Assembly: GCA_026416125.1 (NCBI GenBank)
Contig: JAOAFT010000005.1
Coordinates: 1 to 64,000 of the forward strand
Length of the DNA stretch: 64,000 nt
Direction of reading: 5' to 3'
DNA from: Bacteroidota bacterium
GTDB taxonomy: Bacteria; Bacteroidota; Ignavibacteria; UBA10030
This document shows positions 1 through 64,000 of the stretch, piece after piece. How positions within the stretch are numbered: position 1 is the stretch's first letter; each line of letters begins with the position of its first letter. The notes beneath the pieces are model-generated. The model was given only the letters and a program-made list of their open reading frames with translations. It made no database searches and was not told where the DNA came from. A program made the position numbers and the translations under genes.

Positions 1-648
1 TCTGTACATTGAAATAGCAATTGCAGCTGTAATTTTTGAATGCTCAAAAAGTGAAACATCTGAACGAGTTTTGTAGGAAGAAGAAGGAACACACCAAAGA
101 TATTTTTTTAGAACATAATAAAGGGTTTCAAGTTCATCTTTATTTACTTTTGTAATTTCGTCTTTAAAAGATTTCCACCATTTTGAATATTTTGCTTCAA
201 GCTCATCTAGTTTGTATTCATCTTTAATAATCGGGAATAAGTATTCATTATAAAATAATTCACAAATATCTTGTAGATAAAGTTTTGGCTGAATTTTTCT
301 TTCATCAATGTTAGAAATTTTTGAAAAAATAGATTCAAGAGGTTGTTGTTTAGTCACAGTAGGATCCGGTTTTCTCTCACCACTTGATAAATTATCAGCC
401 TCACAAATTATTTCCGCAAGAATCTTATCAAGACCTTTTAAGCTACCTTTAGAAACTGACTCTCGCAAATCTTTTTCGTGATGATTAGCAACTATATTTG
501 CAAGTCTTTCATCTTTAAATACCCGCTTTACAAATGCTGCAGATAAAGTTTGGTGATTTTCTTTTGAATTAACATTTCGTCTCTGTTCAAACTTCCCAAT
601 ATCGTGGAAAAGTGCCCCGAGTATTAATATTTTTTCTTGTTCAGTCAT
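1..648 (-). CDS. csm1: Type III CRISPR-Cas large subunit Cas10/Csm1, N-terminal part (cut by window edge)
   Basis: Reading frame open from an ATG at 648 to the window edge, 216 codons without a stop. The residues HDIGKFEQR near position 15 form the N-terminal HD nuclease signature of Cas10/Csm1, a second His pair (NHHEKD) follows, and near residue 200 the segment DVSLFEHSKITAAIA matches the family signature (DVSLY.H.K.TAAIA) that lies at the junction to the first Palm domain. An AAGGAGA ribosome site sits 8 bases before the ATG. In the family, Cas10 is the signalling and DNase subunit of the Csm complex, making cyclic oligoadenylate from its Palm GGDD site; that part lies outside the window. 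It follows cas6 by 69 bases on the same strand. Csm1 rather than Cmr2 is favoured by the HDIGKF and DVSL motifs. Confidence 0.88.
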   Translation of the reverse strand, partial: MTEQEKILILGALFHDIGKFEQRRNVNSKENHQTLSAAFVKRVFKDERLANIVANHHEKDLRESVSKGSLKGLDKILAEIICEADNLSSGERKPDPTVTKQQPLESIFSKISNIDERKIQPKLYLQDICELFYNEYLFPIIKDEYKLDELEAKYSKWWKSFKDEITKVNKDELETLYYVLKKYLWCVPSSSYKTRSDVSLFEHSKITAAIAISMYR

Positions 649-717
649 TGTTATAAATCTCCTTCTTCCCTAAACTGTCGCTACAATAGTATAATCTCTT
701 TTCAAATTATTCCACCT

Positions 718-1560
718 TTACAACGTTGTCGAAACCTTGTTCGAAGGTCCACCTGTAAGCCTTTTTGCAATCTCGAGCATACCAAACCCCATGCTTCCCT
801 TTTCTCCAAGCCCTGAGTTATATGCCAGTTTTATAAGGAGGGGATTCCCTTGTATGGTTACCGGGCATAGAAACCCACGGACTTTCGTTTCCTGTTCTGT
901 ATTCTGTTTCAATGTTACGAGTTTCGTTACGGTGTGTACACCTCCACGCTTCTCAATGTAGTTCCTATCAACCGTAACAGTAAATTCTGTATCCTCCGGC
1001 ATTTGATAATACAAATACTTATATCGTTGAAGGATATTTTTTCGCAGTGCTTGTGATAATTCCGGATCATCTGGGAGTAAGTAGCGAGCCCTCAGTGTAC
1101 CATTGACATTTTCGGGCACAGAAACCGTAAGTGGTGAGAGCATGCGGAATACCATCGTCCGTTCATACTGTGGCTCTGGTACCAATTCAACATTCTTCAC
1201 TACAATACGATACTCAGGATTCTCAATAAAGAACACTTGCGATTCGAACATCCCAAGAATGAGATGCCGTAACGTTTCCTCAATCGCAACACTTACGTAC
1301 CAATGAATAAGCGGCTCATGGAGAACAATTCTGTCTCTATCAATGTGTGCTTTTACAGGAAAAAGCTGTGAAAAGCAAAAGTACTTGAAGAACTTACGAG
1401 GTGAAATATCTCCAAGGAATGCACCACTGTGGAGCTTCGAAGCATACTCTTTCGATGATGTATACAGAAAGCGATAGAGCACTGTTGAGAGATAGTACTG
1501 GTAATTGATTGGTATTGACAATCCCTCCGAAAGAGCTCCCAATGTCAAATGAAGTCGCAT
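718..1560 (-). CDS. cas6: CRISPR-associated endoribonuclease Cas6
   Basis: A 280-residue protein, the usual Cas6 length. It starts MRLHLTL and has the early IPINYQY stretch typical of the first ferredoxin-like fold, and ends with the glycine-rich loop GLGEKGSMGFGMLEI, the hallmark of Cas6 RAMP proteins. Cas6 cuts the CRISPR precursor transcript inside each repeat to release crRNAs for the effector complex. A GTG eight codons upstream (1584) would add MIDKVGWA; I prefer the ATG at 1560 because family members begin MR.L.L at this point. No CRISPR array is visible nearby, so its substrate must be encoded beyond the left edge or elsewhere. It is likely co-transcribed with the csm1 gene downstream. 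Confidence 0.88.
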   Translation of the reverse strand: MRLHLTLGALSEGLSIPINYQYYLSTVLYRFLYTSSKEYASKLHSGAFLGDISPRKFFKYFCFSQLFPVKAHIDRDRIVLHEPLIHWYVSVAIEETLRHLILGMFESQVFFIENPEYRIVVKNVELVPEPQYERTMVFRMLSPLTVSVPENVNGTLRARYLLPDDPELSQALRKNILQRYKYLYYQMPEDTEFTVTVDRNYIEKRGGVHTVTKLVTLKQNTEQETKVRGFLCPVTIQGNPLLIKLAYNSGLGEKGSMGFGMLEIAKRLTGGPSNKVSTTL

Positions 1561-1761
1561 TGCCCACCCCACTTTATCAATCACTCGTCCTCATGAAGGT
1601 AGCGGTTTTTACTTTAGATTGCAACGATATTTTTTTTATGAAAAATTGCAAGGCCTTGTTCATGGATACTCTCCCTACCACCCTCACATGAAATATATTG
1701 AGACTTATGCCAATATTTTCACATTTTATTATTCTCGTAAATTAATTGACATTCAGAGTAC

Positions 1762-4716
1762 TTGACGTTATCTTTGAAAAGAAAGAACAATCCTGTGTTA
1801 GAAAAATTCATGGATCATGACACAAGACATACCACAGTCCACCACAAATCAAGTGTCATCTTGTGCTCTGATATTCACTCCTTTTCACAAAAAGTTGTTC
1901 AGGATGAGGCTACTGCACTTACTCTCCTGAAAACGTACGACGACCTCCTCTCTGTTCTTTCTCGCCGTTTCAATGGATTTATCGTACGTTCGCTCGGCGA
2001 TCTTATTGTCATCGAGTTTTCCTCTGCAATCAATGCAATCAACTGTGCTATCGAAATTCAACGTCGCCTCTGGAGTTACAATAGACATAAAGACGAACTT
2101 GATAAAATAGAGGTACGGATAGGTATTCATTGTGGCGATGTACGGATAGAGAACAATGATGTTGTTGGCGATGCATTCGAAGTTGCACTCTTCATCGAAT
2201 CACTTGCCGAACCAAATCGCATACTCATTTCACACGATGTTTACCAAGATCTCCAGAATGACCCTACGATAAAAGTGTACAACCTCGGAAAGTTCAAACT
2301 TCGAACTATTGCCCAACCAACCGAACTATACGAAGTGCTCATTGATTCCATTCCGGATTTTTCAAAACCATCAGCTTCTGCAGAATTCTTTAGAAAACAT
2401 TACAGCCTCGATCAACTAACACGACAACGATTTGAAACAGAAGAGGAGGCACGAAAGATTGAAGAAACACGACAACGTACAACAGAACAACAACGGAGAA
2501 ATGAGGAACAACGCAAAAAAATTATCGATGAACTGTACCAGCAAGCAGAGATGAGTTTAAAAAAGGGAAACCTCGATGAAGCTGAACGAGCATTGAAGGA
2601 AGCACAACAGTACAGTACTTCATTTGTAAAAGAAACAATTCCACTTCTCACTGCACAAGATCACGAAATTCGTGTGCATCTCCAGCAAGCAGAATACTAC
2701 CTAGCACAGGGCTTATACTCTGAGGCAGAAGCCGAAGTGAACAAAGTATTCACTGTTTCTCCACTCCATATCGGTGCTCATCAAATGCTCCTCAGAATCG
2801 AGGAAGAGAAATCAAAGCACCAGCGACAACACGAGGAAAAACGCCAGAACAATACGTTTTTAGATCCACACATTGAAAAAATCAATGAACTCGTCGAAAA
2901 AGTAAGACACCACATCGCAAAAGAAGAGTTTACTGACGCTCGGTTCACAATCCGAGAAATATTCAAAATTGACCCGAACCACTACGTAGGTCGCCAAATG
3001 GAGAATGAACTCGCTGCTGCAATGGAAGCGCATGCAGAGCGACACCGTAAGGAGACAGCACTCCGTGAAGCTCGAGAACGGCAGATGCACCTTGAAGAAT
3101 TACGAAAAAGAATAGACGATCAACGACGACGAACTATACGCTCACGCCGCTCTTCTGACCGTACGAGTATCCTAAAAAAAGTATTTCTTGGAGGAGGTAC
3201 ACTGCTTGGAGGATTACTTCTTATTGTTCTTTATATATATATTTTCACATCAACTCCCTCTGTTGCTGTGCTTCCGTTTACCGGCACAACCCCAGCCGAG
3301 AAACAACATCCTCTTAACCGTGCACTTGTACAACTCATTGCGTACGACTTAGCTACGTATACCCCTCTTAGAGTTATCAATCCAACGACATCGCTCCTAT
3401 TCGATCGCCATTCAAGCAATAGCTCAACCGTTGGTCAATTTCTGGATGTCCAATACATTCTGACCGGTACTGTTACTCTCAAAGGCACACAGTATAATCT
3501 TACATACACCCTTGCAGAAAGCGATAATCAAAATGCGCTTGCAACCTTCTCTACCAACGTCACACCCGAAAATATCGGTACTCTTCGTCTTCAATTGCTG
3601 AACTCTGTTTGTACTGCACTTGGAGTGAAGTGCTCGCTTCCACCTCGCATCGACTGGACTCCCTCACCTGATGCAGCATGGAGGTACGTTGTTGCTTTGA
3701 GTAAACTCCCTTCTTACGATACAACGGTACTCAATTACAGTGGTCGACTCTTCGAAAGTGCTTTCGATGCTGATCCAACATTTTGGATATCTGGTCGAGA
3801 TGCAGCTTTCACATACTATCACTTGTATGAATTAACACAAGTCACAGAACTTAAATCACGAGCAGCAACACTTACACACAGGGTTTATTCACGTGCACAG
3901 AACGATCTCCTCACACAAGTACTCTACGCTCGCTCATTACGACACGATGGAAACGTACAGGAAGCACAATCGATTCTTGCAACAATAACACCCACGGCGC
4001 ATTCCCTCTCCATACTCTTCGAAGAACAGTCACTCAATTATCTGATGCAGAACCGAGTTGATGAGGCAATAACCACTGCTAAAAAGAGCCTAGCACTTAA
4101 CCCCAAAAGCCCCACCGTACACTTTATTCTTGCACTCGCCTATCACACAGCAGGACAGTATACTGAAGCACTCGCCTCCTACGAGTCTGCAAGCAAGCTC
4201 GGATATCCAGAGCTCCACATTATGAATTATGGTCGGTCGTATGCTCTTCTCGAAGTTGGAAAATTCGATACCTTCCTCCAATTCTATACAATGTATATTA
4301 ACCAGAATCCATCTGCATACCAAGCGTACTATAGACTTGGACAAGCATACCAATGGAAGACACAAGTGAGCGAAGCACAGCAGTGGCTCGTGAATGGACT
4401 AGCCCATGTTCAGAATGCTATTGTAAAGAATCCTTCCGATGCACTAGCTCATGCGTATGCAGCTCTTTTCTTTGCACGACTAGGGAAATTCGATGATAGT
4501 AAGATCGAAATTGATAGAGCGTTAGAACTAGCCCCTACGAATCCTGAAATCCTCTACACGGCAGCAGCAACCTACAGCATGCTAAAAGAGAAAGACAAAA
4601 GTATTCACTCTCTCCGAAAAGCACTTGAACTTTACTACCGTTTTGATGTGCGATTCAACCCAGATTTTGCAACAATTGCTTCTACTCCCGAGTTTTCTAA
4701 AACAATTACATTTTAA
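1762..4716 (+). CDS. Class III nucleotidyl cyclase-like domain fused to coiled coil, membrane helix and TPR repeats
   Basis: A 984-residue protein. Residues about 30-195 resemble a class III cyclase catalytic domain: SDIHSFS carries the first metal Asp (D37) and RSLGD the second (D80). The transition-state pair is missing: the family pattern GD.VN.AARLE reads GDAFEVALFIE here, so Asn becomes Glu and Arg becomes Phe. A highly charged coiled coil with TPR-like repeats follows (about 220-470), then one membrane helix (about 474-497), a TolB-amino-terminal-like segment (SVAVLPF, about 503-555) and further TPR repeats to the C terminus. The topology suggests a cytoplasmic sensor domain joined to a periplasmic TPR region. 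The start is either TTG 1762 or ATG 1810, neither with a strong ribosome site; both leave the domain intact. It may bind nucleotide without cyclising it. Confidence 0.75.
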   Translation: MTLSLKRKNNPVLEKFMDHDTRHTTVHHKSSVILCSDIHSFSQKVVQDEATALTLLKTYDDLLSVLSRRFNGFIVRSLGDLIVIEFSSAINAINCAIEIQRRLWSYNRHKDELDKIEVRIGIHCGDVRIENNDVVGDAFEVALFIESLAEPNRILISHDVYQDLQNDPTIKVYNLGKFKLRTIAQPTELYEVLIDSIPDFSKPSASAEFFRKHYSLDQLTRQRFETEEEARKIEETRQRTTEQQRRNEEQRKKIIDELYQQAEMSLKKGNLDEAERALKEAQQYSTSFVKETIPLLTAQDHEIRVHLQQAEYYLAQGLYSEAEAEVNKVFTVSPLHIGAHQMLLRIEEEKSKHQRQHEEKRQNNTFLDPHIEKINELVEKVRHHIAKEEFTDARFTIREIFKIDPNHYVGRQMENELAAAMEAHAERHRKETALREARERQMHLEELRKRIDDQRRRTIRSRRSSDRTSILKKVFLGGGTLLGGLLLIVLYIYIFTSTPSVAVLPFTGTTPAEKQHPLNRALVQLIAYDLATYTPLRVINPTTSLLFDRHSSNSSTVGQFLDVQYILTGTVTLKGTQYNLTYTLAESDNQNALATFSTNVTPENIGTLRLQLLNSVCTALGVKCSLPPRIDWTPSPDAAWRYVVALSKLPSYDTTVLNYSGRLFESAFDADPTFWISGRDAAFTYYHLYELTQVTELKSRAATLTHRVYSRAQNDLLTQVLYARSLRHDGNVQEAQSILATITPTAHSLSILFEEQSLNYLMQNRVDEAITTAKKSLALNPKSPTVHFILALAYHTAGQYTEALASYESASKLGYPELHIMNYGRSYALLEVGKFDTFLQFYTMYINQNPSAYQAYYRLGQAYQWKTQVSEAQQWLVNGLAHVQNAIVKNPSDALAHAYAALFFARLGKFDDSKIEIDRALELAPTNPEILYTAAATYSMLKEKDKSIHSLRKALELYYRFDVRFNPDFATIASTPEFSKTITF

Positions 4717-4739
4717 CTTCAACACAACCAAGGAACTAC

Positions 4740-5735
4740 TTACACCTGCAGGATGAATGATGCTAACCGTTCACGAATGAAAGCTCTTTCTTCATCTGTT
4801 AAACAAATGTTAACAGCATGTGCATTTTGTACTGCTTGTTCTTTTGTTCGTGCACCTGCCAACGCAGCAGTAATCCCTGGTTGATCGATTGTCCAGCGAA
4901 GAACCAATTGTGCTAGTGTTGCATTGTGACTTTCAGCTAATGGTTTGAGTGTTTTCAAGAATTCATTAATCTGCTTCACATTCTCAGGCTGAAAAAGTTT
5001 ATGGGTCGATCGATGATCACCTTTTGGAAAAGGTTGTCCGGGTACAATCTTGCCTGTCAATAATCCACGCGCTAAGGGACTGTAAGCAAGTATTCCTTTT
5101 CCTTCTTGAAGACAGTACGGTACAAGGTCTGCTTCTATATCTCGTTGAAGCATATTGTAATTCACTTGATTCGAAATAATTGATGTAATACTCGATGCGT
5201 GTTTGAATTGTTCAACAGTAAAATTACATACACCTGCGAATCGAATTTTCCCCTGCTCGCGAAGTCGAACAATCGCTTCCATTGTTTCTTCGAGAGGTGT
5301 TGACGGATCGTACCAGTGAATTTGGTAGAGATCAATGTAATCGGTCTGTAATCTCCGTAAACTCTCTTCACACTCCTTGATAACGCTCTCTTTCCCAGCG
5401 TACTTATACATTTTTACTTCGTTACCAGCATTGTCAATTGATGTAAAATAGTAAACACCGCGTGTTGTATCCCAACGTAAACCGTACTTTGTGAGTATTT
5501 GCAACTCACCTCGGGGTATTCCTTTGATCGCTTCACCAATAATTTCTTCACTTAACCCTTGCCCGTATGCTGGGGCAGTGTCGATAGTCGTAATACCCTC
5601 GTCGTATGCTGCACGAATAGCTTCTTCTGCAGCACGTTTGTCTGTGCCTCCCCACATCCATCCACCTATTGCCCATGCACCAAATGTTATTACTGATATA
5701 CGCAACTCCGAGATGCCAACATTTCGATATTCCAT
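4740..5735 (-). CDS. Aldo/keto reductase
   Basis: A 331-residue TIM-barrel oxidoreductase. The catalytic tetrad is visible: Asp and Tyr in TIDTAPAYGQG, Lys in ILTKYG and His in YQIHWYDP. The family reduces aldehydes or ketones with NADPH; the N-terminal FGAWAIGGWMWGG and the length fit the AKR11/YghZ-like group, often annotated as general-stress or sugar-aldehyde reductases. The substrate cannot be read from sequence. AAGGTCG precedes the ATG. The gene starts only 10 bases after the coaD stop on the same strand, so co-transcription is likely, though no functional link to coenzyme A synthesis is evident. Confidence 0.85.
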   Translation of the reverse strand: MEYRNVGISELRISVITFGAWAIGGWMWGGTDKRAAEEAIRAAYDEGITTIDTAPAYGQGLSEEIIGEAIKGIPRGELQILTKYGLRWDTTRGVYYFTSIDNAGNEVKMYKYAGKESVIKECEESLRRLQTDYIDLYQIHWYDPSTPLEETMEAIVRLREQGKIRFAGVCNFTVEQFKHASSITSIISNQVNYNMLQRDIEADLVPYCLQEGKGILAYSPLARGLLTGKIVPGQPFPKGDHRSTHKLFQPENVKQINEFLKTLKPLAESHNATLAQLVLRWTIDQPGITAALAGARTKEQAVQNAHAVNICLTDEERAFIRERLASFILQV

Positions 5736-5745
5736 TTTTCGACCT

Positions 5746-6237
5746 TTATTGCATAGTGTGTTTTCTAAATTTTTTCTCGAGTGCTTTTCGGCTCACTGGA
5801 GGAACAAATTGTGATACATCACCTCCGAGTGCCGCAATTTCTCGAACAAAGTTTGAACTTAAATACGTGTACTGCTCTTTTGGCATTAGAAAAACTGTCT
5901 CTAAGTTGCCATATAAACGTCGATTGAGCAAAGCCATTTGGAGTTCATACTCAAAGTCGGTCATTGCACGTAAGCCACGTATTACCGCTATAGCCTTCCG
6001 AGAACGCACATAATCAACAAGTAATCCATCGAAGGAATCAACTTCAACTGTAGGATACTTCTTCGTTGCCTGTCGCAAAAGGTGAAGTCGTTCTTCTGTT
6101 GTAAAAATTGGTTTTTTTGCACTGTTGATTGCTACTGTGACAATAACTTTATCGAAGAGTTTCAACGCCCGTTCGATAATATCGAGATGCCCGTAAGTAA
6201 CAGGATCGAATGTCCCTGGGTATACAGCTACTCTCAT
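5746..6237 (-). CDS. coaD: Pantetheine-phosphate adenylyltransferase
   Basis: A 163-residue protein, the standard CoaD length. It begins MRVAVYPGTFDPVTYGH, containing the nucleotidyltransferase T/HxGH motif, and ends with the family block SSNFVREIAALGGDVSQFV. The enzyme transfers AMP from ATP to 4'-phosphopantetheine, giving dephospho-CoA, the fourth step of coenzyme A synthesis in the cytoplasm. The frame stays open 28 codons further upstream, but an AGGAG ribosome site 8 bases before the ATG at 6237 and the conserved MR.A.YPG start settle the choice. A second CoA gene, coaX, lies at 54639 far away on the other strand. Confidence 0.95.
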   Translation of the reverse strand: MRVAVYPGTFDPVTYGHLDIIERALKLFDKVIVTVAINSAKKPIFTTEERLHLLRQATKKYPTVEVDSFDGLLVDYVRSRKAIAVIRGLRAMTDFEYELQMALLNRRLYGNLETVFLMPKEQYTYLSSNFVREIAALGGDVSQFVPPVSRKALEKKFRKHTMQ

Positions 6238-6340
6238 TGTATATACTCCTCTTATCTTCATACAGAAGATACAAAGAAGATTTGAATTATTCCCACTCTT
6301 TCCATAGTTTCTTGAGAGCACTCATTAGGAGTTTACTACA

Positions 6341-7465
6341 ATGCTTTCACGACGTTCTTTTCTAAAGAAAGGTTTCACAGGTTTGTGGAGTACAGTACCA
6401 CTCCTCTCGCACTTTCACATGAAGAAAGTACAAAACAGAAAAAGTACTATGGTACTTCGATGGCAACCATATACACTCGAATTGAAACATCAGTTTACTA
6501 TTGCAGTCTCTTCTCGGAAAACCACACCTATTGTTCTTACCGAAATCGAGTATGATGGCGTTGTTGGCTATGGTGAAGCATCTCTCCCACCATACCTCGG
6601 TGAAACACAAGAAAGTGTAGGTGCATTCCTTTCAAAGGTTAATCTTTCGCAGTATACTTCGCCATTTGAACTTGAACACATTCTTTCTACTATTGATAAG
6701 CTTGCGCCTGGGAATACAGCAGCAAAGGCATCGATTGATATTGCTCTCCATGACCTTGTTGGGAAACTCCTCAATCGCCCATTGTATCAAGTCTGGGGAT
6801 TTTCAAATGCTCCACTTCCGCCCACATCGTTCACAATAGGTATTGATACACCACGTGTTGTGCGGGAAAAAACTGAAGAAGCCCATGCATATCCCCTACT
6901 CAAAGTAAAACTTGGTCGAGAATCCGACAAAGAAATGATTGAAACAATACGCTCCGTAACCGGAAAACCAATTACTGCTGATGTCAATCAGGGATGGAAT
7001 GATAAGTACTATGCTCTTGATATGATTCATTGGCTCCACGACCGAGGTGTGATCCTTATTGAACAGCCACTCCCGAAAGACAGAATTGACGATTTAGCAT
7101 GGCTCTATGAACGATCTCCAATTCCAATCATCGGTGACGAAGGAATACAACGCCTCACCGATGTACCAAACGCTGTTGGTGTTTACCATGGCATCAATAT
7201 CAAACTTATGAAATGCACAGGGTTGAGAGAAGCACAGAGAATGCTTTTCGTAGCTCGAGCTCTTGGTTTAAAAGTCATGATTGGCTGTATGACAGAGACT
7301 TCCTGTGCGATATCAGCTGCTGCTCACTTGACTCCACTTGCAGATTGGGCTGATCTCGATGGAGCTCTCCTCATCTCTAACGACGCATTCGATGGTGTCA
7401 AAATTCATAACGGTACTATTATCTTTTCTGAAAATCCTGGTATTGGTGTAATAAAAAAAATATAA
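6341..7465 (+). CDS. Dipeptide (L-Ala-D/L-Glu-type) epimerase, enolase superfamily, with Tat-like leader
   Basis: A 374-residue enolase-superfamily protein. Visible catalytic features are the KxK motif in LLKVKLG, the second base Lys in INIKLMK, metal ligands in TADVNQGW, IEQPL and IGDEGI, and the DLDG motif that in dipeptide epimerases contacts the substrate amino group. The family epimerises the second residue of dipeptides such as L-Ala-D-Glu released from peptidoglycan. The N terminus reads MLSRRSFLKKG followed by a moderately hydrophobic run, like a twin-arginine signal, which would place the enzyme in the periplasm. Family members studied are mostly cytoplasmic. The exact dipeptide specificity is not readable. 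It is transcribed divergently from coaD. Confidence 0.82.
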   Translation: MLSRRSFLKKGFTGLWSTVPLLSHFHMKKVQNRKSTMVLRWQPYTLELKHQFTIAVSSRKTTPIVLTEIEYDGVVGYGEASLPPYLGETQESVGAFLSKVNLSQYTSPFELEHILSTIDKLAPGNTAAKASIDIALHDLVGKLLNRPLYQVWGFSNAPLPPTSFTIGIDTPRVVREKTEEAHAYPLLKVKLGRESDKEMIETIRSVTGKPITADVNQGWNDKYYALDMIHWLHDRGVILIEQPLPKDRIDDLAWLYERSPIPIIGDEGIQRLTDVPNAVGVYHGINIKLMKCTGLREAQRMLFVARALGLKVMIGCMTETSCAISAAAHLTPLADWADLDGALLISNDAFDGVKIHNGTIIFSENPGIGVIKKI

Positions 7466-7471
7466 CGACCT

Positions 7472-7945
7472 TTATGTTTCTAACCGAAATCGGACTCGTA
7501 GTACTCCACCATTCCAATCCGTCGAAATAATCCGAAATCGACCGAGTTCTCGTGTGGTTTTTGCATGAGTACCACTGCAAGGACAAACATCGTATGTACC
7601 GATACGGATAATCCGAACTATTGAACCCGCATTCTTAGGAAGACGTTCAAGCGAAACAATATGTTTCGCCTCCTCCCGTGAAAGAAACTCCTCCGTTATA
7701 GGCATATCCTGTTCAATTATCGAGTTGACATGGTCCTCGATTTCCTTAATTTCGTCTTGTGTTAAATTCCTTGAAAAATAGTAATCACACTTCGATTTTC
7801 TTTTCTCAATGTGAGCTCGAAATGCACGTCCACAGCCAAAGAGCCGTACCATTGTTTGATTAAGAATGTGTTCAGCCGAATGCATACAAGGATCGTATTC
7901 CTTTGCATTCGTAATACTATAGACTATATCTTTTTCTTCCGACAT
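7472..7945 (-). CDS. AlaX-type alanyl-tRNA editing domain protein
   Basis: A 157-residue stand-alone protein homologous to the editing domain of alanyl-tRNA synthetase. The zinc ligands are present: HSAEHIL (HxxxH) near residue 22 and CPCSGTHA (CxxxH) near 122. The family hydrolyses Ser or Gly wrongly attached to tRNA-Ala. It lacks the glycine-rich insertion and C-terminal extension of the longer AlaX forms, so it belongs to the short type. It follows the HAD hydrolase gene by six bases on the same strand and converges with the dipeptide epimerase. Threonyl-tRNA synthetase second-additional-domain relatives are the main alternative, but the length and CxxxH context favour AlaX. Confidence 0.85.
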   Translation of the reverse strand: MSEEKDIVYSITNAKEYDPCMHSAEHILNQTMVRLFGCGRAFRAHIEKRKSKCDYYFSRNLTQDEIKEIEDHVNSIIEQDMPITEEFLSREEAKHIVSLERLPKNAGSIVRIIRIGTYDVCPCSGTHAKTTRELGRFRIISTDWNGGVLRVRFRLET

Positions 7946-7951
7946 TCGTCC

Positions 7952-8557
7952 TTAAACCTGAATATTGAAAGATTCGAAATCCTTAAGTAATTGTTCGACC
8001 GAGGTAAATTGTATACCATGCATCCCTGCTTGAATAGCACCTTCAACATTGCACGCAGTATCATCAATAAAAAGGACACTCTCCGGTGAACATTTCAAAT
8101 CTGCAACGACAATATCGTAAAACTCTCTCTGTGGTTTCAGTGCATTGAGTTGGTACGAAACGTAGTGCTTCTTCAAGTACCGAAGTGCCGGAACACTCAA
8201 CAAGCTCCGGCGATAGTGAAATTCACTTGTGTTACTGACAAGTGCTGTATAGTACGATTGAGAGAGAGACCTTACAACGTTTTCCATTGCATCAATGGGT
8301 TCACAGAGAATACTTGAAAATGCTTGTTCAATAACATCTCGACTGAATGAATTTTGAAGTATTTCAGCCACTTGTCCAAAAAAGACATCCGTTGGTATCT
8401 TTCCTGATTCATAGAGTTGTTGAAGGGGGTGTATTTTTGAATGCACTGAAGTTAATAATGAAGGTTCAGTAATCCCTAAGTTCCGTGGAAAATTTAAAAT
8501 GTCAATGCGTATAAGAACATTCCCAAGATCAAAAAGAATAAATTCAATATCCTTCAT
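7952..8557 (-). CDS. HAD-superfamily hydrolase
   Basis: A 201-residue haloacid-dehalogenase-type phosphohydrolase. Motif I reads FILFDLGNVL: the nucleophile Asp is present but the second Asp of DxD is Gly, as in the YihX/epoxide-hydrolase-N-terminal-like subfamily. Motif II is the Ser/Thr of LVSNTSEF, the motif III Lys lies in LKPQREFY, and motif IV is FIDDTACNVEGA. The cap is a small helical C1 insert. Substrates in this group are small sugar phosphates or are unknown; none is implied here. It overlaps the upstream phosphoesterase gene by 4 bases, so the two are translationally coupled. Confidence 0.82.
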   Translation of the reverse strand: MKDIEFILFDLGNVLIRIDILNFPRNLGITEPSLLTSVHSKIHPLQQLYESGKIPTDVFFGQVAEILQNSFSRDVIEQAFSSILCEPIDAMENVVRSLSQSYYTALVSNTSEFHYRRSLLSVPALRYLKKHYVSYQLNALKPQREFYDIVVADLKCSPESVLFIDDTACNVEGAIQAGMHGIQFTSVEQLLKDFESFNIQV

Positions 8558-9204
8558 CCAATATGCTCCACAGTAATCCCATCGTTTATATCAATAATTG
8601 CATACTTATTCTCTGCAACAGAACCGCAATTACAAATGAGTGTAGTTCCCAGAATATCAGTTCCCTTCGCTTCATGGATGTGTCCACAAAGGACAAGATC
8701 CGGTGAATACTGTTCAATAAATGCACGAAGAGCTGTACTACCCACGTGTAATCCCAATCGTATTGTATCGACCTTTGTTTTATATGGTGGAACATGTGAA
8801 AGCACAACTTTTCGTGTTGCATTGTTGAATTCATTCCACCCACTCTCTAAAGCTGCAAAAATATCATCTTCCGATACTTCATACGGTGTATGTAACATGC
8901 TGTACGGTGCTGCAGAAACGCCACAAAAACCAATAGTATCGTACATTATACTCTTTTTATTAACTCCAACACCCATCGTACTCAACCACCCATCAATTTC
9001 TCGAGAATCCATATTCCCAGCAACTGCAATGATAGGTTTTGAATACTGAGCAATAATAGAGAAAATATCTTGAACCTGGGAAATTGTCCCATGAGTCGTG
9101 AAATCACCTGCAATGCAAACAAGATCAAAAGAATTGGTTTGACTGAGAATGTTAGCTAATCGTTCTCTTTTGCCATGAATATCACTGAGTGCTAGAATTC
9201 GCAT
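8554..9204 (-). CDS. Calcineurin-like metallophosphoesterase
   Basis: A 216-residue protein with all five blocks of the calcineurin-like fold: SDIHG, AGDF, GNMD, a lone His in LSHVPPY, and GHIH. The size and the early SDIHG fit the YfcE/MJ0936 group of manganese phosphodiesterases. A GTG at 9216 would add four residues, but an AGGTGAT ribosome site overlaps that codon and is well placed for the ATG at 9204, which gives the usual MRILALSDIHG start. It forms a unit with the HAD hydrolase and AlaX genes downstream; no shared pathway is obvious. Confidence 0.85.
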   Translation of the reverse strand: MRILALSDIHGKRERLANILSQTNSFDLVCIAGDFTTHGTISQVQDIFSIIAQYSKPIIAVAGNMDSREIDGWLSTMGVGVNKKSIMYDTIGFCGVSAAPYSMLHTPYEVSEDDIFAALESGWNEFNNATRKVVLSHVPPYKTKVDTIRLGLHVGSTALRAFIEQYSPDLVLCGHIHEAKGTDILGTTLICNCGSVAENKYAIIDINDGITVEHIG

Positions 9205-9246
9205 GTCTGTTATCACCTATAGTAAATATCGAAAGTTTTTTCTCAG

Positions 9247-9297
9247 AAAAAAAGAAAAACGATTGCACATGCAAAACAGAGTGCATGTACAATCGTT
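9247..9297 (-). terminator. Rho-independent terminator
   Basis: A 16-base stem (9258-9273 with 9282-9297, one wobble pair) and an 8-base loop, followed on the minus strand by TTTTTCTTTTTTT. It ends the small membrane-protein transcript that stops at 9324. Confidence 0.85.
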
Positions 9298-9323
9298 CCA
9301 CGATCAATTATTCGTGTACTTAG

Positions 9324-9494
9324 CTATTTCATCTTTTCAATTAGTAGTAATACAGCTACAACAATCCATGTGATGAACGCCAAGAAAACCGGATTTTTAA
9401 GTACTTCTTGGATCTTGTTCACAAACCGTTGAGTACTCCGTATAGACTGGACAGTAGTATCATTGTGTGAAAATAGTAACCCCTGCTTACTCAT
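9324..9494 (-). CDS. Small single-pass membrane protein, 56 residues
   Basis: The frame reads MSKQGLLFSHNDTTVQSIRS at the start and has a hydrophobic run near the end (FLAFITWIVVAVLLLIE), finishing KMK-stop. A GGGGTGAT ribosome site lies just ahead of the ATG, and a strong terminator follows 27 bases after the stop, so the small gene has a complete transcription unit layout. The positive charges after the helix suggest a cytoplasmic C terminus. I do not recognise the family. It is not overlapped by any larger plausible gene. Function is unknown; position between a phosphoesterase gene and nikR gives no firm hint. Confidence 0.6.
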   Translation of the reverse strand: MSKQGLLFSHNDTTVQSIRSTQRFVNKIQEVLKNPVFLAFITWIVVAVLLLIEKMK

Positions 9495-9845
9495 ACATCA
9501 CCCCATTAATTAATGTTACATGGTCTTTAGTATTCACTATACTACATATTTTTGACTCTTTACGTGATTGTACTCACTCATAAGAAAACAATTACGACCG
9601 GATAATACAATACTTAAAATAGAGTATTTTCAGTTAAAACAATTTAATAATGTTGTTGAGTTAATTCCTACATTATTCAACGGATGTGCTTTTTCTTGAT
9701 ACTGTTCTGGATATACTGTATACTTTTACGAAGAGTAAGCATGTAACTTTTCTCGGATAAAATATGTGTTTTCGTACCTTGTTTCACAACAAATTTGATT
9801 TTAAACATACATGTGTTAATTGCTTTATTTTGAGGAGATTCTTGC
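9495..9845. other. Intergenic region upstream of nikR
   Basis: AT-rich, no convincing reading frame and no tRNA-like fold. It must hold the divergent promoters of the small membrane-protein gene and nikR. A TGAGGAGATT ribosome site lies directly ahead of nikR. I found no GTGTTAC-N13-GTAACAC dyad here, so nikR does not appear to carry the operator seen after it. Confidence 0.5.
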
Positions 9846-10292
9846 ATGGATAGAGTAGTACGATTTGGAATTTCGATGGAAGAAAGCCTTTTACGGGATT
9901 TCGATCAACTAATTGAAGAAAAAGGGTACTCTAATCGTTCTGAAGCCATACGCGATATTGTTCGTGATAAACTCGTTGAAGAGAATATACAAAATCCTTC
10001 TGCTTTTGTATATGGAGCACTTGTGTTTCTCTACGATCATCACAAACGTGAATTAGAAAAACTACTCACTGATTTCCAACATATGTACTTTGAGAACATT
10101 GTATCAACAACTCATGTCCATGTTGATCATAACCATTGCCTAGAAGTTATTCTTTTACGAGGTAAAGTATCACAACTGAAATCGCTTGCTGAAAAGATCT
10201 TAAGCTTTAAAGGCGTTAAACACGGTAAATTAACACTCACCACAGTACTTACACAACCAAAACATAAGCATTCCATTCACAAACATGAATAG
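9846..10292 (+). CDS. nikR: Nickel-responsive repressor NikR
   Basis: A 148-residue protein with an N-terminal ribbon-helix-helix domain (about 1-50, RFGISMEESLLRDFD then SNRSEAIRDIVR) and a C-terminal ACT-like nickel-binding domain. High-affinity site residues align with E. coli NikR: H79, H90 and H92 (THVHVDH) and C98 (HCLEV), with the same 11- and 6-residue spacings. The C-terminal tail is His-rich (PKHKHSIHKHE). With nickel bound the tetramer represses nickel uptake genes. A matching operator sits 31 bases after its stop on the promoter of the TonB receptor gene. Its own promoter region shows no such site. Confidence 0.95.
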   Translation: MDRVVRFGISMEESLLRDFDQLIEEKGYSNRSEAIRDIVRDKLVEENIQNPSAFVYGALVFLYDHHKRELEKLLTDFQHMYFENIVSTTHVHVDHNHCLEVILLRGKVSQLKSLAEKILSFKGVKHGKLTLTTVLTQPKHKHSIHKHE

Positions 10293-10303
10293 TACTCAAT
10301 GCC

Positions 10304-10349
10304 TTGACAATAAGAGAATATGGTGTTACATTTTTAAAAAAAGTAACAC
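10304..10349 (+). promoter_or_regulatory. Promoter with overlapping NikR operator
   Basis: A -35 box TTGACA (10304-10309), a 17-base spacer and a -10 box TACATT (10327-10332). A perfect dyad GTGTTAC (10323-10329) - 13 bases - GTAACAC (10343-10349) covers the -10 box and start region. The dyad matches the NikR operator pattern GTGTTAC-N13/14-GTAACAC that I recall for several anaerobes. Bound NikR would block RNA polymerase at the receptor operon. Confidence 0.85.
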
Positions 10350-10369
10350 TAATATTGGAGACCACATTG

Positions 10370-12199
10370 ATGAAACACTGCACACTAGCTCTAGTATCTC
10401 TTTTGGTGGGATTTTCTTTCGGAAATGCACAAACCGATACACTACGAAGTTATACGTTAAACCCAATAACAGTTACAGCAACACGAACAGAAGTACCACG
10501 TACTTTGGTTGCACCATCGATAAGTGTCATCACTCAAGAGGTTCTTGAACGACAGCCACAGAAGTCAGTTTTCAGTATCATTAGTCAACAGGTACCAAGT
10601 GTTTTCGTCACAGAACGTGGCCCTATTGGTTTTGGAGTTAACTCACCTGCAGGTCAAACACTCATCCGTGGCATTGGTGGAACTCCTAATACTAATGTAC
10701 TAACTCTGATTGATGGAAGACCTCAATTCATGGGCATTTTCGGACACCCTGTGAACGATAGTTACCTCTCAGCTCACATTGAGAGAGTTGAAATTATTCG
10801 TGGTCCAGCATCGCTCCTCTATGGAACGAATGCAATGGGAGGAGTCATCAATCTTATCACAGCTAAAAACGATCGCATAGGTATTTCTGGTAAAGCAAAT
10901 GTTACATATGGAACCTTCAACACCCGACATGCTGGAATACGTCTTGGTTACCAAGGTAACCAATTTTCTACAACGGCAAGCTACACAAATATTCATACCG
11001 ATGGACATCGTCCATATGCACGGTATACAGGAAACAGTGGGTACCTTAAAGCATCGTATACACTGTCTGAACAATACGAAGTAAGTTTTGATGGAAGCAT
11101 AACAAAATTTAACACCTTTGATCCTGGAACAATCACTTCCACAAAAATTAACGATTGGATGAACATACAGCGCGGGTATGTAGGTGTATCACTTGATAAT
11201 ACATTTGATCAATCAAAAGGTGGTGTTCGAATCCTCTACAACTTTGGACACCATGAGCTCTCACCATATTACAACAACAATAGTTGGACATCGGACGATT
11301 TTGTCTCGACAATTTCTGCATTTCAAACATTCACTCTCTCGAGTACAACAACATTCACTACAGGTATTACCTATGATCAATTTGGAGGTCGTGGGAAAAA
11401 TACTTTACGAAATTACGGTTATCATTCAGTCTCTCAATATGCAACCTATCTCAGCATTCAACATCTTTTCTTCGAACGTCTCCTTGTAAATACAGGAATC
11501 CGGTTTGATAGAAATGAAATGTTTGGAAATGAGCTCACACCTCAACTTGGTGCATCGTATAAAATTTCTGATGCAACGACGGTGCGAGGGTTTGTTGGGA
11601 AAGGATTTCGAAGTCCAACAATCCGAGAACTTTACCTCTTCCCTGCACCAACACCGTCACTTAAACCTGAACGTCTTTGGAATTATGAAGTTGGTGCTTC
11701 ACACCTTGTTGGAAACTGTTTTACTGCTGATCTCACATTGTTCCTCCAAGAAGGAAGCAATCTCATACGTCGAGAAGGCGTCGCTCCTAACTTTCGGTTA
11801 TCGAACTCTGGTAAATTTGTTCACAGAGGTGTTGAAGCATCTGGAATCTTCCTGCCTCTCGACAACCTCCAACTCCAAGGAAGTTATAGTTTCCTTGAAG
11901 TTGGGAATGACACCAGAAGTGTTCCAAAACATAAAATGTTTGCAAACATAATGTACTCATACTCTATGGTTTCTATTAATCTTGCAGCACACCACATCGA
12001 AACAATGTATGGTAGTGATTACAAAAGAAATAAATTGCCTGATTACACAGTTGTTGTTATTGACGTAAGCGCAAAACTTTTAAACAATGCATCTTGCTCA
12101 CTTACGATTGATAACGTACTCAATGAAACGTACTATACTGTTCTTGGATATCCAATGCCAGGGCGAAGTATAACTGTTGGTATACAATACTCCTTATAA
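10370..12199 (+). CDS. TonB-dependent outer-membrane receptor, probably for nickel or a nickel complex
   Basis: A 609-residue protein. It has a Sec signal peptide (MKHCTLALVSLLVGFSFGNA), a TonB box-like LNPITVTATR, a plug domain (about 40-150, with the typical IRGPASLLYGTNAMGGVINL) and a 22-strand-type barrel ending in an aromatic-rich strand (SITVGIQYSL). I chose the ATG at 10370 over a frame extension from 10304 because TTGGAG lies ahead of it and the signal peptide begins there. Family members pull scarce metal chelates or vitamins across the outer membrane using TonB-ExbBD energy, none of which is in this window. The NikR operator upstream makes nickel the likely cargo. The ECF S-like and methyltransferase genes follow closely. 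Confidence 0.9.
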   Translation: MKHCTLALVSLLVGFSFGNAQTDTLRSYTLNPITVTATRTEVPRTLVAPSISVITQEVLERQPQKSVFSIISQQVPSVFVTERGPIGFGVNSPAGQTLIRGIGGTPNTNVLTLIDGRPQFMGIFGHPVNDSYLSAHIERVEIIRGPASLLYGTNAMGGVINLITAKNDRIGISGKANVTYGTFNTRHAGIRLGYQGNQFSTTASYTNIHTDGHRPYARYTGNSGYLKASYTLSEQYEVSFDGSITKFNTFDPGTITSTKINDWMNIQRGYVGVSLDNTFDQSKGGVRILYNFGHHELSPYYNNNSWTSDDFVSTISAFQTFTLSSTTTFTTGITYDQFGGRGKNTLRNYGYHSVSQYATYLSIQHLFFERLLVNTGIRFDRNEMFGNELTPQLGASYKISDATTVRGFVGKGFRSPTIRELYLFPAPTPSLKPERLWNYEVGASHLVGNCFTADLTLFLQEGSNLIRREGVAPNFRLSNSGKFVHRGVEASGIFLPLDNLQLQGSYSFLEVGNDTRSVPKHKMFANIMYSYSMVSINLAAHHIETMYGSDYKRNKLPDYTVVVIDVSAKLLNNASCSLTIDNVLNETYYTVLGYPMPGRSITVGIQYSL

Positions 12200-12220
12200 A
12201 ATAATTTGGAGGGATGAGCA

Positions 12221-12724
12221 ATGCGAGATAATACCCTTGTTCAAAAAATTAAGTTATCGTTGAGTGATTCACTTATTTTCTCAGCACTTGGTGTGGCTCT
12301 TGGTATTACCTTTCCACAACTCTTCCACAACATTGGTCTCGGTGCTGCATTCCTCCCTTTGTTCCTACCAATAGTCCTTCTATCGTTTCTAGTACCATAC
12401 TTCTACCTTATTACTCTTGCAATGGTGCTTCCATTATTAAACTCGATTGTTTTTGGAATGCCACCGTTTCCTATATCACTGTTTCTTGTCGCTGAACTCC
12501 TACTCACTGCTTCTCTTCTCTATTTCTTACAAAAGCGTCTTCCAACACCAGTGAGCATTGTACTATCTCTTCTTATAGAGAGAACAGCCTTATACCTTTT
12601 CTTCTCATATGTATTTTGTCCACAGTGGACAACTCCGTATGCACCCCTTATGTCATATCCTGGCGTTATTTTGAATTCTGCACTTGGTATCCTCTTTTGG
12701 AAAGTGTTTTCAAAGGATCAATAA
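12221..12724 (+). CDS. Integral membrane protein resembling an ECF transporter S component
   Basis: A 167-residue, very hydrophobic protein with about five or six predicted membrane helices, a short polar N terminus and a polar C-terminal KVFSKDQ. Size and helix pattern fit substrate-binding S components of energy-coupling-factor transporters, which capture a vitamin or metal and work with EcfA/EcfT; no ATPase or EcfT gene is in this window. A GGAGGGATGA ribosome site lies ahead of the ATG, 21 bases after the receptor stop, so it belongs to the NikR-controlled operon and is a candidate inner-membrane partner for nickel uptake. It lacks the HX4DH signature of NiCoT permeases and any clear CbiM N-terminal His motif. 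Assignment is by size, hydropathy and context. Confidence 0.55.
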   Translation: MRDNTLVQKIKLSLSDSLIFSALGVALGITFPQLFHNIGLGAAFLPLFLPIVLLSFLVPYFYLITLAMVLPLLNSIVFGMPPFPISLFLVAELLLTASLLYFLQKRLPTPVSIVLSLLIERTALYLFFSYVFCPQWTTPYAPLMSYPGVILNSALGILFWKVFSKDQ

Positions 12725-12731
12725 GTGAACT

Positions 12732-13343
12732 ATGAACTCATTTTCAGAATTGCAAAACGCCAATACACGGAAAGCATTTTTTGATGCTCTTGCGAGTTCA
12801 TGGAATCTTCAATTGTCTGAAAGTGATCTCAACTATATACGAACTGTGCTCCACTACACGTTACCATCTCCATCCCCATTCTGCACGATTCTTGACGTTG
12901 GATGTGGTACCGGTGCTCTTTTCCCCCTTCTTGAAAACTATAACGTCGTAGCACTCGATTTCTCTCAACAAATGCTTCGTGTTGCACGCAGTCGTGGATT
13001 TAAAAACGTCCGTTCATATGTGTGTACCGATGCCCATTCTTTACCATTCATTGAGGAATATTTTGCAGCAGCATTAATGTTTAATGTTTTTCCACACTTC
13101 ACTGATCCACAGCGAGCACTTCACGAAGTATCACGTGTTCTCATACGAGGTGGGAAACTAGCTATTTTTCATCTCCATAACCGTACTTCCATTTCTAAAC
13201 TCCACCAGTCGATCGGTGGACCAATTGCTTATGATACTCTTCCTGATGAACCCATTATGGAAGCAATGCTTCAAAATGCACATTTGAAAATCGACTATAA
13301 AGAAAACACCTCTCGGTATGCCATAGTTTGTAGGAAAGAATAA
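12732..13343 (+). CDS. Class I SAM-dependent methyltransferase
   Basis: A 203-residue Rossmann-fold methyltransferase. Motif I is LDVGCGTGALFPLL, the acidic end of strand 2 is VALDFS, and the post-I block DAHSLPFIEEYFAAALMFNVF fits the UbiE/Methyltransf_11 type. The substrate is unknown. The start is eight bases after the S-component stop, giving three genes in one probable operon under the NikR operator. In that setting it could modify a nickel-binding small molecule or be a passenger gene; neither is shown. It converges with the hydrogenase operon, with only 50 bases and no clear terminator between them. Confidence 0.8.
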   Translation: MNSFSELQNANTRKAFFDALASSWNLQLSESDLNYIRTVLHYTLPSPSPFCTILDVGCGTGALFPLLENYNVVALDFSQQMLRVARSRGFKNVRSYVCTDAHSLPFIEEYFAAALMFNVFPHFTDPQRALHEVSRVLIRGGKLAIFHLHNRTSISKLHQSIGGPIAYDTLPDEPIMEAMLQNAHLKIDYKENTSRYAIVCRKE

Positions 13344-13393
13344 CATCAAAAATAAAAGCGAGTAAGTATTGAAAATTGCATATTTTTATTGGT

Positions 13394-13900
13394 TTAGCAG
13401 AAATAACTCGCATTCGAAAATGACTGGTAACCGTTTACCAGTTGTGATATGACTCTTAGAATCTTTTGTATAACCTCTGAAATATATTGTTCCGTTTCCT
13501 TTGAAAGTTGTTCCCCGACCATTACACTACGTATTTGTACACCAACGAGGTACACTTGTGAAGGAGCATTGCCGAGTACTTTCGAAATCCCAATCACCGC
13601 AAGTAAAGGGAGTGAATGAGTAGTGCCTATTGATTTATACTTCAACTGCTGCAATGTTTCGGATGTTAAAGGAAGAATTGTACATGCCCCTGGTTCCTTC
13701 CCACACTCCATAGCATCTACGAGCACGACAATGGAGTACCCTTCCCAGAGTGTATAGAGTTTTGTTAAATCATCTTTCACATAACGCACAGTTATATATG
13801 GTAACTTAAGAGCTTCAATTCTCTTTGTTATGATAATTCCTACAGCATCATCTTGACGCAACTCATTCCCAATACCAACAACAAGTACCTTTGTAGTCAT
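13394..13900 (-). CDS. Hydrogenase maturation protease (HyaD/HycI family)
   Basis: A 168-residue protein starting MTTKVLVVGIGNELRQDDAVG, the nickel-sensing Asp region of the family; a second conserved acidic residue lies in VLVDAMECG and the His in TTHSLPLL. The enzyme checks nickel insertion and then clips the C-terminal peptide of the hydrogenase large subunit, which here would be cut after the His of DPCISCSVH. It is the last gene of the hydrogenase operon, 36 bases after the large-subunit stop. The hyp genes that build the Fe(CN)2CO centre are not in this window. Confidence 0.9.
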   Translation of the reverse strand: MTTKVLVVGIGNELRQDDAVGIIITKRIEALKLPYITVRYVKDDLTKLYTLWEGYSIVVLVDAMECGKEPGACTILPLTSETLQQLKYKSIGTTHSLPLLAVIGISKVLGNAPSQVYLVGVQIRSVMVGEQLSKETEQYISEVIQKILRVISQLVNGYQSFSNASYFC

Positions 13901-13936
13901 ACTCTCCTCGACCTCTTGTTAACGATACTATCACAG

Positions 13937-15226
13937 TTACTCATCGGTACATTCAAGCGTAACCAGGTGCACAGAACAAGAAATGCATGGATCGTAGTTC
14001 CTAATAACTTGTTCACATTGCCATTGTAATTTTTCCTGCGATATTTTTACCCGAGGGGGTATGAATTCTCGTAAATCCTGCTCCATAGATTTTTGATTCT
14101 GAGCAGTTGGCGGCACTATTTTAGCATCAACTATTTTTCCTCTCTCATCCAATCGGTAGCGGTGGTACAGAATACCACGTGGAGCTTCAGTGCATCCGTA
14201 TCCAATTCCCATGTGGGGTTCGATTGGAATTGATGGTGATATTGGTTCTTCATACGTCTTACAGATTTTGATAGCCTCTTCACATGCATAAAGCGTTTCA
14301 AGTGCACGCACAATGATGCTCTTAAATGGATTATTCGTGCCTTTTGCAATACCAACGTTTTTAGCAAGTTCCTTTACTGTAGATGTTAGTTTATCGTAGT
14401 TCAAGTTGAAACGAGCAAGGGGACCAACAAAGTATGCTCCCCGTTGTTTTATAATTGAATGCAGAGCAGTACTGTACGATACGTGTTCCTCTAAAAAGTA
14501 CTCCTCATACTCTGCTATATCGATATTGAGTCCTTTGTTAGATACAAGCCGCCCTTCGTTCATCGGATACTCGTGGTCGTGTCGTAGTGCAACAAACTCA
14601 TAGTCACGTTCGAAATCTGGAAACGGTAATTGAGCACAAAATTTAACAGCTTGAATGGCTGCGTCACGTGCCCACTCCAAAGGCTCTATGAGTGATTGAA
14701 GTTCTTTCTTCGAAGGGACTCTATAGAATCCACCTACACGAACATTGATCGGATGTATTTCTCGACCACCAACAAGGTTTACAATTTCATTCCCAATTTT
14801 TTTTAATTTCAAAGCCATCTGAACGACAGCCCCATAATCTTTCGCCATTCGTAGGGCATCCTCATACCCAAGAAAATCAGGTGCGTGGAGGAAGAATATA
14901 TGGAGTACATGGCTTTCGATCCACTCACCACAATATAACAATCGGCGAAGTGAACGGAGTTGTCCATCGATATGGGCACCGAATGCACGTTCCATTGCTT
15001 GCACTGCACTCATTTGGTACGCTATTGGACAAATGCCACAAATACGAGCAGTAATGTCTGGTGCTTCACTATAGGGTCGTCCTCGGAGAAATGCTTCAAA
15101 AAATCGAGGAGGTTCAAAGACTGTAAACTTTACCTCCTTTACTTGTGTGCCACGTATTTTAACGTGAATACCTCCTTCACCTTCAACCCGTGCAAGGTAG
15201 TCTACTTTGATTGTTCTACTTTTCAT
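13937..15226 (-). CDS. NiFe hydrogenase large (alpha) subunit, group 3b-like
   Basis: A 429-residue catalytic subunit. The two Cys pairs that hold the NiFe centre are present: [10 protein letters not shown] near residue 63 and DPCISCSVH close to the C terminus, followed by LVTLECTDE as the peptide removed on maturation. The N-terminal ARVEGEGG motif is intact. The cytoplasmic group 3b enzymes are tetramers that couple hydrogen turnover to NAD(P)H and can reduce sulfur. The frame extends to 15265, but the ATG at 15226 gives the family start [18 protein letters not shown] and overlaps the small-subunit stop by 11 bases. Confidence 0.93.
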
Positions 15227-16004
15227 GTGCTTCACTTTCTTTTCTAAATGCTTCTGAGTATGCATTAAAATTTCTGAAGAGATGAACGAGTTCTTCTCTA
15301 CTTCTTCCTTGTGCCAGGAGATATGAACTCAATGCACTTGTATTTGGAGTTTCTTTAGGGCCATAACAACCAAAACACCCACGATTATAGGATGGACAAA
15401 GTGCATTACATCCCGCTTGTGTAACAGGCCCTAAACACGGAATAGCTTGTGTAACCGCCACACACGGCACAAATCGGCGTTTACATTCAACACATACTGC
15501 ATACGTTGGAATATTCGGTTTACGTCCATTCAAATAGGCATTAATGACCTCGAGAAGATGGTACTTGTTTATTGGACAACCACGCAATTCGAAATCAACA
15601 AATACATGATCAGCGATGGGAGTCGATTTATTTAATGTTTCGATATACTTGGGGTTGGCGTACACCATGGAAACAAACTGCTTCGCATCCTTGAAGTTCC
15701 GAAGAGCTTGAATACCACCTGCTGTTGCACATGCACCAATAGTAATGAGTATCTTCGATTGCCGTCGTACTTGGTGAATTCTCTCTGCGTCATGGGGAGT
15801 TGTTATTGATCCTTCGACAAGCGAGATATCATAAGGACCTTTACTAATAGCTCGTGAAGCTTCGGCAAAGTTTGCAATTTCGATATGTTTAGCCACCCCG
15901 AGAAGTTCATCTTCACAATCAAGGAGTGACAGTTGACACCCATCGCACGATGCAAACTTCCAAACTGCAAGCTTAGGTTTTCGTTGTTTCTTACTTTTTG
16001 CCAT
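15216..16004 (-). CDS. NiFe hydrogenase small (delta) subunit
   Basis: A 262-residue electron-transfer subunit. Cluster ligands are visible in [17 protein letters not shown] (proximal 4Fe-4S), IGACATAGG, and a C-terminal group including [28 protein letters not shown] and GCFGCYGP. There is no Tat signal peptide, which fits the soluble cytoplasmic group 3 enzymes. The length matches sulfhydrogenase delta subunits. It begins 13 bases after the gamma-subunit stop and overlaps the large-subunit start. Confidence 0.92.
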
Positions 16005-16016
16005 ACATTTGTTCCA

Positions 16017-16886
16017 TTATAGTTCCCATTTAACAAGTAGGTCCTTAACTGTACTGTATGAGAAAACCGGCCCATCCTTGCATACAAAGAACGGTCCAAA
16101 CTGGCAATGACCACACAAACCAATAGCACATTTCATGTTTCGCTCAAGAGAGACGTAAATATTGTGGGCTTCAACACCACGCTTAATAAGCTCAGTTGCC
16201 GTAAAACGCATCATAACTTCCGGCCCACAGACATAAGCAACTGTATGTCGAGGATCAAATGGTGCCCGCGGGATAAGAGTCGTAACCACTCCCACATTAC
16301 CTTTCCATCCACTCATGGCACGATCAACAGTGATGTATACTTCAAGATCAAACCGTGACCGCCAATGTTCTAAATCTTGTCTGAAAAGTACATCGGCAGG
16401 TGTACGTGTTCCATACAACAAAACCACTTTTCCAAATTTTTCTCTCTGTGCAAGTACATCGTATAAAGCCGGACGGAGAGGAGCTAATCCAATTCCACCA
16501 GCAACAAAAACAACATCTTGACCAATTGCTTTCTCGATGGGCCATGGTTTTCCAAATGGGCCTCGTACACCAATAATTTCACCACGGGGTAATTTATCCA
16601 TTGCTTTTGTTACGATACCAACTGCACGAGTTGTATGCACAAGAATTCTTGGATTCAGCGGGTCACCACTAATGGAAATCGGTATTTCACCAACGCCATA
16701 TACATAGAGCATGTTGAATTGACCTGGCTGAAATTGAAACTCTTGCAAGTCCCCCGTCGGTTGAAGCTCCAGTGTAAACGTATCTTCCGTCTCCCGTTTG
16801 ACCCGTAGTATTTGAAAAGGCCAAGGAATCATAGGGTTTTGTTTGTATTCCCCTTTGATTGTCTGAAGTTTAGGATCGGTTGCCAT
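16017..16886 (-). CDS. Hydrogenase gamma subunit, FAD/NAD(P)-binding reductase with 2Fe-2S site
   Basis: A 289-residue member of the ferredoxin-NADP reductase fold. The FAD domain is N-terminal (PGQFNMLYVYGVGE, residues about 70-85), the NAD(P)-binding block is VFVAGGIGLAPLRPAL, and the C-terminal 2Fe-2S cluster ligands are in CAIGLCGHC and VCKDGPVF. It passes electrons between NAD(P)H and the small-subunit clusters. Close relatives include dihydroorotate dehydrogenase PyrK, but operon context decides for hydrogenase. An upstream ATG at 16919 is possible; I prefer 16886 (MATDPKLQT), which overlaps the preceding gene by 17 bases. Confidence 0.9.
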   Translation of the reverse strand: MATDPKLQTIKGEYKQNPMIPWPFQILRVKRETEDTFTLELQPTGDLQEFQFQPGQFNMLYVYGVGEIPISISGDPLNPRILVHTTRAVGIVTKAMDKLPRGEIIGVRGPFGKPWPIEKAIGQDVVFVAGGIGLAPLRPALYDVLAQREKFGKVVLLYGTRTPADVLFRQDLEHWRSRFDLEVYITVDRAMSGWKGNVGVVTTLIPRAPFDPRHTVAYVCGPEVMMRFTATELIKRGVEAHNIYVSLERNMKCAIGLCGHCQFGPFFVCKDGPVFSYSTVKDLLVKWEL

Positions 16887-17331
16887 AGACATCCAATAAT
16901 TGTAAACGTGTCGCTTCAAATTGTTGAACCATCACTGATGAAAAACGTTTGAGTAATTCATACCCTAAATTTTTATCAAGTTCGCATTTTGTACGAAGAC
17001 ATTTTCCATCCAAAGCAATGGCACGAGTGAGTTCAACAGCACGTGCATCAAAGTGCCATACATAGGGAGGCATTAACCATGACCACCCAATAATATCACC
17101 TTCCTGAAGTGTTTGAATTATAATTTCGCGCTGACCAGGTACTTTTAATTCAATTGCCACTTTCCCAACACGTATGAGGTAGAATTCGTTCGCTTCAGTA
17201 CCCTCTGTAAATAATTTCTGTCCTGCATCAAACCGTACATTCGAGGCGCAACCAACAATCAATTCGAGGTACTCTTGATGCAAATCCTTAAAAAATGGAT
17301 GCTCGACAAGAATTCGTTTTAAATCTTCCAT
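16870..17331 (-). CDS. Cyclic nucleotide-binding domain protein inside the hydrogenase operon
   Basis: A 153-residue protein made of a single Crp-type beta-barrel sensor domain: FTEGTEANEFYLIRVGKVAIEL and LQEGDIIGWSWL mark the usual strands. There is no helix-turn-helix after it, so it is not a DNA-binding regulator. The phosphate-binding cassette position reads GWSWLMPPYVWHFDARA, without the canonical E..xR(A/T)A, so cAMP binding is doubtful. It lies between the beta and gamma subunit genes and overlaps gamma, which suggests a role as an accessory or regulatory subunit of the enzyme. Confidence 0.8.
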   Translation of the reverse strand: MEDLKRILVEHPFFKDLHQEYLELIVGCASNVRFDAGQKLFTEGTEANEFYLIRVGKVAIELKVPGQREIIIQTLQEGDIIGWSWLMPPYVWHFDARAVELTRAIALDGKCLRTKCELDKNLGYELLKRFSSVMVQQFEATRLQLLDVYGNRS

Positions 17332-17374
17332 AGCCTATCCCCTTTCATAGAGTTCTAGTAACGGTTCTTATATT

Positions 17375-18499
17375 TTAACCTCGAATTTTTACTATTTCTT
17401 CTGTAATATCAATACCAACAGGACACCATGTAATACATCGACCACACCCTACGCACCCGAAAGTACCAAATTGATCAATCCACGTCGAAAATTTATGGAC
17501 TAGCCACTGACGATATCGTGACTTCACCGATAATCGCACTGGTCCACCATGGATGTATGAAAAATCGAGTGTAAAGCACGAATCCCATTTTCGAATACGA
17601 TCAGCTGAGGCACCAGATAGCTCAGTTACATCTTCCACAGTTGAACAGAAACACGTTGGACAAACGAGTGTACAGTTTGCACAACTCAAACACCGATTCC
17701 CAACATTATCGTATTCTGGATGTTCAAGTTGTTGTGCAAGAATATCTTTGAGTTTGGATGTCTCAACTGCTTTCCCCATCTCTTGGACAGCTTTGGTGTA
17801 AAGTTCTTGGACTTTTTGTACCCTACCATCGATCTCCTTCCCTTGTTTCAACTCTTTCAATAGTGACATCCCTCGATCACTCCCTCCTTCGAGAATAAAG
17901 TAATGCTGATTTTTTTCATATACCTCTGTAATTGCAATATCATACCCTCGTTCTGCTCTTGGACCTGTTTTCATCGAAGCACAAAAACATGTCCCCCCAG
18001 CACGCGTACAATTCACAACAATGAGAAATAAATCTTTTCTCCGTACTTGATACACAGGGTCACTATACATTCCTCCTATAAATACCATATCATGAATGTG
18101 AAGAGCAGCAAGCTCACATGGTCGCAATCCTATAAAAGCATATTTCTTCTTTCGTTCTACTTTTTCATCCACTGTACTCTCTGTACTCTTTCCTTGCCTC
18201 TGCGTCATAAATATCTTTTGAACTGAAGGAAATAAATATTGCTTAAGGGAATGTGGACCTACAGTAAAATTAAAAAGAGTCGGTGTATCGGTTTTTCGAA
18301 GACGATACACACCGTTACTCTGCTCATCAACCCATCCAATTGGTAATTGAGTAACAGATTCGACTGGTTCCAACACAATAGCATTGTCTTTTACAATCGG
18401 ACCAATAATTTTATAACCACGTACTTTTAACGCATCAAGAAGTGTATCAAAATGCTTCCGCTCGAGTAAACATGCATTCACTGTCTTCCCTTCCTTCAT
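17375..18499 (-). CDS. Hydrogenase beta subunit, 4Fe-4S ferredoxin-type
   Basis: A 374-residue subunit resembling HydB/HyhB of sulfhydrogenases and the AsrA family. Two 4Fe-4S motifs lie in the C-terminal half: CLSCANCTLVCPTCFC and CVGCGRCITWCPVG; extra Cys residues in GLRPCELAALHIHD and CTRAGGTCFC complete the family pattern. It connects the hydrogenase module to polysulfide or another electron partner. It is the first gene of the operon, with a promoter-like sequence just upstream. A single NikR half-site (GTGTTAC, 18502-18508) sits next to the ATG but has no partner half. Confidence 0.9.
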   Translation of the reverse strand: MKEGKTVNACLLERKHFDTLLDALKVRGYKIIGPIVKDNAIVLEPVESVTQLPIGWVDEQSNGVYRLRKTDTPTLFNFTVGPHSLKQYLFPSVQKIFMTQRQGKSTESTVDEKVERKKKYAFIGLRPCELAALHIHDMVFIGGMYSDPVYQVRRKDLFLIVVNCTRAGGTCFCASMKTGPRAERGYDIAITEVYEKNQHYFILEGGSDRGMSLLKELKQGKEIDGRVQKVQELYTKAVQEMGKAVETSKLKDILAQQLEHPEYDNVGNRCLSCANCTLVCPTCFCSTVEDVTELSGASADRIRKWDSCFTLDFSYIHGGPVRLSVKSRYRQWLVHKFSTWIDQFGTFGCVGCGRCITWCPVGIDITEEIVKIRG

Positions 18500-18526
18500 A
18501 CGTGTTACCGAACAATCTTTTGCGGG

Positions 18527-18555
18527 AATATTAAGATAAAATCAGTAAAGGTCAA
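18527..18555 (-). promoter_or_regulatory. Candidate promoter of the hydrogenase operon
   Basis: On the minus strand TTGACC (18555-18550), a 17-base spacer and AATATT (18532-18527), about 27 bases ahead of the beta-subunit ATG. The match to a housekeeping-type promoter is moderate and read by eye. Confidence 0.45.
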
Positions 18556-18621
18556 TAAGTGAGTGAAGAAAAATACATCAAATTATTGAAAAGAATGTAA
18601 CAAAGAGTGTGCTAAGAAATG

Positions 18622-18665
18622 AATCAAAAATAATAAACCCCGATGCGCCATCACTGACGCACCGG
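18622..18665 (-). terminator. Probable rho-independent terminator after the PDZ gene
   Basis: Stem of 8 pairs with one wobble (18640-18647 with 18658-18665), 10-base loop, then on the minus strand GGTTTATTATTTTT. It lies 51 bases after the PDZ-gene stop. The interrupted T run lowers confidence. Confidence 0.55.
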
Positions 18666-18715
18666 AGAATCCACCACGAAGGAGGTAAGGAGGTTAGGAG
18701 GGAATTTTTGTACTT

Positions 18716-19573
18716 TTAGAGTTCTTCTTCAAGATCTCTATCGTCGAATGGTAGTTTCCAACACTTCTCACTTTCTAAGTTATAAAAATTTTTATTAAAA
18801 TCAAAGGGCCTTATAAACATTTCACAGCGTCCTCTACAACACCTTCCTGGACCCATTGTACCTTTCTTTAAATGACAGCAATTCTCGAGATTCCATGAAA
18901 GTTTCATAATTGATTTATTCCGAACAATTTCAACCTCAACAGTATCATTCTTATGGTACTTTGAGAGTATTCGCCACAGATCCTGTACTTCATCAATTCG
19001 TTTCTTCCCAATTCGCAAGAGTACATCACCAGCTTTTAAACCAGCTTTCGATGCTGATGATCCTGAAATTACTTCCTCTACTAACACACCCTCGTTTTCT
19101 GGTGCACCAAAATACTCCGCAAGCTGTTCCGTTAATGTTCGTACTTTTGCACCACCAACACAAGCACCATTGAACTCTGGGTATCTATGGACAATTTTCT
19201 TTTCAACACGTTTAGGTACCTCAGCCAACTGGACTGTAACAGCCTTCTCTCGTCCTTCCCGCCTATAAGCAATGGTTACATTTTCGTTAGGTTTTGTTTT
19301 CTGAACAGCTTGGAGTAAATCTTGTGAAGTATTGATTTTGACATCGTTAAACCTAAAAATTATATCACCTACCCGTAAACCTGCATTTGCCGCAGGACCA
19401 TTCTTTACAATTCTTACAATAACAACACCACTAGGCTCGTGTGACGAGATCGGAACACTATCCCTTACAAGAACCCCTAACCAAGAAAACCTTGAAAAAT
19501 CCTGAGCAAAACTTGCTATTGTTAGAAGAACAATGAGATAAAAAGTAATTACTGAAATTCGTTGTTTCACCAT
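18716..19573 (-). CDS. Exported two-PDZ-domain protein with Cys-rich C-terminal tail
   Basis: A 285-residue protein. A Sec signal peptide (to about SFAQ, residue 24) precedes a first PDZ domain (about 30-115, with GPAANAGLRVGDIIFRFND) and a second (about 140-230, with SGSSASKAGLKAGDVLLRIG). No serine-protease domain of the DegP/HtrA type is present. After the second PDZ comes an unusual tail with six Cys (ENCCHLKK, GRCCRGRCEM, EKCWK) that could bind metal or form disulfides in the periplasm. PDZ pairs usually hold partner C termini, often in envelope quality control. The partner is unknown; the pilin-like gene upstream is separated by its own terminator. Confidence 0.78.
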   Translation of the reverse strand: MVKQRISVITFYLIVLLTIASFAQDFSRFSWLGVLVRDSVPISSHEPSGVVIVRIVKNGPAANAGLRVGDIIFRFNDVKINTSQDLLQAVQKTKPNENVTIAYRREGREKAVTVQLAEVPKRVEKKIVHRYPEFNGACVGGAKVRTLTEQLAEYFGAPENEGVLVEEVISGSSASKAGLKAGDVLLRIGKKRIDEVQDLWRILSKYHKNDTVEVEIVRNKSIMKLSWNLENCCHLKKGTMGPGRCCRGRCEMFIRPFDFNKNFYNLESEKCWKLPFDDRDLEEEL

Positions 19574-19638
19574 TTCACCTCTTTTTCTATTGTGTTACTG
19601 TTTTTGGTGATAGACGAAAATTATATTCTCCTGTTCCA

Positions 19639-19671
19639 TAAAACAGAGAAGCCCCACTATGGGGCTTCTCT
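19639..19671 (-). terminator. Rho-independent terminator after the pilin-like gene
   Basis: A perfect 11-pair stem (19645-19655 with 19661-19671) with a 5-base loop, followed on the minus strand by TGTTTTATGG. It lies 40 bases after the stop of the gene at 19711. Confidence 0.75.
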
Positions 19672-19710
19672 ATCTTCTATCACGTTATACAAACAAGTTA
19701 TAGCATCATA

Positions 19711-20109
19711 CTAGTCTTGTAGTGCAAAATCTCCACTAAATGAAAATCCTGTTAATCGACCGTTTGCATCAATACTCGCAATAACAGTTGCACCTGTATA
19801 CATTTTTGAGCTTGCTATAAAAGTAATCATTGATTGTCCAGGTGACCCTTGAATACTATATATTGCATTTTCGTTTTCTGTCATTTTCTTCGGTAACTGA
19901 AAGTTATTATATGTACCACCACCACCACCCATCGTTGTTGGGCGAATTTTGTATTGGTATGCATAGGCTGCAAGGTTGTTCAAGTCGTTAATAATCGCAT
20001 CTTTATTTGCCTGAACACTTTGCGAACTGAAAAGGCTCAACCCCACAGCAATGGCGATACCGACGATTATTACGCCAAGGATAATGAGCAATAATTGTTG
20101 TTGACCCAT
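19711..20109 (-). CDS. Short pilin-like protein with N-terminal membrane helix
   Basis: A 132-residue protein beginning MGQQQLLLIILG, with one hydrophobic helix (about residues 6-27) and then a soluble domain containing a Gly run (TTMGGGGGTYNNF). The layout (very short leader, helix at once, then a small beta-rich head) is that of type IV pilins or pseudopilins, but the canonical G-F-T-L-x-E processing site is absent. I recall similar MGQQQLLL proteins in Ignavibacteria-type genomes, usually hypothetical. It stands alone between two hairpins and has an AAGGAGATAT ribosome site, suggesting good expression. A simple membrane-anchored surface protein is the alternative. Confidence 0.6.
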   Translation of the reverse strand: MGQQQLLLIILGVIIVGIAIAVGLSLFSSQSVQANKDAIINDLNNLAAYAYQYKIRPTTMGGGGGTYNNFQLPKKMTENENAIYSIQGSPGQSMITFIASSKMYTGATVIASIDANGRLTGFSFSGDFALQD

Positions 20110-20243
20110 AGTATATCTCCTTCTAATAAGTTAATGGATATTACTTTCATACGCTGTTTCTTTGTAAGAGAGAGTCAAATTATATTCCAGCAAAAAGTTA
20201 CTCAAAATTTTAAAAAAACAACAAATATTTATCCTCATACTGT

Positions 20244-20269
20244 AAATATTTCCTTTATCGGAAATATTT
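20244..20269 (-). terminator. Hairpin after the TPR gene, possible terminator
   Basis: A perfect 10-pair stem (20244-20253 with 20260-20269) and a 6-base loop, 32 bases after the TPR-gene stop. The stem is AT-rich and no long T run follows on the minus strand, so it may be a weak terminator or mRNA-end structure. Confidence 0.4.
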
Positions 20270-20300
20270 TCATGTTCATTTATTACAAAATTTCACATTT

Positions 20301-21458
20301 TTATCGCCGAGAATACGGTACAGCTAGGTATTTTTTCGCTTCGTCATGGGAATTTTCGTACTCTTTCATATCTAGAACTTTTTTATACTGTGCAATGGCA
20401 TATTGTCGTTTGCCCTGATCGTCATAAATCATTCCAATCATGAGATTTGCAAGCGCCATATACCCGGAGGCACCATTTTTATCGAGTTTCCGACTCAATT
20501 CATCACATTTGTAGAGGTAGTTCAGCGCACTTTGGTAATTTCCATTCTGAAATTCAATTTTCCCTAAGTAGTAGTAAGCTTCCCGAGCATCGTAGGAATC
20601 GTACCCCAACTGTTTTATTTTGTAGCGTGTTTCAATTTCCCTATAAACCTTCTGTGCTTCGCTCATATTTCCTAAACCAATAAGTGCTCGTCCGTAGTAG
20701 CGGTGAAAAACTGAATTGTTTGGGTACTTATTGTGAAACTTACGAGCTATTTCTAACGCTTGCCGAAAATCTTTTTCGAAGTAAACATAACTTTGCATAA
20801 GGAAATAAGCAGCTTCAACATGTGCATACTTTGCTTTTTCGGCCGCTGTTCGTAATTGTTCTAATCCCTTTTCCCTATTTCCACTTGGAAGAAAGAGAAG
20901 AAACGGTTTTACGTATGGGTATTTTTCTGGAACTACAGCTGCATAATAATTATAAATTCCGATCCCGAGGAGCACATCTGTATTTGTAGGTTGTAATTCG
21001 TATGCTCGACGTACAAGCGGAAGAGCAACAAGACCATCATTTGCAGCGGCAATCCATTGTCCTCTGTTCCCTCGAAGTCTCCCGCGGAATCCAATTGCAC
21101 CGCCTTTGAAAAATAGTGCTGTAACATCATTCGAATCTTGCTTCAGGCGTTTATCGCACATATCGATAACAACTTGGAGAAGATCATAGAATTTTTCATC
21201 TTGTGATTCGTCATCGAAATTACATATAATCCGCTCCCACTGAATCATCGCTCTGAAAAAGTACCCAACAGGGTGCTCTGGTCGTAATTGAATAACCTCA
21301 GAAAAAATCCGTTCTGCTTTTTCGAATTCGTAATTGTAAATGTAATCGATACCTCGTTGCACACGGCTATCAATCTCAGGATCATCTGGCCATTGTGCAA
21401 AAGCATTGTGTGAAATAAGAATGCACAGCAACGGAATGTACAGTTGTGGATGTTTCAC
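20301..21458 (-). CDS. Exported tetratricopeptide-repeat protein
   Basis: A 385-residue protein with a signal peptide (MKHPQLYIPLLCILISHNAFA) and repeated TPR-type helix pairs, for example around residues 30-65 (RGIDYIYNYEFEKAERIF), in the middle and near the end (AYYYLGKIEFQNGNYQSALNYL). No catalytic motif is seen. Such proteins scaffold envelope complexes; the partner is unknown. The first helix pairs also contain a run typical of Bacteroidota-lineage outer-envelope TPR proteins. It lies 37 bases after glyS on the same strand, so it may be co-transcribed with it, which is probably positional rather than functional. Confidence 0.75.
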   Translation of the reverse strand: MKHPQLYIPLLCILISHNAFAQWPDDPEIDSRVQRGIDYIYNYEFEKAERIFSEVIQLRPEHPVGYFFRAMIQWERIICNFDDESQDEKFYDLLQVVIDMCDKRLKQDSNDVTALFFKGGAIGFRGRLRGNRGQWIAAANDGLVALPLVRRAYELQPTNTDVLLGIGIYNYYAAVVPEKYPYVKPFLLFLPSGNREKGLEQLRTAAEKAKYAHVEAAYFLMQSYVYFEKDFRQALEIARKFHNKYPNNSVFHRYYGRALIGLGNMSEAQKVYREIETRYKIKQLGYDSYDAREAYYYLGKIEFQNGNYQSALNYLYKCDELSRKLDKNGASGYMALANLMIGMIYDDQGKRQYAIAQYKKVLDMKEYENSHDEAKKYLAVPYSRR

Positions 21459-21495
21459 AAAGGTGTATACTCCTCAAATTCACCTGCTTTCGTTC

Positions 21496-22968
21496 TTAGA
21501 ATAACTTCAACAAAAAGTATTCCTTCAATTGTGATGCATCAATCCGCTCTTGGATCATAGTATCACGGTTCCGAACTGTAACAGTATTGTCTTGAAGTGT
21601 TTGGGAATCAATTGTAATGCAGTATGGAGTACCTATTTCATCTTGACGACGGTACCGTCGGCCAATGGCACCACTATCATCGTAAAAAACTCGGAACTGT
21701 GATCGCAGATCACTCTCAATCTTCCGCGCATATTCTGGCATTCCATCACGATTGACAAGCGGAAAAATTGCGATCTTGACTGGTGCGAGCTTTGGATGGA
21801 GTTTGAGTACAACTCGAGTTTCTGTTGTCCCCTCTGCAGTAGGTGCTTCTTCTTCATGGTATGCATCAATGAGGAATGCCATAAATGAGCGACTTGCCCC
21901 TGCAGATGTTTCAATAACATAGGGAACGTACTTTTCCTTTGTTTCATCATCAAAGTACTTCATGGATTTTCCTGAGTACTGTTCATGACGAGAGAGATCG
22001 TAATTTGTACGGTTGTGAATTCCTTCGATTTCTCCCCAACCAAAGGGAAAGAGATATTCAATGTCATACGCATCTTTCGCATAGTGTGCAAGTTTTTCTT
22101 TAGGATGTTGGTGCCATTGGAGTTTTTCCTTTTTCATTCCTAAATCGATGAACCACTGCATCCGTTCGGCTCGCCAGTACTCAAAGTATTCTTCATCGGT
22201 ACCTGGCTTTACAAAAAACTGCATTTCCATTTGTTCGAACTCTCTGGTACGGAAGAGAAAATTCTTAGTATTTATTTCATTTCTGAATGCTTTTCCAATT
22301 TGTGCAATACCAAACGGAATTTTTTGCCGTGATGAAGTCTGAACATTGAGAAAATTAACAAAAATACCCTGTGCTGTTTCTGGTCGTAAGTACACCACCG
22401 CAGAATTATCTTCTACAGGTCCAACAAACGTTTTAAACATTAAATTGAACTTTCGTGCTTCTGTGAAGGTCCCTCTACTCCCACAGGTTGGACATGGTAG
22501 TTTTGTTACAATAGAAGCTGCCTGTTGTTCATTTGTTACGAACTGGGCAAAAGCTTCTTCAATCACTTCATCGTTCTGTTGACCTTCGTATTGGGTTGGG
22601 AAAAGTTCACGTAAAAGTTCTTTCTTCTTTTTGATTGATAAATCGTCAAAAAGCACATCTACACGATAGCGAGCCTTGCATTGTTTGCAGTCGACCATAG
22701 GGTCTGTAAAATTTTCAACGTGACCTGACGCTTCCCATACTCGTGGATGCATGAGAATTGCAGCATCGACACCTTCCACGTTTTCGCGGTATGTCATATT
22801 CTTCCACCACTCCCGTTTAAGGTTGTTAAGCATCTCAACACCAAGCGGTCCATAGTCCCAACACCCATTTAAGCCACCGTAAATTTCACTAGATTGAAAA
22901 ACAAATCCACGACGTTTCGCAAGAGAAACAATTTTTTCCATCACTTTTGATTGATCGTTGTTTTTCAT
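21496..22968 (-). CDS. glyS: Glycyl-tRNA synthetase, single-chain class II type
   Basis: A 490-residue homodimeric-type glycyl-tRNA synthetase. Family blocks include FVFQSSEIYGGLNGCWDYGPLG at the N terminus (only its core is quoted elsewhere), motif 2 around FRNEINTKNFLFRTREFEQME and motif 3 in SFMAFLIDAYHEEE followed by the C-terminal anticodon-binding domain (VKIAIFPLVNRDGMPEYA). Two Cys pairs (CKQC and CPTC) look like a zinc site. It charges tRNA-Gly with glycine. It is the one-gene form rather than the alpha2beta2 form of many bacteria. Spacing to the sugar nucleotidyltransferase upstream is 23 bases. Confidence 0.95.
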   Translation of the reverse strand: MKNNDQSKVMEKIVSLAKRRGFVFQSSEIYGGLNGCWDYGPLGVEMLNNLKREWWKNMTYRENVEGVDAAILMHPRVWEASGHVENFTDPMVDCKQCKARYRVDVLFDDLSIKKKKELLRELFPTQYEGQQNDEVIEEAFAQFVTNEQQAASIVTKLPCPTCGSRGTFTEARKFNLMFKTFVGPVEDNSAVVYLRPETAQGIFVNFLNVQTSSRQKIPFGIAQIGKAFRNEINTKNFLFRTREFEQMEMQFFVKPGTDEEYFEYWRAERMQWFIDLGMKKEKLQWHQHPKEKLAHYAKDAYDIEYLFPFGWGEIEGIHNRTNYDLSRHEQYSGKSMKYFDDETKEKYVPYVIETSAGASRSFMAFLIDAYHEEEAPTAEGTTETRVVLKLHPKLAPVKIAIFPLVNRDGMPEYARKIESDLRSQFRVFYDDSGAIGRRYRRQDEIGTPYCITIDSQTLQDNTVTVRNRDTMIQERIDASQLKEYFLLKLF

Positions 22969-22991
22969 ATACTCACTGAATCCTTTCTTGG

Positions 22992-24056
22992 TTACACAAT
23001 TTCAACTCGACTCTGGTCACCAATCATAAATCGGTGTACCCGTGGTCGTGAATTTCCTTCAACAACCTCTACATCATTCCCTAAAATGCTCCCTTCAATG
23101 CGAATTCCAATGTTGATAATCTTGCAATCACGGAGTACAATGCTATACTCAATTTCACTCCCAATAATTTGAGTACGATCACCGATCGAAGTGTATGGTC
23201 CAACGTAACTGTTTTCGATAATACATTCTTTCCCGATAATAGCTGGACCACGAACTTTACTATTAATGATTTTTGCTCCTTTCTCAATTACCACTCTCCC
23301 CGCAACATCAGAGAGCGAATCGATTTCACCGTCGTTCCTGAATTGAAAGCTATCGAGTACTAACCGATTTGCCTCGAGTAAATCTGCTGGTTTACCTGTA
23401 TCTTTCCACCATCCTGTAATTTCGGTGTACCCTACTGTGTACCCATGCTCAATGAGGTACGTATGTGCATCAGAAATTTCTAACTCACCGCGTTCACTTG
23501 GGGTAATGCTATTCACAGCTTCAAATATATGGTAATCGTAGAGATAAATACCTGCAACTGCATAATTCGACTTAGGATTTTTGGGTTTCTCTTCAACTCG
23601 AATAATTTTGCCATTTTCAATGACTGGCACACCAAAGCGTTGAGGATCTCGTACCCGTGCTAACGTTAAAAAACAGTTACACCCACTTCGTTCAAACTCT
23701 TCAATAAACCGTTTAATTCCACCAACGAGCATATTATCGCCTAAGTAAAAAATAAAAGATTCTTTTCCTATGAATTTTTCAGAAATCTGAACAACTTGTG
23801 CAAGTCCCCCTGGTTTTTCTTGGGGAATGTATGTTATACGAACTCCCCACTTCGATCCATCGCCAATATACGATGGAACTTCATCATTCCCTGCATTGTG
23901 AACAATGCCTATCTCTGTAATTCCAGCTTCAACAGCGGCTTCAATGGCATAGTACAGAATTGGTTTATTAGCAATTGGAAGTAAATGTTTATTTCGTGTG
24001 TGAGTTAAGGGACGTAACCTGGTTCCATGTCCTCCACTTGCAATAAGTGCTTTCAT
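22992..24056 (-). CDS. Glucose-1-phosphate thymidylyltransferase (long, LbH-containing type)
   Basis: A 354-residue sugar-nucleotide synthase. The signature GGHGTRLRPLTHTRNKHLLP lies at residues 8-27; Asp of the metal site is in FYLGDNMLVG and EKPKNPKS is the typical RmlA block. The extra C-terminal ~100 residues form a left-handed beta-helix repeat (isoleucine-rich hexapeptides such as AKIINSKVRGPAIIGKEC). The longer form resembles the thymidylyl/nucleotidyltransferases of streptomycin-type and archaeal pathways rather than the 290-residue RfbA. It makes dTDP-glucose or another NDP-sugar for surface polysaccharide. No further rml genes are adjacent. Confidence 0.85.
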   Translation of the reverse strand: MKALIASGGHGTRLRPLTHTRNKHLLPIANKPILYYAIEAAVEAGITEIGIVHNAGNDEVPSYIGDGSKWGVRITYIPQEKPGGLAQVVQISEKFIGKESFIFYLGDNMLVGGIKRFIEEFERSGCNCFLTLARVRDPQRFGVPVIENGKIIRVEEKPKNPKSNYAVAGIYLYDYHIFEAVNSITPSERGELEISDAHTYLIEHGYTVGYTEITGWWKDTGKPADLLEANRLVLDSFQFRNDGEIDSLSDVAGRVVIEKGAKIINSKVRGPAIIGKECIIENSYVGPYTSIGDRTQIIGSEIEYSIVLRDCKIINIGIRIEGSILGNDVEVVEGNSRPRVHRFMIGDQSRVEIV

Positions 24057-24062
24057 AATTCA

Positions 24063-24956
24063 TTACCTTCTGTTTCTTGTAGAACCTTCATGAGTAACAT
24101 TTCTTGTTTTGATGATAGTTTCTTCGACCTTCGAGCCAGTACCACCGCAAATTGTGCAAAGTTTGTATAAAGTACTTTTACGTCTGGTTTTTTCACTGCC
24201 GATTGCTCGAAGGTGCTTTACGATTGTCTGTGCATCACAACGTACTACCGGACCAGTTAATGCTGAGCTAGGCCCTAATCGTAGTGCATTGTGAATACTT
24301 GCCTCAATGAGTGGCTTTAGATTCTTCAGCGTTGCCTTCTTTGAAACCGACGCTAGCAAATTCTCAACTATTCCAAGTAATACCACTGGATAATTTGAAG
24401 CAAAAACACACGCTGTATGATACAAAATTTTTTTCTCTTTTGGTATGCGAAGTATTGAACCACCAAACATTGTAACAATCGACCGTGCAAATGAGAATGA
24501 TTCAGGAGGTCCTTCGAAACCATACGTTATACCATGGAGAGCCTTCAGTTGTTCCTCAAGCGTTAGTATTGTCGGAAATGTTTGGATAGGATGAAGAGAA
24601 AAGATAATGCATCCACTTTTCTTCAATGGTGTAAGTACATCACTCAACATGGCACCTGATGTATGGAAGGCATATCGTACTCGTTTGCTTGTCCAAGCTA
24701 CTTCACGAACAAGGGTTTCAAGAACTGAATCTGGAACAGCGAATACAAGAATACCTGTATTGGGATGAAGATCTTTTACCGTTGTTGAGTACCGTGTACA
24801 CCGTACGGACCGTGCTAACGATTCTGCCGATCGTTTGGTACGACTAATCACCGATGCGATAGAAAATCCGTTGTTATAAAACAATATACCTATTGAAGTC
24901 CCAACTTTCCCCGCTCCAATAATGCTCACTGGGAGCCTTCTCAAGGATGTTTTCAC
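24063..24956 (-). CDS. Rossmann-like and DUF2520 domain protein
   Basis: A 297-residue protein. An N-terminal NAD(P)-type Rossmann fold (SIIGAGKVGTSIGILFYNNG) is followed by a helical DUF2520 domain (about 130-260, with SLHPIQTFP and CVFASNYPVVLL). The fold resembles ketopantoate/6-phosphogluconate-type reductases, but the family has no established reaction. The frame opens at 25052 inside the upstream gene; the GTG at 24956, just after that gene's stop and behind an AGGGGAC ribosome site, is the better start. It follows the AmmeMemoRadiSam B gene by two bases and so probably forms an operon with the A and B genes. Confidence 0.78.
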   Translation of the reverse strand: MKTSLRRLPVSIIGAGKVGTSIGILFYNNGFSIASVISRTKRSAESLARSVRCTRYSTTVKDLHPNTGILVFAVPDSVLETLVREVAWTSKRVRYAFHTSGAMLSDVLTPLKKSGCIIFSLHPIQTFPTILTLEEQLKALHGITYGFEGPPESFSFARSIVTMFGGSILRIPKEKKILYHTACVFASNYPVVLLGIVENLLASVSKKATLKNLKPLIEASIHNALRLGPSSALTGPVVRCDAQTIVKHLRAIGSEKTRRKSTLYKLCTICGGTGSKVEETIIKTRNVTHEGSTRNRR

Positions 24957-24958
24957 GA

Positions 24959-25795
24959 TTAGTCCCCTAAAAAGGCAGCTGCGACGTATCCTACAACGCC
25001 AGAGTAATCCCCCGAAACATCGCCTGAGGTAGAGTAATGGAGAACTTCGCACCTAGTGGCACCAAGCGCTTTAGCAACTTTCATCACAACTCCAATTGCC
25101 CCCCCACCACATGCCTCCAGAGAACCTGCTTCAAAATCTATAAACCACTCTTCTGGCTCAAATTGCTTGAGTCGCTCAAGCAGGTTAGTATCAATTTCAA
25201 CTGCTCTCCGCTGCGGGTGATAATGTGAAAGGTCACTGCTTGCTACAAAGATAACATCTGCATTCTTACACAATCGTACGAGTGCCGATGCTAAATCAAC
25301 GCACAGTTCCATACTTTGGTTTCCCAATGTAATAGGAAGAAACTGTACATTAGGTTGGACAATTTGTAGAAATGGAACTTGAACTTCAATCGAATGCTCA
25401 GATCTATGCCCCATTTCTGAACACTGTATAAGTACCGATTGTTCTAAAAGTCTTGTACGCAATTGCTCATCGATTCCATAGTCACCAAGTGGTGTTCTGA
25501 AAGCACAACCGGGATAAACTGAAGCATTGTTAAAGTACTCCCTATGACTTGGACCAATTACAACAATTCTATCGCAGAGCTGTTTTTGCAAAAGGCGGTA
25601 ACTATAGGCAGCTGTTTGTCCGGAGTAGACATATCCTGCATGTGGCACTATAAGACCATAGAGTTTTCCCACGTGTTGTGTATGAGGAACATTCCTCAGG
25701 TATCGTTCTATTTCTGAGCGTAGTATATCCGGTTGTTCATCATAGAACATCCCTGCAACAACTGGCTTTCGAATCCATTTGTTCTGATTATTCAC
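24959..25795 (-). CDS. amrB: AmmeMemoRadiSam system protein B (MEMO1 family)
   Basis: A 278-residue protein of the MEMO1/LigB-like dioxygenase fold. Family blocks are visible: RKPVVAGMFYDEQPD at the N terminus, GLIVPHAGYVYSGQTAA, VIGPSHREYF, GHRSEHSIEVQVPFLQ and SSDLSHYHP, with the His residues (PHAGY, GPSH, SEHS, SHYHP) that coordinate metal in related proteins. Function in bacteria is not established; it pairs with an AMMECR1 protein and a radical SAM enzyme. The gene overlaps the A protein gene by 4 bases (GTGA), a translationally coupled pair. Confidence 0.9.
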   Translation of the reverse strand: MNNQNKWIRKPVVAGMFYDEQPDILRSEIERYLRNVPHTQHVGKLYGLIVPHAGYVYSGQTAAYSYRLLQKQLCDRIVVIGPSHREYFNNASVYPGCAFRTPLGDYGIDEQLRTRLLEQSVLIQCSEMGHRSEHSIEVQVPFLQIVQPNVQFLPITLGNQSMELCVDLASALVRLCKNADVIFVASSDLSHYHPQRRAVEIDTNLLERLKQFEPEEWFIDFEAGSLEACGGGAIGVVMKVAKALGATRCEVLHYSTSGDVSGDYSGVVGYVAAAFLGD

Positions 25796-26370
25796 TGTGT
25801 AAAATCCTTTTCAGAAAATTTCTGAACCGTAAAGGTGTATAAGTGAACACCTTCTCTCTTCCATGCTGTTGGTGGTAGTCCGGCTTTTCGAGCAGTGTGT
25901 TCCAAAAACTGCTCTCGCGACCAACCATACTCTGTTGCAACCTGAGGAAGCAATAAACCTCGAAATGGACCGTATTCTAGAATTAAGCCATGCTTTCCCA
26001 CTTCAATTTCTTCAATAGTAGCTATACGCTTAATGGGAGAAAGAATTGATATCTCAATCGTGAGGTCATCCAATTCATCTTCAGTTACTGGATCGAACCG
26101 AGGGTCTTCACGTGCTGCTTTAAGTGCAGCATCTTGTGTTGCTTCAATGAGAGGCATTTCACTTTCAATGAATCCAATACATCCGCGGAGTTCACCAGCT
26201 TTTTTAAGAGTAACAAAAACACCGTGTTTTTCATTAAAGGTTGGGGATGCTAAAATTGGTGGTGGTAATGGCTCACCTCGTGTAGCAGCAACAATTGAAT
26301 TGCGCACAAACTCCAAAAGGTCCCTTTGTTCACTCTCTGTAAGCAATGTACCCATGATCCTGTGATTCAC
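25792..26370 (-). CDS. amrA: AmmeMemoRadiSam system protein A (AMMECR1 domain)
   Basis: A 192-residue protein with the AMMECR1 signature LRGCIGFIE near residue 79 and AALKAAREDPRFDPVTEDEL, plus the C-terminal block EYGWSREQFLEHTARKAGLP. The reaction is unknown; the family occurs with MEMO and a radical SAM protein, and in animals the paralogue is tied to disease. The start is GTG 26370 or ATG 26355, neither with a well-spaced ribosome site. It is first in a minus-strand operon with the B protein and the DUF2520 gene; the radical SAM partner is not in the window. Confidence 0.9.
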   Translation of the reverse strand: MNHRIMGTLLTESEQRDLLEFVRNSIVAATRGEPLPPPILASPTFNEKHGVFVTLKKAGELRGCIGFIESEMPLIEATQDAALKAAREDPRFDPVTEDELDDLTIEISILSPIKRIATIEEIEVGKHGLILEYGPFRGLLLPQVATEYGWSREQFLEHTARKAGLPPTAWKREGVHLYTFTVQKFSEKDFTQ

Positions 26371-26523
26371 TTACAGTAAAGTTAGTAACCTTCTCACTGA
26401 CATTCAAGTTGCATATCCCGTAACAATTAAGTACTCGACATACGTATGTTCAAAACATTGATTTTGTCAATATTGCATTTACAATGGCTTTCAAATATAT
26501 TGCACTAAAGTTAAGGAGGAGCG

Positions 26524-27417
26524 ATGATGAAAATTTTATCAGAAGAGAAAAATTTTTTAGGAATTGATAAACAATACTCAAGTTTTGAGACATCTCGAGT
26601 CGTAATAGTCCCCTGCCCATTTGACGAGAATGAAAGAGAGAGAGAATGCCCTGGACCAGAAGCTATTTTAAGGGCATCAAGATACATTACACCATTCGAT
26701 GAAGAAACGATGCGAGAAATCCACAAAGAGCTAGGAATTGCTACACTCACCCCGCTACGTATAATGAAGAAACACCATGAGACTATTATACAAGACGTTT
26801 ACGATACACTCTATGAGCTCCTCCAACAACAAAAATTTGTTGTACTCCTTGGAGGATCTCATACAATCGCCTCACCCGCAATTGCCGCTCATGCTAAGTA
26901 TTACCCTCGGCTTTCAGTTTTACACTTGAGTGCTCGTCCAGATTTACAGAAAACTTCAAAGCTTAACGCTTACCAGTCACGTTCAACTATCACACGTGTT
27001 CTTGAATTCCTTGATTCAAATCACCTTGTACAAGTCGGTATCCGCTCTCTCACACGCGAGGAAGCGGATGCCCTTCGCGAAAAAAACATTTCTGTCTACT
27101 ATTCACATAACATTCGCCGAGGTCTACACACGAAGGTATTGAAAATATGGGACGATTACGTCAATGAATCTCTCTCTGACTTTGTTTACATTGATCTTGA
27201 TGTGAGTGTTTTCGACTCATCAATCATGCCAGCAACTATATCCCCACAACCTCTAGGGTTAACAATTGACCAAGTACTCCAATGCATTCGGAAAGTCACC
27301 AAAAAACGAACTCTCGTTGGATTCAACGTTGTTGGTTTGAAACCATTGAAAGGTATTCACTATCCAGACATAGCAGTTGCAAAAATCATCACAAAGATAC
27401 TTAGTTACATACTCTAA
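26524..27417 (+). CDS. Ureohydrolase (agmatinase/arginase)-like protein with lost metal ligands
   Basis: A 297-residue protein with the ureohydrolase fold layout: GGSHTI for the first metal His, IDLDVSVFD for the DxD pair, and QPLGLTIDQ for the GGL region. But the central DAHxD block, which gives three metal ligands, reads LSARPDL, so Asp becomes Ser and His becomes Arg, and the late acidic residues of D/E-V-V-E read GFNVVGLKP. Two of six manganese ligands are gone, so agmatine hydrolysis is unlikely. A strong AAGGAGGAG ribosome site precedes ATG ATG. It heads a plus-strand run with thyX and folA; a regulatory or binding role is possible. Confidence 0.75.
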   Translation: MMKILSEEKNFLGIDKQYSSFETSRVVIVPCPFDENERERECPGPEAILRASRYITPFDEETMREIHKELGIATLTPLRIMKKHHETIIQDVYDTLYELLQQQKFVVLLGGSHTIASPAIAAHAKYYPRLSVLHLSARPDLQKTSKLNAYQSRSTITRVLEFLDSNHLVQVGIRSLTREEADALREKNISVYYSHNIRRGLHTKVLKIWDDYVNESLSDFVYIDLDVSVFDSSIMPATISPQPLGLTIDQVLQCIRKVTKKRTLVGFNVVGLKPLKGIHYPDIAVAKIITKILSYIL

Positions 27418-27444
27418 ATTTCGTTTTTGGAGTAACAACAACGT

Positions 27445-28368
27445 ATGGAATTTGAAAAACTCGAACGTACCTCTGTACCTGCATTAGATGAAATTCTTGG
27501 TATTCCTTTCAAAGTGCTCGATGATGGATTCATACGTGTTATTGATTATATGGGAAATGATACATCAATTGTCCAAGCGGCGCGGGTTTCATATGGAAAA
27601 GGAACAAAAAAGCTCCATGAAGACCAGATGCTTATTCGGTATCTCCTTCGTCACCACCATACAACACCGTTTGAAATGTGCGAGATTAAGTTCCATATCC
27701 GTGTACCGATGGATTGTTGGCGACAATGGATACGACATCGAACAGCGAACGTAAATGAGTATTCAACACGGTACTCAATTGCTATAGATGCAGCACAACG
27801 AACACAACCACATGAGTGGCGTAAACAAGCAACAGTAAATCGCCAAGGTAGCGAGGGCTTTATTGATGAACACTATGGTACGTACTTAACAGCACGAGAG
27901 AAGGAACTTCAAGAATTTGCTCGATTAGTCTATAACGAGCGACTCGAAGCTGGTGTCGCACGAGAACAGGCGCGTAAAGATTTACCTCTAAGTACATATA
28001 CAGAAGCGTACTGGAAAATAGATCTTCACAATCTTTTACACTTTCTCGCACTTCGGATGGAATCCAACGCTCAGTACGAAATCCGCCAGTACGCAACTGT
28101 TATTGGAAACGAAATTGTGAATCGATGGTGCCCTATTACCTGGAAAGCGTTTCGTGACTACATCTATGAAGGGATAGAACTCTCGAGTTTTGAAATTGCA
28201 CTTATTGCCAAACTCCATCAAAACGATATTGCTGGAGCACTGGTACTGGCACGAGAATACGGAATTGTTCCACCAGAAGGGGAACCATTAAACAAGAACA
28301 TAGAGCGAGAAGAAATCTCAGAAAAACTCCGGAAATTAGGTATCACACCACCTTGGGACACGCTGTAA
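27445..28368 (+). CDS. thyX: FAD-dependent thymidylate synthase ThyX
   Basis: A 307-residue flavoprotein that methylates dUMP to dTMP using methylene-tetrahydrofolate and NADPH. The ThyX motif appears as RHRTANVNEYSTRY (RHRxxxxNExSxRY); the position usually Ser before xNE is Asn here, a variant I recall from other Bacteroidota-lineage ThyX proteins. The block HHTTPFEMCEIKFH is also typical. GGAG lies 14 bases ahead of the ATG. folA follows after three bases. Unlike ThyA, ThyX regenerates tetrahydrofolate itself. Confidence 0.95.
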   Translation: MEFEKLERTSVPALDEILGIPFKVLDDGFIRVIDYMGNDTSIVQAARVSYGKGTKKLHEDQMLIRYLLRHHHTTPFEMCEIKFHIRVPMDCWRQWIRHRTANVNEYSTRYSIAIDAAQRTQPHEWRKQATVNRQGSEGFIDEHYGTYLTAREKELQEFARLVYNERLEAGVAREQARKDLPLSTYTEAYWKIDLHNLLHFLALRMESNAQYEIRQYATVIGNEIVNRWCPITWKAFRDYIYEGIELSSFEIALIAKLHQNDIAGALVLAREYGIVPPEGEPLNKNIEREEISEKLRKLGITPPWDTL

Positions 28369-28371
28369 CCC

Positions 28372-28854
28372 ATGCGGCTTGTACTTGTTGCTGCAATTGC
28401 AAAAAATAATGTTATTGGAAACCAAGGAAAACTTCCATGGTACCTCCCTGAAGATTTACACAACTTTCAACAACTTACGTTACACCATACTGTTCTCATG
28501 GGACGAAGAACTTACGAATCTATTGGGCACCCACTCCCAAACCGTAGAAATGTTGTCATAAGTTCACGCACACTTCCACACGTTGAAACATATTCCTCAC
28601 TCGCTGAGGCTTTGAATGCGGTTCAACATGATAACATAGTTTTCGTTATTGGTGGTGCAATGGTATTTGAACAGACACTTCCGATTGTAGACGAACTCTA
28701 TCTAACACATCTGAATTTTGAAGCTGAAGGCGATACCTACTTTCCCGATTATCGAGAATACATTGAACAACATTTCTGGGTACACGAAAAAAAAACAACT
28801 CCTCGAGCTGAATACGTGCACTACGTTCGTATCACAAAGTTACAAAATACTTAG
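28372..28854 (+). CDS. folA: Dihydrofolate reductase
   Basis: A 160-residue enzyme with AAIAKNNVIGNQGKLPWYLPEDL at the N terminus (core: NNVIG..KLPW), the NADPH-binding GRRTYESIG and FVIGGAMVFEQ, as in all FolA. It reduces dihydrofolate to tetrahydrofolate. The ATG lies three bases after the thyX stop, so the genes are co-transcribed. A folA next to thyX is less usual because ThyX does not create dihydrofolate; the reductase may serve folate synthesis or salvage. Confidence 0.95.
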   Translation: MRLVLVAAIAKNNVIGNQGKLPWYLPEDLHNFQQLTLHHTVLMGRRTYESIGHPLPNRRNVVISSRTLPHVETYSSLAEALNAVQHDNIVFVIGGAMVFEQTLPIVDELYLTHLNFEAEGDTYFPDYREYIEQHFWVHEKKTTPRAEYVHYVRITKLQNT

Positions 28855-28923
28855 TATTACATACTCTTCTATGAATATTTTTTAAGAAGATATTTTTGAG
28901 AAAGACTTTGTATATTTTTACAT

Positions 28924-29499
28924 ATGAGAAAACTAACGCACGACGAAATATCCACACGACGCATAACAAAAGAAGCACTTAGCACCGTTGAGCGAGTACC
29001 ACTTGTTGTCATAGTAGATAATGTACGAAGTTTGTACAACGTTGGATCGATATTCCGCACCTCAGATGGTGCAATGATTGAAAAAGTAGTACTCACAGGA
29101 TTTACACCACGTCCACCACGAAAAGAAATTGAAAAAACCGCTCTTGGAGCCACGGAAAGTGTACCATGGGAGTACATCAACAGTCCCAAAGAAGCTGCAC
29201 TCCGTTATAAAGAAACTGGATACAAAATCGTATGTCTCGAACAAACAGATGAAAGTATCCCGTATTACCAGCTAGCTCCAAGTGCTTTTCCAGTCTGCCT
29301 TGTTATCGGGAATGAACTTGTAGGTGTATCAAAAGAAGTCATCGAAATTTGTGATAGTGCTATCGATATTCCAATGTTTGGATTGAAACACTCGCTGAAC
29401 GTTGCAGTAGCGTTTGGAATTGCTCTCTTCGAATTATGCCGCATTTGGCGATCAAATGGTACCCGATCTTACAATCGAGGCTCAGTGCCATTACAGTAA
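28924..29499 (+). CDS. SPOUT-family RNA 2'-O-methyltransferase (TrmH-like)
   Basis: A 191-residue SpoU/TrmH-type methyltransferase. The three conserved blocks are visible: NVRSLYNVGSIFRTSDG (motif 1, Asn-Arg), CLVIGNELVGVS (motif 2) and IPMFGLKHSLNVAVAFGI (motif 3). The trefoil-knot fold binds SAM and methylates a ribose 2'-OH of tRNA or rRNA. Without an N-terminal L30e-like domain, it is the short form; the target nucleotide is unknown. No Shine-Dalgarno sequence is visible in the short AT-rich leader. Confidence 0.85.
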   Translation: MRKLTHDEISTRRITKEALSTVERVPLVVIVDNVRSLYNVGSIFRTSDGAMIEKVVLTGFTPRPPRKEIEKTALGATESVPWEYINSPKEAALRYKETGYKIVCLEQTDESIPYYQLAPSAFPVCLVIGNELVGVSKEVIEICDSAIDIPMFGLKHSLNVAVAFGIALFELCRIWRSNGTRSYNRGSVPLQ

Positions 29500-29520
29500 C
29501 CTTATTCTATTGTCTGTACT

Positions 29521-31965
29521 TTATCTTCCCATTTTAACAACGACGGTATGTATGTTTCCATCATTGAAAATAGGAATTAGTGGTTTTTCAAGTGTCACTC
29601 CATCCACACGACACTCTTTCACACCTTTTTCAACTGCTTCAGGATTTTGAACAACGATGTGATACACTGAATTTCGAAAACTTCGGGTAACAGTGAATTC
29701 CTTCCACGTTGACGGAATACAGGGATCGACCAACAAACCATAGTATGAGGGTCGTACACCGAGAATGTATTGCGAAATAACAACCATCGACCATGCAGCT
29801 GTACCAGTGAGCCACGAATTTTTTCCTTCACCTGATGTGGGCGCATCACGACCAGCAGTCATTTGACTATAAACATATGGTTCAGCTCTATAAATATCAA
29901 TTTGATCTTCCTTTGTTGGTGGACAAATACTTTTATAATAAGCCATAGCTTGTTCACCATGTCCAACCATTGTCTCAGCAATTTGTATCCACGTATTATT
30001 ATGCGTAAATATTCCTGCGTTCTCTTTGTACCCAGGAGGGTAGGAAGTCACCTCACCAAGATGAACATAGTATTGTGAGTATGCTGGTTGTTGTAGGACT
30101 ATGCCATTCGGTGTTGCAAGGTATTTTTTTACACTTTCTAGTGCTTTGATGGCGTAACCGTTTTCAAGTCCAATCCCTCCAAGGATACACCATCCCTGAC
30201 TCTCAATGAATATTTTTCCTTCGTCATTTTCTACTGAGCCAACTTTACGGCACATTGCATCGTAAGCGCGGAGAAACCATTCCCCATCCCATCCGTATTG
30301 ATATACAATTTTTTTCATCTCATCAGCTTGTTCTGCATAGTACCGTGCTTTTTCAATATCCCCAATAAAATTCAGGAGTTCGACCATTTCATTGCAGGCA
30401 CGACAGAACAAGCCAGCAATCATCACGGATTCTGCTACTCGATCGTTTTCTATATGACCTGCAAGTTGAAAACTCTCGCCTGGTGTTGTAGAAAAACAAT
30501 TTAAATTCAAACAATCATTCCAATCTGCATGACCAATGAGTGGTAACCCATGGGGACCTCTGTTTCGTATAGTATAGTCAAGTGACACATGGAGGTGGTC
30601 CATAAGTGTAGCTTTTGAATCGGGATTATCTGCATATCCACATCGCTCAGAGAGAATACTGGTATCTCCTGTTTCTTTTATGTAGGCTGTTGTCGACAGA
30701 ATAAGCCATAAAGGATCATCGTTAAATCCACCACCGATTTCTGTGTTTCCCTTCTTTGTCAATGGTTGGTATTGATGGTAACACGTACCATCTGAAAGTT
30801 GCGTTGAAGCTAGGTCAAGAATTCGCTGCCGAGCTCGTACTGGTATCATATGCACAAAACCGAGAATATCCTGATTACTATCGCGATATCCCATTCCACG
30901 ACCAATACCTGATTCATAAAGTGACGCAGAACGAGACATGTTGAATGTTACCATGCACTGGTACTGATTCCAAATATTTACCATTCGGTTCACAATCTCG
31001 TCAGGAGTTTGAGCTTTGTAACGTGCAAGGAGATCTTCCCAATATTGCCGGTGTTTCTCAAATTCTTCCCGTGCACTTGGAACATTGAGGTATTTCTCCT
31101 TCACTCTGAAAAATTCATCTTTTCGAATTGCACCATTCGGCATGAACTTTTGCTCAGGTGGGTTTTCGGCGTACCCAAGAATAAAACAGAGTTCTTTCGT
31201 TTCTCCCGCAAACAGTGAAATATCAATTTGATGTACACCAATAGGCAACCATCCATACGCAATACTATTCCGACAACTTCCTTCTCTGATAACCTGTGGC
31301 ATGTCAAGACCATAGTGAACACCAACAAATGCATCACGACTTGAATCGAATCCACTCACTGATTCACTCGTTGCAAAGTATGCATAGTGATTTCTCCGTT
31401 CGCGGTATTCCGTCTTGTGGAAAATAACACCATTTTCTACTTCCACCTGTCCAGTTGAATAATTTCGTTGGAAATTTGTCATATCATCGTATGCTTCCCA
31501 TAAACACCATTCGATGAAACTCCATAGTCGGAGCGATTTTGGGCTTGTGGAAGTATTCGTAAGTGTGAGCACCCACATTTCATGACGGGCTCCAAGAGGA
31601 ACAAAATAGAGTAGAGTTGCACGAACATTGTTTTTTACACCAGTAATTTGGGTATACCCAAGTCCATGACGACACTCATAAAAGTCCAACGAAACGCGCA
31701 TCGGTTTCCACATTGGATTCCACACAACCTCACCCTCTTTAATGTAGAGGTAGCGTCCATTGCTATCCATCGGAATATTGTTGTATCGGTACCGTGTGAG
31801 CCGTAATTTCCGAGCATCACGATAAAAACTATATCCACCTGCGGTGTTTGAGATGATCCCGTAGTACTCTTCTGTCCCAATGTAATTGATCCATGGTAAC
31901 GGCGTATCAGGACGAGTAATGACATACTCTTTGTTCTTATCATCAAAGTAACCATACTTCCCCAT
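29521..31965 (-). CDS. GH94 glycoside phosphorylase, cellobiose phosphorylase-like
   Basis: An 814-residue cytoplasmic enzyme without signal peptide. The N-terminal beta-sandwich region begins YGYFDDKNKEYVITRPDTP, and the (alpha/alpha)6 barrel carries GHADWNDCLNL with the general-acid Asp and EIGGGFNDDPLWL typical of GH94. The family splits beta-glucosides such as cellobiose with phosphate, giving glucose-1-phosphate and glucose; chitobiose, laminaribiose and cellobionate specificities also occur. I chose the ATG at 31965, eight bases after AGGAG, over one two codons earlier. It ends the carbohydrate region and would use disaccharides released by exported hydrolases. Confidence 0.88.
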   Translation of the reverse strand: MGKYGYFDDKNKEYVITRPDTPLPWINYIGTEEYYGIISNTAGGYSFYRDARKLRLTRYRYNNIPMDSNGRYLYIKEGEVVWNPMWKPMRVSLDFYECRHGLGYTQITGVKNNVRATLLYFVPLGARHEMWVLTLTNTSTSPKSLRLWSFIEWCLWEAYDDMTNFQRNYSTGQVEVENGVIFHKTEYRERRNHYAYFATSESVSGFDSSRDAFVGVHYGLDMPQVIREGSCRNSIAYGWLPIGVHQIDISLFAGETKELCFILGYAENPPEQKFMPNGAIRKDEFFRVKEKYLNVPSAREEFEKHRQYWEDLLARYKAQTPDEIVNRMVNIWNQYQCMVTFNMSRSASLYESGIGRGMGYRDSNQDILGFVHMIPVRARQRILDLASTQLSDGTCYHQYQPLTKKGNTEIGGGFNDDPLWLILSTTAYIKETGDTSILSERCGYADNPDSKATLMDHLHVSLDYTIRNRGPHGLPLIGHADWNDCLNLNCFSTTPGESFQLAGHIENDRVAESVMIAGLFCRACNEMVELLNFIGDIEKARYYAEQADEMKKIVYQYGWDGEWFLRAYDAMCRKVGSVENDEGKIFIESQGWCILGGIGLENGYAIKALESVKKYLATPNGIVLQQPAYSQYYVHLGEVTSYPPGYKENAGIFTHNNTWIQIAETMVGHGEQAMAYYKSICPPTKEDQIDIYRAEPYVYSQMTAGRDAPTSGEGKNSWLTGTAAWSMVVISQYILGVRPSYYGLLVDPCIPSTWKEFTVTRSFRNSVYHIVVQNPEAVEKGVKECRVDGVTLEKPLIPIFNDGNIHTVVVKMGR

Positions 31966-31991
31966 AAACATATCTCCTCTCAGTGCAAAGT

Positions 31992-32984
31992 TTAAAGAAA
32001 AAGTCGTTCGTAGAGTGCAATAACATTATCCATCCACTCATTGAGTTCTCGATTGATATATTGACGTGATGGATCTTCTTTAAACCAAGCAAGTGTTTCC
32101 CTAATTCCTTTGCGAAATGGAGTTGTTGCAACATAGCCTGGTACGAATCGTTTGATTTTTGTATTATCGAAGATTACACTCGTAGATTTATCCCCAAGGA
32201 GTGGCCCAGCTAAGGTAGGATCGAAATGAATTAACAGCTTTGAAGGAATATGGATATAGCGTGGTTTACAACCAAGAGCATCTCCAATAGCCTCATAGAT
32301 TTGATTCCATGTTAACACTTCGTCTGACGTAATATGGAACGCCTCGCCAATTGCCTGTTGATGTCCTAGTAATCCGACAAATCCTTTGGCAAAGTCCCGT
32401 GCATGTGTTACCGTCCACAACGTTGTACCATCACCATGGATGATTACTTTCTTCCCTTCTTTCATTCTTTGTACAACGTTATACTCTGTACCACTTCCAA
32501 GTACTACAGGAATGATTGTATTATATGTGTGAGAAGGTCGAACAATTGTGATCGGAAAATTTTCTTCGCGATACAATCGTTGAAGAAGAATTTCACATGC
32601 AATTTTTTCTTGTGAGTATTTCCAATATGGATTGCAGAGAGGGGTTGATTCTGTTATATACGGTGAAGCAAGGGGCTTTTGATACACCGATGCTGAACTA
32701 ATGAAAATATACTGTTTTGTTTTTCCTTTGAAGAGATCATAATCTCGAAGAATATCACTTTCATGAAACGCAATCCAATCCACCACCACATCCCATTGAA
32801 CTGCACTGAGAAGCACACGTAGTTCATTAATATTACTAATATCAGCATGGATCGTTTGCGCTCCTGGAAATGCTCGACACCTCTTCCCTCTATTGAGTAA
32901 TGTCAAGTCATAGCCACACTCAAGTACCTTTTTACTCACACAACTACTAATATTCCCTGTCCCTCCAATAAATAGAATTTTCAT
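31992..32984 (-). CDS. NAD-dependent epimerase/dehydratase (extended SDR-type)
   Basis: A 330-residue short-chain-dehydrogenase-type protein. The Rossmann motif is GGTGNISSCV (third Gly of GxxGxxG replaced by Ser), and the catalytic YxxxK is YSQEK in KYSQEKIACE with Ser in FISSASVY. Substrates are NDP-sugars or related compounds and are not readable here. It overlaps the upstream TIM-barrel gene by 4 bases and is followed by GH94, 26 bases later, so the three form a catabolic unit. A role in sugar oxidation or epimerisation is an inference from context. Confidence 0.8.
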   Translation of the reverse strand: MKILFIGGTGNISSCVSKKVLECGYDLTLLNRGKRCRAFPGAQTIHADISNINELRVLLSAVQWDVVVDWIAFHESDILRDYDLFKGKTKQYIFISSASVYQKPLASPYITESTPLCNPYWKYSQEKIACEILLQRLYREENFPITIVRPSHTYNTIIPVVLGSGTEYNVVQRMKEGKKVIIHGDGTTLWTVTHARDFAKGFVGLLGHQQAIGEAFHITSDEVLTWNQIYEAIGDALGCKPRYIHIPSKLLIHFDPTLAGPLLGDKSTSVIFDNTKIKRFVPGYVATTPFRKGIRETLAWFKEDPSRQYINRELNEWMDNVIALYERLFL

Positions 32985-33808
32985 CGTTTTATTCTTCCTT
33001 TGACAAAACTATTGGAAATGAGATAATGATAACTTTCTTGAATTCCATCAAAAACTGAACCATCGTACTCATCAAATTCTATAATTGCTGCCCGAACTGA
33101 CCGCGGCAAGCTAGAAAAAATTGAGTAAAAATCGAGAGTGCCTTTTCCTATCGATGTTTGTTCATACATCTTCTCTTTTGTTGCTGCTCCATCCTTCACG
33201 TGGAGTAGTACGACTCGTTCACCAAAATCTTTCACTATGACTGATGGATCCGCACCACCAGTTTGGACCCAATAGACATCGATTTCAAAGAGAACTCTTG
33301 GAGAAAGTGTTTTCAAGAGGTATGGAAAAGGAACAATAGTACCGTGTGGTTCAAATTCATACCAATGATTATGGAGAACAAACTCCATTCCATAACTCTC
33401 AAGTAACTGGGAAGCGGCATCAAAGTGCTCAATCGTGTGGAGTAATGTTTCAGACTCGTACTTCCCTGCTTCAGGCCACCCTGAGTAAATAACTGTACTA
33501 CAGCGGAATGCATCAGACATTCGTAACACCTCTTCAATTGACGTCCTCCCCATTGGGTAATCAACATGCATTCCTATAACTGATAACCCCATTGATTGGA
33601 AAATACGTCTAGCGCTCTCTAACTCAATTGACTCTGGCAGTGGGTATGTTTCTACCTGCTGAATACCAAGGGAAACAAGTGTTTCGAGAGTACCAATAAA
33701 ATCTTTTTCAAGTTCTCTTCTGAGTGAATAGAGTTGAAGCGCGACAGTTGGTTGATGATGTAGTTCTTCGTAAAAATGTTGGTACCGTGTTTTTGAGAGT
33801 ATGGTCAT
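32981..33808 (-). CDS. Sugar phosphate isomerase/epimerase-like TIM-barrel protein
   Basis: A 275-residue xylose-isomerase-like TIM barrel (AP endonuclease 2 family). Likely metal ligands: His in LHNHWYEF, Asp in EIDVYWVQ, His in LLHVKDG and Glu in IIEFDEYD. The family includes inosose and hexulose isomerases, tagatose epimerases and 3-keto-glycoside enzymes. It has no signal peptide. Coupled by a 4-base overlap to the epimerase gene, it may act with it on a keto sugar. The exact reaction is not recognised. Confidence 0.78.
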   Translation of the reverse strand: MTILSKTRYQHFYEELHHQPTVALQLYSLRRELEKDFIGTLETLVSLGIQQVETYPLPESIELESARRIFQSMGLSVIGMHVDYPMGRTSIEEVLRMSDAFRCSTVIYSGWPEAGKYESETLLHTIEHFDAASQLLESYGMEFVLHNHWYEFEPHGTIVPFPYLLKTLSPRVLFEIDVYWVQTGGADPSVIVKDFGERVVLLHVKDGAATKEKMYEQTSIGKGTLDFYSIFSSLPRSVRAAIIEFDEYDGSVFDGIQESYHYLISNSFVKGRIKR

Positions 33809-33843
33809 TGTTCTGTAGCAATCGGTTGTTGCCCTTTTTACTT

Positions 33844-34938
33844 TTATGGTTTTTCCTGTTTGTTTCGTGCTCGAAGTACGGCTGAAATAAATTCACCTTC
33901 AGGGGTGAGCTTCATCGTTTCCCACGATTCAATTAAGCGTGGAAACCAATGAGGATCGAAAATCCATGCAGCCCAGCTGATGGCTGTAGTATCAAAGTAA
34001 GCGATGATTCGCTCACAGTAATTGTCTGCAGCATGTAACTCCGTATCACCGTAGATAAATCCAAATTCTGTTGCAAACACTGGATACAGTCCTTTCGCAA
34101 AGCCAAATGCTTCGTCCCACTTTGGTTCGTACGGTGGCTTTCGCTTGTGTGGGTAAGGATGTGTTGTATACCCAATCCCCTCACCTTCGATTGGTTCAAT
34201 GCGAATTGGTGTTAAATCAAATGCCCAATCGAAACCAGCAACAAGAATAATTGTCTCTGTATCATAGGCACGAATAAGATGAATGATATTTTCGTTGATT
34301 TCTTTCCACTCTGTCCAGCTTATCCTTCCTAATTTTCCCTCATATGTTGTCGGTTCATTGAACAGCTCATAGAATGCAACTGTATTATGTCCTTGAAAAG
34401 TGAGAGCTATAATTTGCCAAAATTCATACGTTTCTCTTTTTGTCGTATTATACATTGGATCTTGGAAAAGCTCCATTCCTAGATTCCCAATAGAATGCCA
34501 ATCAATAATGATGTAAAGATCGAGCTCTGTGCACCATTCAACAGCTTGGTGGAGAAGCTTTAAATACTCAAGAGGCGTTCGCATCCGCCACGCAAGTGGA
34601 TGTACAGGTATGCGAACAATATTTGCACCGAACGTTTTCACTGATTGAAACAATTTTTTCTGCCATTGACCTTCTTGTTCGAGTTTATCAGGATCGGCTA
34701 TCGCTACACCACGAAAGATCACTGTGTCGCCATTCTTTGTCACAAAAGAATTCCCCTGTACTTTGATCAATGGTAACTTTTTAGGATTTGAAAAGATCCC
34801 CGGCCGATATGGATTCATTGATGTAGACCAATCTGCACCTGACACGTTCCTCTTTGTTTTTACCTCTTTTTTCTGTGCATTGATGTGCCCACTGAACAAA
34901 AATACCAGAAAAATAACCCCAAGAATTCTAATTCTCAT
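33844..34938 (-). CDS. Exported GH5-like endoglycanase (cellulase superfamily)
   Basis: A 364-residue protein with a signal peptide (MRIRILGVIFLVFLFSGHINA) and a GH5-type TIM barrel. The acid/base Glu is in FYELFNEPTT (NEP motif) and the nucleophile Glu is in FATEFGFIYG; VRIPVHPLAW and IIDWHSIG are further GH5 marks. The family cuts beta-1,4-glucans, mannans or xyloglucans. It overlaps the upstream esterase by 4 bases. It lies in the run GH27, GH2, esterase, GH5, suggesting a galactose-decorated beta-1,4-linked polysaccharide as target, but which one cannot be decided. Confidence 0.85.
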   Translation of the reverse strand: MRIRILGVIFLVFLFSGHINAQKKEVKTKRNVSGADWSTSMNPYRPGIFSNPKKLPLIKVQGNSFVTKNGDTVIFRGVAIADPDKLEQEGQWQKKLFQSVKTFGANIVRIPVHPLAWRMRTPLEYLKLLHQAVEWCTELDLYIIIDWHSIGNLGMELFQDPMYNTTKRETYEFWQIIALTFQGHNTVAFYELFNEPTTYEGKLGRISWTEWKEINENIIHLIRAYDTETIILVAGFDWAFDLTPIRIEPIEGEGIGYTTHPYPHKRKPPYEPKWDEAFGFAKGLYPVFATEFGFIYGDTELHAADNYCERIIAYFDTTAISWAAWIFDPHWFPRLIESWETMKLTPEGEFISAVLRARNKQEKP

Positions 34939-35777
34939 TTTTCACCTCCGTGTGATTGTCTTAAAAACATGCGCAGTCCATCGTACAACGTTGGTTCCCA
35001 AACAGTAAAATGGGTTTTCCCAGAATCAATAGACCAGTGGAAATTCAAGCCACGGTAATTCCGCCGCGAAACTTGCTCAACGAAACGTTTGAACGGTTCA
35101 TAAAATCGACTTTTATCCTCTTCACTTCCTACAGTGATATAAAGATTCACTGGTAACGAATCACACTGCTGGGCATACAATTCCTCATAGGCAAAGAGAT
35201 TCATAGGGTTTCCGTTGAGCGGTGTTAGTTCGAGTATAGCTGGACTTGCGGCAATGTAATGCCTGAACCACTTTTTCGTATGTCGTACATCTTGAAAGAG
35301 AGCATAGAGTACAAAATAGCCACCAAACGATGATCCCCAGAGCAACCTTTCTTCAGTGAGACGATAATGTCGATAGAGATATGGTATGACTTCATCTCTA
35401 ATAAAACAGAAGAACCGCGCTGCTTCCGAAAGAAAATCTCTCTTTCGCTTTGTTTTGATGTCGTAAGAATCAGGGTAGCTAATTCCGACGATAACGACTT
35501 TTCGTATCACCCCTGAATTACTCAGTACTTGGATAGCAGAATGCTGAGGACGACGCCAATTCCCATCAGTAAGTATAACGAGAGGGTAATAGTAAGTTGT
35601 ATCGTTTTCGTAATCACAAGGTAAGGAAACATCAAGCAGAAAAGTATCCTGTACACACGACGAGTAAATCACCGTACTTGTATAGACAGACTCACCATGC
35701 TGTTGTCTACTTTCAACTTTACTTATCAACAAACAGATGATCGGAAATAGTACCTTTCGTTGTAACATTCTGCTCAT
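34935..35777 (-). CDS. Exported alpha/beta-hydrolase esterase (esterase D/Fes-like)
   Basis: A 280-residue protein with a short N-terminal hydrophobic leader (MSRMLQRKVLFPIICLLISK). The nucleophile elbow reads LLWGSSFGGYFVLYAL (GxSxGG), the Asp is likely in VILTDGNWR or later, and the His in SGKTHFTVWEP. PF00756-type enzymes remove acetyl, feruloyl or related esters from polysaccharides, or hydrolyse siderophore esters. Placement between GH2 and GH5 genes with a 4-base overlap favours a deacetylase for plant polysaccharide. Five bases separate it from GH2. Confidence 0.8.
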   Translation of the reverse strand: MSRMLQRKVLFPIICLLISKVESRQQHGESVYTSTVIYSSCVQDTFLLDVSLPCDYENDTTYYYPLVILTDGNWRRPQHSAIQVLSNSGVIRKVVIVGISYPDSYDIKTKRKRDFLSEAARFFCFIRDEVIPYLYRHYRLTEERLLWGSSFGGYFVLYALFQDVRHTKKWFRHYIAASPAILELTPLNGNPMNLFAYEELYAQQCDSLPVNLYITVGSEEDKSRFYEPFKRFVEQVSRRNYRGLNFHWSIDSGKTHFTVWEPTLYDGLRMFLRQSHGGEK

Positions 35778-35782
35778 ATTTT

Positions 35783-38698
35783 CTATTGTTGAACTGTTGG
35801 TACGTGTGGTCGAACCTTTGCTTTTACTGATTGAAGTCTAACTGTCCCACTTTTCAAAGAAGGCGATGTTCCAATAAGTACAATACTCCCAGGAATCTCT
35901 GTTGCTTGTATAAGCACTTGAGCGTATCCATTAAAGGTCTTCCGCTTCCACTGTTGTGCTGGTACAATAATTTGGATCAACCCAGGATTTGTATTTAAAT
36001 TATCGTACAGGAATCGTGGTATGAGTGGTGGACCAATAACAGTGTAACTATTTTCCCCTTTCCAGAGAATTGATAGTGGCACAGTATATCCATTCAGTCG
36101 TTCACCCCGTCGAAGATTCGATGCTATACGATGTCCATTGATATAAATAACTTGCTCTTCACAGAGAATTTGTGGCCAGAGCACAACACTCATCTTTGGT
36201 GTGATTGTAGGAATTGTAAATGTTCCTCTAATAACAACGTATGGATAGTCTTGATGCGGTTTAAGCGCGTAGTTTCCTTGTTCATCAACCATTGGTTGCC
36301 ACTGTGTATGATTGTACATTGGATCTACCTCTTCATAGTGATCTTTTCGAGAAACGTTTATTCCTCGAAGATTTTCAATGCACACATGAGTAATTTCATC
36401 GAGGTACTTCTCGGGTTCGTGGGATGCTGGATCTCCATTCCCGACACCAAGTATACGTCCTGGCCCTTGAATGGAGAAAGTAATCTCTTCCTGAGCTGTT
36501 GGTACAACAGTACCATGTTCATCAACAATTTGAACTGTGATTACACATACATCCTCATTATTCGCTGCAAGATTTTTTTTATCTGCAATAAGTTCTATAG
36601 CAACAGATTTACCCGTTGTATGACGTGTTGTGGTAATGACCTTCTTCCCTTGTTTATACCCATGAGCAATGAGTGTTCCTTTTCTAAATGGAATAAGCCA
36701 TTCGCAATGTGAATATTGTGGCACACGTTTCACTCCGACACATTGTTTATTAAGAACAAGTTCTATGGAATCGCAATTCGTGTAACACCAAACAGCTACT
36801 GTGTCTCCATCTGACCAATTCCAGTGTGGAAAAATATGAAGTACAGTGTCAATCGTCCATTGTGCCTTTAGATAGTAGTACATATCTTTTGGAAATCCAC
36901 ATAAATCAAGAATTCCGTACTGTGATGTAACCTGTGGCCATCCAAACGGTGAACACTCACCTCGATAATCAAACCCAGTCCAGTAAAATAAGCCTGCTAA
37001 GAATCGCCTCTCAGCGTAAAACCGGAACCCCTTTTCGATGCTTAAACCATCGGGATTTTCTCGATCGATTTGTGCGAGGTGACCCTTTTGAGGATGAGTT
37101 TTATACACTCCTCGTGTCCCACGTGATGTGCTTTCTTCTGTTCCGAGTGAAGGTTGATAAGGAAACTCTCTGTGGTGCTTATCAATGTCACCATTAAAAA
37201 TGTAATTGTACCCCATAACCTGTTGAACGGTTGAAATCCCTTTTCCCCAACCACCACTATTTGCATATGTGACTGGCCTTGTTGGATCGAGTAATTGAAC
37301 ATAGTGCTGCATAGCGGATGCTATACGAACACCATAGTCATTCCCTTCTATTGCCCACTCTTCGTTGCCAATCGACCACAGAATTATTGATGGATGATTA
37401 CGACCACGGAGTACCATTCGTTTGAGGTACTCTCGATACTTTTCTGTTGCACCCATTAACCGATTTTCATCAATTACCAACATGCCCAGACGATCGCATA
37501 TATCGAGTAGTTCAGGGGTTGCCGGATTGTGTGCACTTCGGTACGCATTACACCCCATTTCTTTCAATCGACGAATTCGAAATTCAAGTAACGCATCAGG
37601 AAGTGCAACACCAACACCTGCGTGGTCTTGGTGGTTGTTTGTCCCCTTTAATAGAACGTGTTTTCCATTTAAGAAAAAACCGTTTTGAGGATCAAAGTGA
37701 ATAGTACGAATACCAAATGGTATGAGAATGGAGTCAATTGTTTTCCCATCTACTCGTAAAAGTACTGAGAACGTATAAAGATATGGCGTTTCAATAGACC
37801 ATAGGCGTGGTCGTTGAACAAACACAGAATCCTTGATGAGGTATTCTGAAAAAGCGGGTATCCTTATCTGCTGTATGCGTTTTTTTGATGCATGACGTCC
37901 ATCTTGCTCAAAAATAACGTATTCTACCGTACACTGTTGTGAAACTGATTGTCGATTTAAAACAGGTACATCAACAACCACAGAAGCATTACCATTTGCA
38001 ATAGATGAACGAACAAAAACCGCGTCATCCACAACATGTAATGGATTCAATACTTGTAACCATACATGACGATAAATCCCTGCACCTTCATAGAACCAGC
38101 CCTCTTCCATTGTTGCATCTACACGTACGGAAACGACATTGACACTACCATATTCAATGTACTCAGTAACATCAAAAGAAAATCCATAGTATCCACTCTG
38201 TTCTTCTCCGAGGTAAAACCCATTGAACCACACGGTAGCATTTCGAAAAACACCATCGAATTTTAAAATGAACCGTTTCCCAAATTCTGTTGTTGGTACA
38301 ACAAACGTCTTACGATACCAACCAATACTCCACTGTGGAAATTTTTTCCCAACTGGTTTGTAGCCATGGCTATAACTTGCTGTTGAATCGAATGGAAGTT
38401 CAACTGCCCAATCGTGAGGAAGATTAAGCGTGCGCCAACTTCTATCATCAAAATCTTTTGCTGCTGGCCCATCACCGAATCCAGCTTTTGCTAAGTACGA
38501 GAAATAGTTCGTATTGTGGTAAAAATCTCTCTCAGAACTTGTTCTATGGCCGAAGGCGAATTTCCATCCAAAATCCATAAGTAAGTGTTGCCGAGGGAGA
38601 GCTGATATAAATTGTGCTGAACAGACAGTCCAACCACTCAACAAAAGAGCCACACTTACTTTTTTGAGCTTAACCACTCTCAATTGCATAGAATACAC
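35783..38698 (-). CDS. Exported GH2 glycosidase (beta-galactosidase-like)
   Basis: A 971-residue protein. After a signal peptide (VSVALLLSGWTVCSA) come the sugar-binding and immunoglobulin-like domains and the TIM barrel, where the acid/base Glu is in LWSIGNEEWA and the nucleophile Glu in GTEESTSRGTRGVY, the arrangement of Bacteroidota-type GH2 beta-galactosidases. A C-terminal Ig-like domain follows (SVAIELIADKKNLAANNEDV), as in Bacteroides enzymes of this kind. Beta-mannosidase or beta-glucuronidase activity cannot be excluded. The ATG at 38698 or at 38689 (MQLRVV) may be the start. It follows GH27 by 5 bases. Confidence 0.85.
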   Translation of the reverse strand: MYSMQLRVVKLKKVSVALLLSGWTVCSAQFISALPRQHLLMDFGWKFAFGHRTSSERDFYHNTNYFSYLAKAGFGDGPAAKDFDDRSWRTLNLPHDWAVELPFDSTASYSHGYKPVGKKFPQWSIGWYRKTFVVPTTEFGKRFILKFDGVFRNATVWFNGFYLGEEQSGYYGFSFDVTEYIEYGSVNVVSVRVDATMEEGWFYEGAGIYRHVWLQVLNPLHVVDDAVFVRSSIANGNASVVVDVPVLNRQSVSQQCTVEYVIFEQDGRHASKKRIQQIRIPAFSEYLIKDSVFVQRPRLWSIETPYLYTFSVLLRVDGKTIDSILIPFGIRTIHFDPQNGFFLNGKHVLLKGTNNHQDHAGVGVALPDALLEFRIRRLKEMGCNAYRSAHNPATPELLDICDRLGMLVIDENRLMGATEKYREYLKRMVLRGRNHPSIILWSIGNEEWAIEGNDYGVRIASAMQHYVQLLDPTRPVTYANSGGWGKGISTVQQVMGYNYIFNGDIDKHHREFPYQPSLGTEESTSRGTRGVYKTHPQKGHLAQIDRENPDGLSIEKGFRFYAERRFLAGLFYWTGFDYRGECSPFGWPQVTSQYGILDLCGFPKDMYYYLKAQWTIDTVLHIFPHWNWSDGDTVAVWCYTNCDSIELVLNKQCVGVKRVPQYSHCEWLIPFRKGTLIAHGYKQGKKVITTTRHTTGKSVAIELIADKKNLAANNEDVCVITVQIVDEHGTVVPTAQEEITFSIQGPGRILGVGNGDPASHEPEKYLDEITHVCIENLRGINVSRKDHYEEVDPMYNHTQWQPMVDEQGNYALKPHQDYPYVVIRGTFTIPTITPKMSVVLWPQILCEEQVIYINGHRIASNLRRGERLNGYTVPLSILWKGENSYTVIGPPLIPRFLYDNLNTNPGLIQIIVPAQQWKRKTFNGYAQVLIQATEIPGSIVLIGTSPSLKSGTVRLQSVKAKVRPHVPTVQQ

Positions 38699-38703
38699 TC
38701 ACC

Positions 38704-39936
38704 TTACTGAACATTCTGTGGGTGGATTAGTCGAACAAGGAGAACATCATGGATACCAACTTCTCCGACGAGAGGTTTCTGAGTTGTACCAATATTCTTC
38801 TTTGCCCAGACGTCACGGACAATGAAATGTATGCTCTGCGTGTCGAGGGTACGTTTTGAAATATCGTCTGTAATCCAATGTTTTGACCAATCGAATTGTA
38901 TCTTTCGCTTTACCTCTGAACGATTGAGAAAACATACAGCCCAATCGTTATTTTTCAAAGGTTTAATCCAAACTTCAACTCCTTGGTAATTATCAATGAA
39001 TTTCATTCCCTGAATGCCAAGAGAGTCTTGATCGATTGCAATTACCTCCTTATTCGTTAAAATTTCAATTGTCTCTTTTGACATTGTCCGTAAATCGTTT
39101 CCAGCAATGAGAGGTGCAGCCATCATACACCAGAGACTAAAATGTGCTCGATCTTCGGCAGTTGTCATACCACGACCTACTTCAAGCATGTCAGGATCAT
39201 TCCAATGATCTGGTCCAGCATACTGTCGTATTCCTCGTCTCATATCGACTATTTTTAATACTCCCCACGACGACCACGAACCATGGTTTACTTCACAATC
39301 AAAACAATCAATAATATCACCTGTTGTACGCCAGAGGTGTCCAACTTCTTTTGCCCACTCCCACGGTTTTGTATCACCCCACTCACAAATACTAAACACA
39401 ATGGGCCGACCTGCAGCGTAGAGTGCATCGCGCATTGTTGTGTACGCTCCGATTGAATTTAGCCCTTCTGTATAGCACCAATCATACTTGAGGTAATCGA
39501 CACCCCATTGGGCATATGTATAAGCATCTTGGTATTCATGACCACGGCTTCCCGGGCGACCTCCGCATGTTTTACTCCCTGCACAAGAATAAAGACCAAA
39601 CTTTAAGCCTTTTGAATGAACATAATCGGCAAGTGCTTTCATACCTGATGGGAAACGATTTCGATCGGGATGAATGAACCCAAGACTATCGCGCTCTCCT
39701 TGCCAACAGTCATCTATAATAACGTATTGATACCCAGCATCCTTCATTCCGCTGGTGACCATTGCATCTGCCATTTCTCGTATGAGTTGCTCATCGACGT
39801 TGCATTTAAAAGTATTCCAACTATTCCAGCCCATCGGTGGTGTAAGAGCGAGCCCCTTGAATTTTTGTGAAAATCCAAAAGAATAAAAAACAATAATCGC
39901 AAAACCGATGAAACTCCATTGCTTTGTGAATCTCAT
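38704..39936 (-). CDS. Exported GH27 alpha-galactosidase
   Basis: A 410-residue enzyme with a signal peptide (MRFTKQWSFIGFAIIVFYSFGFS). The GH27 signature LTPPMGWNSWN is at the start of the mature protein; the nucleophile Asp is in YLKYDWCYTEG and the acid/base Asp is in PDHWNDPDMLEVG. It releases terminal alpha-galactose from galactomannan, galactoglucomannan or raffinose-type sugars. The C-terminal antiparallel beta domain is complete. It is first in the run with GH2, esterase and GH5, and a terminator separates it from the GH105 gene. Confidence 0.92.
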   Translation of the reverse strand: MRFTKQWSFIGFAIIVFYSFGFSQKFKGLALTPPMGWNSWNTFKCNVDEQLIREMADAMVTSGMKDAGYQYVIIDDCWQGERDSLGFIHPDRNRFPSGMKALADYVHSKGLKFGLYSCAGSKTCGGRPGSRGHEYQDAYTYAQWGVDYLKYDWCYTEGLNSIGAYTTMRDALYAAGRPIVFSICEWGDTKPWEWAKEVGHLWRTTGDIIDCFDCEVNHGSWSSWGVLKIVDMRRGIRQYAGPDHWNDPDMLEVGRGMTTAEDRAHFSLWCMMAAPLIAGNDLRTMSKETIEILTNKEVIAIDQDSLGIQGMKFIDNYQGVEVWIKPLKNNDWAVCFLNRSEVKRKIQFDWSKHWITDDISKRTLDTQSIHFIVRDVWAKKNIGTTQKPLVGEVGIHDVLLVRLIHPQNVQ

Positions 39937-40090
39937 AGGTACGCCCTCTTAATATTATGAAAATGATAAGTACTTTCTCTCATTTTGATACTGTTAAGAA
40001 ATAGGTACCGCGAATACAGTCAAAAAAAGCTACTTCTTACGCTGAAAATGTATTTACTACACTAAATACTACAACTCTTATGCCGTTAAC

Positions 40091-40133
40091 AAAAAAGCCC
40101 CCATGCACTGGGATGAACCAGCACATGGGAGCT
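40091..40133 (-). terminator. Rho-independent terminator after the GH105 gene
   Basis: A long stem (40096-40111 pairing with 40118-40133, with one bulge and a wobble), followed on the minus strand by TTTTTTGTTAAC. It lies 22 bases after the GH105 stop. Confidence 0.8.
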
Positions 40134-40154
40134 GTGCCACCCTAATAATTTTTG

Positions 40155-41522
40155 TTACTTTACATCAGAACGAAGTCTGTAGTGGTATGCACGATTACTT
40201 AATCGAATGGAAAGTTTTTCATTTTGAACAAGAGCAAGCATTTCCGCAGCAGCGAAAATTACTGGTCCGTACCCGTGTGACGCTGCTACTGATGTAGGTC
40301 GGTGGTAATAGTAGACAATATCATTAGCAAACGTCGTACCCCAACACGTCCCTTCAACCTCACCATTTTCTTTTACCTTTGTTGCAAGGGCATTCCAACC
40401 TGCTTGTGCAACAGGACCATACGTATAATCAACCCATCCTTTATTAATCGCATGTGCTATTGAATAGACAAACATCGCAGTTGAGGAGGTCTCTTCAAAA
40501 CTGTCATTTTTATCGAGAAGATTGTGCCACAATCCATTCTTACCTTGAACTTCCGCCACACCCTGTACATGCTCGCGGAGAAGCCTGAGTATATCCATGC
40601 GTCCTTCGTAATGTTCCGGTAAAACATCAAGCAATTCTACAATTGCCATCATAACCCATCCATTGGCGCGCGCCCAATAGAAATTTGGGTCATTTTCACA
40701 GTGTACGTTGAATCCGTGATCAAACAATTTCTTCTCTGGTCGCCAAAGGTACTTCTTCATTTGTCGGACTTGATGTACAGCATCATCGTAATATTTCTTG
40801 TTTCCGGTTAAGTGTCCCATCTGTGCTAGAAATGGAATGCACATATATGCATCATCTGCCCATACTGATTGTGCTTGTGGTCGTTGTCGTGCCAAGGTAC
40901 CATCGGAGAGCCGAAATTGTTTATTCGATATGTAGTCTGCAATGTGATTGATAAGTGGTAATAAGCGTTCATCGTTTGTTACTTTGTAAAGTTTGATGAG
41001 CGCAGCCCCCATTGCTCCACAATCATCGAGCGACCGTGTATGAAGGATTGGTTCGTATGCATTCTTCTGTTCACCAAAGAGGGAATCGATCTTCTTAAAG
41101 TACGGGAGCCATGTGAGTATGAAGTTTATACTTTTTTGTGGATAATTCCGATACGTTATATCATTTGTGGTCTCAGCAGCACGAAGCATTGCGGCATATG
41201 TTACCCCACTTGTGTATCCCCATAACGAAATAACATCGTTCCCACTCCGCTCAAAATCTGCAGTTGCAATAACTTGCTTCATCGTCGTAATTTCTTTACC
41301 TGTTTTCTTATCAATCACTCGTACAAGTGGTGCTTTATCAAAGTAAGCATACACCCGGTTAAGAACATTTTTAATACTTTCTGGTGTGGGAAGGACATAC
41401 GGTATAGTATACACACCTGCGCCGGGGTCTGGTTGGCTTCCTTCTTGCTGTGCAAGACTAGGGATAGTCCATGGTAGCGTAACGACAAGGCCATAAAGAA
41501 GATTTCGTACATACTTCATCAT
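40155..41522 (-). CDS. Exported unsaturated rhamnogalacturonyl/glucuronyl hydrolase (GH105/GH88 family)
   Basis: A 455-residue protein with a signal peptide (LLYGLVVTLPWTIPSLA). The (alpha/alpha)6 barrel shows the catalytic Asp region SLDDCGAMGAAL, plus DDAYMCIPFL, and RANGWVMMAIVELL in place of the RGNGW block. The enzymes hydrate the unsaturated uronyl residue left by pectin lyases and so release the sugar. Catalytic assignment to GH105 rather than GH88 is by overall likeness. It is followed by a strong terminator and preceded at 18 bases by a PPC-domain gene, so the two form a unit. Confidence 0.82.
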   Translation of the reverse strand: MMKYVRNLLYGLVVTLPWTIPSLAQQEGSQPDPGAGVYTIPYVLPTPESIKNVLNRVYAYFDKAPLVRVIDKKTGKEITTMKQVIATADFERSGNDVISLWGYTSGVTYAAMLRAAETTNDITYRNYPQKSINFILTWLPYFKKIDSLFGEQKNAYEPILHTRSLDDCGAMGAALIKLYKVTNDERLLPLINHIADYISNKQFRLSDGTLARQRPQAQSVWADDAYMCIPFLAQMGHLTGNKKYYDDAVHQVRQMKKYLWRPEKKLFDHGFNVHCENDPNFYWARANGWVMMAIVELLDVLPEHYEGRMDILRLLREHVQGVAEVQGKNGLWHNLLDKNDSFEETSSTAMFVYSIAHAINKGWVDYTYGPVAQAGWNALATKVKENGEVEGTCWGTTFANDIVYYYHRPTSVAASHGYGPVIFAAAEMLALVQNEKLSIRLSNRAYHYRLRSDVK

Positions 41523-41539
41523 AGATTCATCCTTTCATG

Positions 41540-42082
41540 TTATCGATAGTACTTATCATCGATCTTTCGAAGATCAATATCTTCTCCAAGAATACCGATT
41601 GTAATTATTGCAAATGTAAAAACAGTTGTACCTTCTTCAAGGTGTCCACCAAAAGCAGTATTACTATTGGATAAGGTTATATGTGCATGGACACGTCCAT
41701 CGATAATATACCCATTCATACTGAGTATATCTGCTGGTACATTGGAGTTGCGGATAAACTCATTTCGAGTTGGAAATGCTGTATTATGAATGACGTGAAA
41801 ATGATAGGCTGTCACTGAGCCGATTGCCGAGAGAATAACGGCGTTGTTGATCGATTGTCGCTTGACAACATCGCGGAGTTCTTTCAAAATATCTGCTTGA
41901 TACTTCAACCGTACAATGAGCACAGAAGAAAACTTTGATGGATACACAAGAGCATTCGGAATTGAATCATTGTTAGGTTTTGTATCAAATTCAGTTGGTG
42001 GATTCTGTAAAATGGTACGTACTTCTTGTGCCGACAGTACAAATGAAACCATAAAAAAGACTATGGAAAGAGAGCGGACCAT
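41540..42082 (-). CDS. PPC/DUF296-domain protein with signal peptide
   Basis: A 180-residue protein. A signal peptide (MVRSLSIVFFMVSFVLSA) is followed by a spacer and a PPC domain (about residues 55-170) with the family block VILSAIGSVTAYHFHV and DGRVHAHITLSNSNTAFGGHL. The paired His and the GGH loop fit the metal/trimer site of bacterial PPC proteins, which are otherwise cytoplasmic; plant relatives are AHL DNA-binding proteins. The export signal is unusual. It starts the GH105 unit, so a role at the cell surface with pectin-derived sugars is a possibility. Confidence 0.75.
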   Translation of the reverse strand: MVRSLSIVFFMVSFVLSAQEVRTILQNPPTEFDTKPNNDSIPNALVYPSKFSSVLIVRLKYQADILKELRDVVKRQSINNAVILSAIGSVTAYHFHVIHNTAFPTRNEFIRNSNVPADILSMNGYIIDGRVHAHITLSNSNTAFGGHLEEGTTVFTFAIITIGILGEDIDLRKIDDKYYR

Positions 42083-42155
42083 ACTTCAATCCTTTCACTT
42101 CGGAGTGATGTTATAGTTACTCCTCTCGCACACGCAACGAGAGAAGTGTAAAGAA

Positions 42156-43400
42156 TTAATCAAAAACATGGACGAAAAGTCCATCTCGGAGCTTTGGTTC
42201 AAACCACGTCGATTTTGGTGGCATAATTTTTCCGGCATCTGCAATACGCATGAGTTCATCCATTGATGGTGGACACATGCTAAATGCTACCTGCATTTCA
42301 CCAGAATCAACGCGGCGTTCAAGCTCACGCAAACCACGAATTCCACCAACAAAGTCGATTCTCTTATCCGTTCGTGGGTCATGAATTCCCAAAATAGAAT
42401 CCAACACATATCGCTGAAGTATTGCAACATCGAGCGACTCAATCGGGTCGTCAATTGCTTTCAGTTGTGCATCAGCCTCAAGAATGTACCATTCATGATC
42501 AAGATACATCCCGATTGTTCCTTTAACTTTTGGTCGCACTTGTTCTAATGATGGAGTTACGCGAAAATGTTCTTCTAATCGCTTGAGAAATTCTTCCTTT
42601 GTTAACCCATGCAAGTCCTTCACGAGGCGATTGTAGTCTAAAATCTTCAATTGTGAAGCTGGAAAGTACACAGCAAGAAAGAAGTTATACTCTTCTTGAC
42701 CAGTATGGTTTGGATTAACAGCAGCACGTTCTTGTGCAACCGTCACTGCAGCAGCTGAACGATGGTGACCATCGGCAATATAGAGTTCTCGTACCTGGCT
42801 TTGAAAGATCGATACAATGTTTTGAATTGTACTTTTTTCCCGAATAACCCAACACTGGTGTCGAACACCATCTGAGGCAACGTGATCATTCTCTGGAGCT
42901 TCTTGTACAATTGAAGTAACAATTGTATTAATTTCAGGATTATCGCGGTACGTTAAAAAAATTGGCCCTGAATGTGATTTCGTTACTCGGATGTGTTCGC
43001 ACCGATCTTCTTCTTTATCTTTCCTTGTGAGTTCATGTTTCTTGATGATGTTTAGCCTATACTCTTCAACTGACGCACATCCAACTAATCCGTACTGGGT
43101 ACGGTCACCCATTGTTTGAGCGTATACGTACAAGTACGGTTCTGGATCTTGAACAAGAATTTCATCGCGAATAAGCTTTTCGAAGTTCTCTTTTGCTTTT
43201 TGGTATACGCGTGGATCTGTAACCGGAATTGATGGATCGAGATCAACTTCAGCTTTCCCAACATGAAGGAACGAGAGAGGATGCCCTTTTACCTCCTCTC
43301 TCGCTTCTTCGGAATTCAGAACATCATAGGGCTTCGCTGCAACTTCTGCAGCATACTCTGGTTTCGGCCGATATGCAGCGAATGGACGTATTATTGCCAT
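42156..43400 (-). CDS. DUF1015 domain protein
   Basis: A 414-residue protein starting MAIIRPFAAYRPKPEYAAEV, with the DUF1015 blocks AAKPYDVLNSEEAR, KSHSGPIFLTY and YIADGHHRSAAA. No reaction is established for the family; I recall it beside serA and serC in several phyla, as here. The conserved His-rich DGHHR segment could be a catalytic or metal site. It follows serA by 15 bases on the same strand. A short 6-pair hairpin (42123-42143) lies after its stop, without a T run. Confidence 0.88.
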   Translation of the reverse strand: MAIIRPFAAYRPKPEYAAEVAAKPYDVLNSEEAREEVKGHPLSFLHVGKAEVDLDPSIPVTDPRVYQKAKENFEKLIRDEILVQDPEPYLYVYAQTMGDRTQYGLVGCASVEEYRLNIIKKHELTRKDKEEDRCEHIRVTKSHSGPIFLTYRDNPEINTIVTSIVQEAPENDHVASDGVRHQCWVIREKSTIQNIVSIFQSQVRELYIADGHHRSAAAVTVAQERAAVNPNHTGQEEYNFFLAVYFPASQLKILDYNRLVKDLHGLTKEEFLKRLEEHFRVTPSLEQVRPKVKGTIGMYLDHEWYILEADAQLKAIDDPIESLDVAILQRYVLDSILGIHDPRTDKRIDFVGGIRGLRELERRVDSGEMQVAFSMCPPSMDELMRIADAGKIMPPKSTWFEPKLRDGLFVHVFD

Positions 43401-43415
43401 TCAAACACTCCTTAC

Positions 43416-44333
43416 TTATCCTTTGAGTCCACTGAGTGCTTTGTTTATCTTTTCTGCTATTTCGATTCCAATACGATCTTGTGCTTCTTCCGTCGATCCA
43501 CCAATGTGTGGTGATACACTCACACGGGGATGCTGGATCAATGCTTGCTGAGCTTCTGTAGGTGGTTCGTTTACAAAGACATCGAGTCCTGCTCCTCCTA
43601 CTTTCCCACTGTTGAGCGCTTCGAGTAACGCTCCCTCGTCCACAACACCACCCCGTGCACAATTAATGAGAATAACACCTGGTTTCATCATTTCAAATTC
43701 GTTCTTACCAATGACCGGACCCACTTTTTTGTCGTATGGTAAATGCAATGTGATAAAATCAGACTCCTTCAGTACACGTTCCTTCGTAGTAATTTCGATG
43801 AAGAAATCCATTGGTGAGAGGAGTGGATCGTATGCGAGCACTTGCATACCGAACGCGAGCGCACGTCTGGCAACTTCTTTCCCAATGTTCCCCAATCCTA
43901 AAATGCCAAGTTTCTTCTTGTAAAGTTCAATTCCCTTGCTGTACTCTTTCTTTGGCCATTTTCCTTGACGCATTTCCATGGTACTAACGTGGAGGAAGCG
44001 ACATAGTGCAAGCATATGAGCAAAGGTAAGCTCTGCAACCGAAATTGCCGATGCACCTGGTGTGTTGAGTACAACAATTCCTTTTGCTTTTGCAGTTTCA
44101 ACATCGATGTTATCAACTCCCACACCACCACGAGCAATAACCTTGAGATTTTTTCCAGCTTCAATTACTTCTTTTGTTACTTTCGTTGCGGATCGAACAA
44201 GAATACAATCGTACTCCCCAATCTTCTGGAGAAGTTCTTCAGGTTTGAGCGTGAGCATATCCACTTGGTATCCAGCATCGGTCAGTATCTTGACCCCTTC
44301 TTTTGACATCCCATCAGTGACGAGTATTTTCAT
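43416..44333 (-). CDS. serA: D-3-phosphoglycerate dehydrogenase, short form
   Basis: A 305-residue 2-hydroxyacid dehydrogenase. The NAD motif is LGILGLGNIGKEVARRA, the catalytic Arg, Glu and His are in SATKVTKE/RSATK, NCARGGVVDE and HIGGSTEEA. It oxidises 3-phosphoglycerate to 3-phosphohydroxypyruvate, step one of serine synthesis. It lacks the C-terminal ACT domain of longer SerA, so serine feedback through that domain is absent. The frame extends to 44444; the AAGGAG ahead of the ATG at 44333 decides the start. It faces serC divergently across 218 bases. Confidence 0.92.
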   Translation of the reverse strand: MKILVTDGMSKEGVKILTDAGYQVDMLTLKPEELLQKIGEYDCILVRSATKVTKEVIEAGKNLKVIARGGVGVDNIDVETAKAKGIVVLNTPGASAISVAELTFAHMLALCRFLHVSTMEMRQGKWPKKEYSKGIELYKKKLGILGLGNIGKEVARRALAFGMQVLAYDPLLSPMDFFIEITTKERVLKESDFITLHLPYDKKVGPVIGKNEFEMMKPGVILINCARGGVVDEGALLEALNSGKVGGAGLDVFVNEPPTEAQQALIQHPRVSVSPHIGGSTEEAQDRIGIEIAEKINKALSGLKG

Positions 44334-44551
44334 AGAGTACTCCTTATGATTTAGTCTTACAATCTGTGATTTATTGGTCTTCGTTTTCGCCCAGCCTTCA
44401 TCGCTCCTAGTATAACGAAAAATGGGGTAACCCTCAACGTCCATTGCTTATAAAAAAAATAAAAATTTTTGTAGAAAAGAATTAGAAATATTGGTATGTT
44501 TTGGAAGTGACATTAAGAAAATAATGTTCATCAACCAAGGAGTATGTAACC

Positions 44552-45631
44552 ATGGCACGAGCCCATAATTTTTTCCCAGGACCAGCAGTACTGCCAGTAC
44601 CCGTTCTTGAAGCAACACGTGATGCAGTAATGGATTTCAACGGTATTGGTGTCTCCATTATGGAAATCAGTCATCGCGACAAAGCCTTTGAACAAGTGAT
44701 CACCGAAGCACAAAACGATATGCTAGCAATCATGGGACTTTCACCAGATGAATACGCTGTGCTCTTCCTCGGGGGTGGTGCTTCAATGCAATTTGCAATG
44801 GTTCCACTGAATTTCCTCCAGAAAAAAGCTGAGTATGTCAATACCGGTGAGTGGGCAACAAAAGCAATTAAGGAAGCCAAGGTGATTGGCGAAGTTGTTG
44901 AAGTTGCATCATCAAAGGATAGTAAATTTTCGTTTATTCCAAAGAATATTCAATTTTCACCTGATGCTGATTATGTGCATATTACAACCAACAATACAAT
45001 CTACGGCACAGAATGGAAAACAGACCCTGATACAGGGAATGTACCACTCGTTGCTGATATGTCATCTGATATTCTCGGCATTAAACGCGACTTTAAGAAG
45101 TACAGCCTCATTTACGCTGGAGCGCAAAAAAATCTAGGTCCTGCAGGTGTCACTGTTGTCGTAATCAAAAAAGCATGGGCAGAAAAAGCAAAGCAAAATC
45201 TCCCCAATATTCTTAAGTACAAAGCCCATATCGACGCTGGTTCACTTTACAATACACCTCCAGTACTCCCTGTCTTTGTTGTACGACAAACGTTAAAGTG
45301 GATAATTGCTCAAGGTGGATTGGATGCTATCCAAAAGCAAAATGAAAAGAAAGCACAAATAATCTACGACGTTATTGATGCACATCCAGACTTCTACCGT
45401 GGCACCGTAACTGTAAAAGAAGATCGCTCATTGATGAATATTACCTTTGTCCTCCCCACACCAGAACTTGAAGATAAGTTCGCTGCTGAAGCAAAAGCAA
45501 GGAAAATGCTCGGGTTAAAGGGGCATCGTACAGTTGGTGGTATGCGAGCTTCACTATACAATGCATGTCCAATAGAATCTGTGGAGTTACTTGCGTCGTT
45601 TATGGAAGATTTCTACAAAGCGAACAAGTAA
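44552..45631 (+). CDS. serC: Phosphoserine aminotransferase
   Basis: A 359-residue PLP enzyme starting MARAHNFFPGPAVLP, with GGGASMQFAMVPLN near residue 74 and the Schiff-base Lys in IYAGAQKNLGPAG. It converts 3-phosphohydroxypyruvate and glutamate to phosphoserine. CAAGGAG lies 10 bases ahead of the ATG. The divergent serA and DUF1015 genes complete a serine cluster; a phosphoserine phosphatase (serB) is not in the window, and the HAD protein at 7952 is not an obvious one. A strong terminator follows the stop. Confidence 0.95.
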   Translation: MARAHNFFPGPAVLPVPVLEATRDAVMDFNGIGVSIMEISHRDKAFEQVITEAQNDMLAIMGLSPDEYAVLFLGGGASMQFAMVPLNFLQKKAEYVNTGEWATKAIKEAKVIGEVVEVASSKDSKFSFIPKNIQFSPDADYVHITTNNTIYGTEWKTDPDTGNVPLVADMSSDILGIKRDFKKYSLIYAGAQKNLGPAGVTVVVIKKAWAEKAKQNLPNILKYKAHIDAGSLYNTPPVLPVFVVRQTLKWIIAQGGLDAIQKQNEKKAQIIYDVIDAHPDFYRGTVTVKEDRSLMNITFVLPTPELEDKFAAEAKARKMLGLKGHRTVGGMRASLYNACPIESVELLASFMEDFYKANK

Positions 45632-45654
45632 CAATAGCTACCAATACTACACAA

Positions 45655-45687
45655 AGAGCAACTCTCCCAAGAGTTGCTCTTTTTTTT
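45655..45687 (+). terminator. Rho-independent terminator after serC
   Basis: A perfect 10-pair stem (45655-45664 with 45671-45680), a 6-base loop and then TTTTTTT on the plus strand, 24 bases after the serC stop. Confidence 0.92.
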
Positions 45688-45689
45688 GC

Positions 45690-45926
45690 TGTGGCTACCT
45701 CCTCTGATTCAGAAAAATACTTGTCAGTAGATTATAAAATTGTACGAGTTTCACCATCATGTGTTATAATGCAAAACAGTTGATCTGAGTAATAGATTCA
45801 TTATCCTTTTCCACGCCATAGAGAGTATAGAGCTTTGATACGCGAAGTGGACTCAGCAGTTTTACAGAATACTGTAAGTACGTCCATAGGAGGTTTCACC
45901 TATACCGTGAATTCACTAGAAGAATA
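45690..45926. other. Non-coding stretch between the serC and clpB terminators
   Basis: No plausible reading frame and no tRNA fold. TATAAT (45766-45771 region) with a TTGTAC 19 bases ahead could be a plus-strand promoter. Small hairpins are visible at about 45870-45885 (TTACAG-AATA-CTGTAA) and about 45891-45905. With the palindromic terminator at 45927 this could encode a roughly 185-base RNA; evidence is weak. Confidence 0.25.
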
Positions 45927-45960
45927 AAAGTCCTGGTACCTTGCTAAGTACCAGGACTTT
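45927..45960 (-). terminator. Rho-independent terminator after clpB
   Basis: A perfect 13-pair stem (45927-45939 with 45948-45960), 8-base loop, followed on the minus strand by TTATTCTTC. Its symmetric ends could stop transcripts from both sides. Confidence 0.8.
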
Positions 45961-45989
45961 AGAATGGAGAGAACAGACGTTTACTAATC

Positions 45990-48623
45990 TTATTCTACCA
46001 CATCGGCTTTCACAACTGGTATAAACTGAAGCATTCCTCGATCATCAACATCAATCGTTACTTCATCACCTTCAGTTATTTCTCCAGAAAGTAACTTTTG
46101 GGAAAGTTGATTGATGACGTATTTTTGAATGGTACGTTTCAGTGGCCGAGCACCAAAACTTGGATCGTAGCCTATTGTTGCTAAACGTGCCTTAGCTTCG
46201 GGTGTAAAGTGCAAACGTATGTTTTTATCAGCAACGTGCTTTTGTACTTTCCGTAATTGGAGTTCAACGATCTGCGCAATTTCTTTCATTGTTAATGGCT
46301 TGAAGAAAATGATTTCATCAACTCTGTTAAGGAACTCCGGTCGAATCGTTTGTTTAAGGAGTTCAAAAATACGTACCCGCAAATCCCCCATAATTTCATC
46401 CCGATTCTCTTCAGTGAGATACTCCATTTTCTCTTGGATAAGATGTGAACCAAGATTCGATGTCATAATGATAATTGTGTTTTTAAAATTAACTGTATGA
46501 CCCTTACTATCGGTCAAACGTCCTTCATCGAGAAGTTGGAGTAGTACATTGAAGACTTCATGGTGTGCCTTTTCAATTTCATCGAGGAGTACAACTGAGT
46601 ACGGTTTTCTCCGTACTGCTTCTGTTAATTGACCACCTTCTTCATAGCCAACGTAGCCAGGAGGTGCCCCAATAAGACGAGAAACAGAGAATTTCTCCAT
46701 GTACTCACTCATGTCAATCCGTACTATGGCGTTTTCATCGTTGAAAAGAAATTCAGCTAATGCCTTTGCAAGCTCCGTTTTTCCAACACCAGTACTACCA
46801 AGAAAAATAAATGTACCAATGGGTTTGTTTTCATCTTGTAATCCTGCACGACTCCGACGTATTGCATCGGCAACTGCACGAACTGCATCATCTTGATTCA
46901 CAAGGCGTTCATGGATTCGTTCTTCCAAGTGAAGAAGCTTTGTGCGTTCACTTTCGAGCATGCGTTGTACTGGTATCCCTGTCCACTTTGCAACAATTTC
47001 AGCAATATCTTCTGCGTCAACTTCCTCCTTCAACATTTTCCGATCTTTTTGAACATTGGCAAGTTGCTTCGATGCTTGTTGAAGTTGTTTTTCAAGATTC
47101 GCAATTACACCGTATCGAAGTTCCGCAACACGACCGAAATTACCAACTCGTTCCTGTTGCTCTGCTTCCTGCTTAGCATGTTCAATTTCTTCTTTCATTT
47201 TTCGTATCGACTGTATTAGGTCTTTTTCTACTTGCCAATGTGCGCGAAGTGAATCGCGGAGTTGTTTTTGCTCTGTGAGTTCTTGCTCTATCTCCGCGAG
47301 CCGATTCTTCGATTCTTCATCATGTTCGCGTTTAACAGCCTCCCGCTCAATTTCTAATTGCTTGATCCGCCGTTCAACACTATCGAGCTCTTCTGGCATT
47401 GAATCAATCTCTATACGTAATTTCGATGCAGCTTCGTCAATGAGGTCAATCGCTTTATCGGGTAAGAACCGATCGGTTATATACCGATGGCTTAGCTGTG
47501 CTGCTGCAACAATAGCTCCATCAGTGATTCGTACTCCATGGTGTACTTCATACCGCTCTTTAATTCCTCGGAGAATCGAGATAGTATCTTCAACGCTTGG
47601 TTCATCAATAAGTATAGGCTGAAACCGTCGTTCAAGAGCAGGATCTTTCTCGATGTGTTTTCTGTACTCATCAATTGTTGTTGCCCCAATGGCACGCAAT
47701 TCACCTCGTGCTAATGCTGGTTTAAGCATATTGGCAGCATCGACGGCTCCTTGTGCAGCACCAGCACCAACAAGCGTGTGTAATTCATCAATAAAAAGAA
47801 TAATTTCTCCGTTTGATTCTGTTACCTCCTTCAGTACCGCTTTTAAGCGTTCTTCAAATTGCCCACGAAATGTTGTACCTGCGATGAGAGCTCCCATATC
47901 AAGCGCAATAATCCGTTTCGATTTCAAACTCTCTGGTACATCACCTTGTACAATACGATGTGCAATACCTTCTGCAATAGCAGTTTTCCCTACACCTGGA
48001 TCACCAATAAGTACAGGATTGTTCTTTGTTCGTCGTGAGAGTACTTGAAGCACACGACGAATCTCATCTTCACGACCAATAACAGGATCCAATTTCCCCT
48101 GCTGTGCAAGTGCATTAAGGTCACGACCAAATCGTTGGAGTGCTTGGTATTTCTCCTCAGGCATCTGGTCGGTAACGCGATGTGTACCGCGAACATCCTT
48201 GAGCGCTTTGTACACATTTTCGCGAGTCACACCTTGATCTACAAGAAGTTTCCCTGCATTTGATTTATTCTGAAGAATTCCGAGAAGTAAATGTTCCGTG
48301 CTGATGTATTCGTCTTTTAGCAGTTCAGCTTCTCGCATTGCACTTTCGAACGTTTGTGCAAGCGTACTCGAAATATGTTGATTACCAAGATTTGCACCCT
48401 GCACCTTTGGCAACCGCTCAATCATTTCATTGAGCTTAATCTTGATGTAGTTGACGTTTGCACCAACTTTCTGGAGAATCGGGACGACGATTCCCTCACT
48501 ATCTTGTACTAATGCAGCAAGGAGGTGCTCAGGCTCAATGATCTGGTTTGAGTAATTCGACGCAATTTCTTGAGCTGTTTGCACAGATTCCTGTGCTTTA
48601 ATTGTAAATTTATTGAAGTTCAT
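45990..48623 (-). CDS. clpB: ATP-dependent disaggregase ClpB
   Basis: An 877-residue AAA+ chaperone. The N-terminal Clp repeat domain ([20 protein letters not shown]), two Walker A motifs ([13 protein letters not shown] and [14 protein letters not shown]), the middle coiled coil (about 400-530, with [20 protein letters not shown]) that only ClpB and not ClpA/C carry, and the C-terminal D2 small domain are all present. It rescues aggregated proteins with DnaK. The start at 48623 has GAGAGGTGATC ahead of it; a GTG/ATG five codons earlier is less likely. It follows dnaK after a strong hairpin. Confidence 0.95.
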
Positions 48624-48656
48624 AGGATCACCTCTCAAAGTTAATCTCAGGTTGTA

Positions 48657-48689
48657 GAATGAAGGCGAGGAGTACCCTCGCCTTCATTC
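48657..48689 (-). repeat. 14-pair perfect hairpin between dnaK and clpB
   Basis: Stem 48657-48670 with 48676-48689 and a 5-base loop. There is no T run after it on the minus strand. It may be a processing or stability element that sets the dnaK to clpB mRNA ratio, or a weak terminator. Confidence 0.6.
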
Positions 48690-48722
48690 TTGTAAATATC
48701 GCCACAACCTGGAAAAGCGATA

Positions 48723-50660
48723 TTACTTATCGTCGACAACTTCAAAATCAGCGTTCTCGACTTTTTTCCCATCGCTTGCCGTCCCAGCACCTGTCGATGA
48801 TGCACTGGATGACCCCGTGTTACTTGTACCTGCTTGCTGGGTCCGAACTGTTTCGTACATTCTTGTCGACGCTTCGTTCCAAGCATCGTTCAACGCATCC
48901 ATTTTCGCTTTAATGTCATTTACGTTGTTTGCCTTAATTGCATCATCGAGTGCATTCGCAGCATTCTCGATTTTCGCTTTCAGATCTGCCGGAATCTTAT
49001 CCGCAAGATCTTTTAACTGCTTTCGAGTCTGGAACACAAGCGTATCAGCCCTATTCTTCAGTTCAATTTCCTCACGTCGTTTCTTATCTTCTGCTTCATG
49101 TTCCTTAGCATCTGCTTTCATTCGTTCAATCTCTTCTTTGGAGAGACCACTTGAAGATGTAATACGGATACTCTGTTCTTTGCCTGTTGCTTTATCTTTT
49201 GCTGAAACATGAAGAATTCCATTTGCATCAATATCAAATGTTACTTCAATTTGTGGCACTCCACGGGGTGCTGGTGGTATACCATCGAGATGGAATCGTC
49301 CGAGCGTACGGTTATCAACTGCCATCGGACGTTCTCCTTGAAGGACATGAATTTCAACTGATGTTTGGTTATCTGTTGCTGTTGAGAAAATTTCCGTTTT
49401 TCGTGTGGGTATCGTAGTGTTTGCTGGTATCATCGGTGTCATCACACCACCAAGTGTTTCAATACCAAGTGTTAATGGTGTAACATCCAACAACAGTACG
49501 TCGGTTACTTCACCAGTTAATACACCACCTTGGATTGCAGCACCAACAGCAACAACTTCATCGGGGTTAACACCTTTGTGCCCTTCTTTTCCAAATATTT
49601 CTTTGACGAGTTGTTGAATTCGCGGAACGCGAGTCATACCACCTACAAGAATAACTTCATCGATTTGCCGCGGTGTTAATCCGGCATCTTTGAGTGCTTT
49701 CTCAACTGGAGGAACACAACGCTGTACTAGATCTTCAACAAGCGATTCGAACTTTGCACGCGTGAGTGTCATATTCAGATGCTTCGGACCATCTGCAGTT
49801 GCAGTAATGAACGGTAAATTAATCTCCGTCTGCATGAGCTGTGAGAGTTCCATTTTAGCTTTCTCTGCAGCTTCGCGTAGACGCTGCAATGCCATTGGGT
49901 CCTTCCGTAAGTCAATACCTTCTTGCTTTTTAAATTCATCCGCGATGTAATCGAGGATACGCATGTCGAAGTTATCGCCACCAAGGTGAGTATCTCCGTT
50001 TGTTGCCTTTACCTCGAAAACACCATCACCAAGTTCAAGAATCGATATATCGAACGTACCACCACCAAGGTCAAACACTGCGATTTTTAAATCCTTATGT
50101 TTCTTATCGAGACCGTATGCAAGTGCTGCCGCTGTTGGCTCGTTGATGATACGACGGACATTAAGTCCTGCAATTTCACCCGCTTCCTTCGTTGCTTGTC
50201 GTTGAGCATCGTTGAAGTAGGCAGGCACCGTAATTACTGCATCTGTAACTTTAGTACCCAGGTAATCCTCAGCTGTTTGTTTCATCTTCTGAAGTATCAT
50301 AGCTGAGATTTCCGGTGGTGAATACACTCGATCCCCAATTTGCACACGTGCCGTATTGTTCTCTCCACGGACAACCTTGTAAGGGACAAGCTTCATTTCT
50401 TCTGTTACTTCGTCATAGAACCGCCCCATGAACCGCTTAATTGAGTAGATAGTATTTTCTGAGTTTGTAATTGCTTGACGTTTCGCAGCAGCTCCTACTA
50501 AACGTTCACCAGTTTTTGTAAACGCCACTACCGATGGCGTCGTTCGGGAACCCTCCGAATTCGCTATAACAACCGGATCGTTCCCTTCCATAACAGCAAC
50601 GACAGAGTTCGTCGTTCCTAAATCAATTCCAATTATTTTTCCCGTTGGTCTTGTAGACAT
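48723..50660 (-). CDS. dnaK: Molecular chaperone DnaK (Hsp70)
   Basis: A 645-residue Hsp70. The ATPase domain starts [16 protein letters not shown]; the phosphate-2 loop [15 protein letters not shown], the adenosine block [13 protein letters not shown] and the substrate-binding domain ([16 protein letters not shown]) follow. The C-terminal acidic lid end is DFEVVDDK, without the exact EEVD of eukaryotes. It binds exposed hydrophobic peptides under ATP control with DnaJ and GrpE, neither of which is in the window. An AAAAGGAGAG site precedes the ATG. Confidence 0.97.
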
Positions 50661-50711
50661 TTGTTCTCTCCTTTTCGTTATGTGGCTTTCCCACCACAGG
50701 GTTAATTGTTA

Positions 50712-50762
50712 TTAAAAAAGAACAGGTGGAGCACACCAAGTTTATGTATGCTCCACACTGTT
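50712..50762 (-). terminator. Rho-independent terminator after the Hsp20 genes
   Basis: An 8-pair perfect core (50726-50733 with 50749-50756) extended by AACAG/CTGTT, followed on the minus strand by CTTTTTTAATAAC. It lies just after the third Hsp20 stop at 50771 and separates the Hsp20 trio from dnaK. Confidence 0.78.
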
Positions 50763-50770
50763 GTGAAGTG

Positions 50771-51238
50771 TTACTTCACCTTAACTTCAATTTGTTTTGG
50801 TTTTGCTTCTTCTGCCTTTGGCAACGTGATCGTGAGTACACCATCCTTGTAGGTCGCATCAATCTTGTCGCTCTTTACAGTGCTCGGAAGCGTGAACGAC
50901 CGATTGAAGCTCCCATAACATCGTTCAATGCGATGGTAGTTCTCTTTCTTAGTCTCCTTCTCGAATTTCTTCTCACCTCGAATCGTAAGTACATTCGATT
51001 CGAGAGTGACCTTTACGTCGTCTTTTTCGACACCAGGTAACTCTACCTTCACAATGTATGCATCGTCCTTCTCTGCAATGTCGACAGCAGGAGACCACTG
51101 TGCCAAGGATGTTTCCTCTTCGTCACGCCAGCCACGGAAGAAGCTATCGAACATTCGATTAATCTCCCGTTGGAGATTGAAAATCTCATTTGGGAAGTTT
51201 GCTAGTTCACGAGCAGGATTCCATCGAATGAGCGCCAT
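50771..51238 (-). CDS. Small heat-shock protein Hsp20, third of three
   Basis: A 155-residue alpha-crystallin-type holdase. The alpha-crystallin domain (about 45-145) includes AYIVKVELPGVEKDDVKVTL and the closing GVLTITLPKAEEAKP; an N-terminal amphipathic region (EIFNLQREINRMFDSFFRGW) is typical. It prevents aggregation of unfolding proteins and feeds DnaK/ClpB. A GGAAAGGAGGGG site precedes the ATG. It follows the second paralogue after 18 bases and is followed by a terminator. The three copies differ enough to be distinct paralogues. Confidence 0.93.
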   Translation of the reverse strand: MALIRWNPARELANFPNEIFNLQREINRMFDSFFRGWRDEEETSLAQWSPAVDIAEKDDAYIVKVELPGVEKDDVKVTLESNVLTIRGEKKFEKETKKENYHRIERCYGSFNRSFTLPSTVKSDKIDATYKDGVLTITLPKAEEAKPKQIEVKVK

Positions 51239-51256
51239 AATTCACCCCTCCTTTCC

Positions 51257-51631
51257 TTATTGGATTTTAATTTCTCGTGCTTTCATTTCATCTGTTTTTG
51301 GTAACGTAATTGTTAATACACCATCTTCAAAACTAGCGTGAATACCTTCAACATTTATTCCATCGCCAATGTTGAACTCACGGTAATATCGCTTGCGCCC
51401 AATTTCGCTGTAGAGCAAATTCATTGATTCATCCGCAGTGATAGAGCTTTGGACTACAAGCTTCCGTGGTTCAACTTGTAATTTGATCGACTCCTTTGTT
51501 GCACCAGGAAGATCGAGTTTGACAACAAAGGAATCTGCAGTTTCATAAATATCAGTCACTGGTGGAACCACACGTTCATTCATCTCATAGCGAGTTAATG
51601 CTGTTGGGGTATACGGCACTAACGCAGTCAT
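51257..51631 (-). CDS. Small heat-shock protein Hsp20, second of three
   Basis: A 124-residue Hsp20 protein. The alpha-crystallin domain spans about 25-122, with SFVVKLDLPGATKESIKLQV and GVLTITLPKTDEMKAREI. It is shorter at the N terminus than its neighbours. AAAGGAGG lies nine bases ahead of the ATG at 51631; two start-like codons upstream (GTG 51640, ATG 51637) are too close to that site. It follows the first paralogue by 18 bases. Confidence 0.9.
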   Translation of the reverse strand: MTALVPYTPTALTRYEMNERVVPPVTDIYETADSFVVKLDLPGATKESIKLQVEPRKLVVQSSITADESMNLLYSEIGRKRYYREFNIGDGINVEGIHASFEDGVLTITLPKTDEMKAREIKIQ

Positions 51632-51649
51632 AGCCATCACCCTCCTTTC

Positions 51650-52054
51650 TTACTTAATCTCAATTGTACGTGTTCTAGCGACTTCTGCTTTTGGCAATGT
51701 TACACGAAGAACTCCATTATTCATCTCAGCTGTAATTTTCTCAGCATCAACGTCGTGCGGAATTTCGATTGAGCGTGTGAATTTTCGAACTCGCATCTCG
51801 TTTAGAAGTATGCGAGCATCCTGCGGAATTTCGTAAGGTTTCCGCTCGCCGCTGATGGTGAGTACATTATTCTCATACTTCAGTGATACATCCTCTTTTT
51901 TAACGCCAGGTACTTCAGCTACCACAACGGTGGCAGCATCGTTCTCAAGAATATCTATCGCTGGATATACAGTTGGTGTTACATCCAGTGCAGGTGTGAA
52001 GAACTCCTCAATGAGTTCGTCGAAAATGTTTGGATATGCAACTCTGACCATCAT
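51650..52054 (-). CDS. Small heat-shock protein Hsp20, first of three
   Basis: A 134-residue Hsp20 protein; the alpha-crystallin domain (about 30-132) includes TVVVAEVPGVKKEDVSLKYE and NGVLRVTLPKAEVARTRTIEI. The N terminus PNIFDELIEEFFTPALD is typical. GAAAGGAG lies eight bases ahead of the ATG at 52054; the preceding GTG (52063) overlaps the site. It is the promoter-proximal gene of the heat-shock block and has a dyad-rich region ahead of it. Confidence 0.9.
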   Translation of the reverse strand: MMVRVAYPNIFDELIEEFFTPALDVTPTVYPAIDILENDAATVVVAEVPGVKKEDVSLKYENNVLTISGERKPYEIPQDARILLNEMRVRKFTRSIEIPHDVDAEKITAEMNNGVLRVTLPKAEVARTRTIEIK

Positions 52055-52142
52055 GGCGATCACTCCTTTCTTTTTATTATTTGATTAATTGTTTTCTGCC
52101 ATTACGATGTTCAAGCAATGTGCCAAAATCAGAATTTCAAAA

Positions 52143-52158
52143 TTCGAATATTTTCGAA
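52143..52158 (-). promoter_or_regulatory. TTCGAA-N4-TTCGAA dyad upstream of the Hsp20 genes
   Basis: Two TTCGAA palindromes (52143-52148 and 52153-52158) four bases apart, about 89 bases ahead of the first Hsp20 ATG, amid further TTTGAAATT-like copies. A stress-regulator site is possible but the match is to no operator I can name; CIRCE and HAIR sequences are absent. Confidence 0.25.
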
Positions 52159-52318
52159 CCGCCTAATGCAATTGTACATCACAACCTGTCACATTTACTG
52201 TCATTATTGCAAAACATATATGTTATTATGTCATTATTCCTGCATTTTTTTCAGCGATGAAAACTAATCTTGTTTTCTTGATTTTCTGAGCCATTTTCAG
52301 TATTGTGTGTTATGTTCC

Positions 52319-53836
52319 ATGCACTTTTTCAAGTGTAAATATTGTCTTGTTTTATTTTACTTTGTTTTCCTTCACGCCCAACACCACGATGCAGTTTCAT
52401 CAAGTCCTGCTATACAAAGTATTCGGAATACTATTGATGTACTTACGAGCGATAGTGCAGAGGGCCGCGGTACAGGAGAACCAGGACAATGGGTTGCAGC
52501 ACAGTATATTTCATCACTCTGCAAACAATTTCATTTACTACCTCTTGGCGATTCTGGGACATATTTCCAACACTTTACTGTTACCAAAAAAAAGATGCTT
52601 CCAACAAGTACACTAACAATTACCAATGAACACTTTAGAAAAACATATACATGGGGTGAAGATTTTATAACAAATGAGCCTCTCGAGTGTAATGATAGTG
52701 CACCTGTGTATTTTATGGGTCCTCTCAGTAACTCGCTTGTTCAACAACACTTCGATTCTCTTCGTCAATCATTCTTATTCTTCATAGCTTCTTACGACTC
52801 GATACCGCATTCTTTTGAATATGCTACCATCATAAAGAACACTCAAAGAATATTTGACACAGCTATCGTTGGTATTCTCATCGGCTTCGATTCTACCGAA
52901 AACGACCTCTATGAACTGCTCGTTGCGCACTCGACAGACCAACGACAACAGAAACTTTCACTTCAATCCACTAACACAACTACTCAATTACCCATTATTT
53001 TTATTTCTCCAAAAGTAACTCTCGAGCTCATGAAATTATTGCCTAGAAGTCTCACAAGCTCTACGATGGGAAATACCAACAACCTCAATCCCTCCTTAAA
53101 GGAAGTCACCATTACTCTGCAATGCATGTATGAACATGTATTACTCAGTACTTGTAACATTGTTGGTTACTTACCCGGCACTGATTCAACACTCAAGCAT
53201 GAATATATCGTTATCACTGCTCACTATGATCACTTAGGGAAACATACCGATACACTATTCTTTCCAGGAGCTAATGATAACGCATCAGGGACAGCTGTTG
53301 TACTCGAAATTGCTCGTCAGTTATCCCAAATCGCTCGACGCAGTCGAAGTTTTATTTTTGTATACTTTACAGGGGAAGAACACGGCCTGTTAGGATCAAA
53401 GTACTTTATCACAAATCCACCGGTACCTCTCCGTTCAATTGTTGGTGTAATTAATGTAGACATGGTCGGGAGGAACGATGAAGACCATACAACTCCACAC
53501 TATATTTACGTTATTGGATCTACTAAAGTAAGATCAAATCTTGATAGTATTATTCAATCGGCGAACAGAGAAACTGTACACTTCGAGCTCGATTATCGAT
53601 ACAACGACGATTCAGATCCACACAAACTCTTATGGCGAAGTGATCATAGTGTATTTCTCCTTCGTGGTATACCTTCTGTTTTCTTTTTCGGTGGATTTCA
53701 CGCAGATTATCATGAACAAACTGACACAAAAGAAAAACTCGACCTGCAAAAACTTGATCTTGTTGTACGTCTTGTTCTTCAAGTTGCTATGAAATTATCT
53801 CACATCGGTACAACACTTCACACGATCGACAAATAA
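52319..53836 (+). CDS. Exported M28-family zinc aminopeptidase
   Basis: A 505-residue protein with a signal peptide (MHFFKCKYCLVLFYFVFLHAQ) and an M28 peptidase domain (about 285-495). Zinc ligands are seen in VITAHYDHLG (His/Asp), PGANDNASGTAVVLEIA (Asp), FTGEEHGLLGSKYF (Glu-Glu), INVDMVGR (Asp) and, near the end, FHADYHEQTD (His). An earlier protease-associated-like segment lies between. It removes N-terminal residues from peptides in the periplasm. The frame opens at a GTG (52307), but the ATG at 52319 gives the cleaner leader. Confidence 0.88.
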   Translation: MHFFKCKYCLVLFYFVFLHAQHHDAVSSSPAIQSIRNTIDVLTSDSAEGRGTGEPGQWVAAQYISSLCKQFHLLPLGDSGTYFQHFTVTKKKMLPTSTLTITNEHFRKTYTWGEDFITNEPLECNDSAPVYFMGPLSNSLVQQHFDSLRQSFLFFIASYDSIPHSFEYATIIKNTQRIFDTAIVGILIGFDSTENDLYELLVAHSTDQRQQKLSLQSTNTTTQLPIIFISPKVTLELMKLLPRSLTSSTMGNTNNLNPSLKEVTITLQCMYEHVLLSTCNIVGYLPGTDSTLKHEYIVITAHYDHLGKHTDTLFFPGANDNASGTAVVLEIARQLSQIARRSRSFIFVYFTGEEHGLLGSKYFITNPPVPLRSIVGVINVDMVGRNDEDHTTPHYIYVIGSTKVRSNLDSIIQSANRETVHFELDYRYNDDSDPHKLLWRSDHSVFLLRGIPSVFFFGGFHADYHEQTDTKEKLDLQKLDLVVRLVLQVAMKLSHIGTTLHTIDK

Positions 53837-53848
53837 GCGAGAATCTAC

Positions 53849-54634
53849 ATGTTCACGAGAGAAACCCTCCTCCATAACCTACACACACACATCTTAGGAA
53901 AGAAGATCTTTGTTTTTGATACAATCGATTCAACCAACACCTGTGCAAAAGTTTTAGCCGAAATTAATATCGAGAATGGTACAATTGTTATAGCTGAGTA
54001 CCAAACAGAAGGAAGAGGACGGTTAGGACGAAGTTGGATCTCGGACCATGGGAAAAACCTCCTGTTTTCCATCGTTATAAAACCACCCATCCATCGTTCA
54101 CGTGTTGGGTTCCTTCCTCTCTATACGGCCGTGAGTGTTGCTCAAGCTCTGGAATCGTATCTGAATATCCATGTAGAGTGCAAGTGGCCAAACGATATTC
54201 TAATAAACAACAAGAAATGCTGTGGAATACTCCTTGAGAGTTCTTTTCAAACAGACATACTCCGCTATGCCATACTCGGAATCGGTATCAACGTCAATCA
54301 GGATCGTTTTAATGAAGAACTCTTTGAAACAGCAACCTCGTTGAAACGTGAACTTAATACTTCTATTGATAGAGTAGCGTTATTTCAACATATTGTTTGT
54401 TACCTCGATGGTAATTATATACTCCTGGAAAACAACGACTTTGCAACAATTGTTGAACGATGGATAAAACGTGCTCCAATGATGGGAAATGAAGTTACTA
54501 TTATCCACGGTAATGAACAGACAACTGGAATCGCTGAAGGGATTGATTCTCAGGGTGGCTTGATTGTGCGTTGCCAGGACGGTGTAAAAATATTCTATGC
54601 AGGTGATGTATCAATTCGCTCATCGAAAAGGTGA
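53849..54634 (+). CDS. birA: Biotin-[acetyl-CoA-carboxylase] ligase
   Basis: A 261-residue monofunctional biotin protein ligase without the N-terminal helix-turn-helix repressor domain. The biotin-AMP loop is EYQTEGRGRLGRSW, the biotin site is CKWPNDILINNKKCCGILLE and the GIGINVNQ block is present. It joins biotin to the carboxyl-carrier protein of acetyl-CoA or related carboxylases. The C-terminal SH3-like domain follows. coaX starts 4 bases after its stop, the common birA-coaX pairing. Confidence 0.95.
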   Translation: MFTRETLLHNLHTHILGKKIFVFDTIDSTNTCAKVLAEINIENGTIVIAEYQTEGRGRLGRSWISDHGKNLLFSIVIKPPIHRSRVGFLPLYTAVSVAQALESYLNIHVECKWPNDILINNKKCCGILLESSFQTDILRYAILGIGINVNQDRFNEELFETATSLKRELNTSIDRVALFQHIVCYLDGNYILLENNDFATIVERWIKRAPMMGNEVTIIHGNEQTTGIAEGIDSQGGLIVRCQDGVKIFYAGDVSIRSSKR

Positions 54635-54638
54635 TACT

Positions 54639-55430
54639 ATGTTTCTTGCTGTCGATATTGGAAACACACAGATAGTACTAGCGTTAACTGATAATAATTT
54701 TTGGAAATATATTTATCGTATTGAAAGTTCATTGCCCCATACAACTCTTGTAAACTCACTCACAACGTGGCACGAGCACTATTGCACTGCCACTCAGGTG
54801 ACAGGAATTGGAATATCATCTGTGGTACCTACTCTCACACCAATTGTTTCCACATTCTTTGAAAAATATACTAAAGTTCAGCCACTCATCGTTTCAACTA
54901 CACTAGACCTTGGAATTACAATTTCCTACGATCCCCCAGAATCACTTGGAGTTGATCGGATCTGTTCATCTGTTGCAGCATTTTCGAAGTATGGTGGTCC
55001 ACTTATCGTTGTCGATTTTGGTACTGCTACAACATACAACTGTATCAGTTCGCACGGTGTCTTTTTAGGCGGGGCTATTGCACCGGGCATCCATACAGCT
55101 GCTGCTAGTCTTGCAAGCCGCACAGCCCTGCTCCCCAACGTTAATCTTGTTTTACCAACATCAGCCCTCAACAGAAATACAATAGAAAGTATTCAAGCAG
55201 GTGTTTTGTATGGAACTCTTGATGCTTTCGAAGGAATGATTGAACGCTTACAACGTGAGATGACACAATATGAATCTGCACCTCCCCACATTGTCCTTAC
55301 AGGAGGATTTTCTGAGTGGGTCTCGCACCACACGAAACGAAACCACTCGCTTGAACAGCTCCTTGTACTCGATGGAATTTACATCATTTGGAAGCGAAAT
55401 GAAAAAAGGAATCCAGCACAGCGGCCTTAG
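54639..55430 (+). CDS. coaX: Type III pantothenate kinase
   Basis: A 263-residue ASKHA-fold kinase starting MFLAVDIGNTQIVL; DFGTATTYNCI and GGAIAPGI are the family blocks and SLGVDRICSSVAAF the pantothenate region. It phosphorylates pantothenate in step one of coenzyme A synthesis and is not inhibited by CoA in studied members. The frame also opens at 54597 inside birA; the ATG at 54639, four bases after the birA stop, fits the family start. It converges with the giant gene, 21 bases apart. Confidence 0.95.
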   Translation: MFLAVDIGNTQIVLALTDNNFWKYIYRIESSLPHTTLVNSLTTWHEHYCTATQVTGIGISSVVPTLTPIVSTFFEKYTKVQPLIVSTTLDLGITISYDPPESLGVDRICSSVAAFSKYGGPLIVVDFGTATTYNCISSHGVFLGGAIAPGIHTAAASLASRTALLPNVNLVLPTSALNRNTIESIQAGVLYGTLDAFEGMIERLQREMTQYESAPPHIVLTGGFSEWVSHHTKRNHSLEQLLVLDGIYIIWKRNEKRNPAQRP

Positions 55431-55451
55431 AAACTTTTCTTCTACATAGTA

Positions 55452-58400
55452 CTATCCATTATCACCAGCTAACCGTGCTATTTGAAGAAGGTAATAACGT
55501 AGTGCATTTTGCTTTTGAGCAGGAAGAACATGCTCCTCGATCTGAGCAAGACGTTCTATATCGTTCATTGCTCGCACGATGCTAACTGGGACTTCAATAT
55601 TTCCTTCCGTAAATAAACTGAGGTATTCTACAGCACCAATGAGAAAGTTCCTCATTTCATCTTCAGCACGGGCAGTGCGGAAAAACTCAATGAGTGCTGG
55701 AGATAGTTTTCGTTCTCGTACAACAGGTTGAACCCCTTCAAGTGATCGTACTGAGGAGAAGGAATATAGGGCTGTGGCCAATTCCGTAAAACTCTGGACA
55801 CGAAGATAAATTGAATCACCAATAAGATCCCAAATTTTTTCACGCCATAGACGAATTTGTTCACGTGTTGCTAAAACTCTCTTCACACAAGTGGACCATT
55901 GCTCATCGATCGATCCATCAATATCTTTCACAATCTCATCGTATGAAGTGTTAAAGATATTCTTTTGCAAGAGAACTGCTAAATCTGGGCGTACCGTTGG
56001 AAGTAAATTAGGCTCAAAATATCCATTGATAAAGAAGTCATCAACAGTAACACCATGGCGACGTATCAATTCTTGTTGTAAAAGTGGAATGTAGTATTTC
56101 ATCGCGTCATAATCTTCGCGAAGTGCAACGAACGCTGAATTTCCTGCTGGAAATGCCGGTTCAATCTTTTGAACATATACAGCATCACAATCATGGTACA
56201 AACGTAGAGTATTGAGAATATCGTACACAGGTAACTGTGGAATGATTCGTTCAGCGAGCATTGTTTCCTGTTCCGCCGGTGCGAAGGAACGAAGTGCAAA
56301 CCGATTGAGAGCTCGGAACAGTCCCGTCGTTAATTGGTTAACCCCGAGGACCATTGTTTGAGCACGATTATGCTCAATAGCTCGCAGAAGACTTCCACGT
56401 TTTGCAAAAGGAATTGTCTTGGCAATGTGCTCGAGAATTTTTTGGCCACGATCTGTTGCATCTCCAGCAACTGGTCGGTTAGTGGGCCGATCCCGGAGTT
56501 GTGGTATTAACCTTCCGATGAAGTATGAGATAGCATGAATACCAACAACATCCTCTTCTTTCCCATAGAGAATTTGTTTAAAATTTTCTGTTAACTCTGT
56601 GAGAAATGCGTTGTAGAGTTCATCGGTTGCACCACCGGTTAATCGTTCAAGTTCTTGACTTGTTCGATTCTTTTTTAGTAACCGTGTTTCAACAATACTT
56701 TCTGCAGCTCGAATAAGGTCCGAACGGTGTCGTTCTTGTGACTTTCGTACATGGTAGAGTAAGTTTGCATACTCATTGACTGGGAGTGTGCGCAATCGCT
56801 CTGAAACATTGCTTTGAAATGTACGAAGATCTCCACCGCGAAAAATTCCAAGCAACGGGGTAACTGCGTGTTGAATGCTCTTTCGCGTCGCAGGCGGGAG
56901 ATATCCACGAAATCTCTTCTCACTATCACGCGACTGTATGAAAGCAACTTCCCCTGCAACAGGTGAATAGTACCCCCCCTGTCGTTGCATGGGTTCACCG
57001 CATCCAATCTTTATACGAACTTTTTCTGTAATTCCATGATTTGCAAGCCAAACATGAAGATCGTACTTCGCTTTCATGTAAAACGCTGCAGCTGGAGCCT
57101 CACCAATTTGTTGGCTTAAGTCGGAACCAGCGATGAATATCTCACACAAGATTTCGGTAAACCGTTCTTGTGGAGTTTGTGTACTCCGTCTGCTTTGCGT
57201 TGCATAATCCCATACATGGTCAAGATATTGCCCAATATTTTTTACGGATACTACATCTTCAAACAATGGAATTGACCACACAGATGGTAACTCTGCGTCA
57301 GGATGTTCTCGTTGTGTTTGCTCTCTTCGAGCACGGAGTTTCCGTTCTAAACTTATAAGTGCTTCTGGTTTTGTCGACAAACTAATTTGGATTGCTAGCA
57401 CCATGCCAGCATTCCCATAACTTCCACAGATTGCATTAATTTCATGAATGTTATAGACAGTGGTGTCGACTGCAAACTGATCTCGAGCTGTAATCATTCC
57501 CTGTTGTATACGCGGTGTAATAACTACTCGCTGAAGTATATCCCTATATTGTATGACTTCATTAAGTAGTTCCTCGTCAAATCGGTGTTCAACAATGATA
57601 GGAATAAGAGCATGGAGTTGTTTCCTGAGCTTTTTATTTAGGACAAAGTAGTATTCGAGCATTCTTTTGCGTTGTGCTCGGAGCTCGAGCATTTTTCGTT
57701 CATATCGATCATTATGTTGCCACAGCACTTTCACCGGATCACGTCGGAGGTGGAGTTTCGTGGCTAGCGTTTTTAATGGTGTCATCGGTACTGCAAAAGG
57801 TAACACCCCACGGTACCGTAATTCAAGCTGATGGGTTAACGATGTAATCTCATCTAAGAGCTCAGTAAACCGCTCGTTCCGTTCAGAGAGATGCTCTAAT
57901 TCAAACAGTATATCACTACTTACAGGTGCTTTTGGTTCCACACGTTGAATAGAATAGAGGATGCGGGCCATTTTCCGCACATTTTCCATAACAACAGATG
58001 CTACAAGTCTGTGTCCTTGTCCTGATGGTCTGTTACTACCGTCCCAGTCACTCCAAAACGAAATGAGTGTGGGAATCTCATCGTTTGAAAATAGCTTTGC
58101 AAAACATTCTCCACGTACGAGCGTTGCATAATCGAGGAGAATTTCATCAGCTTCATCTTTAGACGAAATTGATACGTTGATCCCAATAAATTCATCGTAG
58201 AAGGACTGTGTTACTCTCTCAAGTAACTCTTGCGGTGGTTTTTGATTCTTTAGGAAAATTGAAATTACTTCATTGAGAAGTAATTCCGTTTTCAGTGAGT
58301 ACATTTGAGTTGGGTGAACTGTACGATCGTGTGTTCTAAGCCTAAAGAGTTCCCGTCGGCGTTCGAGAGAGTCCTTCATAAATTCACGATCGAGTCTTGT

Positions 58401-61070
58401 TTCTAATGAGCGTCCATTATCTTGCAAAGTTTGGCGTATGAGTTCTTCCTGTAGCAAAGCTCGATCAAGTAATTGGGTTCTGAACTGTTCTAACCGTTGT
58501 GGAAGGAAAGTACTAAGAAATTCACGATACGCTGTTTCAACGTTGTCCCCAACCAACTTTACAAAGTAATGCCCAAAGGATTTTGACGCTCCACGTTCAT
58601 AGAGATACTGTGAGAATTCTTCCCACAACCGAGATAATTCTCGTTCACGTTGTGCTTTTGAAACAGTTTTCGTAAGAGGCAAACAAATCCTGTTGTACTG
58701 TGCTGACTCATCACTGATAAGTCTATTCAAATGGATAAGGAGTGTCCGTGTTTTATAGAGGAGTGTCTCTGCGCCATCAACACCGCCTAATGTGAGACGA
58801 AATGTTGTTCGACCTGCTTCATATCCGGCTTCAGTACGAGCAAAAGTCGATAGTGGAAGCATTCCAATACCTCGTCGAGCTAAGCTCGAGGCAAGCCAGT
58901 CGAGCGATAAGCCAGAAGGCAACAATTCAATTTTGAGTAGTGGGTACATACTCCCTGTGGGAGGAATAATCGATATTTTATACGGATTCCGTTCTGCTGG
59001 GAGTTGGCGCGAAGCTTCGCACAGTGCTTCAGTCCGTTCACAGAACAATGAATTCCGAAGTCGCCAGTACGCTTCTACAGCCTCTTTACTTCCACGGTAA
59101 AATAAATAGCAGAGAAAAATGGCACTGTAGTTCGGTGTAATACGCTGAGTTATTTCTACGAACTGTCGACGCGTTGCCTCTTGCGGAATCTCAACAACAG
59201 CAAGTCTTGCACCAGCAAGACAATCAGTCTTCGACATGGAGTGTACTGTAATAACGGACTGTGCCTGAGCACTTGTACATTCACCGCGTTGGACTAACTC
59301 GTGAGCAATTTCACGAACTGTTTTTATATGTGGCAATTCGCGTACCGGCGCCACATTTTGGTAGGATAAATCGTCAATGACAGTGATTCCATGTGTTAAG
59401 CAGTACGATACAAGTTTTCGAATTTGATGTTCACTGAAAATCCTCCCAGTTGCATTGTGTGGATTGTTGATAACAAGTGCACCATACAATGGCCAAGATG
59501 GATATTCACGACATAATGCTTCAATCTTTTCAATAATCCCTTCTGCATCGAGTTCATACTCTGACGTGAGTGGCACAGCATGAACAACAGGAAAACATTG
59601 TTCGTACGACCAACTCAAATCAGGAATAACAACCTCCCGTATCCCACAGTGAAAACCAAGAACTCCAAGGGCAGTACGCGACGATCCACTCACAATTGTA
59701 CAGGCACGTGGATCATACTGTGGTTGATGCTTAAGAAATACCGCCAAGAAACTCCGTTGAAGAGTATTGAGCCACTCATCATTCTCGATATTGGTAAAGA
59801 ATTGTTCGAGTAGTGTGTACACATCGAGTGAACCAAACTCATCGAGGTATGAAGTACTCCATTTCTTTGTAAGGTATGTGGTGAATCGCTCAGTTTTTAT
59901 TGCTATTTTCCCAATGTATGTGTCAAGAAACTCTGCGTATGAGTCTACAGCTGTTGTAATCGCTCTTTCGATGCTTTTCAGATTTGCTTCGAACGATTCA
60001 CTTACATATGAAGAGTGTGTAAATCCTTCGAAAACTGGTACCACAGAAAGATTGTGTGAGTCGCTGCAAGTTGGGAAGTACCGTTCTCGATATTCCAACA
60101 ATGTTATGAGTAATTCAACTTCTGCAGCAGAGGGTGTCCCCTTTAAGTTAAAGTGTACATTCTCAACAACATTCAAAAAATCAGCATTACCAAGTAGAAA
60201 TACAATAGATAGTTTTCGAAGATAGGGTGAAAAAATTCCGGGTGTAAGAAACCGCACAACGCGATGTACAAGTTTCGCTTCTCGAGCAAGCGACAAATGA
60301 TTTGGTACGTCGTTGACCTCAAGGAAAAATAGAGGATATTCAATGCTTTGAGTCCGATAATATCGACGAGTCTTTTCTGTAACACGGTCACCCAAGACGA
60401 TAAATGTTGGTTGACTCTTCTGAGATCGGCAGTATTCCTGAACGTACGCTCGTGCTTCGTCCTCGTCCTCTGGAAGGGATTGAAATATCAAGTTCGGCAA
60501 TTCTTGCAACAGTGGTGAGATGGTGTACCTATAGAGAAGTATCTGAACTGGTACATCCACCATGTACTCATTGAGTGCAAAGAAAAAAATTCGAAGCGCT
60601 TCATGGATACCTCCCGAAGCAAGAATCATTTCACGTCGTCCGGATTGTTCACCGGTATCATACTCAAGCGGCTCCTGTTGGTTCTTCAGCCAATCACAGA
60701 GTGCCTTAATTAGCGCATGTGGATTCTTTCGAGCGTACCCTCCACGAGGCATATATGGTGAACTCTTTTGGATGGTTCGCACAAGATACTCGAGCTTATG
60801 CTTTTCTTCTTTTCCCCAACCAAGATAATCTAGAATTTCATTGAGTGATTGTTCGTTTAAATCTTCCCTTTGCACATCGATACCGAGTGCAATACGGAGA
60901 AAAGTTGAAGAGAGCCGACTATCTTGTAACGGATTTCCAATGTGAAAATTAATGCGCTCTTCCGGAGCAACGGAGGATGCTGCAGTAATTTCACTAATTT
61001 CCGACACACGAGCTGATTTAACTGGCTTCAGTCGGAATGCATGATTTGTCTCATTCACGTTCTGTACCAT
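55452..61070 (-). CDS. Giant multidomain protein: degenerate aminotransferase, intact aminotransferase, PEP-carboxylase-like region
   Basis: A 1872-residue cytoplasmic protein. Residues about 38-330 look like a first aminotransferase lobe (FHIGNPLQD, ILASGGIHEALRI) with no Schiff-base Lys visible. Residues about 400-785 form a second aminotransferase domain with the key PLP residues: SGSSRTAL (461-468), Trp 487, NNPHNATG (535-542), DDLSY (566-570), Lys 614 in HSMSKTDCLAGARL and Arg 758. Residues about 800-1872 follow the order of phosphoenolpyruvate carboxylase motifs: TVHPTQ (917), SDWDGSN (1007), IPLFED (1267), GSDLSQQ (1315), GCGEPMQRQGG (1356), KRGSLLRAI (1557) and the terminal AGDNG (1868), where PEPC ends in a QNTG-type loop. 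Several catalytic residues are changed, so carboxylase activity is doubtful. No ribosome site is visible; coupling to the SPFH gene upstream (34 bases) is likely. Confidence 0.65.
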   Translation of the reverse strand: MVQNVNETNHAFRLKPVKSARVSEISEITAASSVAPEERINFHIGNPLQDSRLSSTFLRIALGIDVQREDLNEQSLNEILDYLGWGKEEKHKLEYLVRTIQKSSPYMPRGGYARKNPHALIKALCDWLKNQQEPLEYDTGEQSGRREMILASGGIHEALRIFFFALNEYMVDVPVQILLYRYTISPLLQELPNLIFQSLPEDEDEARAYVQEYCRSQKSQPTFIVLGDRVTEKTRRYYRTQSIEYPLFFLEVNDVPNHLSLAREAKLVHRVVRFLTPGIFSPYLRKLSIVFLLGNADFLNVVENVHFNLKGTPSAAEVELLITLLEYRERYFPTCSDSHNLSVVPVFEGFTHSSYVSESFEANLKSIERAITTAVDSYAEFLDTYIGKIAIKTERFTTYLTKKWSTSYLDEFGSLDVYTLLEQFFTNIENDEWLNTLQRSFLAVFLKHQPQYDPRACTIVSGSSRTALGVLGFHCGIREVVIPDLSWSYEQCFPVVHAVPLTSEYELDAEGIIEKIEALCREYPSWPLYGALVINNPHNATGRIFSEHQIRKLVSYCLTHGITVIDDLSYQNVAPVRELPHIKTVREIAHELVQRGECTSAQAQSVITVHSMSKTDCLAGARLAVVEIPQEATRRQFVEITQRITPNYSAIFLCYLFYRGSKEAVEAYWRLRNSLFCERTEALCEASRQLPAERNPYKISIIPPTGSMYPLLKIELLPSGLSLDWLASSLARRGIGMLPLSTFARTEAGYEAGRTTFRLTLGGVDGAETLLYKTRTLLIHLNRLISDESAQYNRICLPLTKTVSKAQRERELSRLWEEFSQYLYERGASKSFGHYFVKLVGDNVETAYREFLSTFLPQRLEQFRTQLLDRALLQEELIRQTLQDNGRSLETRLDREFMKDSLERRRELFRLRTHDRTVHPTQMYSLKTELLLNEVISIFLKNQKPPQELLERVTQSFYDEFIGINVSISSKDEADEILLDYATLVRGECFAKLFSNDEIPTLISFWSDWDGSNRPSGQGHRLVASVVMENVRKMARILYSIQRVEPKAPVSSDILFELEHLSERNERFTELLDEITSLTHQLELRYRGVLPFAVPMTPLKTLATKLHLRRDPVKVLWQHNDRYERKMLELRAQRKRMLEYYFVLNKKLRKQLHALIPIIVEHRFDEELLNEVIQYRDILQRVVITPRIQQGMITARDQFAVDTTVYNIHEINAICGSYGNAGMVLAIQISLSTKPEALISLERKLRARREQTQREHPDAELPSVWSIPLFEDVVSVKNIGQYLDHVWDYATQSRRSTQTPQERFTEILCEIFIAGSDLSQQIGEAPAAAFYMKAKYDLHVWLANHGITEKVRIKIGCGEPMQRQGGYYSPVAGEVAFIQSRDSEKRFRGYLPPATRKSIQHAVTPLLGIFRGGDLRTFQSNVSERLRTLPVNEYANLLYHVRKSQERHRSDLIRAAESIVETRLLKKNRTSQELERLTGGATDELYNAFLTELTENFKQILYGKEEDVVGIHAISYFIGRLIPQLRDRPTNRPVAGDATDRGQKILEHIAKTIPFAKRGSLLRAIEHNRAQTMVLGVNQLTTGLFRALNRFALRSFAPAEQETMLAERIIPQLPVYDILNTLRLYHDCDAVYVQKIEPAFPAGNSAFVALREDYDAMKYYIPLLQQELIRRHGVTVDDFFINGYFEPNLLPTVRPDLAVLLQKNIFNTSYDEIVKDIDGSIDEQWSTCVKRVLATREQIRLWREKIWDLIGDSIYLRVQSFTELATALYSFSSVRSLEGVQPVVRERKLSPALIEFFRTARAEDEMRNFLIGAVEYLSLFTEGNIEVPVSIVRAMNDIERLAQIEEHVLPAQKQNALRYYLLQIARLAGDNG

Positions 61071-61104
61071 TACACTGTAGGAACACGAGTGGAGCCTAGT
61101 TCTT

Positions 61105-62082
61105 TCACTTATTCATTTCTTTTTGCTGGTTTGCCTTTCCTTCAAGTGCCTTTGCAAGAAGTGTTTGGAACATCCCAAGCAATTCGGCACCACGAGAAAG
61201 TTCCTGGGGAGTCAAGGAGATAACAGTCCGAGCATTCTTTAAACTTTGACTTGCTTCTGCTAATCGTGCTGCTTGCGGTGTAAGCATCAACAATTCCGGA
61301 CTACTCTTAAGAAGTTCAAGCTCTTCGCGTTCAAATGCAAGCCGCATCCGATTTCGCTCTAACTCATCTTGTAATTGCCGTTTCGCAATCTCAGATTCTT
61401 TCTCAAGCTCTTTTGCTTTCAGTTCTGCTTTCTTTAATGCCACAGCATGCTCCATTTCTGCAATTTCTTCGTCAGCTTTCAATTTTGCCTTCGCTGCAGC
61501 TGTTCGAGCTTCATTATTGAGTTTCTCGGTTTTCTCTAAAATTCGCGCTTGTTCTTGTTGACGTAGTGCTTCAGCAATTTGCGAATCCGTGGGTTCTAGT
61601 GATTGTACAACCAAAGAAATAAGCTCTACACCAAATTTCTCTTTCGTAATCCCACTCTTCGAATTTAAATACTCAAGGAGTCCTTGTGAAGAAAGAGCAC
61701 TAATTTCTGTTCTCTCTGTGTATTCTTTAATCAATCCTTGGAGCAAAACTTGTACTTCTTCTGCGGCACGCGCAACAGCATCAGTATTCCAACCTCCAAC
61801 ACGGATAAGTGCATGTATATATTCTAATGAAGGTGCAACGGATCCAAGTATTTTAACCCGTACTCCTAAATTCCCAGCAGCTGTCGCTTCAACAGTCAAC
61901 TGAATTGGTTGTGTCGTTCGTTTTATTGGTAAACTAAAATGACGTGGATAGAAAGATGCTTTCCGAATACCAATTTTCCCATCAGTTTCATAAAGTACAA
62001 TAACTTCTGGTCTTCGTACCCGGTACTCAAAAAGGAATAGTAGTATACCACATACAACTAACACTCCAATAAGTATTTCCAT
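61105..62082 (-). CDS. SPFH/band-7-like membrane protein
   Basis: A 325-residue protein with one N-terminal membrane helix (MEILIGVLVVCGILLFLF), an SPFH-like domain (about 60-175, IQLTVEATAAGNLGVRVKIL and a following VELISLVVQSLEPT), and then a long coiled coil rich in Glu, Lys and Ala (about 185-290). This is the usual order of flotillin/stomatin-type scaffolds, though the sequence is divergent. A strong AAAGGAGGATC site precedes the ATG. It is the first gene of a unit with the giant protein, and could tether it to the membrane. Confidence 0.7.
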   Translation of the reverse strand: MEILIGVLVVCGILLFLFEYRVRRPEVIVLYETDGKIGIRKASFYPRHFSLPIKRTTQPIQLTVEATAAGNLGVRVKILGSVAPSLEYIHALIRVGGWNTDAVARAAEEVQVLLQGLIKEYTERTEISALSSQGLLEYLNSKSGITKEKFGVELISLVVQSLEPTDSQIAEALRQQEQARILEKTEKLNNEARTAAAKAKLKADEEIAEMEHAVALKKAELKAKELEKESEIAKRQLQDELERNRMRLAFEREELELLKSSPELLMLTPQAARLAEASQSLKNARTVISLTPQELSRGAELLGMFQTLLAKALEGKANQQKEMNK

Positions 62083-62149
62083 CGAATAGATCCTCCTTTA
62101 ACTTGTAATCGTTTTTCGCGTTCTTCCTTCAGGTATGTAAATTTTCACC

Positions 62150-62192
62150 TAGGAAATACTACCCCCCACCCCGTTCAATATTGTATTTCCTA
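62150..62192. repeat. 10-pair perfect inverted repeat ahead of the SPFH gene
   Basis: TAGGAAATAC (62150-62159), 23 bases, GTATTTCCTA (62183-62192). The spacer contains a C-rich run (ACCCCCCACCCC). It lies 68 bases upstream of the SPFH start. It may be an operator, or a folded end of the helicase transcript; no T run follows on the minus strand. Confidence 0.5.
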
Positions 62193-62371
62193 ATAAATTT
62201 TTGAAGATACCTCGCATTAGTACCCCTATAGAATAAAATAAGTTTTTTGATATTATCAAGCTTTTTCTAGTCACTTAAACAATTTCAGTAAAATTTTTAG
62301 ATCGCACTTCTCCAAGGTTTACAATGACCTTTTGAGAATAGTGTTCACATACAACAGGATGATTGATTACT

Positions 62372-64000
62372 TCACACCGGTTTCAAATTTGCATATCTCA
62401 CAAGGAGTTGTTTTCTCCCAAAATGTTCGAATTCAACAATCGCTTTTTGTGATTCGCCCTTTCCATCTATAGCTAACACCTTTCCTACACCGAATACATC
62501 GTGTTGGACACACACACCTCGTTTTAGAGTGACTGCACGCTGTGGTTCATGTTCATACGATGGTATTGGATCAACACACTCAAAGATATTTCTTCCTTGT
62601 TGAGCGTGCTTTTGTTGCACAACATTTTGAAATCCTTTTCGCTGTACATGTGATAGTCTGCGGTACTCTACTCGCTCCCCATGAATTTCTGAAAGGAATC
62701 GAGAGTGTTGAGGATATGTTACATCACCATATCGATACCGAAGTCGTGTATATGTAAGGTAGAGTTTCAATTCTGCCCTAGTAATGCCTACATAGAACAA
62801 TCGTCGTTCTTCCTCGATATCAAAGGTATCGACCGTTGAAGTATAGAAAGGGAGTAGCCCCTCTTCAAGACCTGCAATGAAAACCACAGGGAACTCAAGT
62901 CCTTTACTCGCATGGAGTGTCATAAGCGTTATAGCATTTCGTCTTCCTTCCCATGTGTCAATGTCGGATACGAGTGCGACCTCTTCGAGAAAATCTTCAA
63001 GCGTGGTATTGGGATTGTCATGAGTATATTCAGATAAAGCTGACAGTAATTCTTGAACATTTTCCCATCTGTTACGAGCTTCGAGAGTTTGTTCTTCTTT
63101 AAATATCTTTAAGATACCAAGCTCGTCAACAAGTGCCCGCGCCCATTCGCTCAACGACATACTAGTACGGAGACCATCGTATTTTTTTAAAAACGATAAA
63201 AATAATGTAATCGATTGTTTTGCTCGGTCAGTTATATCGGGTACACTGTCGATTTGACAAAGAACATCGTAAAGCTTCAGCGAATGTTTCTCTGCAAAAC
63301 GCCGAATGTGTTCAACGGATGCGTCACCAATACCTCGTGGAGGATAGTTTATAATCCGAAGCAAACTTTCTTCATCATACGGATTAGTAAGTACACGAAA
63401 GTATGCAAGAAGATCTTTAATTTCCTTTCGTTCATAGAAGCGTATTCCACCGACGATTTCATATGGTATACCATTCCGACGGAATGCATCTTCAAGCGCT
63501 CGCGACTGGGCATTCGTTCGATAAAGTACAACAAAGTCTTTTAAATCTAATTTCCGTCGGTGGAGTTCTTTCTGTATAGCACGAACAATTTGTACTCCTT
63601 CATCTTTTTCATCGCTGCATTCAAGTACTGTAACAGGATCGCCTTCTGCATTATCTGTCCAAAGCTCTTTCTTTAGCTGGTGCACATTATAACGAATCAA
63701 ACGATCAGCAACTGATATGATCGTTTTCGTAGAGCGGTAGTTCTGTTCGAGTCGAAACACTCTACAATCAGAATAATCTTTTTCAAAGTTTAGAATATTT
63801 TGAATATCAGCACCACGAAATGAATATATACTTTGGGCATCATCTCCTACAACTGCAATATTTCTATACCTTGCACCAAGGAGCTGAACCATTCGATATT
63901 GAGCTGGATTAGTATCCTGAAACTCATCGACGAGGATGTACCGAAAACGGTGTTGGTACTTTTCGAGTAAAGCAGGATACCGTTGAAACAGTACGATAGG
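62372..64000 (-). CDS. UvrD/PcrA-type superfamily 1A DNA helicase, C-terminal part (cut by window edge)
   Basis: The frame is open to the window end, 542 codons visible. The Walker B block YILVDEFQDTN lies 20 codons inside the edge, followed by motif III VVGDDAQSIYSFRGA, motif IV FRLEQNYRS, motif V TLMTLHASKGLEFPVVFIAG and motif VI FYVGITRAELKLY, and a C-terminal tail ending in a DUF/Tudor-like PcrA segment (RGVCVQHDVFGVGKVLAIDG). These are 3'-5' helicases for mismatch, excision repair and replication restart. The N-terminal Walker A motif is outside the window. PcrA versus UvrD cannot be told apart here. Confidence 0.93.
   Translation of the reverse strand, partial: PIVLFQRYPALLEKYQHRFRYILVDEFQDTNPAQYRMVQLLGARYRNIAVVGDDAQSIYSFRGADIQNILNFEKDYSDCRVFRLEQNYRSTKTIISVADRLIRYNVHQLKKELWTDNAEGDPVTVLECSDEKDEGVQIVRAIQKELHRRKLDLKDFVVLYRTNAQSRALEDAFRRNGIPYEIVGGIRFYERKEIKDLLAYFRVLTNPYDEESLLRIINYPPRGIGDASVEHIRRFAEKHSLKLYDVLCQIDSVPDITDRAKQSITLFLSFLKKYDGLRTSMSLSEWARALVDELGILKIFKEEQTLEARNRWENVQELLSALSEYTHDNPNTTLEDFLEEVALVSDIDTWEGRRNAITLMTLHASKGLEFPVVFIAGLEEGLLPFYTSTVDTFDIEEERRLFYVGITRAELKLYLTYTRLRYRYGDVTYPQHSRFLSEIHGERVEYRRLSHVQRKGFQNVVQQKHAQQGRNIFECVDPIPSYEHEPQRAVTLKRGVCVQHDVFGVGKVLAIDGKGESQKAIVEFEHFGRKQLLVRYANLKPV

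Follow-up and report, generated by a model that had tools for sequence, protein, structure and literature searches.

A three-gene cassette downstream of nikR in a Bacteroidota bacterium probably constitutes a NikR-repressed importer of a nickel chelate, in which a TonB-dependent receptor is paired with a solo ECF S component, a methyltransferase acts on the ligand, and the imported nickel feeds an adjacent [NiFe]-hydrogenase. The cassette lies in a window of 64,000 nt, the whole stretch of DNA analysed here (Ignavibacteria; UBA10030; assembly GCA_026416125.1, contig JAOAFT010000005.1, positions 1-64,000, forward strand), which belongs to a genome of 2.41 Mb in 77 contigs that is 98.65% complete. 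Below we describe the gene content and candidate operator of the locus, its conservation with nikR among relatives, the predicted fold of the S protein, and sister operons in which homologues of that protein are accompanied by EcfT and EcfA.

The nikR-linked cassette and its candidate operator

The gene upstream of the cassette (9846..10292, forward strand) encodes a nickel-responsive ribbon-helix-helix regulator (NikR_C, E 1.6e-30). It is a true NikR, scoring 177 bits against the NCBIfam equivalog PRK04460.1 (cut-off 105), aligning end to end with NikR chains in the PDB (E 1.2e-37) and retaining the HxH...C segment. On the same strand follow genes for a 609-aa TonB-dependent outer-membrane receptor (TBDT; 10370..12199), whose matches to the Pfam plug (PF07715, E 5.3e-20) and barrel (PF00593, E 3.3e-32) exceed the cut-offs, a 167-aa inner-membrane carrier with six long helices and the predicted fold of an ECF S component (12221..12724), and a 203-aa class I SAM-dependent methyltransferase (12732..13343; Methyltransf_11, E 1.4e-23). 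All three open reading frames of the cassette proposed in the preliminary description (10370-13343) are thus in place, with the receptor and the methyltransferase recognised by Pfam. The intergenic gaps of 77 bp (nikR-TBDT), 21 bp (TBDT-S) and 7 bp (S-methyltransferase) are those expected of one operon. On the reverse strand lie genes for a hydrogenase maturation protease (13394..13900; HycI, E 4.1e-10; TIGR00072, 100 bits, cut-off 47.45), a likely nickel client, a sulfhydrogenase alpha-like [NiFe]-hydrogenase large subunit (13937..15265; NiFeSe_Hases, E 3.3e-29; best NCBIfam model ShyA, 304 bits, under the model cut-off of 700) and a delta-like small subunit (15216..16004; Oxidored_q6, E 2.1e-23; ShyD, 172 bits, under the cut-off). 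Beyond the window, [NiFe]-hydrogenase genes adjoin nikR at L147 and at L078/L150 (G144, G020), two entries that appear to be the same contig of 24033 bases and were counted once; a large-subunit homologue also lies near the locus in L017.

An operator motif was derived from nikR upstream regions by a spaced-palindrome EM search and then scanned before the trio and its relatives. The candidate NikR operator of the window, GTGTTAC-N13-GTAACAC (10323..10349, forward strand), is a perfect 7-bp inverted repeat with a single occurrence in the genome of 2.41 Mb (0 for the backward-pattern control), and its class, GTRNYAC-N13-GTRNYAC, was found once in the window against 0.02 expected. It overlaps a promoter-like site of the trio at the likely -10 box; this site, TTGACA-N17-TACATT with a TG before the -10 (10304..10332, forward strand), agrees with the consensus at 10 of 12 positions and belongs to a class of sites not above chance in this region (12 found, 13.1 expected). 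The NikR-controlled promoter that had earlier been inferred is supported by this predicted overlap, and the presence of a predicted operator at the promoter marks the trio as a putative member of the NikR regulon. The motif model scores -3.6 in the region upstream of nikR, and we therefore assign no operator to that gene. Among relatives, the operator class precedes all eight trio loci found, and it is present at 21 of 22 nikR-TBDT loci; the corresponding counts are 2 of 25 for S loci lacking nikR and 5 of 33 for loci with neither. Its spacing is N14 in Bacteroidales by the EM search and N13 in the window's clade by a scan allowing N12-16; an earlier dyad search with exact 7-mers had returned no element common to the loci.

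The combination of TBDT, S and methyltransferase was found in eight genomes: that of the window, G003, G036, G051, G057, G086, G098 and the Fermentibacteria genome of L010. The association of the trio with nikR extends to these genomes, since nikR adjoins it in six and is encoded elsewhere in the other two. The preliminary description had named predominance beside heme or cobalamin regulators as the outcome that would count against a nickel cassette; such a pattern was not seen, because the eight trio loci contain no Rfam riboswitch and no heme or cobalamin regulator was seen in their neighbourhoods. S homologues are present in 7 of 100 relatives and NikR in 27, and all seven fall among the 27 (hypergeometric 5.5e-5, with kinship not corrected). 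A scan of the phylum gave S matches in 16 of 395 genomes. Weak matches (E above ~1e-20; L124-L133) occurred in contexts containing no TBDT, nikR or phosphoribosyltransferase and were excluded from the family; one of them sits beside a glucuronate isomerase.

In a TBDT tree the window receptor grouped with nikR/S/methyltransferase-linked receptors at 96% SH-aLRT. Three fragmentary sequences (L055, L076, L084) were excluded from the tree, two long branches (L091, L065) are of unsure placement, and L027, a near copy of L029, was excluded from A1. The close relatives of the window receptor are uncharacterised; the closest by sequence is encoded at L078, in the order nikR-TBDT-methyltransferase, by a genome that has no S gene, so the S protein is not indispensable. 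Other nikR-linked receptors are combined with importers of different types, as in nikR-TBDT-cupin-NikM-NikQ-NikO (L153), where NikM/Q/O represent an importer class, and in a nikR-TBDT pair joined to SBP-FecCD-ATPase, a FecBCD-type importer (L149). We read the inner-membrane parts of the nikR-linked TBDT importer as interchangeable.

The S component and the EcfT/EcfA question

The AlphaFold2 model of the six-helix protein (pLDDT 90.8) was compared with known structures by VIA-align, and the first 21 rows were all ECF S components (Z 14.8-10.2), headed by RibU (Z 14.8; 151 residues at 2.8 A). MreD comes next, close behind at Z 9.7, and helical folds generally score high. Both NikM2 (4m58, Z 11.7) and CbiM (5x3x, Z 10.4) rank below RibU. 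The sequence has no Pfam match, no NCBIfam name, no match among PDB sequences at E up to 10 and no CbiM match, and it lacks the N-terminal Met-His of NikM. Of 30 family members, 19 give weak matches to the ECF_trnsprt profile PF12822 (E up to 1), the best being 1.2e-6 (29.1 bits, cut-off 30.7). The predicted fold, together with homologues encoded in operons with EcfT and EcfA, identifies the protein as an ECF S component and bears out its earlier designation as S-like. Such operons, containing both EcfT and EcfA, were found in G086, G036, G057, G098 and L010, and sister operons include nikR-TBDT-S-methyltransferase-EcfT-EcfA (L096), nikR-EcfT-EcfA-TBDT-S-methyltransferase (L091) and TBDT-S-methyltransferase-EcfT-EcfA (L092).

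The window genome (G000) yielded no EcfT with either PF02361 or a profile built from five module EcfT proteins (E limits of 0.001 and 1), and no match to CbiM or NicO profiles; the CbiM search detected matches in 3 of 14 known genomes used as a control. The S protein was previously described as having no EcfA/T of its own, which holds for both partners at the locus and, within the limits of the two profiles, for EcfT throughout the genome. Since the genome has no recognisable EcfT, CbiM or NicO, the S protein probably acts alone in this organism. It is rather unlikely, in our estimation, that the protein is instead energised by an EcfT/EcfA pair that is too divergent for the profiles or that lies in the missing part of the 77-contig, 98.65% complete assembly. 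Profile searches can miss members, because PF02361 overlooked the EcfT of G086, which the module profile found at 4.7e-87. Furthermore, helix 1 of the window S protein keeps the AxxxA motif (A22, A26) used for EcfT contact, like the [AG]xxxA found in all five S proteins that have EcfT in their operon. Against a hidden partner, both EcfT profiles came back empty for this genome, the S proteins of the EcfT-less genomes G003 and G051 carry IxxxG in place of AxxxA, as would be expected after decoupling from EcfT, and PF02361 detected no EcfT in 20 of 25 S+TBDT genomes without adjacent nikR.

The methyltransferase and the nature of the cargo

The methyltransferase model (pLDDT 93.3) adopts a class I methyltransferase fold (Z 21.5), and the family, in which the L095 member is incomplete at a contig edge, has near-invariant residues H122, H147, H158 and D168. 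The fold search gave no pointer to a substrate: the fold resembles that of many small-molecule methyltransferases, with Z from 21.5 to 18.6 over 50 rows and no telling neighbour, as it would if the protein were a housekeeping UbiE/UbiG-like enzyme riding in the operon as a bystander. We regard this as unlikely, in view of the gene's position next to TBDT or S in all eight trio loci (about 2 kb away in G003), which span several families and Fermentibacteria, its occurrence without S in L078, and the near-invariant residues of the family. A member is also encoded beside a zinc/manganese-type ABC importer in L065.

Pairs of S and TBDT lacking NikR occur frequently in other Bacteroidota (25 of 80 TBDT loci), and genomic context therefore does not mark the S family as a whole as nickel-specific. 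NikR is altogether absent from 24 of the 25 S+TBDT genomes that lack an adjacent nikR; there, the pair would serve a non-NikR programme. A small phosphoribosyltransferase is encoded beside S in 12 TBDT loci and in three further S loci, L121-L123 (L122/G236 and G121 are the same place); all 15 scanned match Pribosyltran, and their linkage to S suits an organic ligand. In Bacteroidales, nikR-linked TBDTs have FmdE as a neighbour on one side or the other, either alone or fused to a nucleoside hydrolase, with FmdE present in 10 of 10 members of the group and nucleoside hydrolase in 7 of 10.

These neighbours, and a B12 receptor as the best NCBIfam model for the window TBDT, are what would be expected if the cargo were an organic cofactor or base-like molecule, placed under NikR because it is needed for, or contains, nickel. 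An example would be a nickel-containing cofactor salvaged from neighbouring organisms; the putative ligands considered also included those of LarA/nickel-pincer and F430 salvage. We judge such a cargo improbable, as the only regulator signature common to the trio loci is the NikR-type operator, and no cobalamin or other riboswitch, and hence no such control, was detected in 27 sources. The search covered 11 loci of the S/phosphoribosyltransferase type, the window, the seven other trio loci, and eight gut loci in which only tRNAs matched. Identity of the receptor with the cobalamin receptor BtuB is rejected, given a score of 141 bits, far under the cut-off of 599.7, and no riboswitch in the window or the other seven trio loci.

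A broader and decidedly speculative reading, to which we give little credence, is that these S carriers form the inner-membrane half of an EcfT/EcfA-free, TonB-linked route that takes up, throughout Bacteroidota, a metal chelate containing a base or ribosyl group. In NikR-linked Bacteroidales the ligand may then be stripped and held by a periplasmic nucleoside hydrolase-FmdE protein; in NikR-less lineages the phosphoribosyltransferase may serve to trap the base, a task that may fall to the methyltransferase in the window's clade. If true, the system would import a nickelophore from a so far undescribed class of chelators.

Proposed route and comparison with known nickel importers

For the NikR-repressed nickel importer that we favour, we infer the substrate and its chelated form, as well as the direction of regulation. 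At low cellular nickel, NikR would leave the operator at 10323-10349 and the overlapped promoter would fire. Passage of a nickel complex through the outer membrane would take place via the TBDT, powered by TonB. On the periplasmic side, S would then bind the complex, or metal and ligand, probably through the invariant His36 and conserved residues of loops L1 and L3, and translocate it into the cytoplasm. Where relatives encode EcfT and EcfA in the same operon, these would energise S; in the window organism, where this pair may have been lost or never acquired, S would work alone in the manner of solitary BioY. The methyltransferase, probably cytoplasmic, would act on the imported ligand, leading to nickel release or recycling of the chelator, and the nickel would reach the adjacent [NiFe]-hydrogenase.

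Few bacteria are known in which the passage of nickel through both membranes is understood, and for the TonB step the knowledge comes mainly from Helicobacter. The module provides a compact conserved gene set with a defined candidate operator in Bacteroidota, and its ligand and methyltransferase would point to an undescribed nickel chelator. Because natural variants with and without EcfT/EcfA exist, transport by S alone could be tested by comparing sister operons.

Solitary BioY (Finkenwirth 2013) is reportedly an S component that functions, or is suggested to function, independently of EcfA/EcfT; it differs in ligand and sequence family, and the window S protein has an outer-membrane receptor as its partner in a cassette placed under a nickel regulator. 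The group I NikMNQO/CbiMNQO systems share with the window an S-type carrier, EcfT/EcfA in the sister operons and NikR-type control, but the window S protein has no CbiM/NikM match, there is no NikN nearby, and no EcfT was found in the genome. Nickel TBDTs, including FecA3, FrpB4 and CntO, mediate TonB-dependent uptake across the outer membrane (PMC11247825), with FecA3 and FrpB4 NikR-repressed according to titles cited there; the window TBDT resembles CntO only distantly (E 4e-8 over the plug). A close parallel is Caldithrix abyssi, for which NikR-controlled loci combining a TBDT with nikMNQO homologues were predicted from genome context (PMC5317091). By their published description, its two loci resemble the window in having nikR, TonB-dependent receptors, ECF-type components and a common NikR-like upstream motif. 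They differ in their annotated nikMNQO, and that text names no methyltransferase and discusses no solo S component (PMC5317091). The combination of NikR, TBDT and ECF components was thus predicted earlier in Caldithrix; the elements that seem new here are this family of S proteins, its solo form and the accompanying methyltransferase.

A NikR-linked cassette conserved among relatives

The gene for NikR (9846-10292), an assignment well supported by a profile match, encodes a product that retains the HxH...C segment in alignment with NikR chains of known structure. It is followed by genes for a 609-aa TonB-dependent receptor (TBDT; 10370-12199), a 167-aa membrane protein designated S (12221-12724), and a 203-aa methyltransferase (MT; 12732-13343), all four on the plus strand and separated by gaps of 77, 21 and 7 bp. 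The opposite strand directly downstream of the MT gene encodes both subunits, large and small, of a sulfhydrogenase-type [NiFe]-hydrogenase, together with a hydrogenase maturation protease.

In a set of 100 related genomes, the S protein is encoded in 7 and NikR in 27, and all 7 fall within the 27 (5.5e-5 by counting, with kinship ignored). All 7 have the S gene behind a TBDT of the window receptor's family, and the MT gene adjoins this pair except in G003, where it is about 2 kb away. The trio is adjacent to nikR in 6 of these 7 genomes, including that of the window; in G057, nikR is on another contig. A Fermentibacteria locus (L010) brings the number of trio genomes to eight. In a TBDT tree, the window receptor clusters with receptors linked to nikR, S or MT (8 rows, 96% SH-aLRT), and the distant receptor of trio locus L091 is placed elsewhere on a long branch. 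The nikR-linked cassette proposed in the preliminary description is thus real and conserved, with a candidate operator before all eight trios.

Phosphoesterase-like and HAD-like genes lie close to the cassette in both trio locus L094 (12395-13618) and the window (7952-9216), which, judged by eye, suggests a family-wide common gene order.

The MT model has a confident class I fold nearest to those of small-molecule methyltransferases, and H122, H147, H158 and D168 are invariant or nearly so across ten family members. In an acidobacterial locus (L065:1711-5059), genes for a TBDT, a metal-type binding protein, an ATPase and a zinc/manganese-type permease precede an MT of the same family, tying this methyltransferase to metal uptake more widely.

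Candidate NikR operator

An operator model was built by a spaced-palindrome search of nikR upstream regions, at loci found through their TBDTs. The top model has a half-site resembling GTRNYAC and a spacer of 14; upstream of TBDTs, 36 such N14 sites were found versus 1.7 in shuffled sequence, and 11 N13 sites versus 2.75. The window carries a perfect N13 form, GTGTTAC-N13-GTAACAC (10323-10349), between nikR and the receptor gene; over the whole window, 0.02 matches of this operator class are expected by chance. No second copy of this exact sequence exists in the 2.41-Mb genome, and the candidate operator overlaps the -10 box of a promoter-like site (10304-10332).

Of 22 TBDT loci with nikR, 21 have a candidate operator, as do 2 of 25 with S and lacking nikR, and 5 of 33 with neither. 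One of the two is L010, whose genome carries nikR elsewhere, and one of the five is L018, from a genome where a fragment of nikR lies at the edge of a contig. Among the eight trio loci, the score is full in the window, L010, L091, L092, L093 and L096, and 11/12 in L094 and L095. The sites in L092 and L093 fall just within the longest ORF, upstream of the real start assigned by homology.

The S protein and an apparently missing EcfT

A Pfam search of the window membrane protein returned no family, and 19 of 30 relatives weakly match ECF_trnsprt. AlphaFold2, supplied with an alignment of these 30 relatives, gave a confident model (pLDDT 90.8). When structures were aligned to this model, ECF S components filled the top 21 places (Z 14.8 to 10.2), among them RibU, ThiT, BioY, PanT, FolT, NikM2 and CbiM, with MreD next (Z 9.7). 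With Foldseek alone, nothing matched at E up to 0.001, but the seven top rows were S components or ECF complexes. H36, G41, P71, P81 and G148 are invariant in the alignment. On the model, with helices numbered by eye from the DSSP line, H36 and G41 fall where helix 1 runs out into the next loop, and P81 lies in the loop joining long helices three and four; the same two loops shut the substrate pocket in FolT (PMC4820897).

EcfT and EcfA are encoded within the same operon in 4 of the 7 S-encoding related genomes, in the orders nikR-TBDT-S-MT-EcfT-EcfA (L096), nikR-EcfT-EcfA-TBDT-S-MT (L091) and TBDT-S-MT-EcfT-EcfA (L092), with the pair again after MT in L093. The Fermentibacteria order is MT-EcfT-EcfA-S-TBDT. 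This context identifies the protein as an S component and, together with the predicted fold, upholds its earlier description as S-like.

Neither PF02361 nor a profile built from the module's EcfTs detected EcfT in the genomes of the window, G003 and G051, in agreement, as far as EcfT is concerned, with the earlier suggestion of an S component lacking its own EcfA/T. The silence of PF02361 alone is weak evidence, because it missed the EcfT of G086. CbiM and NicO were likewise not found in the window genome. All five S proteins whose operon includes EcfT carry [AG]xxxA on helix 1; AxxxA, described as an EcfT-contact motif (PMC4820897), occurs in 9 of the 25 remaining S proteins, including that of the window, and is replaced by IxxxG in G003 and G051. 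The window protein is probably a solo S component.

Receptor neighbourhoods, ligand and known systems

Twenty nikR loci were drawn from G057 and 19 genomes lacking the S gene. In 7 of the 19, a window-family receptor accompanies nikR (L144, a fragment; L146, L150, L153, L156, L160, L161). L153 (5996-11050) is a nikR-TBDT-cupin-NikM-NikQ-EcfA-like ATPase operon with an N13 operator ahead of nikR; an FmdE protein separates nikR and receptor in L160; and L150, on the contig of nikR-TBDT-MT locus L078, carries MT. The receptors of L149 and L162 lie outside this family, and L149 also carries a periplasmic binding protein, FecCD and an ATPase; L151 looks similar in arrangement to L149, and L145 and L148 were left outside the grouping. 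Varied importer classes behind one NikR-linked receptor are as an uptake system would predict. In another 7 of the 19 (L147, L152, L154, L155, L158, L159, L163), an unnamed protein of 243-248 aa takes the receptor's place beside nikR. It falls in no Pfam family, begins with a signal-like segment and looks by eye like a small outer-membrane barrel, perhaps a NikR-controlled porin.

Among 80 TBDT loci, all from named genomes, 25 have S but no adjacent nikR; NikR is absent altogether from 24 of these 25 genomes, and PF02361 found no EcfT in 20. Many are S-phosphoribosyltransferase-TBDT operons, and the S-phosphoribosyltransferase pair also occurs without a receptor. All 15 S-paired phosphoribosyltransferases scanned match Pribosyltran; such loci (L015, L016, L023, L024, L027, L029, L032, L040, L079, L080, L083, L121-L123) usually include a TBDT beside the pair, and their genomes lack NikR wherever it was looked for. 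An FmdE protein adjoins several of the nikR-linked TBDTs in Bacteroidales, and TBDTs with this neighbour are mostly nikR-linked. Of 10 FmdE proteins scanned, 7 are fusions with a nucleoside hydrolase that carry a signal-like segment at the N-terminus (L013, L026, L028, L031, L033, L038, L081), and those of L017, L043 and L160 stand alone; the FmdE part has invariant H345, H347 and C387. As a lead rather than a result, these neighbours suggest that receptors and carriers may share a base- or ribosyl-containing ligand, metal-bound in the NikR branch.

The cassette is predicted most likely to import a nickel chelate across both membranes, in line with the two-membrane nickel import first proposed. 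Among the matches listed by full-text searches of the openly accessible literature, none was found to describe a NikR-TBDT-S-methyltransferase cassette. A cable-bacteria nickel survey enumerates known nickel TBDTs (PMC11247825), and Caldithrix abyssi was predicted to carry TBDTs and nikMNQO homologues at two NikR-linked loci (PMC5317091).

Follow-up and report, generated by a model that had tools for sequence, protein, structure and literature searches.

Class I/II aminotransferases of fold type I, such as aspartate aminotransferase (AspAT), ordinarily work as dimers in which a residue of the Tyr70 type reaches the active site of the partner subunit. Serine palmitoyltransferase consists of one PLP-active and one lysine-less fold-type I subunit (LCB1/LCB2). 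PEP carboxylase (PEPC) is a strongly allosteric tetramer, in whose active site we take E506 and D543 (numbering of E. coli Ppc) to hold the metal, R396, R581 and R713 to hold the PEP phosphate, K546 to hold bicarbonate, and H138 and R587 to take part in carboxylation. To our knowledge, the PEPC-fold proteins described so far amount to a single enzyme that catalyses a single reaction. Prokaryotic SPFH proteins, which fall into 12 subfamilies, are hydrophobic near the N-terminus, oligomerize through a coiled coil and are often encoded in conserved operons (PMC2636767).

We analysed a window of 64 kb, the whole stretch of DNA considered here, in which one gene joins two aminotransferase-fold modules to a PEPC-fold module and lies downstream of a gene for an SPFH/Band-7 protein. 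The main features are as follows.

55452..61070, minus strand: giant open reading frame (ORF) of 1,872 residues, comprising pseudo-aminotransferase, aminotransferase and PEPC-like modules; uninterrupted frame, stop codon at 55452-55454
59871..61070, minus strand: module 1, degenerate aminotransferase fold, residues 1-400 (AF2; hhalign E 0.029; residue counts)
60753..60755, minus strand: Y106, equivalent of AspAT Tyr70 (hhalign; 65/65 homologues)
58701..59858, minus strand: module 2, PLP-complete class I/II aminotransferase, residues 405-790 (PF00155, hhalign, Foldseek, residue counts)
59229..59231, minus strand: K614, PLP Schiff-base lysine (hhalign; 65/65 homologues)
55455..58688, minus strand: module 3, PEP-carboxylase fold, residues 795-1872 (AF2, Foldseek, hhalign)
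61105..62082, minus strand: partner gene, 325 residues, with hydrophobic N-terminus, SPFH/Band-7 domain and long coiled coil, 34 bp upstream of the giant gene

The giant protein (~210 kDa) is read from 61070 down to 55452, ends in ...LAGDNG and is encoded by a single-copy gene in its own genome. Pfam finds only Aminotran_1_2 matches in it; the three modules were delimited with AlphaFold (AF2), Foldseek and profile tests. A fusion of aminotransferase and PEPC-like modules in 1,872 residues had been proposed in a preliminary description of this DNA, and it is real. Genome contigs of the best 80 of 112 relatives, with more found among relatives, gave 91 loci with one full-length ORF each, a number that includes some genomes met twice; their origin in many assemblies rules out an assembly chimera. 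The fusion also stands against a split reading of the gene in relatives, which had been named beforehand as an objection. The gene does seem split in a handful of draft assemblies (G050, G071, G158 and G443), where frameshifts or broken contigs would account for it. No protein of this make-up had been known to the author of the preliminary description, and in the open-access literature we found none, nor anything relevant on operons combining SPFH and aminotransferase genes. That description was right about the make-up and missed both the degenerate aminotransferase fold of residues 1-400 and the upstream SPFH gene. We have high confidence in the anatomy predicted here from sequences and models (modules, residues, operon and distribution).

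The window holds other recognizable genes. Cas6 lies at its edge (718-1584, minus strand; Cas_Cas6_C, E 2.8e-29); positions 1-2500 contain no direct repeats within the window, so any CRISPR array beside Cas6 would lie outside. A hydrogenase operon (13394-18499, minus strand) encodes a maturation protease-like protein, [NiFe] large and small subunits, a flavin reductase-like protein, a cyclic-nucleotide-type regulator and an iron-sulfur subunit, three of these members being assigned by Pfam and the rest by eye. A 132-residue protein (19711-20109, minus strand) has a pilin-like N-terminal hydrophobic stretch and gave no match in a Pfam search.

Two aminotransferase-fold modules

Module 2 is a recognizable class I/II aminotransferase. 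Aminotran_1_2 (PF00155) matches residues 442-760 with E 6.4e-14 and 52.4 bits, against a gathering cut-off of 19.7, and matches all 17 of the first homologues. The module 2 profile aligned with genuine aminotransferases of related genomes at E 2.5e-21 (hhalign). An AF2 model of residues 1-800 (pLDDT 89, pTM 0.86) led Foldseek to fold-type I enzymes, among them ACC synthase, AspAT and LysN (best E 1.2e-15). N539, D567, Y570, S613, K614, R622 and R758 are invariant among the 65 homologues left below 85% identity; N539, D567, Y570, K614, R622 and R758 are the equivalents of Asn194, Asp222, Tyr225, Lys258, Arg266 and Arg386. K614 had been named as the Schiff-base lysine in one aminotransferase domain with a complete set of PLP-anchoring residues, and these counts (all 65/65) agree. 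Module 2 thus has the fold of class I/II enzymes and every PLP residue. Unlike them it lacks a Tyr70-type loop of its own, the chain carrying that loop in module 1 instead.

Module 1 keeps an N-terminal IGNP motif and a Y-x-P-R-G-G loop and lacks the PLP lysine, with F280 at that position. In the AF2 model its strands (148-151, 175-180, 194-198, 222-226, 247-251, 271-275 and 290-293) and those of module 2 (457-461, 479-483, 495-499, 530-534, 563-568, 606-611 and 623-627) come in an identical order of strands and helices with similar spacing. The match of module 1 to the aminotransferase family profile is weak (E 0.029-0.033) and was beaten by a single shuffle in each of two sets, of 30 and 40. 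The alignment is collinear over 193 columns and sets PYMPRGG opposite the YAPADG loop and F280 opposite the lysine (hhalign). The glycine and proline of IGNP, Y106, G110 and G111 are invariant in the 65 homologues, and the loop is missing from module 2. For Y106 we assume the role of AspAT Tyr70. Because a residue of this type normally comes from the other subunit, we read modules 1 and 2 as a putative internal pseudo-dimer, paired within one chain around one active site. The arrangement recalls LCB1/LCB2, in which a PLP-active and a lysine-less partner likewise form one working unit; those are separate subunits that catalyse another reaction, whereas modules 1 and 2 belong to one chain.

The PEP-carboxylase-fold module and its active site

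With an AF2 model of residues 790-1872 (pLDDT 85, pTM 0.87) as query against the PDB, PEPCs made up 50 of the 50 Foldseek matches listed (E 5.7e-12 to 6e-8; best probability 1.00). TM scores were 0.53 for archaeal-type PEPC and 0.3-0.4 for the plant and E. coli enzymes, with large rmsd. These low scores indicate that module 3 is likely to be rearranged extensively outside the barrel. With archaeal-type PEPC (PF14010; PDB 3odm) it has the compact barrel core in common (Foldseek TMt 0.53, E 1.5e-8), but the archaeal protein is half its size, and PF14010 has no sequence match in the genome that carries the window.

Profile comparisons pointed the same way. Against 32 real PEPCs module 3 scored 40.5; none of 40 profiles with shuffled columns exceeded 30.1, and the reversed profile gave 28.7. 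As the profiles were deepened, the hhalign E value against PEPCs went from 0.039 to 0.0044 to 0.0019, and the barrel segment alone gave P = 2.7e-5 (hhalign). The Foldseek matches and the profile score above shuffles bear out the earlier reading of about 1,070 residues, to the C-terminus, in the motif order of PEPC. A failure to match PEPC by profile or structure had been named as grounds for doubting the fusion; matches were obtained both ways. The relation escapes sequence searches of Pfam and the PDB when these are used alone. PF00311 (PEPcase) has no Pfam match in the giant protein; it reached 0.03 in one of 17 homologues, and sub-cut-off matches of 5e-4 to 8e-4 fall inside homologues of two genomes.

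Genomes such as G105, G118 and G146 contain ORFs of 850-880 residues that are divergent and PEPC-like, with PF00311 matching in two pieces only (about 100-300 and 360-910). These proteins may be intermediate forms linking PEPC with module 3.

We compared the active site in 65 members with that of E. coli Ppc (PDB 1jqn; numbering checked). Global hhalign of module 3 with PEPC was nonsensical outside the barrel core, so HPTQ was paired with HPTE as a motif, and R1187 with R396 from the order of strands in the model.

58314..58316, minus strand: H919, equivalent of H138 (HPTQ; motif pairing, not hhalign; 65/65)
57510..57512, minus strand: R1187, equivalent of R396 (strand order in the model; 65/65)
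57258..57260, minus strand: E1271, equivalent of metal ligand E506 (PLFE; hhalign; 65/65)
57120..57122, minus strand: D1317, equivalent of metal ligand D543 (GSD; hhalign; 65/65)
57111..57113, minus strand: Q1320, replacing K546 (Gln in 65/65)
56982..57008, minus strand: residues 1355-1363, I-G-C-G-E-P-M-Q-R, replacing H579-G-R-G-G-S-x-G-R587, with R587 kept as R1363
56382..56489 (span), minus strand: R1528 and R1563 (DRPT...SLLRAI), equivalents of R699 and R713 (65/65)

Further equivalents are D1008, D1010 and G1011 in a DxDG motif (D252, D254 and G255 of Ppc) and G1872 (its last glycine), each found in 64 or 65 of the 65 members; R1363 is present in 64. Module 3 therefore has in common with E. 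coli Ppc (PF00311) the fold, H138, R396, E506, D543, R587, R699, R713, the DxDG motif and the C-terminal glycine. It differs in being fixed for replacements of K546 (Gln, 65/65), H579 (Leu or Met, 63), R581 (mostly Ser, 57) and G583 (Glu, 65/65), in falling under the Pfam cut-off and in its N-terminal fusion to two aminotransferase-fold modules. Since four positions are uniformly replaced while others are frozen across several phyla, module 3 looks less like a decaying site than like a new, selected one, altered in its reaction or its substrate.

Partner gene, distribution and inheritance

The partner shares a hydrophobic N-terminus and a coiled coil (both read by eye) and a Band-7 domain with prokaryotic SPFH proteins (PF01145); it differs from the surveyed families in forming an operon with a giant enzyme, and the text of that survey mentions neither aminotransferase nor carboxylase (PMC2636767). 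PF01145 matches 23 of 36 partner members (best 1.3e-9), and the window's own copy, taken alone, falls short of a match. The C-terminal motif PELLxLTPQAARLAEASQxLKNARTVVSL is strongly conserved. In 87 of the 91 loci the giant gene is preceded by a partner homologue in the same orientation (median gap 3 bp); among the 85 with at least 900 bp of upstream DNA, 83 have one immediately before the giant gene on its strand. Two Bryobacteraceae loci (L092 and L118) have the giant gene without an adjacent SPFH partner. We found no other conserved neighbours, the remaining large clusters being antisense ORFs of the giant gene itself.

Full-length fusions occur in Chloroflexota (Anaerolineae), Ignavibacteria/Bacteroidota, Acidobacteriota (Bryobacterales and others) and Calditrichota, with contig-cut copies in KSB1 and Caldisericaceae records, and are 42-61% identical across phyla. 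The tree places the window's sequence as sister of 20 Chloroflexota (SH-aLRT 100), apart from its own family. At least 12 changes are required to account for the Ignavibacteriota label, partly because one lineage carries mixed Ignavibacteriota, Bacteroidota and unnamed labels. This placement and the label changes make it likely, on sequence grounds, that the gene has been transferred between phyla. Its GC content (0.428, against 0.41 for the surroundings) suggests that its arrival was probably not recent. We found no viral or plasmid copies. Since records named Melioribacter contain copies, the system could be tested in a cultured lineage or close to one.

Proposed working and alternatives

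In the working that we favour, the operon would produce a very large cytoplasmic enzyme together with an SPFH scaffold that is bound to the membrane and keeps the enzyme there. Module 2 would bind PLP on K614 in the single active site of the pseudo-dimer, with module 1 supplying the Tyr70-type loop as the second subunit does in a normal aminotransferase. Module 3 would offer a PEPC barrel with two metal ligands, the catalytic histidine and most anion-binding arginines, its bicarbonate/phosphate pocket having been rebuilt. It may carry out metal-enolate chemistry, making or breaking C-C bonds and possibly still using CO2, an assignment for which residues were equated through profile alignment, motifs and strand order rather than by superposing structures. 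Its substrate would be a 2-oxo acid made or consumed by the aminotransferase, with both activities of the one chain sharing that intermediate; we infer this substrate class, the sharing and the membrane attachment. Taken as a whole, this mechanism, in which a metal-dependent PEPC-fold site has been repurposed and works in series with an aminotransferase at the membrane, seems to us plausible, falling a little short of probable. We suggest more tentatively, and with appreciable doubt, that module 3 has a reaction new to the PEPC fold and acts with a pseudo-dimeric aminotransferase on an SPFH platform, as a bifunctional enzyme that makes or breaks amino acids and has spread between phyla as a two-gene cassette. 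Behind the repurposed site we rank a regulatory module 3, and then a genuine PEPC-AspAT.

Module 3 might instead be non-catalytic, binding PEP, malate, aspartate or another anion to regulate the aminotransferase, or serving mainly as an oligomer scaffold. Several catalytic residues are lost, PEPC itself is allosteric and the partner is a scaffold-type SPFH protein, all of which would suit such a role. However, a pure sensor would not need the metal ligands, catalytic histidine and substrate arginines that are kept in 64 or 65 of the 65 members, and we consider this reading rather unlikely.

Less likely still, and in our view improbable, is a fusion of functional PEPC and aspartate aminotransferase that turns PEP and HCO3- into oxaloacetate and then aspartate, the link that the preliminary description had thought sensible. 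The retained fold and residues (H138 to R713, above) speak for it, as does the genome, which is 98.65% complete and has no match to PF00311, PF14010, PF01293, PF00821 or PF02436. Its anaplerotic set is odd, with malic enzyme present and no detectable PEPC, archaeal PEPC, PEPCK (ATP or GTP) or pyruvate carboxylase; these absences would suit a PEPC role for the fusion and leave the earlier suggestion with partial support. Against it stand the family-wide changes at K546, which binds bicarbonate, at R581 and H579, which contribute to PEP-phosphate binding, and in the GRGG loop (G583), and malic enzyme is another possible route to C4 acids. Among 294 genomes of the class, 40 have the fusion, 67 have PEPC and nine have both, compared with 9.1 expected (Fisher p 1.0, relatedness ignored); one of them, G278, is a single contig with both the fusion and a canonical PEPC. 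A mutual exclusion suggested by the first 61 genomes vanished at 294, and we rejected the fusion as a replacement for canonical PEPC.

The two-gene cassette with otherwise unconserved neighbours, patchy spread and apparent transfer between phyla could also suggest an anti-phage or conflict module. We regard this as very improbable, since PADLOC gave no match to any model, plasmid or viral copies were not found, the sequence is well conserved across phyla (42-61% identity) and the neighbours in the window are housekeeping genes. Motifs that resemble those of PEPC by chance, or an ORF created by misassembly, are scarcely credible explanations and already contradicted: the giant protein has no Pfam PEPcase match, but only PEPCs are among the Foldseek matches listed (E to 6e-12), PF00311 appears inside homologues at 5e-4 to 8e-4, the shuffle controls score lower, and 91 full-length single ORFs come from many assemblies.

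A consistently rebuilt PEPC active site joined to an aminotransferase would widen the known roles of the PEPC fold. The fusion would also give a natural case of two enzymes possibly sharing an intermediate, and one family of SPFH proteins would gain a definite candidate client.
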